Shown: positions 1 to 34,384 of the stretch, in pieces
Layout: every line of letters begins with the position of its first letter
How positions within the stretch are numbered: the stretch's first letter is position 1
Source: a virus
Length of the DNA stretch: 34,384 nucleotides
Virus record (IMG/VR): IMGVR_UViG_3300033148_001237
Location: 1-34,384 of that record
Strand: one strand, 5' to 3'
Notes under the pieces: generated by a model
What the model was told of the DNA's origin: nothing
The model's input: only the letters and a program-made list of their open reading frames with translations
Databases searched by the model: none
Program-made: the position numbers and the translations under genes

Positions 1-114
1 AAAAAGGGATAAAATGAAAGAATTAAATATAAACTGTAAAGGCATCAAAGATACAATAATTCATCTTGATGGAACAATGGATATAGAATTGGTAGATGTT
101 AATCCATCTTTTAT
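1..114. repeat. 114-bp terminal direct repeat, left copy
   Basis: Bases 1-114 are identical to 34271-34384. Both copies contain the start of the same gene (ATG at 14 and at 34284). The repeat lies in the middle of an operon and inside coding sequence, which fits an assembly overlap of a circular or circularly permuted genome. A true short direct terminal repeat, as in T7-like phages, cannot be excluded. Confidence 0.95.
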
Positions 115-241
115 AGCAAGTATCAAAGCAGAAGATATTATCTTTAATTGTGAAAGTCAAACAGATTTATTAGAGCAAATAGACGATGAAGTGTTGCACG
201 AATATCTAAGAAGCAGCGGATATCTTTTTAATAAGGCATAA
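14..241 (+). CDS. hypothetical protein, 75 aa
   Basis: This is a small acidic protein that I do not recognise. It has a well-placed Shine-Dalgarno (AAAAGGG) before its ATG. It follows the Gp157-like gene directly across the circle junction: the stop of that gene corresponds to bases 10-12, so the two are in one operon. It has no cysteine pairs, membrane segment or signal peptide. Its place between the ERF/Gp157-like genes and the SSB gene suggests an early accessory gene of the recombination block; this is inference from position only. Confidence 0.75.
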   Translation: MKELNINCKGIKDTIIHLDGTMDIELVDVNPSFIASIKAEDIIFNCESQTDLLEQIDDEVLHEYLRSSGYLFNKA

Positions 242-243
242 AA

Positions 244-600
244 TTGTATATTTCGAGTCCTTTTAATCGCTTCTACCATAAATGTATATTGACTGACCTT
301 TTCAACAAGTGCGGTCATATACGATTTAATGAATACCTTGATACTTCAACTAATGAGATACTAACACTCTTTAAAGGCGAAGATTATCAAGATATGAACG
401 AGATGAAGCAGTTATTAAAGCTGATGAATATTGATTATAAAGTAAATGAAAAAGGAGATAATAAAGTATCGACAAGGGATATAGATAATAAAACTTTATG
501 CGACCATATAGAGTTTTGTATGAAACTAGCAGGAGAGAATGGAATTTGCCTTGACATAGTTCAAGATGAATGGAATAGATTAATAGAACAAAATAGATAA
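244..600 (+). CDS. hypothetical protein, 118 aa, TTG start
   Basis: This is a 118-codon open frame beginning at TTG two bases after the previous stop, probably translated by coupling to it. No ATG lies near the N terminus; the first internal Met is around residue 50, so the start is uncertain. The protein is mixed-charge and soluble with several scattered cysteines, and I recognise no domain. It ends seven bases before the SSB reading frame, consistent with one early operon. Confidence 0.6.
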   Translation: MYISSPFNRFYHKCILTDLFNKCGHIRFNEYLDTSTNEILTLFKGEDYQDMNEMKQLLKLMNIDYKVNEKGDNKVSTRDIDNKTLCDHIEFCMKLAGENGICLDIVQDEWNRLIEQNR

Positions 601-607
601 AGGATAA

Positions 608-1054
608 ATCATCAACAACATAAACATTATAGGTACAATAGGAAAAGATATAGAATTAAAATATCTACCATCAGGATCAGCATTAGCAAGTTTTAGTATA
701 GCAGTTAATCAAGACTATAAAAAAGATGGTCAAGTAGTTAAAAAAACATCGTGGTTTGATATAACAGCATTTGGAAAGACAGCAGAGAACTTAAACAGTT
801 TTTTTCATAAGGGAAGCAGAATCGGAGTAAGCGGAGAACTTGAACAGCAAACTTGGACTTCACAAGATGGCTCAAATAGAAGTAAAGTAGTGATTAAATT
901 ACAGAACTTTACATTTATTGACAAGAAATCAGATAATCAAGGTAATTCAAATAATGCACCTGCTCAACAAGCTCCGCAGCAACAATATCAAGCACCGCAA
1001 CAGCAAAGTATCCCACAAATAGATATGGACGCGGATCATATTCCTTTTAATTAA
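608..1054 (+). CDS. ssb: single-stranded DNA-binding protein (SSB)
   Basis: This is an OB-fold SSB of 148 codons. The N-terminal half carries the family pattern: an I-I-G-T-I-G-K-D stretch, then L-P-S-G-S-A-L-A-S-F-S, K-T-S-W-F-D-I-T-A-F-G-K-T-A and K-G-S-R-I-G-V-S-G-E-L. A Gln/Asn/Pro-rich linker (about residues 115-138) leads to an acidic tip ending DADHIPFN, close to the host-type tip that binds partner proteins. It coats single-stranded DNA during replication and ERF-mediated annealing. Oddity: there is no ATG, GTG or TTG at the 5' end. An in-frame TAA sits at 605-607 and the codon aligning with the family's first Met is ATC (608), preceded by AAAGGA. The start is therefore a rare ATC codon, a mutation or a sequencing error. 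Confidence 0.9.
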   Translation: MINNINIIGTIGKDIELKYLPSGSALASFSIAVNQDYKKDGQVVKKTSWFDITAFGKTAENLNSFFHKGSRIGVSGELEQQTWTSQDGSNRSKVVIKLQNFTFIDKKSDNQGNSNNAPAQQAPQQQYQAPQQQSIPQIDMDADHIPFN

Positions 1055-1119
1055 GGTTTAGACTGCACCTATATCCAAGCAGTTAAAAAAGAATTTTGAA
1101 ATTTAACTAATTTCTTGAC

Positions 1120-1148
1120 ATAGGTCAATGATTTAATTATTGGCTTAT
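1120..1148 (+). terminator. 13-bp RNA hairpin after ssb (attenuator or terminator-like)
   Basis: The left arm 1120-1132 pairs with the right arm 1136-1148 around a three-base TTA loop. Ten of 13 pairs are Watson-Crick and the other three are G-U wobbles, so the stem is complete only as RNA. A U-rich but broken tract follows. It lies between ssb and the 1177 gene and could terminate or attenuate ssb transcripts. It could also be an operator for the -10 box just downstream. Confidence 0.45.
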
Positions 1149-1150
1149 GT

Positions 1151-1156
1151 TATAGT
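1151..1156 (+). promoter_or_regulatory. possible -10 box TATAGT upstream of 1177
   Basis: TATAGTTTTAT stands 26 bases upstream of an ATG that has a clear AAGGAG site. The same TATAGTTTTAT string occurs at 28024 before another early gene with AAGGAG. The repeated arrangement suggests an early-promoter type with a weak or absent -35 box. The TTGACA at 1115 is too far upstream to be its -35. Confidence 0.4.
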
Positions 1157-1176
1157 TTTATTATCAAGGAGATTAA

Positions 1177-1293
1177 ATGATAAAGAAGATAATCAATTTG
1201 CTAATGCAACTAAAGAAGAACGAGTTAAAAGAGATATTTAGATATATCGGCAATAGATATTCAGTAGATTTAAGGAGTATTAAATGCAGTTAA
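1177..1293 (+). CDS. small basic peptide, 38 aa
   Basis: This is a 38-residue Lys/Arg/Ile-rich peptide starting at ATG 1177 behind a strong AAGGAG site at good spacing. It is predicted helical and amphipathic, with a basic first half. I recognise no family. Its own promoter-like sequence and ribosome site, and the absence of overlap with neighbours, argue that it is really translated. It is followed at once by the HNH gene. A host-interaction peptide is possible, but nothing in the sequence proves this. Confidence 0.5.
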   Translation: MIKKIINLLMQLKKNELKEIFRYIGNRYSVDLRSIKCS

Positions 1294-1315
1294 AAATGTG
1301 GAAAAAAGGTTTAAT

Positions 1316-1879
1316 ATGAGAAAAAGAAACCCAACTTATATATCTTGGTGTTCAATGAGAAATAGAGTTTTAAGCAACTCAAATCCCAACGATAAGATAT
1401 ATAAAGACAAAAAGATAAAAATATGTAACAGATGGTTAAATAGCTTTAGTTTATTTTTAGAGGATATGGGAGAAAGGTTGCCCGACACAACACTTGACAG
1501 AATAAACAATGACGGAAACTACGAGCCTAATAATTGCCGTTGGGCTACGAAGACTCAGCAAAATAACAATAAATCGAATAATGTTTTTATTAAATATAAA
1601 GATATGAAAAAGACAATTGGCGAATGGTCGCTTTATTTAAAAGTATCTGAAAAAGAAAAAGAAAGAGCATACAGAAGATACAATAAGCAGAAATGCAGAA
1701 CTGTTGAAGAGTTGTTTATTGTTAAAGACTTAACGCAATACTATTTGAGCAAGAGAATTAATAAGTGCGAGAAGTGCAATGCTGACGAATCGTCAACTTG
1801 GTTCAAAAAAGGAAAATTATGCTCTTCGTGCTACCAAAAACAATGGAGGAGAAAGAATAATGAAAAAAGGAATACTTAG
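1316..1879 (+). CDS. HNH-type endonuclease with C-terminal zinc motif
   Basis: This protein of 187 residues belongs to a widespread phage family marked by Y-x-S-W-x-x-M-x-x-R, then I-C-N-R-W, then F-L-E-D-M-G-E-R, then L-D-R-I-N-N-D-G-N-Y-E-P-N-N-C-R-W-A-T (about residues 55-88). That family is usually annotated as HNH/homing-like endonuclease; the D-R-I-x-x-D-G-x-Y-x-x-x-N-C-R-W segment holds the presumed metal/DNA-binding residues. A C-terminal C-x2-C...C-x2-C motif (about residues 148-170) probably binds zinc. I chose the ATG at 1316 because AAAGG precedes it; a GTG at 1298 in frame has no such site. Its 3' end overlaps the next gene by 20 bases. It is probably a selfish free-standing nuclease. 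Confidence 0.75.
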   Translation: MRKRNPTYISWCSMRNRVLSNSNPNDKIYKDKKIKICNRWLNSFSLFLEDMGERLPDTTLDRINNDGNYEPNNCRWATKTQQNNNKSNNVFIKYKDMKKTIGEWSLYLKVSEKEKERAYRRYNKQKCRTVEELFIVKDLTQYYLSKRINKCEKCNADESSTWFKKGKLCSSCYQKQWRRKNNEKRNT

Positions 1880-2093
1880 GAATTTTAAAACAGGGTCACA
1901 GTCTCAAAAGATATTAGATCATCTTAAACAAGGAAAAAGATTAACTGTTATGAGTTGCTTAATAAACGGATTTGGAGCAAACTGTCGTTCTAGGATATCT
2001 AATTTACGAGATGCCGGATATAATATCAAGAGCGAAAAGATAACTCATAGTTGCGGATATTTCGCTGAATATTCTTTAGTAAGGGAGAAGTGA
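1860..2093 (+). CDS. small winged helix-turn-helix protein (HTH_39-like)
   Basis: This 77-residue protein shows S-Q-S-Q-K-I-L-D-H-L-K-Q-G-K-R-L-T, then R-S-R-I-S-N-L-R-D-A-G-Y-N-I, and ends with a Y-F-A-E-Y-S-L strand. That order of helix, recognition helix (R-I-S-x-L-R-x-x-G-Y-x-I) and wing matches the HTH_39 type small phage DNA-binding proteins. The start is ATG 1860, preceded by GGAGAAAG, inside the end of the HNH gene. It is likely a DNA-binding regulator of the early region or an accessory recombination factor; the target is unknown. Confidence 0.65.
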   Translation: MKKGILRNFKTGSQSQKILDHLKQGKRLTVMSCLINGFGANCRSRISNLRDAGYNIKSEKITHSCGYFAEYSLVREK

Positions 2094-2098
2094 TAAAG

Positions 2099-2386
2099 AT
2101 GGGAAATTCACGATTTAAATTTAGAGCATGGGATTTTCAAGGGAGTAAAATGTGGACACACGAAGAAATGTGCGAAGAAGATTCGTTATCGTATAAACAA
2201 GTAGTTGGAGATAATGGAACTTTAGATAATCCCGCACTTACGCAATACACAGGCATAAAAGACAAAAATGGTATCGAGATTTACGAGGGAGATATAATAA
2301 ATTTCAATAATACAATAGTGGGCGATGTCTTTATGGAACGAGATAATATGAATTTATTTCTAGGAAGATATAAAAAGGATAAATGA
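2099..2386 (+). CDS. YopX family protein
   Basis: The 95-residue product starts F-K-F-R-A-W-D and contains Q-Y-T-G-I-K-D-K-N-G-I-E-I-Y-E-G-D-I (about residues 55-72), the signature of YopX-family proteins found in many phages and prophages. The family has a small beta-rich fold and no established function. The start at ATG 2099 places FRAWD near the N terminus, as in relatives; an in-frame GTG at 2090 sits too close to the AGGGAGAAG site. The C terminus appears shorter than in typical members, which usually carry another strand region after the IYEGDI motif. Confidence 0.8.
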   Translation: MGNSRFKFRAWDFQGSKMWTHEEMCEEDSLSYKQVVGDNGTLDNPALTQYTGIKDKNGIEIYEGDIINFNNTIVGDVFMERDNMNLFLGRYKKDK

Positions 2387-2502
2387 TGGATTATAATTTT
2401 AAAGAAGCAAATACTTTCTTCAAGTATTTTATAACAACAATAGTTGTAGTGATATTAGGTGTAAGTATTTATATTTACAATGATGTTGGAATGGTGTTTT
2501 AG
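2383..2502 (+). CDS. single-span membrane peptide, 39 aa
   Basis: The peptide starts at ATG 2383 (alternative ATG 2386) and overlaps the YopX stop, with AAAAGGAT upstream. Residues about 13-32 form a continuous hydrophobic stretch (F-I-T-T-I-V-V-V-I-L-G-V) that should span the inner membrane once. Short acidic/aromatic ends flank it. There is no recognisable family. The tight coupling to its neighbours supports it as a real gene. Confidence 0.5.
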   Translation: MMDYNFKEANTFFKYFITTIVVVILGVSIYIYNDVGMVF

Positions 2503-2504
2503 TT

Positions 2505-2774
2505 ATGACAATAAAAGAAATTAGAAGCTACCAATATGAACCAAAAGAATGTGGATGTGTCGTAAAATATACTAGCACAAATACTTATAGAAATATTACT
2601 TGTTGTGAAAAGCACTATTTTGAACTTAGTTTGGAAAATAGATTTAAGATTACAGTAACCGATAATGAAACACTTGGCAATATAAAAGATTATTTTAAAG
2701 AAGATGAATATTTAGAGGAAGATTATGAGCATTGTGGTGCTTGTGGTGAACCTCACTTGATGTTACCAGAATAA
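2505..2774 (+). CDS. hypothetical Cys-rich protein, 89 aa
   Basis: I do not recognise this protein. It contains C-G-C near residue 17, a C-C pair near residue 34 and a C-terminal H-C-G-A-C-G-E-P-H cluster. These could form one or two metal sites. It is acidic overall. It starts two bases after the membrane peptide stop without a strong ribosome site of its own, suggesting translational coupling. It sits in the run of small early genes between the YopX-like protein and the NinG-like nuclease. Confidence 0.65.
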   Translation: MTIKEIRSYQYEPKECGCVVKYTSTNTYRNITCCEKHYFELSLENRFKITVTDNETLGNIKDYFKEDEYLEEDYEHCGACGEPHLMLPE

Positions 2775-2790
2775 TCCAAGAGATAACTAA

Positions 2791-2835
2791 ATGAGAACAT
2801 ATACACCACAAGAGCTAGAAGAGATAAAGGGATAA
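2791..2835 (+). CDS. possible 14-aa micro-ORF
   Basis: ATG 2791 to TAA 2835 encodes MRTYTPQELEEIKG. It fills the gap between two genes and ends three bases before the next ATG, so its translation could deliver ribosomes to gene 2839. Its ribosome site is weak. It is either a tiny coupling leader or chance. Confidence 0.2.
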   Translation: MRTYTPQELEEIKG

Positions 2836-2838
2836 CTA

Positions 2839-3360
2839 ATGGACTTTAATAACTTAGAGCATACAAAGAGATTAACAGTAGCAAAACAACTTAGAACAAT
2901 AGGAGTAGAATATGGATACAAAGTTATCATTAAGAAAGGTCAGTACGGATTCAAAAGAAAATATACAGTCTTAGATATTACAGAATCGCACATAAGAGAA
3001 GCTATACTAAAAGTAAAAGCCTTGCCTAAGTACAGAGCAGACAAGAATGGAAGAGTGACTTATAGAGGTAGTTCAGACCAATACACTCTAAACACTCTAA
3101 AGAGTTTACTGTATGGAATGTCAGACAGAAAAGTTAAAGCTGATATGTATGGGAATAAAACTTTGCAATGTTCTCATAAGTCTTGTATGAGGTGGAGAAG
3201 TTTAAACTGTTTTGATAAGAAAGAGGGTTCTAAGACAGGTTATGACTATTATTGTAATGATTGTAGAAAAGAAGATATAAGGCAAGAGGAGTTATTTACT
3301 CATAATAGTAAAATAAGAACTTTGGGAGCTAAATTAAACAAGGAGTTAAATTATGAATAG
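2839..3360 (+). CDS. hypothetical protein with C4 zinc-finger-like motif, 173 aa
   Basis: The N-terminal half (residues 1-85) is basic and mixed in structure. The C-terminal part has C-S-H-K-S-C (about residue 111) followed by F-D-K-K-E-G-S-K-T-G-Y-D-Y-Y-C-N-D-C-R-K. This C-x4-C...F-x3-(K/G)-x-G-x3-C-x2-C arrangement resembles the zinc-binding N-terminal module of endonuclease VII-like and other phage His-Me finger proteins, but no catalytic half follows. Start ATG 2839 has AAAGGG at good spacing. It overlaps the next small gene by eight bases. DNA binding is plausible. Confidence 0.7.
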   Translation: MDFNNLEHTKRLTVAKQLRTIGVEYGYKVIIKKGQYGFKRKYTVLDITESHIREAILKVKALPKYRADKNGRVTYRGSSDQYTLNTLKSLLYGMSDRKVKADMYGNKTLQCSHKSCMRWRSLNCFDKKEGSKTGYDYYCNDCRKEDIRQEELFTHNSKIRTLGAKLNKELNYE

Positions 3361-3505
3361 AAAAGATTTTGAAAAAGAAGTTGGTAAAGCTTTGAAAAAA
3401 AGACTAGAAGAAGAATTGGATAGAAAGCCAAGTGATGATGAATACAAGTATTATATTGACAAGAATTATGAGAAATACAAATGTTCAGTAAACAAGAACA
3501 ATTAA
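3353..3505 (+). CDS. small charged protein, 50 aa
   Basis: The ORF starts at ATG 3353 inside the end of the previous gene, behind AAGGAG, and its tail overlaps the NinG-like gene start by 25 bases. The product is rich in Lys and Glu and is predicted helical (R-K-D-F-E-K-E-V-G-K-A-L-K-K-R-L-E-E-E-L). There is no known family. The strong ribosome site and interlocked overlaps favour a real gene. Confidence 0.5.
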   Translation: MNRKDFEKEVGKALKKRLEEELDRKPSDDEYKYYIDKNYEKYKCSVNKNN

Positions 3506-4065
3506 GCAAGGTCAGAGAGCCTAAGCCAAAGTATCGGAGAAAGTGTAAGACTTGCCGTATTTGGTTTAGAACAGATAGCGAAACACAAAAAGTATGCGGC
3601 AGTATAGAATGTGCTTTGTCTTATGTGAAGAAAGAGAACGAAAAGAAGCATCGACAAGAGAAAAGAGCCTTTAAAGGAAGTGATAAATCCCATCAAAGGA
3701 AAATTGCACAACAGATATTCAATAAGTTCATAAGAATAAGAGATGAAAAGCTTCCCTGCATATCGTGCAATACTCCTAAAGCCAAATGGGACGCAGGACA
3801 CTACTTTGCAGTAGGAAGCGGAAACAGTTGCCTAAGGTTTAATGTCTGGAATGTTCATAAACAATGTTATAGGTGTAACCAAGAGTTATCAGCAAACAAG
3901 GACGGATATACTCCTAATTTAAAAAAGAAAATAGGATTAGAAAGATTTGAGAGGTTAGAAGAAAATAGACATGGATCATCAAAGCATCATACACTAGAAT
4001 ATTATAAAAGAATAACTGTAATATTTAGAAAAAAGATAAAAAGGATTGAAAATAAAAGCCTTTAA
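3481..4065 (+). CDS. ninG: NinG/Rap-like recombination nuclease
   Basis: At 194 residues this is close to lambda NinG (about 204). It has an N-terminal C-x2-C...C...C zinc motif (C-K-T-C-R-I-W-F ... V-C-G-S-I-E-C) and a central block C-I-S-C-N-T, W-D-A-G-H-Y, L-R-F-N-V-W-N-V-H-K-Q-C-Y-R-C-N, then a helical C terminus. This matches the NinG (Rap) family, an HNH-like nuclease that assists phage recombination by acting on branched DNA. The presumed catalytic His lies in D-A-G-H-Y. It ends the recombination block, just before the terminase promoter. ATG 3481 lies inside the preceding small gene. Confidence 0.85.
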   Translation: MFSKQEQLSKVREPKPKYRRKCKTCRIWFRTDSETQKVCGSIECALSYVKKENEKKHRQEKRAFKGSDKSHQRKIAQQIFNKFIRIRDEKLPCISCNTPKAKWDAGHYFAVGSGNSCLRFNVWNVHKQCYRCNQELSANKDGYTPNLKKKIGLERFERLEENRHGSSKHHTLEYYKRITVIFRKKIKRIENKSL

Positions 4066-4110
4066 ATAAAGGGATTGGTTAGCTTTGTTAGCGTATGGGG
4101 ATACAATAAT

Positions 4111-4139
4111 TTGACATTACTAAAATATCCTTGTATAAT
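4111..4139 (+). promoter_or_regulatory. consensus sigma70 promoter for terminase operon
   Basis: TTGACA (4111-4116), a 17-base spacer and TATAAT (4134-4139) form a perfect sigma70 promoter. The expected transcription start, about seven bases after the -10, falls on or next to the A of the small terminase ATG at 4146. No Shine-Dalgarno exists between promoter and gene, so the transcript appears leaderless. This would be the first promoter of the packaging/structural operon, read by host RNA polymerase. Confidence 0.85.
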
Positions 4140-4145
4140 GCAAGT

Positions 4146-4676
4146 ATGAAAAAGAAAACTATACAAAGACTTACAGATAAACAAAAGCGGTTTTGTGAAG
4201 AATACTTAATAGACTTAAACGCAACACAAGCCGCAATTAGAGCAGGATATAGTGAAAAAACTGCAAATAGAATAGCATCTGAAAACTTGACTAAACTTGA
4301 TATCCAAGCCTACATACAAGAACTTAACCAAGCAAGACAAGAACGAACACAAATTACAGCGGATATGGTAATTCAAGAATTAGGCAAAGTAGCCTTGATT
4401 AATTTAGATGATTTTTATTACAGTAATGGAACACTAAAAGAGCCAAGCCAATTAAGCGAAAGAGCAAAATGTGCTTTAGCTTCATATAGTATTAAAAGAA
4501 TAAATTTAGGAGATGGCGAATTTGAAGATGTGCCTATTCATAAGACACACGACAAAATGAAAGCTTTAGAAATGTTAGGGCGACATTATGGAATATTTGA
4601 AAAAGACAACAAGCAAAAGCCCCAAGACACAGAACCAAAAACTATACAGATAACATACGAAGAAATCAAAAATTGA
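4146..4676 (+). CDS. terS: terminase small subunit
   Basis: The 176-residue product has the Terminase_2 pattern: L-T-D-K-Q-K-R-F-C-E-E-Y-L-I-D-L-N-A-T-Q-A-A-I-R-A-G-Y-S (about residues 9-36), the N-terminal DNA-binding helix-turn-helix, then a helical oligomerisation region and a flexible acidic tail. It recognises phage DNA and regulates the large subunit. I start it at ATG 4146, because a TTG at 4131 in the same frame overlaps the promoter -10 box and family members begin near the L-T-x-K-Q motif. Its stop overlaps the large terminase start (ATTGA). Confidence 0.9.
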   Translation: MKKKTIQRLTDKQKRFCEEYLIDLNATQAAIRAGYSEKTANRIASENLTKLDIQAYIQELNQARQERTQITADMVIQELGKVALINLDDFYYSNGTLKEPSQLSERAKCALASYSIKRINLGDGEFEDVPIHKTHDKMKALEMLGRHYGIFEKDNKQKPQDTEPKTIQITYEEIKN

Positions 4677-5950
4677 ACTACCAATTAACATCTAGCCAGA
4701 TACAATTCATACAATCAAAGAAAATAAACAATGGTTTTGTTGCAGGACTAGGAGCAGGGAAGAGTTTTATAGCAACCTTTAAAACTATCAAGATGAAACT
4801 AGAATATCCTCATCTAACAGTAGCATATTATCTACCTAACTATGGACTTATAAGGGATATTGCTTTTGATAAGTTTCCTGTAATGTTGGCAGAAATGGGA
4901 ATAGAATATGAATTAAATAAATCCAACAAAGAAATACACATCAAAGATGCAGGTAAGATAATATTCAGATCAATGGATAATCCTGAAACTATTGTAGGGT
5001 ATGAAGTATTCTATACAGTCATTGATGAGTGTGATATTCTTAACATGGATAAAATGACTATCGCATATAATAAGATAAAAGCTAGAAATAGACAAAAAGC
5101 AGATATTCCTAATATGATAGATGTGGTAGGAACACCAGAAGGTCATCGATGGTTTTATGATAGATATGTAGAGAAGTTTGACCCTGAGCATGATTTGTTA
5201 ATAAGAGCAAAGACTATCGATAATCCTTTTTTACCAGAAGGATATATTGAGGAACTAAGAAGAGAATATCCAGAACAACTTATAGAAGCATACTTAGAGG
5301 GTAGATTTGTAAACTTAACTTCTGGTACTGTCTATAACGCTTTTGATAGAACCTTTAATGATACAACTATGAAAGATGATTTAGTAAGTGACTTACATAT
5401 AGGACTAGATTTTAATGTTAATCACATGGCTGCTGCAATATGTTTAGTTAAAGATTCAAAGGTTTATGTTATTAATGAACTAACTGATTTATTCGATACT
5501 CCTGCGATGATAGAAGCAATAGAAGCTAAGTATCCAGGAAGAAAGATATTTGTATATCCTGATGCAGCAGGGAATCAAAGAAAGAGTGTTAATGCTGATG
5601 AGACTGATATTAAGTTATTAAGACAAGCAAACATGACAGTTAGAGCAAATTCGAGCAATCCTGCAATTATGACTAGAGTTAACACAGTAAGTAGTTTGCT
5701 ATGTAATTCTAAAGGAGAGAGAAAACTATTTGTAAATGTAAGTAATTGTAGAATCATGACTAAAACATTTGAACAGTTAACTTATGATGAGAAAACAAAC
5801 TTGCCGGATAAAGTAAGTGGATTAGATCATTTGGCAGATGCAATAGGTTATTTAATTAACTATCTGTTTCCTATGAGATACACAAGAAGAGAGCCAATAA
5901 GAAGAAATCCAACAGCACAAAATAACAGGATAACACAATATGAGCGATAA
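4673..5950 (+). CDS. terL: terminase large subunit
   Basis: This is the ATPase/nuclease that pumps DNA into the procapsid, 425 residues long. Walker A G-L-G-A-G-K-S is at residues 25-31 and Walker B V-I-D-E at 116-119. The RNase H-like nuclease has D246 (L-D-F-N-V), D297 (Y-P-D-A-A-G) and D385/D389 (L-D-H-L-A-D-A). All key residues are present. The start codon is TTG at 4673, overlapping the small-subunit stop, so translation is probably coupled. A basic tail (R-R-E-P-I-R-R-N) ends the protein and the next ORF overlaps by 11 bases. Confidence 0.95.
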   Translation: MNYQLTSSQIQFIQSKKINNGFVAGLGAGKSFIATFKTIKMKLEYPHLTVAYYLPNYGLIRDIAFDKFPVMLAEMGIEYELNKSNKEIHIKDAGKIIFRSMDNPETIVGYEVFYTVIDECDILNMDKMTIAYNKIKARNRQKADIPNMIDVVGTPEGHRWFYDRYVEKFDPEHDLLIRAKTIDNPFLPEGYIEELRREYPEQLIEAYLEGRFVNLTSGTVYNAFDRTFNDTTMKDDLVSDLHIGLDFNVNHMAAAICLVKDSKVYVINELTDLFDTPAMIEAIEAKYPGRKIFVYPDAAGNQRKSVNADETDIKLLRQANMTVRANSSNPAIMTRVNTVSSLLCNSKGERKLFVNVSNCRIMTKTFEQLTYDEKTNLPDKVSGLDHLADAIGYLINYLFPMRYTRREPIRRNPTAQNNRITQYER

Positions 5951-6122
5951 CTATATAGACACACTCACGGATGAAGAGAAGTCATTATACAATTCATGGT
6001 CTAAAGAGTCAGTTTACAAAGCTTATATATCTGAGTACAGAACAAGAGTAAGACTTAATGGAGAACTTAATAAGACAAGACAGAGAATCAAGGAAATAGA
6101 GTACAAACTAAAATGTATATAA
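5940..6122 (+). CDS. small coiled-coil protein, 60 aa
   Basis: The ORF begins at ATG 5940 within the end of terL and overlaps the next gene by ten bases. The product is charged with a predicted C-terminal helix (R-L-N-G-E-L-N-K-T-R-Q-R-I-K-E-I-E-Y-K-L). I recognise no family. Interlocking overlaps on both sides support translation. Its place between terminase and portal suggests a packaging or head-assembly accessory role, by position only. Confidence 0.65.
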   Translation: MSDNYIDTLTDEEKSLYNSWSKESVYKAYISEYRTRVRLNGELNKTRQRIKEIEYKLKCI

Positions 6123-6385
6123 AAGATTTTGTGCTATCAGAGTTTGATACAACAGAAGATGAGTTCTTTGAAGCCTTAGTTTCTTCTAATACAATCGTTT
6201 ATGAAGACAATATGATACTAATGATGTCAGATACTTTCGTATATTTCTTCGGAACTATCAAAAAACAACAGAAAACTAAGAAATTCTACCACTTTTACAA
6301 GAGATTTGACCTAAAAGGGCGAAGATTTGTAACAAAAGACTCAAGAATGTACTATAAACGAGTAGATAATGATATAATTAGGTAA
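6113..6385 (+). CDS. hypothetical protein, 90 aa
   Basis: I do not recognise this protein. The N-terminal half is acidic (D-T-T-E-D-E-F-F-E-A-L) and the C-terminal half strongly basic (K-K-Q-Q-K-T-K-K-F-Y-H-F-Y-K-R-F-D-L-K-G-R-R-F), with many aromatics. This charge split suggests nucleic acid or partner binding. It starts inside the end of the preceding gene and ends 23 bases before the next. Confidence 0.65.
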   Translation: MYIKDFVLSEFDTTEDEFFEALVSSNTIVYEDNMILMMSDTFVYFFGTIKKQQKTKKFYHFYKRFDLKGRRFVTKDSRMYYKRVDNDIIR

Positions 6386-6408
6386 ATTTAATATAAAGGA
6401 TTAGTATT

Positions 6409-6699
6409 ATGGGCGGAGGATTAACAACAAAACCAAAGAGGTTAACAGATTGGTTAGATCCAATGGATTTTTCAGGAACAAGAAAGATGCATGAGGCAAA
6501 AGATGCAGCAGCGGCACAACAAGCTGAGTTGCAGAAGCAAACAGCTTTACTATCTAAACAAGATGCTTTAGTTGCAGAAGAACAAGCTAAAGCAGATGCT
6601 GAAGCTACAGAGAGAGCAGCAAGAATGGCTAAAGGTCGAACAGGATTACTTTATGGAGCAGAAACCGGAGTAACATCACCAGAAGTATTAGGCGGTTAA
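6409..6699 (+). CDS. Ala/Gln-rich virion-associated protein, 96 aa
   Basis: The short protein starts M-G-G-G-L and has an Ala/Gln/Glu-rich helix (about residues 30-75), then a Gly-rich end with G-R-T-G-L-L-Y-G-A-E-T-G. Small proteins of this build are common just before the portal gene in podoviruses and are usually called virion or head-tail proteins. The start ATG has AAAGGA upstream. The long helix may form a coiled coil. The function is not established. Confidence 0.65.
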   Translation: MGGGLTTKPKRLTDWLDPMDFSGTRKMHEAKDAAAAQQAELQKQTALLSKQDALVAEEQAKADAEATERAARMAKGRTGLLYGAETGVTSPEVLGG

Positions 6700-6700
6700 T

Positions 6701-6979
6701 ATGAAGAAAGAAATGGATATTAGCTGTATAAAAGAAGCTAAAAAGAATATATCAGATTTAAAAGTATTTGGTAATGGAGATTTATTTAAACTTATAAGTA
6801 AAGCAAGTTCACCTAATCAAGGTTGGATGAAATCAACAAAAGCAATGCAAATAGATAATGTAGGTTGTATTATTCAAGTAACAACACAACAAGGTGATAA
6901 TGTCGCAGAAGCTTTAACTTTTGTTCCAGGAGTTAAAATTACAGGTGATAAAGAAACTAGAAAGATAGAGGCAATATAA
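6701..6979 (+). CDS. hypothetical protein of the portal operon, 92 aa
   Basis: The 92-residue soluble protein contains K-S-T-K-A-M-Q-I-D-N-V-G-C-I-I-Q-V-T-T-Q near its middle and F-V-P-G-V-K-I near its end. Small conserved proteins of this kind often sit upstream of podoviral portal genes, but I cannot name a family with certainty. It begins one base after the preceding stop and is followed two bases later by a zinc-motif ORF, so it is in the same operon. Confidence 0.65.
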   Translation: MKKEMDISCIKEAKKNISDLKVFGNGDLFKLISKASSPNQGWMKSTKAMQIDNVGCIIQVTTQQGDNVAEALTFVPGVKITGDKETRKIEAI

Positions 6980-6980
6980 T

Positions 6981-7139
6981 ATGTATAGATCAGAGAATTA
7001 CGCAAGAATCCAATGCAGTGAATGCAAGAAGATTATAGACCAGATTATGCCAGGTCAGGTATTTACTGAACTAAAGAAATGTGAGTGCCAGGTTAAGAAG
7101 CCAACACCAAAGAAGCGAGTGGTTAAAAAAGATGTATGA
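6981..7139 (+). CDS. Com-like zinc-ribbon protein, 52 aa
   Basis: The 52-residue product has C-S-E-C (residues 12-15) and C-E-C (about residues 34-36) separated by a short loop, then a very basic tail (K-K-P-T-P-K-K-R-V-V-K-K). The layout resembles the small zinc-binding Com proteins of Mu-like phages, which bind mRNA, and other phage zinc ribbons. The stop overlaps the portal ATG at 7132, which suggests coupled translation. It might bind the portal mRNA or DNA; this is inference. Confidence 0.55.
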   Translation: MYRSENYARIQCSECKKIIDQIMPGQVFTELKKCECQVKKPTPKKRVVKKDV

Positions 7140-8640
7140 AAGAATAATAAAGAGGCTCAAAGCAGCGAAAGCAAATAAGCAGCTATGGAATGACCACATA
7201 AGAGAGTGCTATGAGTATGCAATGCCTCAGAGAAATACAATAGACAAATATATGCCGGGTCAAAAGAAAAGAAATAGAGTATTTGACTCAACTGCAGAAT
7301 CAGCATTAGAGGACTATGCTAACAGAATGGTTGCACAATTAGTACCATCTAGCACAAATTGGATGGAACTAGAAGCAGGATCACTAATCCCTGAAGAGGA
7401 AAAAGAAGATGTTAATAAGCAACTAGAAGAGATGAATGATATAGTATTTGCTCATCTTAACAGTTCTAACTTTTCAAGTCAAATAAACGAAGCCTTTTTA
7501 GATTTAGGTATCTCAACAGGAGCTATCATTGTAGAAGAGGGAAGTGGAATACAGTCAGGATTAAACTTTAGAGCAATATCATTGTCTGAACTAATCTTAG
7601 AGAGGTCATCATTAGGTATTGTAGAAACAGTATTTAGAGAGTTTCAAATACCCGTTAAAGATATCAAGGCAACATATCCTAACGCTACACTTACAGAAGA
7701 TTTAGAGCATACAATACAGGAGAACCCTACTAAGGATATCACATTAGTAGAAGGTATTGTAAAAGAAGAAGATGGCTCTTTTGTAATGGTTGTACTAAAC
7801 ACTAAAGGTAAATCAATCCTTTATGAAGAAGAGCTTGATTATAATCCTTATGTAGTATTTAGAGAATCATCTATACCTGGCGAGGTGTATGGTAGAGGTA
7901 GAGTAATGAGATGCCTTAATGACATTAAAACTCTTAATAGAATGGTGGAAGATTATCTTAAAGGACTTAATTGGTCAGCTAATCCGGTTATATTAGCACA
8001 AGATGACGGTATTATTAATCCTGCAACTACAAGAGTAGGACCAGGTGATATTGTTACAGTAGGCTCTAATGATAGAGCAAATCCTACATTACAAGGATTA
8101 CAACTATACGGACAACCTCAACTATTAGACTTCGCTATTACTAAATATCAAGATAGCATTAAACAAATTATGATGAGTAAACCTTTTGGTAATATCCAAG
8201 ATACTCCTGTAAGAACAGCAACAGAGATGAGTATAAGAAATGCTGACTTAGCACAAACAACACTAGCAGCATCATCAAGAATACAAACAGAGTTACTTGA
8301 AAGACTTATAGCTGCTTGTGTTAATATTCTAAAGAAACAAGGAAAACTCCCCGACATCAAAGTTAACGGAAGAGAAGTAGCACTTAGATTTGTTAATCCT
8401 GCATCAAGAGCACAGAATGAGTCAGAGTTAGCAGCTTATGGTAGATTTGGAGAGATGATGATGACACTCGATCCAGGAATAGTAGCACAAAGCATTAAAC
8501 TCGAAGCAATACCTGCTAACATTGTAGATGCACTAGGCTTACCTCAGAGTATTAAAAGAGATGAATTAGAAATAGAAGCGATGCAAAAAGCACAAATGCA
8601 ACAGGCACAGATGGCTCAACAGCCACAAGGAGCAGTATAA
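7132..8640 (+). CDS. portal (head-tail connector) protein, T7 gp8-like
   Basis: The 502-residue product has the T7 gp8/podoviral connector pattern: N-terminal helices with N-D-H-I-R-E-C-Y-E-Y-A-M-P, then D-S-T-A-E-S-A-L-E-D-Y-A-N-R-M, L-V-P-S-S-T-N-W-M-E-L, and a central G-E-V-Y-G-R-G-R-V-M-R-C-L-N-D-I-K-T-L-N-R-M. The C terminus is Met/Gln/Ala-rich. Twelve copies would form the vertex ring through which DNA is packaged and ejected. I chose ATG 7132 because an upstream GTG (7081) lies within the zinc-protein gene and adds 17 residues of unlikely composition. The next ATG overlaps its stop. Confidence 0.92.
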   Translation: MYERIIKRLKAAKANKQLWNDHIRECYEYAMPQRNTIDKYMPGQKKRNRVFDSTAESALEDYANRMVAQLVPSSTNWMELEAGSLIPEEEKEDVNKQLEEMNDIVFAHLNSSNFSSQINEAFLDLGISTGAIIVEEGSGIQSGLNFRAISLSELILERSSLGIVETVFREFQIPVKDIKATYPNATLTEDLEHTIQENPTKDITLVEGIVKEEDGSFVMVVLNTKGKSILYEEELDYNPYVVFRESSIPGEVYGRGRVMRCLNDIKTLNRMVEDYLKGLNWSANPVILAQDDGIINPATTRVGPGDIVTVGSNDRANPTLQGLQLYGQPQLLDFAITKYQDSIKQIMMSKPFGNIQDTPVRTATEMSIRNADLAQTTLAASSRIQTELLERLIAACVNILKKQGKLPDIKVNGREVALRFVNPASRAQNESELAAYGRFGEMMMTLDPGIVAQSIKLEAIPANIVDALGLPQSIKRDELEIEAMQKAQMQQAQMAQQPQGAV

Positions 8641-8819
8641 TGACTTATTATGTACATTACAAAAGTGGTATGACAAAGAAGTATTTAGAGGTAATAAATG
8701 TTATATATGAAGAAGATCTCATTATAGTTTACGGAGAAAAAGTAGGTATTGTTGCCATGATTAATGTATCGGAAATGATAAGCATCGAAGCTGAACAAGG
8801 AGGAGAGAAGGATGGATAA
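8640..8819 (+). CDS. small hypothetical protein, 59 aa
   Basis: The ORF starts in TAATG overlap with the portal stop and ends eight bases inside the next gene. The product is predicted mainly beta-stranded (Y-Y-V-H-Y-K-S-G..., D-L-I-I-V-Y-G-E-K-V-G-I-V-A-M-I), like a small barrel. Unrecognised family. Its overlaps with both neighbours make it very likely a gene of the head operon. Confidence 0.6.
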   Translation: MTYYVHYKSGMTKKYLEVINVIYEEDLIIVYGEKVGIVAMINVSEMISIEAEQGGEKDG

Positions 8820-9024
8820 TAACAAATCGGTAGTGATAGAGAAGTTGTTTAAGGCAACTTTCTCTACGCCTAATGGCAAGAAGTGTTTGGCTCATATGAA
8901 GAAAGTCTTTGTAGACAGAGCTATAGCAAAACTAGGAATGGAGCCCTTAGAAATAGGAATAAGACAAGGTGAATGTAATGTTATAAGAAAAATCGAACAG
9001 GAGATAAACAGTGGTAGAAGTTAA
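8812..9024 (+). CDS. Bbp19-like phage protein, 70 aa
   Basis: The 70-residue product contains F-S-T-P-N-G-K-K-C-L-A-H-M-K-K-V-F-V-D and E-I-G-I-R-Q-G-E-C-N-V-I-R-K-I-E. These elements (F-x-T/S-P-x-G...L, then R-x-G...V-x-R-x-I) match the small Bbp19-type proteins found beside the portal in Bordetella phage BPP-1-like and other podoviruses. The function is unknown. A GGAGGAGAGAAGG site precedes the ATG at 8812. The HNH gene begins inside its last codons. Confidence 0.65.
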   Translation: MDNNKSVVIEKLFKATFSTPNGKKCLAHMKKVFVDRAIAKLGMEPLEIGIRQGECNVIRKIEQEINSGRS

Positions 9025-9508
9025 TAGATTAAAAGAGATTTTGTCTTATAATAAAGATTCAGGTGTATTTACATGGTTAAAAAAACCTAGTGCAAAATCA
9101 AGCAGGGTTAAAATAGGAGAGGTAGCAGGGTATGTGCAGGACTATGTCAAAATAAAAATTGACGGAAAGCAGTATAAAGCCCACAGACTAGCTTGGTTAT
9201 ATATGACAGGGTATTTTCCTAAGGAACAAATAGATCATATTAATCATATAAAAACAGATAACCGGTTTGTAAACCTAAGAGAGGTGAACAATCAAGAAAA
9301 TCATAAAAACAGAACAGTGAATAAAAATAATACTTCTGGCGTTGTTGGAGTAGGTTGGCATAAAGCTTCTAAAAAATGGTTAGCCAAAATAGGTATAGAA
9401 GGCACAGAAGTACAACTAGGCACATTTGTACTTTTTAGCGATGCAGTTAATGCAAGGAAAAATGCTGAGGTTCTATACGGATTTCACAAGAATCATGGAA
9501 AAGGATAA
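9011..9508 (+). CDS. HNH homing endonuclease with AP2-like DNA-binding domain
   Basis: The 165-residue free-standing nuclease has an HNH_3 core, A-H-R-L-A-W-L-Y-M-T-G followed by I-D-H-I-N-H-I-K-T-D-N-R-F-V-N-L-R (about residues 56-95), holding the catalytic His and the Asn of the fold. The C-terminal N-N-T-S-G-V-V-G-V-G-W-H-K-A-S-K-K-W-L-A-K-I is the typical AP2-like domain. The start is GTG 9011 with AGGAGA at seven bases, inside the end of the Bbp19-like gene. It interrupts an otherwise continuous head operon and is most simply a mobile gene. Confidence 0.9.
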   Translation: MVEVNRLKEILSYNKDSGVFTWLKKPSAKSSRVKIGEVAGYVQDYVKIKIDGKQYKAHRLAWLYMTGYFPKEQIDHINHIKTDNRFVNLREVNNQENHKNRTVNKNNTSGVVGVGWHKASKKWLAKIGIEGTEVQLGTFVLFSDAVNARKNAEVLYGFHKNHGKG

Positions 9509-9511
9509 AAT

Positions 9512-10954
9512 ATGAGCGTAGACAGAGAACTCGCAACCATACTAAATAGTGGTGAGATAACCACTAGCTATTTAGGTGGAACAGCATCTGCAAATAAAGT
9601 GCAGACTGCAGCTGATGTAGAAATAAAAGCAGCTGCTGCGGTAGCAACAGAAACAGAATTAACAGGGATAGTAAGTATAGATGATATAGTATCTATAAAT
9701 GTAGATATTAAAAAGATTGATGTGGAAGCATTTGATTATTTTATACAAGGTATTAAATACAGTTATACAGGACAGTCAGCAGTAAGTCCTACTATTGGAG
9801 CAGGAGATAGTTCTACATGGGTAGGTATTGATTCTACAAATGTTCTTATTTACAGTGAAGATAAATTTACAGATGAAGAAACAAAAACTATAATTCCTTT
9901 AGCGAGACTTCAAGCAGTACAAGGACAGAGTGGGTCAGGTAGTGATTTACAAGAACCTTTACACTTAACATTTGCCATTGGTCAAGAAGGTTATAATGAG
10001 AGGCAATGGATTGAACGAGCAATAGGTGTTTTATATGCTAGTGGTGGTACATATTCAGAAAGCTCTACTCCTTTACAAGTAGATCAAGATGATGGAGTGT
10101 TTTATAGTGCTCAAAGAAGAAGAATGACTATTGCTGCTGATACTAATATAGAAGCTTCAAGTGTTTATAATGTTAGTGGCTCCCCTTCAGTTCAGACAAG
10201 AACAACATTAGTTATTCCTAAATACTATGATGACGGAACAGATATAGCAGCGTTACCTACTAATAAGTATGTATCACACACATTATTAAGAAGTCCTAAA
10301 GAAGAAGATTTATACTTTCTTATTTATGGTAGTACAGTACATGACTCACAAGCACAAGCAGAAGAGGCTAGAGCAGAATATAATATTTTCCAAAGTCAAG
10401 CGGCATCAGGACTATATACAGTTGCTAGATTTGTTGTAAAAGGTGATAGTACAAATATAGAAGCTATACAAGATGAAAGACCGAGTCATATTTTAGAGGA
10501 TGCATCGACAGGAGCAGGAACAAGACCTGCTGCATACGCTTGTGAGTATTTATCTTCATCAGCAGAAACAACAATAACAACAAGTGGTGTTTTTGTAAAA
10601 GCAGCAGGAACAACAACAGAGGTTACTACATCAGCAGACTTTACAGTAGTTGGTAATAATAAATTTCTATACACAGGTGCAAAAGCAAGAAGATTTAAAG
10701 TAGAAGTAGTATGTAGTATGACTTCAATAGGAAACAATCAAACAGTAAGAGGTAGATTTGCTATAAATGGCACAACAGTAGAGCCAAGTGAACAAGAAGT
10801 AGTAGGAGTAGGAACAAGAGTAGGAAGCATGAGTCTTACTTGTATACCTGAGTTAGATGAGAATGATTATATAGAGTTTTGGATAGCTAATGTAGGAGCG
10901 ACAAGCAACTTTACAGTAGATTACATGAACTTTAATTTAGTATCAGTAGATTAA
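9512..10954 (+). CDS. virion surface/head fibre-like protein, 480 aa
   Basis: The protein is rich in Thr, Ser, Ala and Gly with many short strands. The C-terminal 110 residues (F-L-Y-T-G-A-K-A-R-R-F-K-V... to ...Y-M-N-F-N-L-V-S-V-D) look like a C1q/TNF-type jelly roll, a trimer-forming tip common on phage structural proteins. The N-terminal part has an Ala-rich helix and then beta-rich segments. It lies between the portal and scaffold genes, where several T7-like phages encode head-associated proteins. A head fibre or decoration trimer is likely; a second receptor-binding protein is possible. AAAAGGAT precedes the ATG. Confidence 0.7.
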   Translation: MSVDRELATILNSGEITTSYLGGTASANKVQTAADVEIKAAAAVATETELTGIVSIDDIVSINVDIKKIDVEAFDYFIQGIKYSYTGQSAVSPTIGAGDSSTWVGIDSTNVLIYSEDKFTDEETKTIIPLARLQAVQGQSGSGSDLQEPLHLTFAIGQEGYNERQWIERAIGVLYASGGTYSESSTPLQVDQDDGVFYSAQRRRMTIAADTNIEASSVYNVSGSPSVQTRTTLVIPKYYDDGTDIAALPTNKYVSHTLLRSPKEEDLYFLIYGSTVHDSQAQAEEARAEYNIFQSQAASGLYTVARFVVKGDSTNIEAIQDERPSHILEDASTGAGTRPAAYACEYLSSSAETTITTSGVFVKAAGTTTEVTTSADFTVVGNNKFLYTGAKARRFKVEVVCSMTSIGNNQTVRGRFAINGTTVEPSEQEVVGVGTRVGSMSLTCIPELDENDYIEFWIANVGATSNFTVDYMNFNLVSVD

Positions 10955-10959
10955 TTCTT

Positions 10960-10981
10960 AGTGCTACCTTCGGGTAGTATT
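10960..10981 (+). terminator. UUCG-capped hairpin before scaffold gene
   Basis: CTACC (10964-10968), the loop TTCG and GGTAG (10973-10977) form a perfect stem closed by C-G around a UUCG tetraloop, extended by further A-U and G-U pairs on both sides. No U tract follows. It therefore may act as an mRNA-stabilising or processing hairpin, or as a weak terminator that sets the ratio of upstream and downstream head genes. Confidence 0.6.
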
Positions 10982-11018
10982 AAAGAGTTTATAACTCAAA
11001 TTAAAACAAGGACAATTC

Positions 11019-11710
11019 ATGGCAGAAAAAGAAACAACAGCAGCTACTGAACCCTCTACAACACAGCAGCTACTGAACCCTCTACAACTGTAGAAGCAAC
11101 AGTAGAAAGCACTACAGAAGAAGCAACAGAGACATCATACGCAGATGGTACATTTAAAAGTGTATCAGACTTAGAAAAAGGTTACACAGAACTTAGATCA
11201 TCATACTCTAAGAAGTTAGGTAAATTTGATGGAACACCTGAAGATGGATATAAATACACAGATGACTTTGCAAAGAATGATTTTATAGACGAATGGGGAG
11301 TTGAAAACCAATTAAGTCAAACAGGACTCGAAAGTTTAGTTACGGGTTATGAAAATTATCAAAACGAACAACAACAAGCTTATCAAACAGAACAAGTTAA
11401 ACTATTAGGTGATACAGCACAAGAGAGAATGACAAATGTTAATGACTTCTTAAATGCTAATCTAGGTGATGCTCATGGAGTAGATGTACAATCAGCTAAA
11501 GGTATAGAAGGAATTGAGAAATTAATAGCTATGACTAAACAGACAACTCCTGTTACACAAGAGTCAAGACCAACAATAGATAAGGAACAAGTTAAGGCCA
11601 TGAGATTTGCAGTTGACAAGAACTCAGGTGAGAGAAGAATGAGTATAGACCCTGCTTATAGAGCTAAAGTAGAAGCACTTGAAGCAGAAATGTACAACCA
11701 AACACACTAA
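11019..11710 (+). CDS. scaffolding protein, reading frame broken by a 26-bp tandem duplication
   Basis: From ATG 11019 the frame hits TAG at 11091-11093 because 26 bp are duplicated at 11037-11088. With one copy removed the frame runs to 11710 and encodes 221 residues. These comprise a Thr/Glu/Ala-rich N terminus, F-K-S-V-S-D-L-E-K-G-Y-T-E-L, a long acidic, Gln-rich helical middle and a charged C terminus ending E-A-L-E-A-E-M-Y-N-Q-T-H. Acidic helical composition and position just before the major capsid gene fit a T7 gp9-like scaffold. As given, only the C-terminal part from ATG 11429 has a normal start. The protein is needed for head assembly, so an assembly error is the likeliest explanation. 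Confidence 0.75.
11037..11088. repeat. perfect 26-bp tandem duplication in scaffold gene
   Basis: Bases 11037-11062 and 11063-11088 are identical and adjacent. Because 26 is not a multiple of three, the duplication shifts the frame of the scaffold gene; deleting one copy restores a full ORF. Confidence 0.95.
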
Positions 11711-11714
11711 AATA

Positions 11715-11738
11715 AGATAGAGGATTAATCCTCTATCT
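11715..11738. terminator. bidirectional terminator, 12-bp perfect palindrome
   Basis: A perfect 24-base palindrome (arms AGATAGAGGATT and its complement) lies between the convergent scaffold gene and the minus-strand gene. The minus-strand stop codon (11733-11735) lies within it. Read on the minus strand the stem is followed by TATTTTAG, a short U-rich tract; on the plus strand by CTTTAAAT. It would terminate both transcripts. Confidence 0.75.
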
Positions 11739-12002
11739 CTTTAAATATCCCAATATCATTTCTCCGGTATAATCCTTTTCTTTCTTTAATTGATATGCCT
11801 TTCGTATAGCACCTTTTAGAGTCCTATTGCTTAAATCTATTGTAATTCTATGATATTTACCTTTAAATGTTTTATTATATAACAAGTTTAATTCTTGCAT
11901 AGATGGAATGAAAAATGCAATTAATTCAAAAGGATAAATAGTTTTTTCACTTTCTTTTACATATTTAATCATATCAAATAGTTTAGTTCTATCTCTTTTC
12001 AT
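11733..12002 (-). CDS. lone minus-strand protein, 89 aa, possible regulator
   Basis: This is the only convincing minus-strand gene. The product is basic, with F-E-L-I-A-F-F-I-P-S-M-Q-E-L-N-L-L-Y-N in the middle. Its C-terminal part, Y-H-R-I-T-I-D-L-S-N-R-T-L-K-G-A-I-R-K-A-Y, could be one strand followed by two helices, as in ribbon-helix-helix proteins, though I cannot name a family. A very strong GGGGAGG ribosome site lies eight bases before the ATG (12002). It is transcribed divergently from the capsid gene across a region with two identical-type operators, so a DNA-binding autoregulator is a reasonable guess. Confidence 0.65.
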   Translation of the reverse strand: MKRDRTKLFDMIKYVKESEKTIYPFELIAFFIPSMQELNLLYNKTFKGKYHRITIDLSNRTLKGAIRKAYQLKKEKDYTGEMILGYLKR

Positions 12003-12011
12003 TAGGTTTGC

Positions 12012-12032
12012 CTCCCCTATCCTCTTAGGGAG
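12012..12032 (-). promoter_or_regulatory. hairpin covering the minus-strand gene's ribosome site
   Basis: Read on the minus strand, CTCCCTA pairs with TAGGGGAG (one bulged G) around a six-base loop. The 3' arm contains most of the GGGGAGG ribosome site of the minus-strand gene. Folding would hide that site, so translation could be held low unless the hairpin is opened. Confidence 0.5.
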
Positions 12033-12080
12033 AATAATAACATAATAAAAAGATTTAGTATAGACCTTATTTTATAGATA

Positions 12081-12108
12081 ATAGTAATAAAATATAGACA
12101 TTTACTAT
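12081..12108. promoter_or_regulatory. operator-like inverted repeat, copy 1
   Basis: ATAGTAA (12081-12087) and TTACTAT (12102-12108) are perfect inverted arms separated by 14 bases. The same arms with the same spacing occur again 75 bp downstream. An extra ATTACTA half-site follows at 12114. The spacing suits a dimeric DNA-binding protein. Confidence 0.6.
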
Positions 12109-12155
12109 AAAATATTACTAAAGAATTTTAAAAATTGTTGCTGTATTTATAGAGA

Positions 12156-12183
12156 ATAGTAATATATTATGGTGTTTTACTAT
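12156..12183. promoter_or_regulatory. operator-like inverted repeat, copy 2
   Basis: ATAGTAA (12156-12162), 14 bases, TTACTAT (12177-12183). It is identical in arms and spacing to copy 1, while the central bases differ, so the arms look selected. It ends 17 bases before the -35 box of the capsid promoter, where a bound protein could activate or repress. Confidence 0.6.
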
Positions 12184-12199
12184 AAAATATAGCCAAAAG

Positions 12200-12228
12200 T
12201 TGAAAATATCTGCTTTTTATGATATAAT
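12200..12228 (+). promoter_or_regulatory. sigma70 promoter for the capsid gene
   Basis: TTGAAA (12200-12205), a 17-base spacer and TATAAT (12223-12228) form a near-consensus promoter. The expected start near 12235 gives a leader of about 180 bases before the capsid ATG at 12417. Confidence 0.8.
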
Positions 12229-12273
12229 ATTCTTATGTAAACTAATTACAGCTTAGAGATAACTCATTCAGAG

Positions 12274-12404
12274 CCTCAAAGATAGTAAAAGTTTAAAGCT
12301 AGATGCTTTGATCTTTTCTCTTTGAGGAAAGACAACCAAAACTTCTACAACATAAAATAAAAACAAAGACCTTAACGGGCATTGCTATATTTATATAGTA
12401 GAAG
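12274..12404 (+). promoter_or_regulatory. structured 5' leader of the capsid mRNA
   Basis: Two RNA elements are visible. First, CCTCAAAGA (12274-12282) pairs perfectly with TCTTTGAGG (12319-12327). Nested inside are AAAAG/CTTTT (12287-12291 with 12313-12317) and AAAGC/GCTTT (12295-12299 with 12305-12309) around a five-base loop. Second, CTTCTAC (12342-12348) pairs with GTAGAAG (12398-12404), enclosing a small CTATAT/ATATAG hairpin and ending two bases before the AAAGGG-type ribosome site (12406-12410). The leader may stabilise the abundant capsid mRNA or control its translation. No known riboswitch class is recognised. Confidence 0.6.
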
Positions 12405-12416
12405 AAAGGGTACAAG

Positions 12417-13229
12417 ATGAGTCAGAATTTATCAGGCGTTGCTCAAGAACAATTTGACAGCGAAGTAAAACAAGCATATCAAGGTATGCAAACTCTTAGA
12501 GGTTGTGTTAAATCACGACTAGGTGTAGTTGGTGACAAGTACGATTTTAGATTAATGGGCAAGGGTCAAGCGACTCAAAGAACAGGTGCATCAGCTGATG
12601 TAGTTCCAATGGGTGTTGAACACGCTTTAAAAGTGGCAACACTATTAGATTATGAAGCTCCTGAATATACAGATATTTATAATGCTGCTACAGTAAATTT
12701 TGATGAAGTAACTGAATTAGCTTATACTATTGCTGGTGCAATGGGTAGAAGAGATGACCAATCAATTATAGATGCAATGTCAGCAGATGGAACATCAGTT
12801 GATAAGTCAAGTGGTTCTTTAACTACTCCATTGTTAGTATTAACAGATGCAGCAGAGAGACTTAATAAAGTTGAAGCTCCAATGGAAGATAGATATTTTG
12901 TGTGTGATGAGACATTTATAGACCTCATGCTTAACAATACTACTATTTCATCTGCTGATTATAACTCGGTTAGACTATTAATGAGTGGTGAAGTTGATAC
13001 TTTTATGGGCTTCAAGTTTAAAATTGTCGGTTCTGCTCGTGCAGAAGGTGGTTTAGGTACTGATATTCAATACGCATTTCATAAAGCTGCAATCGGTCAT
13101 GCTGTTGGTATTGACATGAAAACTAAAGTGGATTATATTGCACATAAAGCTTCATGGTTATCAATGGGTATGTGGAAAGCTGGTTCAATAGTAATTGATC
13201 CAGAAGGTATTATTAAGATGATTCCTTAA
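12417..13229 (+). CDS. major capsid protein
   Basis: The 270-residue protein is placed right after the scaffold and has its own strong promoter. It starts with M-S-Q-N-L-S-G-V-A-Q-E-Q-F-D-S-E-V-K-Q-A-Y and contains Y-D-F-R-L-M-G-K-G-Q-A, V-A-T-L-L-D-Y-E-A-P-E-Y-T-D, E-L-A-Y-T-I-A-G-A-M-G-R-R-D-D-Q and a C-terminal G-F-K-F-K-I-V-G-S-A-R...Y-A-F-H-K-A-A-I-G-H-A-V-G-I. This pattern is typical of compact HK97-fold coats of podoviruses. Identification rests mainly on gene order, size and this coat-like C terminus. Ribosome site AAAGGG lies six bases before the ATG. Confidence 0.85.
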   Translation: MSQNLSGVAQEQFDSEVKQAYQGMQTLRGCVKSRLGVVGDKYDFRLMGKGQATQRTGASADVVPMGVEHALKVATLLDYEAPEYTDIYNAATVNFDEVTELAYTIAGAMGRRDDQSIIDAMSADGTSVDKSSGSLTTPLLVLTDAAERLNKVEAPMEDRYFVCDETFIDLMLNNTTISSADYNSVRLLMSGEVDTFMGFKFKIVGSARAEGGLGTDIQYAFHKAAIGHAVGIDMKTKVDYIAHKASWLSMGMWKAGSIVIDPEGIIKMIP

Positions 13230-13267
13230 TAGGGATCATTAAATAAATAAATAAAAAGGAGTAAACC

Positions 13268-13519
13268 ATGGCAGGTTTTACAAGAGATACATTTTCAGGA
13301 AGCGTAGGAGCTGGTTCAGCTGGTCCTAGCTTATATGTTTACAGTTCAGCAGCAGATAACAAAGCAACAGTGATTGCTGATGATTATTTTGTTGGGTTAA
13401 TTGGAATAGTAGAAGTAGGTGATTTCATTCTAGCAACAGCTAGTGATGCTTCGGTATTATTAGTAGTTACTAAGTCTGATGCAGCTGAAGTAGATACAGG
13501 TTATGTTGCAGTAGCATAA
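13268..13519 (+). CDS. small head protein (decoration/structural), 83 aa
   Basis: The 83-residue acidic protein is rich in Ala, Gly, Ser and Val, with an N-terminal G-F-T-R-D-T-F-S-G-S-V-G-A-G-S-A-G-P and alternating hydrophobic strands. There is no Cys or Trp. It lies immediately after the major capsid gene behind AAAAAGGAG, the place of head decoration or stabilising proteins in many phages. No specific family is recognised. Confidence 0.65.
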   Translation: MAGFTRDTFSGSVGAGSAGPSLYVYSSAADNKATVIADDYFVGLIGIVEVGDFILATASDASVLLVVTKSDAAEVDTGYVAVA

Positions 13520-13558
13520 GTATTTAGAGTCCTCTTCGGAGGATTCACTAATACTTAT
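13516..13558 (+). terminator. long UUCG-capped hairpin after the small head gene
   Basis: AGTCCTC (13528-13534), loop TTCG, GAGGATT (13539-13545) form a seven-pair stem with one G-U pair. Outside it ATAAGTAT (13516-13523) pairs with ATACTTAT (13551-13558). No long U tract follows. It lies between the highly expressed head genes and the tail genes, so it could limit read-through or protect the upstream message from decay. Confidence 0.65.
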
Positions 13559-13569
13559 AAAGGATAACC

Positions 13570-14156
13570 ATGGCAGCAGGAACAACATCAGACATATCAT
13601 TATCATCTAATGCTTTATTGTTAATAGGTCACGATACTATAGCGAGTTTTGAAGAATCTACAGCAGGGGCAACAATAGCTTCTAACTTATAGCTTCTAAC
13701 TTATATCAATCTTCATATTACAATATGCTGACTACTTACAGATGGAGATTTGCTACAAAAAAAGTAACATTAGCACGATTAACAGCAACACCTTTAAATG
13801 ATTATACATATCAGTTCCAATTACCTACTGATCTTTTATATCTTATAGCACCTCATAATATTACTAACTATGAATTATATGAGGATAAATTATATTGTAA
13901 TGAGCCGAATGTGTCTATTGACTATACATACAAAGTAGCAGAAGATAAATTACCAGCTTATTTCATAAAAGCTTTTGAGTTCTTTTTAGCTTCTCAATTT
14001 GCTCTACCTATTACAGGAAGCTTAGAAAAGATGAGTGCAATGCAGACAGCATATATGCACCAACTTAGAATGGCAAGACACGCAGATTCTACTCAAAGAC
14101 CTGCGGATTCCTTACCAATCAATCCCTATGTGGATGTCCGATTCGGAGACTATTAG
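13570..14156 (+). CDS. tail tubular protein A (T7 gp11-like), frame broken by a 14-bp tandem duplication
   Basis: From ATG 13570 (behind AAAGGA) the frame encodes S-L-S-S-N-A-L-L-L-I-G-H-D-T-I-A-S-F and then stops at TAG (13690-13692) inside a 14-bp tandem duplication. Removing one copy joins it to the downstream frame and gives a 190-residue protein, near T7 gp11 (196). The rejoined protein reads N-L-Y-Q-S-S-Y-Y-N-M-L-T-T-Y-R-W-R-F-A-T-K-K, then L-P-T-D-L-L-Y-L-I and K-A-F-E-F-F-L-A-S-Q-F-A-L-P-I-T. That is the gatekeeper/adaptor pattern of podoviral tails, which bind under the portal. As given, the gene is split; an assembly error is most likely. Confidence 0.8.
13675..13705. repeat. 14-bp tandem duplication in tail tubular protein A gene
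   Basis: The 14-base unit TAGCTTCTAACTTA occurs twice in a row at 13676-13689 and 13690-13703, with period 14 holding from 13675 to 13705. The length shifts the frame and creates a stop; one copy fewer restores the ORF. Confidence 0.95.
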
Positions 14157-14158
14157 TT

Positions 14159-15874
14159 ATGGGTGTAGAGTTTATTCAGTCCAACATGACAGCAGGGGAG
14201 TTAGCTCCAACGCTTCACAGTAGGACAGATATAAGCAAATATGCCCATGGAGTTGCAGATGCTACTAATATGGTTATTTTGCCTCATGGTGGACTAAGAA
14301 GAAGACCAGGAATGGCTAAGATTACAGATAGTAAAATAGCATCTAAAGGCAGACTCGTTCCTTTTATATTTAGTGTTGACCAAACATATCTAGTAGTTCT
14401 TAGAGACTTAAAAGCAGATATCTATAATGATGGAGAGTTGGTATCATCAGAAACAACAACTTTTACCGAAGCACAATTATATGATGTAGATTTTGTTCAA
14501 TCAGCAGATACTATGTTATTCACACATGAACTTCACCCTACTAAAGTATTACAAAGAACAGGGTCGCATACTTCATGGTCATTTGGAGATGTAACATTTA
14601 GTAATGCTCCTGCAACATGGGGAGCAACAGATGGTTATCCTAGTTGTTGTACATTCTTTGGTGGTAGATTATACTTAGCATCATCTACAGCAAAACCGAC
14701 TACAATATGGGGAAGCGGAACAGGGCAAGACGATTATGGACTTAGTGACATACTTGATACTGACCAATACAATAAGATTGAGAGTTTATTTTCAGGTAGG
14801 GATTTGCAAGTGTTTACTGTTGGAGAAGAAATATATAATACAGCTTCTCCAATAACTCCTGCTAGTTCTGCATGGAAAAGACAAACAGGTTATGGATCAA
14901 CTAGAATAAGACCTATCTTAATCGATGGTGCTACAATGTATATAGACTCTTCAGGAAGAACAGTAAGACAATTCTTATTCGACTATACAGAAGATTCTTA
15001 TGTTTCTTTAAATGCTTCTTTATTATCTTCTCATCTAATTACAGATGTTGTAGCAATGGCTGCTATTAAAGGTACTCAATATGATGTAGGTGATTATGTT
15101 TATGTGGTAAATGCAGATGGTACTTGTGCAGTATTAAATACAATGCGACACGAAGAGATAACAGGATGGACTCATTGGGTTACTGATGGAACATTTGAAG
15201 ATGTTACAGTTATTAATAAAGAGGTATATTTTCTAGTAAAAAGAGAAGATACATATTTCATAGAACTATTAACCGAGAACACTTACACAGATCACAATGT
15301 TTTAATAGACGGAGATTACCCAGATGAGTATAATGTTATCCATTCAGGAGCTAATGTAGTAAAAGGTATTGCTAATGTAATTCATACCGACTATACATCA
15401 GGAGCAGCAGTAACTTCTATTACAACAGACTATAGCAGTGTATTCGCAAGTGTAGAGTTTAAAGTAGTAGCAGATTATAGCATAATGGATGATGATACAT
15501 ATACCGGAACAGATGAAGATAACTCTTTTACAATTACAAGAGATGCTTACAGGCTAGAGGTAGGATTAAATTATTTAACTAAAGTAACTACTTTGCCTAT
15601 AGCGACAGAAACTCGAAAAGGTACAACACTTTTTAGAAGAAAGAGAGTTGTTAAAGTAGATATAAATGTAGTAGATTCTTTAGGCATATATGCTAGAAAC
15701 AGATTAGCAGCAGATAGAGAGTTTACAGTAGTGTTAGATCGTGCTCCTGTACCATTTACAGGATTCAAAGAAATGTATCTATTAGGTTATGATAGATTAG
15801 CAGAGATAGAGGTAAGCCAAAAAGAACCTTTACCTTTTATATTAAGAAGCTTAGGCTTTGAAATTGAATACTAG
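14159..15874 (+). CDS. tail tubular protein B / nozzle (T7 gp12-like)
   Basis: The 571-residue protein has the hallmark N terminus F-I-Q-S-N-M-T-A-G-E-L-A-P-T-L-H-S-R-T-D-I-S-K-Y followed by G-L-R-R-R-P-G-M-A, shared by podoviral nozzle/stabilisation proteins. F-G-G-R-L-Y-L-A-S-S and P-T-T-I-W-G-S near residues 165-190 are also conserved. The rest is beta-rich, as expected for the hexameric tail nozzle that joins the adaptor ring to fibres. It begins three bases after the gp11-like stop. Confidence 0.9.
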   Translation: MGVEFIQSNMTAGELAPTLHSRTDISKYAHGVADATNMVILPHGGLRRRPGMAKITDSKIASKGRLVPFIFSVDQTYLVVLRDLKADIYNDGELVSSETTTFTEAQLYDVDFVQSADTMLFTHELHPTKVLQRTGSHTSWSFGDVTFSNAPATWGATDGYPSCCTFFGGRLYLASSTAKPTTIWGSGTGQDDYGLSDILDTDQYNKIESLFSGRDLQVFTVGEEIYNTASPITPASSAWKRQTGYGSTRIRPILIDGATMYIDSSGRTVRQFLFDYTEDSYVSLNASLLSSHLITDVVAMAAIKGTQYDVGDYVYVVNADGTCAVLNTMRHEEITGWTHWVTDGTFEDVTVINKEVYFLVKREDTYFIELLTENTYTDHNVLIDGDYPDEYNVIHSGANVVKGIANVIHTDYTSGAAVTSITTDYSSVFASVEFKVVADYSIMDDDTYTGTDEDNSFTITRDAYRLEVGLNYLTKVTTLPIATETRKGTTLFRRKRVVKVDINVVDSLGIYARNRLAADREFTVVLDRAPVPFTGFKEMYLLGYDRLAEIEVSQKEPLPFILRSLGFEIEY

Positions 15875-15882
15875 GAGATAAT

Positions 15883-16317
15883 ATGTGGTTCATGATAGCA
15901 GCAGCAGCACTTAGTGCAAAACAACAAGCAGACGCAGGAACAGTAAGCAAGTTAGGCTATAAAGCACAAGCAGCAACAAGAAGAGTACAAGGACAACAAT
16001 CGGTAAGTGCAGCAAAGATGACTAATATGAAATTAACTAGACAATATAATGATATACAAGCATCAAATGCAGTAATGGGTGCAGCGAGTGGAAGAAGTTT
16101 TAGTAGTGCAACAGTTCAAAACATGATGAGAGCAGACAAAGAAAGACTTAATTGGGATATCGAATATTCTACACTATCTGGAAAGATAGGCAAAACAGGG
16201 GCAGAAGCGGATGTTACCGGATATACTTCGGCAGGACAACAAGCACAAGCAACAGGTTTTCAAAAAGGCTTATTGAGTCTTGGTCAATCTTATGCTCAAT
16301 ACAAGCAAGTAGGATAA
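15883..16317 (+). CDS. internal virion (ejection) protein, gp14-like
   Basis: The 144-residue protein starts M-W-F-M-I-A-A-A-A-L-S-A and continues as an Ala/Gln/Lys-rich helix with Q-Y-N-D-I-Q-A-S-N-A-V-M-G-A-A-S-G-R-S-F-S-S, a pattern of T7 gp14-like internal core proteins. It would be packed inside the head and ejected first to make an outer-membrane pore. It is followed four bases later by the next ejection protein. AGGAGA precedes the ATG. Confidence 0.75.
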   Translation: MWFMIAAAALSAKQQADAGTVSKLGYKAQAATRRVQGQQSVSAAKMTNMKLTRQYNDIQASNAVMGAASGRSFSSATVQNMMRADKERLNWDIEYSTLSGKIGKTGAEADVTGYTSAGQQAQATGFQKGLLSLGQSYAQYKQVG

Positions 16318-16320
16318 AAG

Positions 16321-18342
16321 ATGGAAAGATACAAATCAGCTAATTTACAACAAGCACAAATCTCAGCTCCTTCAGGTGCTCTTGCATCTGCACAAGAATC
16401 TATAAGAGGATTTGAGAGTTTAAGTTCTAAACTAAATCAGTTTACAAGTATGGCTATGAATCAATACGCAGCTCAGAGAATGGGAGAAGCCAAAGAACAA
16501 GCAGCAAGAGATGATGCAATAGGGAAGCCTTATCATAAAGAATCTGTATATACAATGTACGGAAAAGCTTATAACAACACAAGGTCAGCTACCTTTGCAG
16601 CAAATGCAGAGATAGATTTAACTACAAAATCAACACAACTAGCAGAAACATATAAGAATGACCCTGATGGATATACAAACGCTATGGGAAGCTATAAAGA
16701 CAAATTAGCTCTTGATGCACCAACTCCTGAACTTGGGAGTGTTATTTCTATCACAGGAAGAAAAATACAGAATCACCAATTCGGAAAACTAAGTATTGCT
16801 AAAGCGGAAGAGATTAATAATCAAAAGATTGGAACTTTAGATACTTATGTTAACTTACAGATAACAAGAGCAATAAACGCACAATCAATAGGTAACACAA
16901 AAGACTTAGACCTTATAACAGAAACAACACTAGACTATGTTGATAGCATGGTTAAAGAAGGTGTAATACCTCAATCTACCGCTGACAATCTTATTAAGAC
17001 AACAAAGTATAAAGTAGATAAAGGCTCTAAAGAAGCGATACTTAGGGATTTAATAGAGGCTAAAAAGTTTGACGAAGCTAGAGAAATGGTTGAAAGCTTC
17101 GGTGATGAGATAGGAGAACAATATACAGTAACACAATTTGATGCAATTAACAGATCATTAACTACTATTTATAATGGTGGAGTCAAAGCTAACACCTCAG
17201 CAACAAAAAAAGTAACAAAAGAAGCTGATAAGTTAGCAAAAAATCAAATTAAAATGAAGCAGCATGGAGTAACATCAGACGAGGCTACAATTTCTGAGGA
17301 AACAAAAGCTAATCTAAGCCCTGAAGTAACAAAACTTGTAGAGATACAAGAAAAAACAGATGCTTTTATGTTGCAATTTGCAGACTTAACACAACTAGAA
17401 AAAGAAGAAACGCTAAGATCAGCAATAAATACTGCAGAGTTTACTTCTTTAAGTATAGAAGTACAAAAAGCTATTAAAGAAAATATCAAAGCAACTAATA
17501 ATGGGTATAAAAATGACCCTATGTCACAAGGATTTGCAGAAGGCAGCTATGCATTAGACGAAACAATCTATTATGGAATGGAAGGATTTACAGAAGCATT
17601 AGATGATAGAGATTTTTACAAAGATATTAATGTTGATAATGCAGGTATAGGGGCAAATAAGCTACTTACTAAAGGCGAAGAACAATCGTTTATAGATACT
17701 CTTCAAGGTGCTGATGAAACAGCAAAATTAGGAATGCTTCAAGAAATTAGTTCACTACCTAAAGAACAAGCAGAACTCATCTATAAACAACTAGATAAAA
17801 AAGGTGCTGATATTTATATAGCTTCTGGTAGATTATTAACACAAAATCAACCTCATGTGGCAAGAGTTTTAATGTTTGGAGCAACTGCTGATGTAAAATT
17901 AGAAACAGAAACAAAAGCTACAAACTATACTAACCTATCTACAATACTACAAGGACATGATGTAGATACTATTAATACAATGACTACTATGGCAACCAAC
18001 TACAATAAGGGAGCAATAGGAATGACAGGCTCTATAGTTTCAAGCAAGGAAGCAATAGAAGCGGTATATGGTAAAATCAAAGGATATAATGGTAGAGATA
18101 CTTTTATTCCCGTAGGAGTCAACGAGGGAACATTTAACGCATGGTTATCAGGATACATTGTATCAGGAGATAGTGCCTTGACAGAAGAAATACAATCTTT
18201 AAATAATGCTTGGTTTGATGGAGATATACAGCTAGTATGGGAAGAAGATGGAAAATATAGTTTAAAGGATTCAAGTAACGGACTTACTTATATGGATGAA
18301 GAAGGTTCGCCTATTATCTTAGATTATTACAGGAGCAAATAA
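16321..18342 (+). CDS. internal virion (ejection) protein, gp15-like, 673 aa
   Basis: This is a long, mostly helical, soluble protein with a Gln/Ala-rich N terminus and Lys/Glu-rich central helices (about residues 280-390). Its size, its place between the gp14-like and larger ejection proteins, and its TAATG overlap with the next gene fit T7 gp15 (747 residues), part of the trans-envelope ejection tube. No enzymatic motif is visible. Sequence similarity to named families cannot be shown by eye, so the call rests on order and build. Confidence 0.65.
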   Translation: MERYKSANLQQAQISAPSGALASAQESIRGFESLSSKLNQFTSMAMNQYAAQRMGEAKEQAARDDAIGKPYHKESVYTMYGKAYNNTRSATFAANAEIDLTTKSTQLAETYKNDPDGYTNAMGSYKDKLALDAPTPELGSVISITGRKIQNHQFGKLSIAKAEEINNQKIGTLDTYVNLQITRAINAQSIGNTKDLDLITETTLDYVDSMVKEGVIPQSTADNLIKTTKYKVDKGSKEAILRDLIEAKKFDEAREMVESFGDEIGEQYTVTQFDAINRSLTTIYNGGVKANTSATKKVTKEADKLAKNQIKMKQHGVTSDEATISEETKANLSPEVTKLVEIQEKTDAFMLQFADLTQLEKEETLRSAINTAEFTSLSIEVQKAIKENIKATNNGYKNDPMSQGFAEGSYALDETIYYGMEGFTEALDDRDFYKDINVDNAGIGANKLLTKGEEQSFIDTLQGADETAKLGMLQEISSLPKEQAELIYKQLDKKGADIYIASGRLLTQNQPHVARVLMFGATADVKLETETKATNYTNLSTILQGHDVDTINTMTTMATNYNKGAIGMTGSIVSSKEAIEAVYGKIKGYNGRDTFIPVGVNEGTFNAWLSGYIVSGDSALTEEIQSLNNAWFDGDIQLVWEEDGKYSLKDSSNGLTYMDEEGSPIILDYYRSK

Positions 18343-20627
18343 TGATTAATCACGATTTTACTCCTGGTCAAACAAGTAAGCAAAAAGCAGGGAAGTACGA
18401 AGAATCAACTTTACAAGCATTAAAAGAAGGTTTTTTATATGCTGATGCAACAAGAGATTATGATATGCAAGACACTAGAGCTAATAATGATGTATTTCAG
18501 GCACAAGACAACTATAAACAGTTTCAAGTAGAGTATGATGCTTATGCTAAAGAACAACCTGCAACAAAAGCAAATTATAAAGAATGGATAGACAAAGGTT
18601 TTATCAGACTAACGGATCACGACACAGTAGAATGGTCAACTTTCGTACCCTTAGTACAAGGAAGAGAAGAAGCACTAAAAGGTGCTATTTACGCATACGG
18701 ACTAAAAGATGATATAGATAACAAGTTTGCTACGAATGTTCAGGGTGATATGGATAAATACATGAACAAACAATATAGCACATTTGGAACTGCTGCTAAT
18801 ATGATAGGCCACATGGGTCAGTGGGCAACAGAACCAGGATCAATTATTGAGATGATGACTCCTGGTGTTGTTAGAGGTAAAACGCTAATGCAGAATGTAG
18901 CAAAAGCATTTGGTTATGAGTTTGCAGCAGGTTTAGTAGGGGAAAGTTTTAAACAGTTTCAGACTTTTGGTGTTGTAGCACTTAAAAAAAGAGCAAAACT
19001 AGATGGATATTATAAAGAAGCTTTTGCAGAAATAGGATTAAACTCTATCGGTGCAGGAGTTCTTAGAGCAGCAGGTAGTGCTACAGTAGATAAAGCAATT
19101 ATGAGAACAATTAAAAACAAACCTAAGAACAAAGGCAAAAATATAGATGTTATATTTGCTAGATACAATCAGCGTATGCAGTCAAAATTAATTAGAAGTG
19201 AAGATATGCACAGAACAACACTTAATCAAGTAGATGACCAACTCAACAACGGAAAGCCTGTAGAAATTCAAACAGATATAGATATCAATACAAAAACTTC
19301 ACCCGAAGTAAAAGCTGTAGATTTAGCAGAACAACAACAAAATCTTTACATTAAAAGCGGTGATATGGAACAAGAGAATATCATTAACAAAGCTACTGAT
19401 GAGGTAACTGAAAAGCCTGAGAATGTAGATTTATTTGTTGAGAAGTATAAAGAAGGGGAAGAACTTTTTAGTGATGATGAGATATTACAAAATCTAAGGA
19501 AACAAGAATCAGAACTAAGTCCGTTAAGTCCTGAACAAGAGATAGAAGCGATGGAAGAAGTTATACCAAAGCCCCAAGGCTTTCAGGCTCAGGAAATGAT
19601 GATAGGTGCTGAAACAATTAAAAAAACTGATTTTAATTTAATTCAAGCAAGAATGAAAACAAGAGAATTTAATAGAAAGAATCCCGACAAAAAAAGAACA
19701 ATACCAAAAGCACAAGAAGATGCTTATAAAAGACATGAAAATATAGCAGATGAATTGCTTGAAATGGATTTTATAGCAGGAGGCACAGGGCAACCAATAT
19801 TTGCTAAATTTGCAGATAATTTAGCAGCAGGAACAGTTGCAGGTATTGAAGAGGATGAGCAAGGCAATATCTCGTTTAATCCTGAGAAGTTTGTACTAGG
19901 ACTAGGTGGATATACAGCAGCTAAAGCTATGTTTAAAGCAGGAGCATTTGATACTTTACCTCAAGAACTTAACGCACAAGTTAAAAAGTATTTTGGTGTA
20001 GAGTTAGAGCCTAGTATAGTAGGTAGTGATCCTAGAGCAATAATATCAAAACCTAGAAAAGGATGGACAAAAGAACGAATAGAAAAAGAATTAAAATCAG
20101 CCTTAATGTGGGCTAAAGATACTAATAGAGAATATCGACGAGCACTAGCAGAATTTTCTACAGATACAGAATTAGAAAATCATATTTTTTATCATGGTAC
20201 AGGCGGAGGTGGAGAAAGTAAATTAAAACCATCTGTAGCATTATCTAAAAAAGCATTTAGAGGAGGTGGATATGATGAGGATTATTATGGTATCTCTTTA
20301 TCTTCTAGTAGAAATAAAGCCTCTAATTTTACAGGAGAATCTAGTAGCGGTACAGTATTTCCTGTAATATTAAGCAAAAATGCAAAAATAATAGAAAGAC
20401 CTGACCTAGAAGATGCTTTAGATATTGAGGATTATATAGAGACTTTTTGGACAGAGGGAATAGATGCTGTAAAAATAGGAGACTGGTCGGATCCACATTC
20501 AGAGCAGGAAATAGTAATTTTAAATCCTAGAAGTATCACAGTAGGAAAAGGTACACGTTTTCAAGTATTCAAAAAGGAAAGATTTGAAAATCTTACAATA
20601 GAAGCTATAAAAGAGGAGAATAATTAA
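18342..20627 (+). CDS. internal virion protein with C-terminal ADP-ribosyltransferase-like domain, 761 aa
   Basis: The N-terminal 230 residues include G-H-M-G-Q-W-A-T-E-P-G-S and amphipathic segments typical of ejection proteins. The middle (about residues 290-430) is charged and low in structure. The last 150 residues look like a compact enzyme: Y617-H618-G-T-G near the start, Y-Y-G-I-S-L-S-S-S-R-N-K-A (648-660), then G-I-D-A-V-K-I and S-E721-Q-E723-I-V-I-L-N-P-R-S-I. A Y-H-G-T start, a central G-x-S-L-S...A segment and a terminal E-x-E strand followed by N-P...I are features of the ADP-ribosyltransferase fold found in phage polyvalent proteins. If active, it would enter the cell with the DNA and modify a host target. 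Overlaps both neighbours by one base. Confidence 0.7.
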   Translation: MINHDFTPGQTSKQKAGKYEESTLQALKEGFLYADATRDYDMQDTRANNDVFQAQDNYKQFQVEYDAYAKEQPATKANYKEWIDKGFIRLTDHDTVEWSTFVPLVQGREEALKGAIYAYGLKDDIDNKFATNVQGDMDKYMNKQYSTFGTAANMIGHMGQWATEPGSIIEMMTPGVVRGKTLMQNVAKAFGYEFAAGLVGESFKQFQTFGVVALKKRAKLDGYYKEAFAEIGLNSIGAGVLRAAGSATVDKAIMRTIKNKPKNKGKNIDVIFARYNQRMQSKLIRSEDMHRTTLNQVDDQLNNGKPVEIQTDIDINTKTSPEVKAVDLAEQQQNLYIKSGDMEQENIINKATDEVTEKPENVDLFVEKYKEGEELFSDDEILQNLRKQESELSPLSPEQEIEAMEEVIPKPQGFQAQEMMIGAETIKKTDFNLIQARMKTREFNRKNPDKKRTIPKAQEDAYKRHENIADELLEMDFIAGGTGQPIFAKFADNLAAGTVAGIEEDEQGNISFNPEKFVLGLGGYTAAKAMFKAGAFDTLPQELNAQVKKYFGVELEPSIVGSDPRAIISKPRKGWTKERIEKELKSALMWAKDTNREYRRALAEFSTDTELENHIFYHGTGGGGESKLKPSVALSKKAFRGGGYDEDYYGISLSSSRNKASNFTGESSSGTVFPVILSKNAKIIERPDLEDALDIEDYIETFWTEGIDAVKIGDWSDPHSEQEIVILNPRSITVGKGTRFQVFKKERFENLTIEAIKEENN

Positions 20628-23125
20628 TGGGATCACTATTAAGCAAATTAGCAAAAGATACAATAGTAAAGACTACTCCTGAATCTTTAAAAGGTGGGAT
20701 AGCAGGAAGAACTTTAAAACTAGCACCTGATGCAATACCTACAAAACTAAAAGATATCGACATAGATATTGCTGCAACTAAACAGAAATTAGGTAGAGCC
20801 AAACAAACTACTAAAACAAAGTTTGAACAATTAGAAGCGGCACAAATAGAAGTAGAACAGAAAATAGATATCCAAGAAGAAATACCTGACTTAACAGCCA
20901 TTAATACTCAGCAAGAAATGGATTTGGCAATAAAGAGGTCAGAAGTTCAAAGAGATATTGCATTAAGAATTAACGAACTAGAGATGGAAAAAAGAGCTAC
21001 AGAAATAGTAGGACAAGGTAAAGCAAAGGGTTTATCTACTTACGACTCTTTATATAATATGGTAAGCGAGAAAGCAGGTTCAGGCGAAGTTTTCTCTAAT
21101 CAAGAAGCGAGAGGTAAAGCAATCTATACAAGAGTGTCTGCTAATATGACAGATTTGAAAGATGCCCTTAGAACTAAATGGGCAGGACTTACACAAGATA
21201 TCGAAATGGGTCATGATGTAATTAGGTATTTAAAAGATAATAACTTAAAGAATAAAGATGCTGTAAAATATGGTAAAGAGTGGACAGCAGGAGCTAATCA
21301 AATGACGGGGCTAAGAAATAAAGCAGGAGGAAAAGTTCATAGCTTGGAAGATTGGGTAATTCCTCAAACTCATAATAAGTTTAATCTTAGAAAAGCAGGA
21401 CTGAACGAATGGAAGAAGTTTATACGCCCTCTATTAGATGTGGAGAGAATGGAGAAACAAATAGGAAAACCTGTTGATGAGATATTAGATAATGCTTTTG
21501 TATCTCTTACATCACCTGAAGTTAAGAATAGTTCATTTAGTGCTAACATGGCGAAGAGGCATCAAGAGAGAAGAGTTATACATTACAAAGACGGCGATAG
21601 CATTATTAACTACAACAAAGAGTTTGGCAATCCTGATGTGTTTGGTACTATGGATAATTATTTAAGAAGTCAGTCACAAGAGATAGCTGCTATGCAATTA
21701 TTTGGAGCAAACCCTGATAAGCTGTTTAATAAGATGAAAGACTTAGCCAGAGCTGATGGCATGGGTAATTGGCAAGAAAACAAATTAGATGCTTTATGGG
21801 ATATCGTTTTAGGTGAAGCTGATGGGGATAATATAGTTAACACAGCAGATAAAATAATCGCAACCATTGGTGGAGGCCATAGAGTCTTACAGACAGGGGC
21901 AAAACTTGGATCAGCACAAATTTCAGCTATTGCAGATGTAGGAAATATATATTTAGGAGCAGGATACAGAGGACTCAACGGGTTTAAAATAATGGGTACA
22001 GGACTAGAAACGCTTACGCAAGAAGCTTTAGGAGGTACTAAAATTGGTAACAATACAGACTTCGCTTCAAGATTAGGAATAGTTAGCGAGTTTGCAAGTG
22101 CCTCTTTAGCAAATAGCAAATATGCAGAAGCTACACAAACAGGAGGTCTAGCAAAGACAAGTGAAGCGGTATTAAGAGCATCAGGATTAGGTTCATGGAC
22201 TAACTCATTAAGAGCAGGTTTCGGCTTAGAATTAAATAGTAGATTCTTTCAAGATTTTAATATGAAGTTTGATGACCTAAGTTATAATAATATGTTTACT
22301 GAATATGGTATCACAGCCAAAGATTGGGACAAAATTAGATCAACAAAAGGTAGAGAAATAAAATCTGATTCTTTTTCAGCAGACTTCTTAGATATGGAAG
22401 CAGTTTATAAAATAGATGAAGAACTAGGATATAAACTGTCTGAACTTATATCAACAGAGATGGATGCTTTTGTCATTATGCCAACTGCAAGAACAAGAGT
22501 ATATACAACAGCCGGAAAGAAAAAAGGCACTCTTTCAGGAGAGTTGATGAGAAATGTAACTCTTTTTAAATCCTTTCCTATTTCTGTAATGCAGATGCAC
22601 GCTGCAAGATGGGCAAAAATGACAGGTGGCGGTAAAGCAGCATATACAGCAGGAGCGGTAACAAGTAGTGTAATGTTTGGTGGAGTTGCACTAATGGCTT
22701 ATGATGTTGTTACAGGCAAGACCCCGAGAAGTATTGACAGAAAAGAATTCCCTTACGAAGCCTTAGTAAAAGGCGGGGGCATGGGTATCTTCGAGGACTT
22801 GTTTAATATGGGTACTGTTAATAGATACGGACATGGATGGTTAGGAACTTTAGTAGGTGTGCCTTATGGAACTCTTGAAGATATCAGTGGAATTGTATCA
22901 GATGTCAATAATGAGTTAAGAGGAGAGGACAGGAATGTTATGGCTAATGCTTATAATAGAGCAAAGCGATATATACCTGGTCAAAACTTATGGTACACGA
23001 GAACACTCTTTTCAGAAACTTTGGGAGATTTTATGCAAGAAGCTATAGACCCGAAGTATTATCAGAAGGAAATGAGAAAGATGAAATACATGAAACAACG
23101 GGATCAAGAGTACCTATTTAGGTAA
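20627..23125 (+). CDS. large internal virion (ejection) protein, 832 aa
   Basis: The 832-residue protein has a coiled-coil N-terminal region (about residues 45-130, rich in Gln/Glu/Lys) and a helical middle. Its C-terminal half contains L-F-K-S-F-P-I-S-V-M-Q-M-H-A-A-R-W-A-K-M and hydrophobic G-A-V-T-S-S-V-M-F-G-G-V-A-L-M-A-Y-D-V-V. Membrane-prone segments of this type and the F-K-S-F-P-x-x-x-M-x-x-H motif recur in large podoviral ejection/DNA-injection proteins that occupy the gp16 position. A lytic transglycosylase motif, as in T7 gp16, is not seen. It is the last ejection gene, followed by an inserted nuclease. Confidence 0.75.
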   Translation: MGSLLSKLAKDTIVKTTPESLKGGIAGRTLKLAPDAIPTKLKDIDIDIAATKQKLGRAKQTTKTKFEQLEAAQIEVEQKIDIQEEIPDLTAINTQQEMDLAIKRSEVQRDIALRINELEMEKRATEIVGQGKAKGLSTYDSLYNMVSEKAGSGEVFSNQEARGKAIYTRVSANMTDLKDALRTKWAGLTQDIEMGHDVIRYLKDNNLKNKDAVKYGKEWTAGANQMTGLRNKAGGKVHSLEDWVIPQTHNKFNLRKAGLNEWKKFIRPLLDVERMEKQIGKPVDEILDNAFVSLTSPEVKNSSFSANMAKRHQERRVIHYKDGDSIINYNKEFGNPDVFGTMDNYLRSQSQEIAAMQLFGANPDKLFNKMKDLARADGMGNWQENKLDALWDIVLGEADGDNIVNTADKIIATIGGGHRVLQTGAKLGSAQISAIADVGNIYLGAGYRGLNGFKIMGTGLETLTQEALGGTKIGNNTDFASRLGIVSEFASASLANSKYAEATQTGGLAKTSEAVLRASGLGSWTNSLRAGFGLELNSRFFQDFNMKFDDLSYNNMFTEYGITAKDWDKIRSTKGREIKSDSFSADFLDMEAVYKIDEELGYKLSELISTEMDAFVIMPTARTRVYTTAGKKKGTLSGELMRNVTLFKSFPISVMQMHAARWAKMTGGGKAAYTAGAVTSSVMFGGVALMAYDVVTGKTPRSIDRKEFPYEALVKGGGMGIFEDLFNMGTVNRYGHGWLGTLVGVPYGTLEDISGIVSDVNNELRGEDRNVMANAYNRAKRYIPGQNLWYTRTLFSETLGDFMQEAIDPKYYQKEMRKMKYMKQRDQEYLFR

Positions 23126-23134
23126 GAATTAAGA

Positions 23135-23140
23135 TATAAT
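23135..23140 (+). promoter_or_regulatory. -10 box before inserted homing nuclease
   Basis: TATAAT at 23135 lies inside a 17-base string (AGAATTAAGATATAATA, 23125-23141) that recurs exactly at 28796-28812 before the small RNA. No good -35 is seen. It probably drives the nuclease gene at 23157 on its own. Confidence 0.5.
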
Positions 23141-23156
23141 AAAAGAAAGGAAAAAT

Positions 23157-23630
23157 ATGGACATAGAATATAGGCATAGGAAAAATAGTATTGTCAATAT
23201 TATTTATAGTAATCAAAAAAAACAAGCTAGAGAAAGAAATATGGCAGTTCCTACATATACAAAGAAAGAGCTGAGAGATTGGCTATATGGACAGCCGTTA
23301 TTTCATGTTCTTTATGACAATTACAAAAGGCTAGATTTTCAATCTAAATACAAACCTTCGGTAGACAGAAAGAGTAATAAATTAAGCTATACGATGGACA
23401 ATATCCAACTAATGACTTGGGGAGAAAATCGAGCAAAAGACAATGAAGAAAAGAAGATATACAAAAGAAAGGCTGTATGTCAATATACAAAGGCAGGAAT
23501 ATTTGTGGCAGAATACATAAGTATAAAAGAAGCAACAAGCATTACTAAAATACATCAAATAAGTAGGTGTTGCTTAGGCGAGAGAAGAACAGCAGGTGGA
23601 TACACTTGGAAATTTAAAAAGGAACAATAG
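23157..23630 (+). CDS. putative homing endonuclease with NUMOD1-like tail, 157 aa
   Basis: The central segment, Y-K-P-S-V-D-R-K-S-N-K-L-S-Y-T-M-D-N-I-Q-L-M-T-W-G-E-N-R-A-K (about residues 62-90), has the D-R...Y-x-x-x-N-x-x-x-x...N-x-x-K pattern of phage HNH-like homing nucleases. The C terminus, K-A-V-C-Q-Y-T-K-A-G-I-F-V-A-E-Y-I-S-I-K-E-A-T, is like the NUMOD1/intron-encoded nuclease repeat, a small DNA-binding helix-turn-helix. It sits between the last ejection gene and the tail fibre and appears to have its own -10 box and AAAGGA site, as expected of a mobile gene. Confidence 0.75.
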   Translation: MDIEYRHRKNSIVNIIYSNQKKQARERNMAVPTYTKKELRDWLYGQPLFHVLYDNYKRLDFQSKYKPSVDRKSNKLSYTMDNIQLMTWGENRAKDNEEKKIYKRKAVCQYTKAGIFVAEYISIKEATSITKIHQISRCCLGERRTAGGYTWKFKKEQ

Positions 23631-23631
23631 T

Positions 23632-25779
23632 ATGGGATTTAACACGACAAGCAACAGAATCGAGTACACTGCATCAGCAGCACAGACAGTATTTCCATTT
23701 ACATTTAAAATATACAGTGATACCGACATCATTGGATATTTGACACCTGATGGAGAAACAGCAAATGATTCGGAAGATTTACTTATAATAACGACAGATT
23801 ATACAGTATCTATAGACGGAGACAGTGGGGGAACTTTTACTTTAACTTCAGGTGCAACAGAGGGAGACAAGATAACTATCCTAAGAAGCTTACCAGTAGC
23901 TAGAGATACAGATTATCAAACAAATGGTGACTTGTTAGCAGAAACACTAAACAACGATCAGAACTATCAAACTTACATGGTTGCTGATGTAGCAGGTAGT
24001 GCGGACAGATATTTAAGATTTCCTGGTTCAGCACAAGGTATTTCTAATGATCTTCCTACTCCTGAAGGCGATGATTATATTAGATGGAACTCAGAAGGAA
24101 CAGCGTTAATTAATGATACTACTATTCCTGATGCAGTACAAATCGCGATAGATAAAGCAGCAGAGGCTCTAGCAAGTGCAGAGGCAGCAGCTACATCAGC
24201 AACTAATGCAGGTACAAGTGAAGATAATGCTGAATTATTAAAATGGGAAGCTGAGGCTTTTACACTAACTGCAGATAGTTATGCTACAGAAGCTGAGGAT
24301 ACACTAGTAAATATAGTTACATCTGATGGAGATGGTACATTTACTTATACTCCTACAAGTCCTGCAGAGTATTCAGCTTTACATTGGGCTGCAAAAAGTG
24401 AGGGATTTGCAGGTAGTGCTATATGGGGTAATATTACAGGTACTCTAGCTAATCAAACAGACTTGCAAGATGCTTTAAACGCTAAACAAGTTGTATTAGT
24501 AAGTGGTACAAATATAAAAACTATTAATAGTACAAGTATTTTAGGGAGTGGTAACTTATTGGTACAAGCAGTATTAGTTAGTGGATCAAATATTAAGACT
24601 ATTAACAGCACAACATTATTAGGTAGTGGAGATATTGCGATATCATCTGTTCCTCCACTACTTCCGATAAGTGATTTATTAGCAGGTATATTAACCGTAA
24701 GTCCAATAGAAGATATAGTTAGTTCAGATAATCCTTTTGGAGACGGAGATTTAATTTCTAAATACCAATTAGAATCAGATGGTACTGATACAGTAGGTGC
24801 TTTTAATGCTACACTAACTAATGTTACCTTTACGGAAGCTGTATATGGAAATGGTGCTGTTTATAGTGGAAACTCTTATATATCAACACTTGCAACAAAT
24901 ATAAAAACAATCACATTACGACATTATTTAAATTCGGGAACACAAGATACAAACCCTTATGTATTAGATGGTAGATATTCTGTTGATAATGGTACTTATT
25001 TTTATATTCAGTCAGCTACTAATAAATTATTTTTTGGTGGCTGTACAGTAAGAGTTAATAAGGTAGATGCAGTAAGTGGAACAACTACTATTGAGAGAGA
25101 TACTTGGAATATGTTTAAAGTAGAATTTACAACAGCTACAACAGGTACTAGATTTGGTTCTAATTATACAGCGGCAGTTGATTCTTTTACTGAGGGAAAG
25201 CAAGACCAAATAGAGCTTTATAATAGAGTTTTAACTTCCACAGAAGAAGAGGATTTATGGTATCAACAAGCAACAAGAGATGATAATCTTTTATCTATCG
25301 CAAATGGAGTATTAGGTTACTCAAAAGGCTATGATGCTAACGGTGCTGTAAATAGTATAGAAGAATTATCAGGTACTATTGCACCTACTAATGATTGGGC
25401 AGAGGGTATAAACTATGTTAAGAAAACTAAGGGTGGTGTATATACGAGTACATTAATTGAGCCTATTTTTGGAGAAACTTCCGCAACTGCTGATTATTTT
25501 CTAAATGGTAAATGGTATGACAAAGATGATGTATTATACACAACAGAAATATCATACCTACAAGATGAAGATGGTAAAGGTGGAATTGAAGCAGATAGTT
25601 CAGGTTATCCATTAACTTTACATTTAACTGATTATCCATCTATAACTACCGATAAGATTAAAGCTAAGGTTATAGATGCTAATCAAATTATTAGTAATGA
25701 ATTGCCGACAGCAGACCCCCTGTTAGATGGTTATTTTTGGAATGACAGTAATACTATAAAATTAAGTGTAGGAGCATAA
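23632..25779 (+). CDS. tail fibre protein with T7-type N-terminal domain and LamG-like domain
   Basis: This is the 715-residue receptor-binding fibre. Residues 1-125 match the podoviral tail-fibre anchor (Y-T-A-S-A-A-Q-T-V-F-P-F-T-F-K-I, D-Y-T-V-S-I-D-G-D-S-G-G-T-F-T-L, G-D-K-I-T-I-L-R-S-L-P-V-A-R) that binds the nozzle. An Ala-rich coiled coil follows (about residues 165-210). Two repeats with N-I-K-T-I-N-S-T-x-x-L-G-S-G come next (about 289-340), then a concanavalin/LamG-like domain (about 385-545) for sugar binding, and a C-terminal beta-rich end. ATG 23632 has AAAAAGGA; an upstream in-frame TTG at 23596 lies in the nuclease gene. Confidence 0.88.
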   Translation: MGFNTTSNRIEYTASAAQTVFPFTFKIYSDTDIIGYLTPDGETANDSEDLLIITTDYTVSIDGDSGGTFTLTSGATEGDKITILRSLPVARDTDYQTNGDLLAETLNNDQNYQTYMVADVAGSADRYLRFPGSAQGISNDLPTPEGDDYIRWNSEGTALINDTTIPDAVQIAIDKAAEALASAEAAATSATNAGTSEDNAELLKWEAEAFTLTADSYATEAEDTLVNIVTSDGDGTFTYTPTSPAEYSALHWAAKSEGFAGSAIWGNITGTLANQTDLQDALNAKQVVLVSGTNIKTINSTSILGSGNLLVQAVLVSGSNIKTINSTTLLGSGDIAISSVPPLLPISDLLAGILTVSPIEDIVSSDNPFGDGDLISKYQLESDGTDTVGAFNATLTNVTFTEAVYGNGAVYSGNSYISTLATNIKTITLRHYLNSGTQDTNPYVLDGRYSVDNGTYFYIQSATNKLFFGGCTVRVNKVDAVSGTTTIERDTWNMFKVEFTTATTGTRFGSNYTAAVDSFTEGKQDQIELYNRVLTSTEEEDLWYQQATRDDNLLSIANGVLGYSKGYDANGAVNSIEELSGTIAPTNDWAEGINYVKKTKGGVYTSTLIEPIFGETSATADYFLNGKWYDKDDVLYTTEISYLQDEDGKGGIEADSSGYPLTLHLTDYPSITTDKIKAKVIDANQIISNELPTADPLLDGYFWNDSNTIKLSVGA
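24493..24648 (+). repeat. two imperfect 78-bp repeats in the tail fibre gene
   Basis: Units beginning GTATTAGT at 24493 and 24571 encode similar 26-residue shaft repeats (L-V-S-G-x-N-I-K-T-I-N-S-T-x-x-L-G-S-G). They keep the frame and are typical of trimeric fibre shafts. Confidence 0.8.
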
Positions 25780-25780
25780 T

Positions 25781-26242
25781 ATGGAAAGATATAGAATATT
25801 AGAAAATAGAGAAGTTCAATACCATAACTTTAAACCAATGCAATTATTTAATAAAGAACTATGGAGGGATATAGTAGAAATAACTCCATTAGAAGATGGG
25901 ATATATCCTAAGTTTGTATTAGAGGATTTAACTCCTGACTTAGAAAAGATACAAGCTGACACAGATACTAAGGCAACTAAAGAAAACATATCTAACACAC
26001 AAGAAGCTTTAGACAGCTTAACAACCGATTATCCTAAGTTTGAAAAAGATACTTTTTGGATACAAGAGTTAGAAGCTAGAGCTTATGTCTTAGATAATAA
26101 TACTACTATTCCTTTCATAAGTAAGTTAGCTGAAACTAGAGGAGTAACTATTCTTGACATGGTAGATAAGATTATACTTAATGCAGATGCTTTAAAAGAA
26201 GCTACTGCTACTATTGTTGGAAATTATCAAGCTAGTCTGTAA
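25781..26242 (+). CDS. tail fibre assembly/chaperone-like protein, 153 aa
   Basis: The protein follows the fibre gene by one base. The C-terminal half, D-T-F-W-I-Q-E-L-E-A-R-A-Y..., T-T-I-P-F-I-S-K-L-A-E-T-R-G-V-T..., G-N-Y-Q-A-S-L, has the pattern found in many proteins encoded just after phage fibre genes. In them a Q-x-x-E-A motif precedes a region with P-x-x-x-x-x-A-x-x-R-G and a terminal Y/I-Q. Such proteins are thought to help fibre folding or cap the fibre. The exact family is uncertain. It ends in ATGA-type overlap with the PLA2-motif gene. Confidence 0.65.
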   Translation: MERYRILENREVQYHNFKPMQLFNKELWRDIVEITPLEDGIYPKFVLEDLTPDLEKIQADTDTKATKENISNTQEALDSLTTDYPKFEKDTFWIQELEARAYVLDNNTTIPFISKLAETRGVTILDMVDKIILNADALKEATATIVGNYQASL

Positions 26243-26451
26243 TGAAAGATTGGTGTACTTGGTTTCCCGATACTTGGAGAAATACCTATATAGGGGATTG
26301 TTGTAAGCTACATGATTACGACTGTAGTACACATAAATTTTATCAATGCTTAAAGAATAAGATAGGAAAGTTTCATGCTAGTTATATAACACTAGGAGGA
26401 GCTTTAGGTTGTTGGATTAAGTATGCAAGAAAGATGTTTAGGAGAGTATAG
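26242..26451 (+). CDS. small protein with phospholipase A2-like C-C-x-x-H-D motif, 69 aa
   Basis: Residues 18-28, G-D-C-C-K-L-H-D-Y-D-C, closely resemble the phospholipase A2 active site (C-C-x-x-H-D-x-C), with H24 and D25 in the catalytic places. There are two residues instead of one before the last Cys. The upstream W-F-P-D-T-W-R-N-T segment recalls small phage proteins with W-P-D motifs. The C terminus has a weak hydrophobic stretch and a basic end. There is no signal peptide. Being in the lysis cassette, it could attack membrane lipids during lysis or entry, but it lacks most of a normal PLA2 domain. A purely structural zinc or disulfide role is possible. Confidence 0.65.
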   Translation: MKDWCTWFPDTWRNTYIGDCCKLHDYDCSTHKFYQCLKNKIGKFHASYITLGGALGCWIKYARKMFRRV

Positions 26452-27005
26452 TGGGCAAGAAAAGAAGATTTACAGAGTCTAGTACAGAAGTTTTTAAAAC
26501 AGAAGTCAAGTCTGCAATACATCAACAAGATGAACATATTGCTAATCTTGAATCAGGACAAATAACTTTAAAGAAAGAAATGAATGAAGGATTTGATAAG
26601 ATTCTTTTGGTTTTTGAAGGAAATAGACCTGATTATGATTTAGTTAAGTCTTTTAAACTTATAGCTACAACTGTAATAATAGCTGGCTCATTAACTTCTG
26701 CTGTTATATGGTTGATTAACAGTCAAGTAGCTGTGCCTATTAACGAAGGAACAAAACTAGAAGTAGCATTTAAAAAGTTTGTAGTTGAATACAACAAGGA
26801 CAAGATGAACTTTCATGCTTTGCAGACTAAGGTTACTACTATACAAGAGAAAGTAGAAAGTAATGATGCTTTTATATATAATTATCAAATGATAGATAAA
26901 GTGCCTGTTCAATTAGCAAATATGGAAGGCAAGGTAGAGTTAAATAATAAAAGATTAGATATGATAATAGTTAATCAACATTCTAAAATAGGAGGATTAA
27001 AATAA
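26451..27005 (+). CDS. membrane protein with coiled coil (lysis-associated), 184 aa
   Basis: The start is GTG 26451, overlapping the upstream stop by one base, with AGGAGAG upstream. A charged N-terminal domain (residues 1-66) precedes one membrane segment (about residues 68-90, L-I-A-T-T-V-I-I-A-G-S-L-T-S-A-V-I-W-L-I). A long helical C-terminal part follows (about residues 100-184). It sits directly before holin and lysozyme, so a role in lysis such as a spanin-like or holin-regulating protein is plausible, but the transmembrane segment is more internal than in usual inner-membrane spanins. The family is unrecognised. Confidence 0.7.
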   Translation: MGKKRRFTESSTEVFKTEVKSAIHQQDEHIANLESGQITLKKEMNEGFDKILLVFEGNRPDYDLVKSFKLIATTVIIAGSLTSAVIWLINSQVAVPINEGTKLEVAFKKFVVEYNKDKMNFHALQTKVTTIQEKVESNDAFIYNYQMIDKVPVQLANMEGKVELNNKRLDMIIVNQHSKIGGLK

Positions 27006-27106
27006 TGGCAACAAGAAGAATAACAAAAGTTATAGCTAAACCAAGAGTTAGACCAACAACAGCTAAACCAAGAGTTAGATCAACAACTAAAAGTAAGGGG
27101 AAGTAA
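27005..27106 (+). CDS. 33-aa highly basic peptide with internal repeat
   Basis: The ORF starts in TAATG overlap with the membrane protein gene and ends in TAATG overlap with the holin gene. The GGAGG six bases before its ATG is a proper ribosome site. The product has about one third Lys/Arg, no acidic residues, and an imperfect tandem repeat A-K-P-R-V-R-P-T-T / A-K-P-R-V-R-S-T-T. Possible roles are nucleic acid binding or membrane/lipopolysaccharide contact during lysis; neither is shown. Confidence 0.65.
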   Translation: MATRRITKVIAKPRVRPTTAKPRVRSTTKSKGK

Positions 27107-27471
27107 TGATAGGATTTTTAACGAGTTTATTTACAGGCGGGGCAGTTAAGTCAATAGAAAACATAGCTAAAGAATGGATAGATACACCGGAAGAAAAAGC
27201 CAAAGCAAGTACATTAATGTTAAAGACATTAGATCCTAATGGTTTGATGAGGAGAGATATTTCAAATAAAGTATCTACTGCCTATATGGTATATTTGGCA
27301 GTAACAGCGATATTGATTATGTTTCAAGCTTTTAACATTGGAGATGCAGAACAAATGAAACTAGCTTTAGATAATTTAACGGCTCATTTTGTAGGAATAA
27401 CTGCTATGTTTTCGGCGATAGTTGGGGCTTCATTTGGAGTAAATGGATTAAATTCAAGCAAAGGCTTATAA
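27106..27471 (+). CDS. putative holin (3TM holin-like), 121 aa
   Basis: The protein has a weakly hydrophobic N terminus (M-I-G-F-L-T-S-L-F-T-G-G) and an amphipathic acidic segment. Two clear membrane helices follow at about residues 57-76 (A-Y-M-V-Y-L-A-V-T-A-I-L-I-M-F) and 92-113 (H-F-V-G-I-T-A-M-F-S-A-I-V-G-A-S-F-G). The build resembles the phage/GTA 3TM holin family. It overlaps the lysozyme gene by one base (TAATG). It would permeabilise the inner membrane to release the lysozyme, which has no signal peptide. Confidence 0.8.
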   Translation: MIGFLTSLFTGGAVKSIENIAKEWIDTPEEKAKASTLMLKTLDPNGLMRRDISNKVSTAYMVYLAVTAILIMFQAFNIGDAEQMKLALDNLTAHFVGITAMFSAIVGASFGVNGLNSSKGL

Positions 27472-27860
27472 TGACAATATTAAAATTCATTTTAGAAGAA
27501 GAGGGATTTAGAGAAAAGCCCTACCAAGATACTTTAGGTATATGGACATTTGGTCACGGACTTACTTCCATAACAGAGAATGAATCTGAAAAGATAGTGC
27601 AACAAAGAGTCTATGATATAATGGGTAAAATAACTATTCAGTTTGATTGGTTTAATAGGTTATCTGACAATAGAAGATTAGTCTTGTGTTCTATGGTATA
27701 TCAGCTAGGTTGGACAGGTTTTAAAAAGTTTAAAAAGATGATTAAAGCTTTAGAAGAAGAAGATTATATCAAAGCCTCTATTGAGATGCTAGATAGCAAA
27801 GCTGCCAAGCAAACACCAAGCAGATATGCTAGACAATCTAAAATAATGCAAGAGGGATAA
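27471..27860 (+). CDS. T4-type lysozyme (endolysin, GH24)
   Basis: This is a muramidase that cleaves the sugar backbone of peptidoglycan. The catalytic triad is E11 (E-E-E-G-F-R), D20 (Y-Q-D-T-L-G) and T26 (W-T-F-G-H-G), at exactly the T4 lysozyme positions. M-V-Y-Q-L-G-W-T-G-F-K-K-F (about residues 78-90) and the end T-P-S-R-Y-A-R-Q match the core and C-terminal region of the family. At 129 residues it is shorter than T4 lysozyme (164). There is no signal or anchor segment, so export depends on the holin. Confidence 0.93.
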   Translation: MTILKFILEEEGFREKPYQDTLGIWTFGHGLTSITENESEKIVQQRVYDIMGKITIQFDWFNRLSDNRRLVLCSMVYQLGWTGFKKFKKMIKALEEEDYIKASIEMLDSKAAKQTPSRYARQSKIMQEG

Positions 27861-27943
27861 ATAGCCTACAAGCCTTTTTAATCTAAATCCATACACTTAT
27901 TAGGAAAAGCAATTAAAACTCTTTTTAGACCACTCACAGCTAA

Positions 27944-27970
27944 GATAATGTAACAATAAGTAACATTATC
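27944..27970. terminator. hairpin downstream of lysozyme
   Basis: GATAATGT (27944-27951) and ACATTATC (27963-27970) are perfect inverted arms around 11 bases, in the 191-base gap after the late operon. No U tract follows, so it may be a weak terminator or an operator for the next promoter. Confidence 0.4.
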
Positions 27971-28023
27971 GCAAACTTTCACACAATCTTTACAAAACTA
28001 TTCCAATTCTTTCTTTTTAATAG

Positions 28024-28029
28024 TATAGT
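28024..28029 (+). promoter_or_regulatory. possible early promoter -10 (TATAGT)
   Basis: TATAGTTTTAT recurs here as at 1151. It lies 28 bases before the ATG of gene 28052, which has AAGGAG. A pyrimidine-rich stretch precedes it and no consensus -35 is seen. It is the best candidate start for the early operon after the late genes. Confidence 0.4.
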
Positions 28030-28051
28030 TTTATCAAATAAGGAGTAAATA

Positions 28052-28375
28052 ATGAATGAACCAAGTGAAACAACAGGTAAAGTGAGTAATCGTGAGAAAT
28101 ATTCTGCCGGAATAAAAGTTGGAATGGTTGTTAAGGGTCAAGAGTATGAGCAAGATGACGACTTAGACGAAAAGCTTAGAAAAGAATGGTTAAAAAATAA
28201 CAAAACGAAAAAAGAAGAAGTTTCAGATATGAAGCCAAAAAGATTATCTAATGCAGATTTTGACAAGTTGCTTAAAGAAGAAAAAAAGAAGTGCAAGCCG
28301 AAAGTTAGAAGTAAGGCTAAAGTATTTGCGATAGGTGTTTCTTTAGATGAAAGCCTTAATGATTTTGGCAACTAA
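28052..28375 (+). CDS. hypothetical highly charged protein, 107 aa
   Basis: I do not recognise this protein. It is very rich in Lys, Glu and Asp (for example K-L-L-K-E-E-K-K-K-C-K-P-K-V-R-S-K) and probably partly disordered. It is the first gene after the lysis cassette behind a strong AAGGAG site, and likely among the first genes expressed. Early charged proteins in phages often bind host machinery, but no evidence here identifies a target. Confidence 0.7.
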   Translation: MNEPSETTGKVSNREKYSAGIKVGMVVKGQEYEQDDDLDEKLRKEWLKNNKTKKEEVSDMKPKRLSNADFDKLLKEEKKKCKPKVRSKAKVFAIGVSLDESLNDFGN

Positions 28376-28384
28376 GGATAAACA

Positions 28385-28585
28385 ATGAAAGAAAAATTAC
28401 AAAAAATATTGAAGAAGATGGAAAACGAAATAGATTGTTATGATACAGAAATGGCTCACGCAAGAGCAGATGATTTTCTTATAGAATTAATTAAAGTATT
28501 ATCTCATAATCTAAACAATAATCTAAAAGGCGAAGTAGAAGCAATAGTAGATTGTTATGACAAAATAGATAAATGGTTTGCTTAA
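28385..28585 (+). CDS. hypothetical helical protein, 66 aa
   Basis: The small acidic protein is predicted all-helical, with two similar motifs, I-D-C-Y-D-T near residue 16 and V-D-C-Y-D-K near residue 56. This suggests an internal pseudo-symmetry. It is preceded by AAGGAT and lies nine bases after the previous stop. There is no known family. Confidence 0.6.
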   Translation: MKEKLQKILKKMENEIDCYDTEMAHARADDFLIELIKVLSHNLNNNLKGEVEAIVDCYDKIDKWFA

Positions 28586-28632
28586 ACAGCCAAATAAAAC
28601 AAAGTACACTGATACTATAAAAGGAAAATAAA

Positions 28633-28803
28633 ATGAGCATTAAATCAGTAAGAATAATGGAGTTGCCTTTGAGAATAGATATTGAAGAAATTCAAGCATT
28701 AGCAAAAAATGCTAAAAATGTAAGTGCTTACGAAGCTTATATGAAATGTATCGAGATATTAGAAGAAACACTTGATAAATTCTGTAAAATAGAGGAGAAT
28801 TAA
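28633..28803 (+). CDS. hypothetical protein, 56 aa
   Basis: The ORF starts at ATG 28633 behind AAAAGGAA. The product has a short strand (R-I-M-E-L-P-L-R-I) followed by two helices (E-E-I-Q-A-L-A-K-N-A... and A-Y-E-A-Y-M-K-C-I-E-I-L-E-E-T-L), compact enough to fold. It is the last gene before a 354-base noncoding region. It has no known family; coding is supported by the ribosome site and codon use like its neighbours. Confidence 0.6.
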   Translation: MSIKSVRIMELPLRIDIEEIQALAKNAKNVSAYEAYMKCIEILEETLDKFCKIEEN

Positions 28804-28805
28804 GA

Positions 28806-28811
28806 TATAAT
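28806..28811 (+). promoter_or_regulatory. -10 box for the 28818 small RNA
   Basis: TATAAT at 28806 is inside the 17-base string AGAATTAAGATATAATA shared exactly with 23125-23141. The expected start about seven bases downstream coincides with the first paired bases of the small RNA structure. Confidence 0.5.
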
Positions 28812-28817
28812 ACAATC

Positions 28818-28906
28818 AGACTTAAGGGCAGAAACCTCTTGTTATAGTAGGCAAGGTTTAAATTCTGTAAAGATTTGGGATAGTATCGTTCCCTAAAGTC
28901 TTTTTA
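28818..28906 (+). ncRNA. predicted small RNA, about 90 nt, closed by a long-range stem and U tract
   Basis: GACTTAAGGG (28819-28828) pairs with CCCTAAAGTC (28891-28900) with a single A-A mismatch, and TTTTTATTATT follows as in an intrinsic terminator. Within it, CAGAA and AACC pair with GGTT and TTCTG around a loop with TATAGTAGG. A competing hairpin GGGA (28877-28880)/TCCC (28890-28893) shares the CCC of the closing stem, so two alternative folds exist. No ORF of note lies inside. It does not match tRNA, 6S or another class that I recognise. It holds the first part of the 28804-29157 noncoding region. Confidence 0.45.
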
Positions 28907-28912
28907 TTATTG

Positions 28913-28985
28913 TAAAGAGTTGTTATATAATATCTACAAAACGGAGCAATCACGATGATATTATTGTAAGCATAACAACTCTTTA
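28913..28985. repeat. 14-bp perfect inverted repeat with nested 8-bp stem
   Basis: TAAAGAGTTGTTAT (28913-28926) and ATAACAACTCTTTA (28972-28985) are perfect inverted arms. Directly inside, ATAATATC (28927-28934) pairs with GATATTAT (28957-28964), leaving a 22-base loop and a seven-base bulge on the 3' side. It follows the small RNA's U tract and precedes another promoter. It may be a terminator-like RNA, a cruciform DNA site, or a protein/packaging site. Confidence 0.75.
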
Positions 28986-29004
28986 GAATAATTTATTATT
29001 TTTA

Positions 29005-29013
29005 TGTTATAAT
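29005..29013 (+). promoter_or_regulatory. extended -10 promoter (TG-T-TATAAT)
   Basis: TG at 29005-29006, one base, and TATAAT at 29008-29013 form an extended -10 element that needs no strong -35. Transcription would begin near 29020, ten bases before the pseudoknot, and would serve the nuclease and replication genes downstream. Confidence 0.6.
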
Positions 29014-29029
29014 GTTGAATATATCTTTT

Positions 29030-29101
29030 AATAAAGTCAAGTCAAAAAATCTCTGACGGGGTCGCTTGGCTTTATTAAGTGATAATAGAAGAACCCCGTC
29101 A
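29030..29101 (+). ncRNA. H-type RNA pseudoknot in the replication operon leader
   Basis: Stem 1 is AATAAAGTCAAG (29030-29041) with CTTGGCTTTATT (29065-29076), 12 pairs with one G-U. Its loop contains TGACGGGGT (29054-29062), which pairs perfectly with ACCCCGTCA (29093-29101), nine pairs. The three loops are 12, 2 and 16 bases; the last is A-rich. This is the textbook layout of an H-type pseudoknot and sits near the predicted 5' end of the mRNA for genes 29158 onward. It could sense a ligand or protein, block decay, or be a free RNA. No known riboswitch class is recognised. Confidence 0.65.
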
Positions 29102-29140
29102 ACTCTTCAAACAATCATTACGCTTAAAATCAAAACGACG

Positions 29141-29154
29141 GTATCAAAGGATAC
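29141..29154 (+). promoter_or_regulatory. hairpin presenting the ribosome site of the 29158 gene
   Basis: GTATC (29141-29145) and GATAC (29150-29154) pair around AAAG. The ribosome site AAAGGA spans the loop and the first bases of the 3' arm, three bases before the ATG. Folding could modulate translation of the nuclease gene. Confidence 0.45.
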
Positions 29155-29157
29155 AGT

Positions 29158-29667
29158 ATGAAAGTAGAGAAAAAAAGTATTACAATAGCAATAGGAGATG
29201 CTTGGCTTAAAAAAGAAGATACAGTATTAAAAAAGCTAAAAGAAGCAAATGATATGGACTCCAAAGACAGAATGGAAGCCATACATAAAAGACAAAGCGA
29301 AATTATCAGAAGCAATAAAAAAGCTTTAAAAAGTAGATATCTCGAATACCTAAAGTCAGAGGATTGGGATAGGAAAAGAAGATTAGTGCTAAAAAGAGCC
29401 AATCATAATTGCGAGGGTTGCGGAAGTGAAAGCATAGGACTTGAAGTACATCACCTGAATTATGATAGAAAAGGAAATGAGCTTTTAACTGACCTTGTAG
29501 CATATTGTGGAGCTTGTCACGATTTGGCACACGGCTATGCTAGTACGGAACTTGATATCGAATGGCAATTATATTTATGTTTAGCATCAGACTTCAGACC
29601 AAAACCAATAAGCGAAATGTCAGAAGTAGAAAAAGAAGAATATTTTAGAAAAATATTGGATATGTAA
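29158..29667 (+). CDS. HNH endonuclease, 169 aa
   Basis: The N-terminal half is a charged helical region. The core (about residues 82-123) has C-E-G-C-G-S-E, then L-E-V-H-H-L-N-Y-D-R-K-G-N-E-L-L-T-D-L-V-A-Y-C-G-A-C-H-D-L-A-H. That is the zinc-stabilised HNH motif with paired Cys and the catalytic H-H. Proteins of this kind cut DNA and are common beside phage replication genes. It is first in the operon with the replication initiator, one base upstream, behind the pseudoknot leader. Confidence 0.85.
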   Translation: MKVEKKSITIAIGDAWLKKEDTVLKKLKEANDMDSKDRMEAIHKRQSEIIRSNKKALKSRYLEYLKSEDWDRKRRLVLKRANHNCEGCGSESIGLEVHHLNYDRKGNELLTDLVAYCGACHDLAHGYASTELDIEWQLYLCLASDFRPKPISEMSEVEKEEYFRKILDM

Positions 29668-29668
29668 T

Positions 29669-30421
29669 ATGAAAAAGCATAGTTTTACAGACGAACAATT
29701 ATTAAACTTAATTAATAATACTATCTCAACAAAAACAAATCATAAGCCTAATGAGTTTACGGGCGGTAATATTCAAATTACAAGCACCAATAATCATCAG
29801 CTTATAAAGTATAGGGTAGGATTATATTTTGGATATAAAGGAAAACACCCAATAATAAAAACAATAGATATTAAAGAAGATTTAGTATCTATTTGGACTA
29901 ATGCAATATTATTAAAAATAAAATCTTTACAAAGTAGCAATAATGGTATGTGTTATAGTGAACTTAATGAGCTAATGAATACGCCCTGTAATGATATAGA
30001 TATAGATATAGTATATAATAATATAGATATAGGGGTAAATGTGGATACAGGGGATACCCCCGTACCACCCCTGATACTTAAAAACTTATCTGAAATAGAT
30101 GCAGAATTTATAGCAGAATATTTAAAAAGTAAAATACTATCTTTCAAGCCTAATGCAAAACCTAAAATTAGTGGGTGGGTAGCAGACATAGAAAAAGCAA
30201 TAAGAATAGATGGAAGAACCAAACAACAACTAATTAATTGTATTGATTGGATTTATAATACAGAGAAAGGTAATTTTTGGATACCTAATATTATGAGTGG
30301 AAATAAATTAAGAGAAAAATTTGATACTCTTGAAATACAATCACTAAATGGAAAAGAAGCAAATACCCAAAAAATGCACAATTTCATAGACCAACTATGT
30401 GAAGCACAAGGAGTATCATAA
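29669..30421 (+). CDS. replication initiator-like protein, 250 aa
   Basis: The C-terminal part (about residues 165-227) reads K-I-S-G-W-V-A-D-I-E-K-A-I-R-I-D-G-R-T, then I-D-W-I-Y-N-T-E-K-G-N-F-W-I-P-N-I-M-S-G-N-K-L-R-E-K-F-D-T-L. The W-x-x-D-I...D-G-R...F-W-x-x-N-I-x-S-x-x-K-L-R-x-K-F order is typical of phage replisome organiser (lambda O/DnaD-like) proteins. The N-terminal half would bind the origin. The middle encodes a low-complexity D-I-D-I-D-I stretch from an AT-rich repeat that may itself be the origin, as in lambda O. It overlaps the next gene by one base. Confidence 0.7.
   Translation: MKKHSFTDEQLLNLINNTISTKTNHKPNEFTGGNIQITSTNNHQLIKYRVGLYFGYKGKHPIIKTIDIKEDLVSIWTNAILLKIKSLQSSNNGMCYSELNELMNTPCNDIDIDIVYNNIDIGVNVDTGDTPVPPLILKNLSEIDAEFIAEYLKSKILSFKPNAKPKISGWVADIEKAIRIDGRTKQQLINCIDWIYNTEKGNFWIPNIMSGNKLREKFDTLEIQSLNGKEANTQKMHNFIDQLCEAQGVS
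29991..30061. other. candidate replication origin inside the initiator gene
   Basis: Three successive GATATA units and further TATA/ATAT steps run through 29993-30031. GGGG (30050-30053), ATA and CCCC (30057-30060), a tight GC hairpin, follow. AT-rich repeats beside a GC hairpin inside an O-like gene mimic the lambdoid origin layout. Confidence 0.4.
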
Positions 30422-30984
30422 TGGATTTAAACAATACTTTAAAAGCACTACAAGGTAATTTCAAGTTAGACCCTTACATTTTAACAATGGCAAACGAATT
30501 AATCGTTACAAGCAAAGTATGCGATTATAAACAGCTATTTGAGATAATATTGAAAAGTAAAAAGTTTGACTTCTTATCAAAACTAGAAGAAGCTATCGAA
30601 AAAGCAGAACATTTAGAAGAGCAAAAGATTATAAATGATAATCCTGCAATATATATTTATTCAGAAAAGTTGTACAAAAAAACTTGTTGGTGCTTTAACT
30701 CAATAAATTGGCAATTAAAATCTAAAACTACTGCAAGTCTTGATAATTTTGAAATGGGATCAGTATTTGACGAAAAAGAATTATCTATTTTAAATCAAGT
30801 AGGAGATAAAAGAAGATTAGCACACTTAGAAAATAGTAATCTGCAAGAACTAGAAAGCGAAATAATAAGAGTTGTAAAAGAAAAAACAATACAAAAATAT
30901 TTACCATCTTCTAAACAGATAGGATATAAAGAAAATCCCGACAAAATAGATAATAAAGTTTTAAATTTAATAGGGAATAAATAA
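30421..30984 (+). CDS. hypothetical protein after the initiator, 187 aa
   Basis: The helical, Lys/Glu-rich soluble protein shows no enzymatic motif. It starts in overlap with the initiator stop. In lambda-like replication operons this place is held by a helicase loader (P/DnaC), but the protein lacks the Walker motifs of DnaC-type loaders. A P-like loader or an unrelated early protein are both possible; the sequence alone does not decide. Confidence 0.7.
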   Translation: MDLNNTLKALQGNFKLDPYILTMANELIVTSKVCDYKQLFEIILKSKKFDFLSKLEEAIEKAEHLEEQKIINDNPAIYIYSEKLYKKTCWCFNSINWQLKSKTTASLDNFEMGSVFDEKELSILNQVGDKRRLAHLENSNLQELESEIIRVVKEKTIQKYLPSSKQIGYKENPDKIDNKVLNLIGNK

Positions 30985-30985
30985 G

Positions 30986-31759
30986 ATGAAAAATGTTGCG
31001 ATGTGGTCGGGAGGATATGATAGTTCTTGTATGGTAGTCTTGATCTTGGAAAAGAAGCTACCTTTAGATTATATAGTTTTTTGTGATACTCTTGCAGAGT
31101 TTAGCGAAATGTACGAATACATAGATAAATTTCAAGCATATATTAAAAGAAGATTTGGAAAAACTATCACAATAATTACACCTAATAAGAGTTTTGAGGA
31201 ATGGGCATTTACAGAGATAACAAGAGGAGAAAGAGAGGGAGAGGTAAGAGGATTGCCACTAACTACTGTTCCCTGCTATTGGAAAAGAGAATCAAAAGTA
31301 TATCCATTTGAAAGATGGTTGAAAGATAACAATATCGAAGACCATAAACTATATATCGGATATACTTATACAGAAAAACAGCGGTCACAAGTTGATGCAG
31401 CCAATCAACTTTATCCGCTAATTGATTATAAGATGACTGAAAATGATGTGAGAGATTTTTTAAAAGAGCGTTCAATAGATAATCCGCTGTACAAACATTT
31501 TAATAGGACAGGTTGTTATTTTTGTCCTAAGCAGAGGGTGGACGATTTTTATAATGTATATAAATACCACTCAGAGAAATGGAAGAAAATAGTCGAATAT
31601 GAAGAAAAAGCAAAAAAAATGAAAGCATTAAATATACAATTTAGCATTCACGGAAGTGCGAGAGAAATGGAACAAATGTTTATACAAAAAGAAAAACAAC
31701 TATCATTTGAATTTCCAGATCAACACAATGAAGAAGAATATTGTTTTTGCAAGATATAA
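30986..31759 (+). CDS. PP-loop ATPase / PAPS reductase-like protein, 257 aa
   Basis: The N terminus has the PP-loop M-W-S-G-G-Y-D-S-S (residues 6-14), which binds ATP and activates a substrate by adenylation. Y-I-V-F-C-D-T-L-A-E-F follows as the second strand, and R-G-L-P-L-T-T-V-P-C-Y-W-K-R with a C-terminal G-C177-Y-F-C180-P-K-Q are like the Cys motifs of phage PAPS reductase-family proteins and their DndC relatives. Cys at both sites may bind a metal or iron-sulfur cluster. In phages it is thought to act in nucleotide or DNA modification, not sulfate assimilation; the substrate is unknown. Confidence 0.85.
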   Translation: MKNVAMWSGGYDSSCMVVLILEKKLPLDYIVFCDTLAEFSEMYEYIDKFQAYIKRRFGKTITIITPNKSFEEWAFTEITRGEREGEVRGLPLTTVPCYWKRESKVYPFERWLKDNNIEDHKLYIGYTYTEKQRSQVDAANQLYPLIDYKMTENDVRDFLKERSIDNPLYKHFNRTGCYFCPKQRVDDFYNVYKYHSEKWKKIVEYEEKAKKMKALNIQFSIHGSAREMEQMFIQKEKQLSFEFPDQHNEEEYCFCKI

Positions 31760-31775
31760 TTAAAAGGAGCGAATA

Positions 31776-31985
31776 ATGGCAAAAAGAAAAACAAAAGAAC
31801 CTGAAATAATAGAATTTAATTGCATTGACTGTTTATCAGAATTTCAGTATCAAAGTATGAGTATCTGCTCGTTAAGATTAAAAGATATTAGTTTATTAGA
31901 TGGGATTGAAGAACCGCCGCCAAGTAGTATTTGTGCAGGTATTAAATTTTGCACTAGATTTAAAGATAAAAGGAAAAAGAAATGA
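31776..31985 (+). CDS. small Cys-rich protein, 69 aa
   Basis: Residues 16-60 contain C-I-D-C, C-S-L-R, C-A-G and C-T-R in a spacing that could bind zinc or a cluster. Both ends are basic (A-K-R-K-T-K and R-F-K-D-K-R-K-K-K). It sits between the PP-loop protein and the methyltransferase-like protein, with AAAAGGAG before the ATG, and overlaps the latter by four bases, so all three are co-translated. It might be a partner of either enzyme. Confidence 0.6.
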   Translation: MAKRKTKEPEIIEFNCIDCLSEFQYQSMSICSLRLKDISLLDGIEEPPPSSICAGIKFCTRFKDKRKKK

Positions 31986-32605
31986 ATAAAAAAATAATTT
32001 TGCACTTGTGTGCAGATTTGGGAAGCGATAGCAGATATTACCAACTAGATGATGACTATGAAGTAATAAAAATAGGTCAAGAGATAGGTGTTGAAAACTA
32101 CACGCCACCTAAAAATGTATATGGAGTTATTGCTAATCCACCTTGTACAGAATTTAGCACAGCGATATGCTTTACTCACAGAGGAGATATTGAAAAAGGT
32201 ATGGAATTAGTAAATCATTGTTTTAGGATAATAGAAGAATGTAATCCTAATTTTTGGGTTATGGAAAATCCTGCAAGAGGAAGATTAGGAGAGCAAATAG
32301 GAAAACCAAAAGCAACATATCAACCTTGGCAATATGGGAGTCCTTGGACTAAGCAAACAGCATTATGGGGAAATTTTAATATGCCAAAAAAAGCATATAA
32401 AAAGTGGGAAGAAGTGCCAAATAAAATAAATTCATTATGGATTAGAAAAGGAAGAACTAAACCTGCATTAGTATATCTTCATAAATCTGCAATAAATTTA
32501 ATACCTGAGTTTGAGTTTGCGAGAGAGCATATAAAATGTGATGCGGATATAAGATCTATGTGCAACCAAGGATTTGCAAAAGCTTTTTATGAAGCAAATA
32601 GATAA
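31982..32605 (+). CDS. short cytosine-C5 methyltransferase-like protein, 207 aa
   Basis: The Rossmann-like N terminus L-H-L-C-A-D-L-G-S-D-S (residues 7-17) stands for motif I. V-I-A-N-P-P-C55-T-E-F-S is motif IV with the catalytic Cys, and W-V-M-E95-N-P-A-R-G is motif VI. The protein ends soon after, without the usual target-recognition domain or motifs IX-X, so it is about half the size of a full C5 methyltransferase. Short forms like this are common in phages; whether they methylate DNA, or another substrate, is open. It follows the PP-loop and Cys-rich genes in one operon. Confidence 0.75.
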   Translation: MNKKIILHLCADLGSDSRYYQLDDDYEVIKIGQEIGVENYTPPKNVYGVIANPPCTEFSTAICFTHRGDIEKGMELVNHCFRIIEECNPNFWVMENPARGRLGEQIGKPKATYQPWQYGSPWTKQTALWGNFNMPKKAYKKWEEVPNKINSLWIRKGRTKPALVYLHKSAINLIPEFEFAREHIKCDADIRSMCNQGFAKAFYEANR

Positions 32606-32722
32606 AATTATAGAAAGTGTGTAGTTTCTACCCATCAAAACAAAAAGACACACAAAACAGACCAAATAACATACGCTAAATATAAATTTGCACTACAATT
32701 TGAATAAGAAAAGGAGGGATAA

Positions 32723-32950
32723 ATGGATAAAGTATATGTAATAACCGCAAATGATCTATATTTAAATCATTATGATAATTTAGAATCAGCTAAAGAATAT
32801 GCAAATACGATTAACGAAGCAGAGTTTTTAGATAAGTTTTCATCTATTTATGTTGATGAATTGACGGAAGAAGAGTTTAGCAGTTATCAGATGAGCGGTT
32901 TAGATAATGATTATTTAAGCTTGTTAAGTAAAAATGTTTACGAAATATAG
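32723..32950 (+). CDS. hypothetical protein, 75 aa
   Basis: The small acidic protein begins with a beta strand V-Y-V-I-T-A-N-D and has E-S-A-K-E-Y-A-N-T-I-N-E-A-E, a short helix. It has a strong AAAAGGAGGG ribosome site, preceded by a 117-base gap that holds only a small GTAG/CTAC hairpin and possible GTGTGT/ACACAC pairing. There is no recognised family. Confidence 0.7.
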   Translation: MDKVYVITANDLYLNHYDNLESAKEYANTINEAEFLDKFSSIYVDELTEEEFSSYQMSGLDNDYLSLLSKNVYEI

Positions 32951-32961
32951 AGGAGTATAAA

Positions 32962-33237
32962 ATGATAGAAAGTCAAGACCACGATTCAGCAGAGCAAGAG
33001 TTAAAAGAAGAACAAGACAGACAAGCATATTCAGAAGATATGGAAAGTGCAGAGTATGAGATATGCGAAGCTTTTAAACACGCAAATCTTTTAGGAGTAG
33101 AAGTTGATGATTTGATAACAATTATCCAAAAAGCTTTTTATGAGTCGCAAGATATGAGAATAGGAATAGTTAAAAAAGATTTTAACGCTATGAGTTTTGA
33201 AGATCAAATAAAAGAAATAGAGGAGATTTGGAAATAA
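32962..33237 (+). CDS. hypothetical acidic protein, 91 aa
   Basis: The N terminus is highly acidic and Gln-rich (S-A-E-Q-E-L-K-E-E-Q-D-R-Q), followed by helices with E-Y-E-I-C-E-A-F-K-H-A-N-L-L-G. GAGGAG precedes the ATG. The stop overlaps the ERF gene start (TAATG), so it belongs to the recombination operon. There is no known domain; a DNA mimic or a partner of ERF are possible readings of its charge. Confidence 0.7.
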   Translation: MIESQDHDSAEQELKEEQDRQAYSEDMESAEYEICEAFKHANLLGVEVDDLITIIQKAFYESQDMRIGIVKKDFNAMSFEDQIKEIEEIWK

Positions 33238-33791
33238 TGAAAGAGTTAATAGAAATTCAAAAAGAGTTGAAAGCACCAAAATCGCAGCGAAATGGTTTTG
33301 GAAATTATAATTATAGAAGCTGCGAAGATATACTTGAAGCGGTTAAGCCTTTACTAAATAAAAAAGGGTGTATATTAACATTAAGCGATGAAGTTGTAAA
33401 TGTTGGAGATAAAAACTATGTAAAAGCAACAGCTAAATTTATTTGTGATAAAGACAGTTTAGAAGTGACGGCTTTTGCAAGAGAAGCAATAACACAAAAA
33501 GGAATGAGTGATCCGCAGATAACCGGTAGTGCTTCATCTTATGCTAGAAAATATGCCTTAAACGGATTATTTGCTATTGATGATACAAAAGATGATGATG
33601 CTACTAATCAACACAACAAAGCACCGCAGCAAAAGTCAAAAGTAATAAATTACAAGGTTAAAGAGATAGAAGATTTGGCAGAAGTTAAAAAGATACCTTT
33701 GGCAAAAATTACGGGAGCTTATGGAAAAGAATTGGATCAATTCACACAAGCAGAATTAAATGCAGCATATAAAACATTAGCGAGTAAATAA
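33237..33791 (+). CDS. erf: ERF family single-strand annealing protein
   Basis: The 184-residue product has the ERF core: L-I-E-I-Q-K-E-L-K-A-P-K...G-N-Y-N-Y-R-S-C-E-D-I-L-E-A-V-K-P-L-L, then G-S-A-S-S-Y-A-R-K-Y-A-L-N-G-L-F-A-I-D-D-T-K-D-D-D (about residues 95-120), the strongest family signature. A Gln-rich linker leads to a small C-terminal domain. It pairs complementary strands during phage recombination and genome circularisation, with SSB and NinG. The start is ATG 33237 with AGGAGA ten bases upstream, overlapping the previous stop; a TTG at 33228 has no proper spacing. Confidence 0.92.
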   Translation: MKELIEIQKELKAPKSQRNGFGNYNYRSCEDILEAVKPLLNKKGCILTLSDEVVNVGDKNYVKATAKFICDKDSLEVTAFAREAITQKGMSDPQITGSASSYARKYALNGLFAIDDTKDDDATNQHNKAPQQKSKVINYKVKEIEDLAEVKKIPLAKITGAYGKELDQFTQAELNAAYKTLASK

Positions 33792-34282
33792 TGCAAAAAG
33801 AAATTAAAACATCACTTCAAACAATAAATGCAGATATTAAAGAAGTCTTAGAGTGGAAGCAGCTTCAACTAACTGAAAAGAATCTGCCGGTTGAAGCAGG
33901 TATTGCAGATTATATTTTTATGGGAATGAATGGAATTGATGAAGATATAAAGCAACTCACAGACTATAAAGCTTTAATTGATTCTCAAATAAAACAAGCT
34001 AAAGAGAACAAGGAGCGTACAAGCAAAGATATTGCTAAGTGGATAGAAAGTCAAGGGGTTGATAAATTAAACGGTATTGCAGTATCTAGCATTACAATAA
34101 CAAAGGGTAAAGCAGAAAGTGAAGAAACTATTATCACTAAAAGCTTTAAATGTGATTTGGATCAACAAGAATTACAAGATTTTTTAATCAAGCATGTCAA
34201 AGGAAGATTTATAGCAGCGGAGTCTATAAAAGTTACGAAAGCAACAGAAGATAAAATCAGAGTGAATCAGAAAAAGGGATAA
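33791..34282 (+). CDS. Gp157-like protein next to ERF, 163 aa
   Basis: The first 110 residues are helical, with a probable coiled coil (D-I-K-Q-L-T-D-Y-K-A-L-I-D-S-Q-I-K-Q-A-K-E-N-K-E). K-W-I-E-S-Q-G-V-D-K-L-N-G-I-A-V-S-S-I-T-I-T-K-G and a beta-rich end follow. This matches the layout of the siphovirus Gp157-type proteins often encoded beside ERF/RecT annealing proteins, which end in a similar K-x-x-G...S-I-x-x-x strand. The exact function is not known; a nuclease-inhibiting or recombination-helper role is proposed for relatives. It overlaps the ERF stop by one base. Confidence 0.65.
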   Translation: MQKEIKTSLQTINADIKEVLEWKQLQLTEKNLPVEAGIADYIFMGMNGIDEDIKQLTDYKALIDSQIKQAKENKERTSKDIAKWIESQGVDKLNGIAVSSITITKGKAESEETIITKSFKCDLDQQELQDFLIKHVKGRFIAAESIKVTKATEDKIRVNQKKG

Positions 34283-34384
34283 AATGAAAGAATTAAATAT
34301 AAACTGTAAAGGCATCAAAGATACAATAATTCATCTTGATGGAACAATGGATATAGAATTGGTAGATGTTAATCCATCTTTTAT
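34271..34384. repeat. 114-bp terminal direct repeat, right copy
   Basis: Identical to 1-114. It holds the stop of the Gp157-like gene and the first 101 bases of the 75-residue gene annotated at 14. Confidence 0.95.
34284..34384 (+). CDS. 5' fragment of the gene at 14-241 (duplicate by terminal repeat)
   Basis: ATG 34284 to the window end is the same reading frame as 14-114, cut by the contig edge. On a circular genome of 34,270 bp this is the same gene, not a second copy. Confidence 0.8.
   Translation, partial: MKELNINCKGIKDTIIHLDGTMDIELVDVNPSF

What the first reader, a model, noticed from the sequence alone, without database searches (positions are those of the whole stretch)
18342..20627. 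Ejection protein carrying an ADP-ribosyltransferase-like domain
The last 150 residues of this internal virion protein show Y617-H618-G-T, a Y-x-G-I-S-L-S-S...A segment and an E721-Q-E723 strand followed by N-P-R-S-I, the order expected of an ADP-ribosyltransferase as in phage polyvalent proteins. If real, the enzyme would be injected with the genome and act before any gene is expressed, similar in idea to T4 Alt but in a T7-like ejection machine. This would be an early host-takeover or anti-defence factor.
Basis: partly seen in the sequence, partly recalled or inferred. Interest (0 to 1): 0.65.

Follow-up and report, generated by a model that had tools for sequence, protein, structure and literature searches.

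The report
Swappable ADP-ribosyltransferase on podophage ejection protein
A short-tailed phage carries, at the end of one of the proteins probably packed in its head for DNA injection, a domain of a known phage enzyme family predicted to ADP-ribosylate host proteins, at a position where sister phages carry different enzymes.

Summary
The 761-aa ORF exists and the motifs lie where stated. The curated Pfam model sees the domain only weakly (PF18760 ART-PolyVal, E 0.094). A profile built from 108 phage and prophage ART-PolyVal domains (window excluded) matches residues 613-732 along the whole domain: single-test E 1.4e-8, 0 of 20,000 shuffles as good. hhalign gives 96%, E 4.8e-9. AlphaFold2 with a family alignment gives an ART fold of moderate confidence; its PDB neighbours are cholix/diphtheria-type toxins, PARPs and RES/ParT toxins. 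H618 is near-invariant (105/106); D708 is the conserved acid (99/105), not E723. Deviations: S652 replaces an aromatic residue, S731 a Gln.

Synteny places the gene among T7-type internal virion proteins. In sister phages the first ~560 residues are homologous, but what follows differs: ParB-C-like, the same plus GNAT, PBECR5 nuclease plus LysM, or LysM plus glucosaminidase. Homology to the nearest sister stops abruptly after an 83%-identical stretch. The C-terminus is thus an exchangeable cargo slot, as in polyvalent proteins. Precedents: ART on N4-type vRNAP, T4 Alt, an ART-like region in cyanophage A-4L gp27. Ejection, activity and target are untested.

The parts
18342..20627 (+). 761-aa putative internal virion (ejection) protein, 'protein C', with C-terminal ART-PolyVal-family domain
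   Evidence: synteny with sister phages L005, L007, L012
18342..20021 (+). conserved core, residues 1-560, shared with sister phages
   Evidence: 38-39% identity to L005/L007 over residues 12/38-560; homology stops at 560
19791..19952 (+). Gly-rich motif (residues 484-537, ...DNLAAGTVAGIEEDEQGNISFNPEKFVLGLGGYTAAKA...), also found in Helicobacter prophage polyvalent proteins next to ART-PolyVal
20178..20537 (+). ART-PolyVal-family ADP-ribosyltransferase domain, residues 613-732 (extent of the profile match)
20193..20195 (+). codon of H618, strand-1 His of the Y-H-G-T motif, His in 105/106 relatives
20295..20297 (+). codon of S652, in the column where relatives have Tyr/Phe/Trp/His
20463..20465 (+). 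codon of D708, the near-invariant acid (99/105) of the G-Y-D-G motif
20502..20510 (+). codons of E721-Q722-E723, candidate alternative catalytic acid; column of E723 is Glu in 16/101
15883..16317 (+). putative internal virion protein A
   Evidence: phrog_418 'internal virion protein', weak, E 0.021
16321..18342 (+). putative internal virion protein B, conserved in all sister phages
20627..23125 (+). virion structural protein D (phrog_684), homologous to virion proteins of Vibrio phages VP2/VP5/phiVC8
13725..15874 (+). two tail proteins (tail tubular type; phrog_394 and phrog_376)
23596..25779 (+). tail fibre protein
   Evidence: phrog_1640 tail protein, E 2.3e-20

Best explanation
The gene encodes one of a set of internal virion (ejection) proteins of a podophage with a T7-type virion module. 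Its first ~560 residues are the conserved, structural part. Residues 613-732 are an ART-PolyVal-family ADP-ribosyltransferase domain carried as exchangeable C-terminal cargo. Most likely the protein is packed in the capsid, leaves with or ahead of the genome, and places the ART domain in the host envelope or cytoplasm, where it uses NAD+ to modify a host macromolecule before or while the first phage genes are read, helping takeover or blunting a defence. Shown by computation: membership of ART-PolyVal by profile, the fold at moderate confidence, position among virion genes, and swapping of the C-terminal domain among sister phages. Inferred: packaging, ejection, cytoplasmic delivery, enzymatic activity and target.
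For: Profile match over the whole domain, E 1.4e-8, 0 of 20,000 shuffles; hhalign 96%, E 4.8e-9, against 0.1% for an unrelated sister domain run the same way. H618, G619, T620, G650, A660, G706 and D708 fit the family columns. AF2 model (pLDDT 68.7, pTM 0.64) finds RES, tankyrase, cholix, exotoxin A, ParT and diphtheria toxin in the PDB and ART-PolyVal proteins among viral models. Gene order of a T7-type virion module. Sister phages replace the domain by other effector-type or entry enzymes after residue ~560.
Against: Pfam score below the gathering cut-off (13.9 versus 31.2 bits). No close homologue of this ART was found. S652 and S731 deviate from conserved columns. The AF2 alignment was made of ARTs, so the model is not independent, and the single-sequence model failed. 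Foldseek and VIA scores are moderate (best E 2.7e-3; Z up to 7.2). The role as ejection protein rests on gene order; only protein A has a weak 'internal virion' hit.
Confidence: 0.68

Rival explanations
1. Degenerate ART: the domain has the ART fold and ancestry but no transferase activity, serving as a binding or structural module of the ejection protein.
For: S652 replaces the aromatic residue found in nearly all relatives, Q722 and S731 also deviate, and the domain is very divergent.
Against: H618 and D708 are kept and E721/E723 are available; R-S-E ARTs have Ser at the second triad position (established knowledge). Sister cargo at the same slot consists largely of enzymes.
Confidence: 0.22
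2. The gene product is not ejected: the C-terminal domain acts inside the capsid or during late infection in the producing cell, for example on packaging or against superinfecting phages.
For: Encoded with late genes and nothing here shows ejection. Iyer et al. 2022 raise a similar option, ARTs acting on processes that target the packaging apparatus (PMC9503650).
Against: Position among T7-type internal virion proteins; sister proteins with a LysM-glucosaminidase at the same place, which fits cell-wall passage during entry.
Confidence: 0.08
3. Not an ART: an unrelated fold with a chance run of similar motifs.
For: Curated Pfam score below threshold; no close homologue.
Against: Whole-domain profile match with 0 of 20,000 shuffles, hhalign E 4.8e-9, conserved residues in register, and nearly all structural neighbours are ARTs.
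Confidence: 0.04

Closest known systems
ART-PolyVal (PF18760; Tox-ART-HYD2 clade) in phage polyvalent proteins, including the N4-type vRNAP of Roseovarius Plymouth podovirus 1 (Iyer et al. 2017, PMC5512222)
   Same: Whole-domain profile similarity, Y-H-G-T and G-x-D motifs, encoded among virion genes, company of GNAT and PBECR domains in related proteins
   Different: Carried on a 761-aa T7-type ejection-protein core rather than a giant polyvalent protein or vRNAP; Ser at the strand-2 aromatic position; very divergent
T4 Alt
   Same: Idea of an ART packed in the virion and injected with DNA
   Different: Alt is of the R-S-E clade and a separate head protein of a myophage; here His in strand 1 and fusion to a podophage ejection protein
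Cyanophage A-4L gp27 / A4 pre-ejectosome (PDB 9k3a)
   Same: Podophage ejection protein; the window's ART model aligns to chain 9k3a_B (Z 6.1, 130 residues), and gp27 has an ART-like stretch YHGT...GTYFS..SQAAS from residue 1423
   Different: Match of gp27 to the ART profile is partial (hhalign 53%, 46 columns); that gp27 is the 9k3a_B chain is my reading from size and fold, not checked by name; the rest of the protein is unrelated in sequence
T7 gp14/gp15/gp16 ejection proteins; VP2/VP5/phiVC8 virion proteins
   Same: Gene order (tail tubular proteins, internal virion proteins, tail fibre); the downstream neighbour is homologous to the VP2/VP5/phiVC8 virion protein
   Different: No sequence match of proteins B and D to solved ejection proteins; protein C has no PHROG family; in T7 the enzyme domain is an N-terminal transglycosylase of gp16, here enzymes are C-terminal and variable

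Membership tests
ART-PolyVal (PF18760) | Score above Pfam's curated cut-off (31.2 bits) | tested here: inconclusive
   13.9 bits, E 0.094, the only Pfam family listed for the domain; below the cut-off, but a broader profile of the same family is significant
ART-PolyVal (PF18760) | Profile similarity over the whole domain | tested here: met
   Model positions 28-152 of 166, E 1.4e-8, 0 of 20,000 shuffles; hhalign 96%, E 4.8e-9
ART-PolyVal (PF18760) | His in strand 1 (Y-H-G-T) | tested here: met
   H618; His in 105/106 relatives
ART-PolyVal (PF18760) | Tyr (aromatic) in strand 2 | tested here: not met
   S652; relatives Tyr 51, Phe 26, Trp 15, His 11 of 107. Already variable within the family, so read as a divergent member of doubtful activity rather than a non-member
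ART-PolyVal (PF18760) | Asp in strand 5 | tested here: inconclusive
   D708 fits the near-invariant Asp column (99/105); that this is the Asp meant by Iyer et al. is my reading
ART superfamily fold | Predicted fold resembles solved ARTs | tested here: met
   moderate scores, and the AF2 alignment consisted of ARTs
T4 Alt / R-S-E clade | Arg in strand 1 | tested here: not met
   His at that position
T7-type internal virion (ejection) protein | Position between tail tubular and tail fibre genes among internal virion proteins | tested here: met
T7-type internal virion (ejection) protein | Sequence similarity to a known ejection protein | tested here: inconclusive
   No match of protein C in PHROGs or PDB; weak phrog_418 hit for protein A only
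T7-type internal virion (ejection) protein | Present in the capsid and ejected into the cell | not testable with these tools
   Needs virion proteomics and infection assays

The most novel reading that the evidence does not exclude
In this lineage of T7-type podophages one ejection protein is a polymorphic delivery platform: a conserved core ending in a Gly-rich motif, followed by a recombining slot that holds host-attack or entry enzymes (ART, GNAT, PBECR nuclease, ParB-C-like domain, cell-wall hydrolase), so that each phage sends a different early effector through the DNA-ejection channel. The window's ART would work with a His-Ser-acid active site.
Probability: 0.45. Interest if true: 0.7.

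Novelty: new variant of a known kind. Interest (0 to 1): 0.52.

Why it matters
Virion-delivered ADP-ribosyltransferases are known or predicted mainly from myophages, N4-type RNA polymerases and giant polyvalent proteins; only about 3% of podoviruses were reported to encode any ART (PMC9503650). An ART attached to a T7-type internal virion protein, in a slot that sister phages fill with other enzymes, would make the ejection machine itself a route for early effectors. It would give a compact system in which delivery can be tested by removing a C-terminal domain without touching the channel-forming part.

Tried and rejected
Whole-protein Pfam, PHROGs and NCBIfam scans gave nothing useful. Single-sequence AF2 of residues 589-761 failed (pLDDT 35.8). 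Searches for close homologues of the ART in IMG/VR, phages, plasmids and 298 genomes of one phylum (that of a Helicobacter genome) found none or only chance-level pieces. The idea that the ITIYR..GDWVT domain of L005/L007 is also an ART was tested with hhalign and not supported (0.1%); PHROGs names it 'ParB C-terminal'. The Gly-rich motif has no relevant match among solved structures. Proteins B and D have no sequence match to solved ejection proteins. A first four-sequence MAFFT alignment misplaced strand 2 and was superseded by profile alignments. Base composition does not set the C-terminus apart.

Full report
What was claimed and what is there. Its stop overlaps the start of the next gene, and the G+C content of the C-terminal part (0.33) equals that of the window, so composition shows no recent import.

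Is it an ART? Scanned whole, the protein hits nothing meaningful in Pfam or PHROGs. Scanned alone, the C-terminal 157 residues hit one Pfam family only, ART-PolyVal, at E 0.094, below the curated cut-off. A direct PDB sequence search gives only a chance-level diphtheria toxin match. I therefore collected real ART-PolyVal domains: Helicobacter prophage polyvalent proteins, genomes found with PF18760 and 80 IMG/VR loci. A profile of 108 of them, without the window, matches residues 613-732 over model positions 28-152 of 166 with a single-test E of 1.4e-8; none of 20,000 shuffles of the same residues reached its score. hhalign of the single window sequence against a 33-row alignment gives 96% and 4.8e-9. 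The same kind of test on the unrelated C-terminal domain of sister phages gives 0.1%.

Active site. In the family alignment the window keeps Y617, H618 (His in 105/106), G619, T620, G650, A660, G706 and D708 (Asp in 99/105). It deviates at S652, where 103 of 107 relatives have Tyr, Phe, Trp or His, and at S731 (Gln in 94/100). E723 lies in a column that is Glu in 16/101; E721-Q-E723 before I-V-I-L recalls the E-x-E of other ART clades, but that is inference. According to Iyer et al. 2017 the family triad is His, Tyr, Asp (PMC5512222). Here it would be His-Ser-Asp/Glu. Ser occupies the second triad position in R-S-E ARTs (established knowledge), so this is not proof of inactivity.

Fold. AlphaFold2 on the single sequence failed. 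With 59 ART-PolyVal relatives in the alignment it gave pLDDT 68.7 and pTM 0.64, with core strands mostly in the 70s and 80s. This model is not independent of the homology claim. Its PDB neighbours by Foldseek are overwhelmingly ARTs: RES toxin, tankyrases, cholix, exotoxin A, ParT, diphtheria toxin. VIA-align gives Z up to 7.2 (cholix, 145 residues, 5.5 A), and nearly all rows shown are ART-superfamily proteins. Many of the best viral models are annotated ART-PolyVal or are large phage proteins. The scores are moderate; the consistency of the list carries more weight than any single row.

Context. The module reads terminase, head-tail adaptor, capsid, tail tubular proteins, three proteins including this one, a further virion protein (20627-23125, phrog_684, homologous to virion proteins of VP2/VP5/phiVC8) and a tail fibre. 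This is the T7 arrangement of internal virion proteins. The identification as an ejection protein rests on this order; protein A has only a weak 'internal virion protein' hit (E 0.021). The replication genes are not T7-like (DnaD-like loader, NinG) and no RNA polymerase was identified among the proteins scanned, so early transcription may depend on host RNA polymerase; this is inference.

The C-terminus is a cargo slot. Sister phages found through the tail protein and the Gly-rich motif share the core: blastp E 3e-109 to L007, 7e-93 to L005 and 8e-43 to L024 for the part up to the motif. After residue ~560 they differ. L005 has a phrog_2579 'ParB C-terminal' domain (E 2.8e-36). L007 has that domain plus a GNAT-type acetyltransferase (Pfam only 0.0024, below cut-off; 1.5e-32 to a PHROG of unknown function). 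L012 has LysM and glucosaminidase (8e-19). L018 has a PBECR5 nuclease (1.1e-11) and LysM, cut by the contig end. L024 has an unassigned tail of about 150 residues. Against L005 the window is 83% identical over the 35 residues after GLGGYT and then shows no similarity, the signature of domain exchange. The Gly-rich motif itself recurs in Helicobacter prophage polyvalent proteins, often soon after an ART-PolyVal domain. Its role is unknown; I suspect membrane or virion association.

Precedents and novelty. Iyer et al. (2017) described ARTs in polyvalent proteins and on an N4-type vRNAP, with GNAT and PBECR partners, and predicted injection. Iyer et al. (2022) stress packaging of ARTs into heads and their rarity in podoviruses. 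The fold search also returned the cyanophage A4 pre-ejectosome structure (9k3a, Z 6.1). The 1717-aa A-4L gp27, which I take to be that chain, carries SLYHGT...GTYFSKSSQAAS from residue 1423. That match is partial, and the A4 paper (cited) could not be read here. So an ART on an injected protein of a short-tailed phage is not new as an idea. What is new is this carrier protein, this very divergent ART and the swapping of cargo on an orthologous ejection-protein core.

Verdict. The ART-PolyVal interpretation is well supported as homology, moderately as activity, and untested as biology.

Noticed in passing
window 30986-31759, 31982-32605, 3481-4065, 29669-30421: PAPS reductase, DNA methyltransferase, NinG/Rap nuclease and DnaD-like helicase loader genes: a T7-type virion module combined with non-T7 replication genes, and no RNA polymerase identified among the proteins scanned.
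   Followed up: no
window 9011-9508 and 23157-23630: HNH-type endonuclease (phrog_99, E 4.2e-64) and endonuclease VII/HNH-like gene (phrog_1035, E 8.3e-12) sitting inside the structural module, the second between the virion protein and the tail fibre; probably homing endonucleases.
   Followed up: no
window 23596-25779: The tail fibre ORF as listed starts with GTG about 12 codons upstream of where all sister phages align; the true start is probably later.
   Followed up: no
window 14159-15874 versus L011-L015: The nozzle-type tail protein of five sister phages is about 80 residues longer, with the extra segment near window residue 151: an inserted or lost domain.
   Followed up: no
L150 20116-25269 (Anabaena phage A-4L gp27): Residues from about 1423 carry an ART-like YHGT...GTYFS stretch; the A4 pre-ejectosome structure aligns to the window's ART model.
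   Followed up: partly
L029, L028, L083, L144 and other Helicobacter prophage-type loci: The Gly-rich motif G.v.G..aG.E.DE.GN..f.P..F.lG..GG of the ejection protein recurs in giant polyvalent proteins, typically within tens of residues downstream of ART-PolyVal. A shared targeting element is possible.
   Followed up: partly
L005 13034-15445 and L007 14216-16675: The C-terminal ITIYR..GDWVT..YA..HG domain (phrog_2579 'ParB C-terminal') has no known function here and is unrelated to ART by hhalign.
   Followed up: partly
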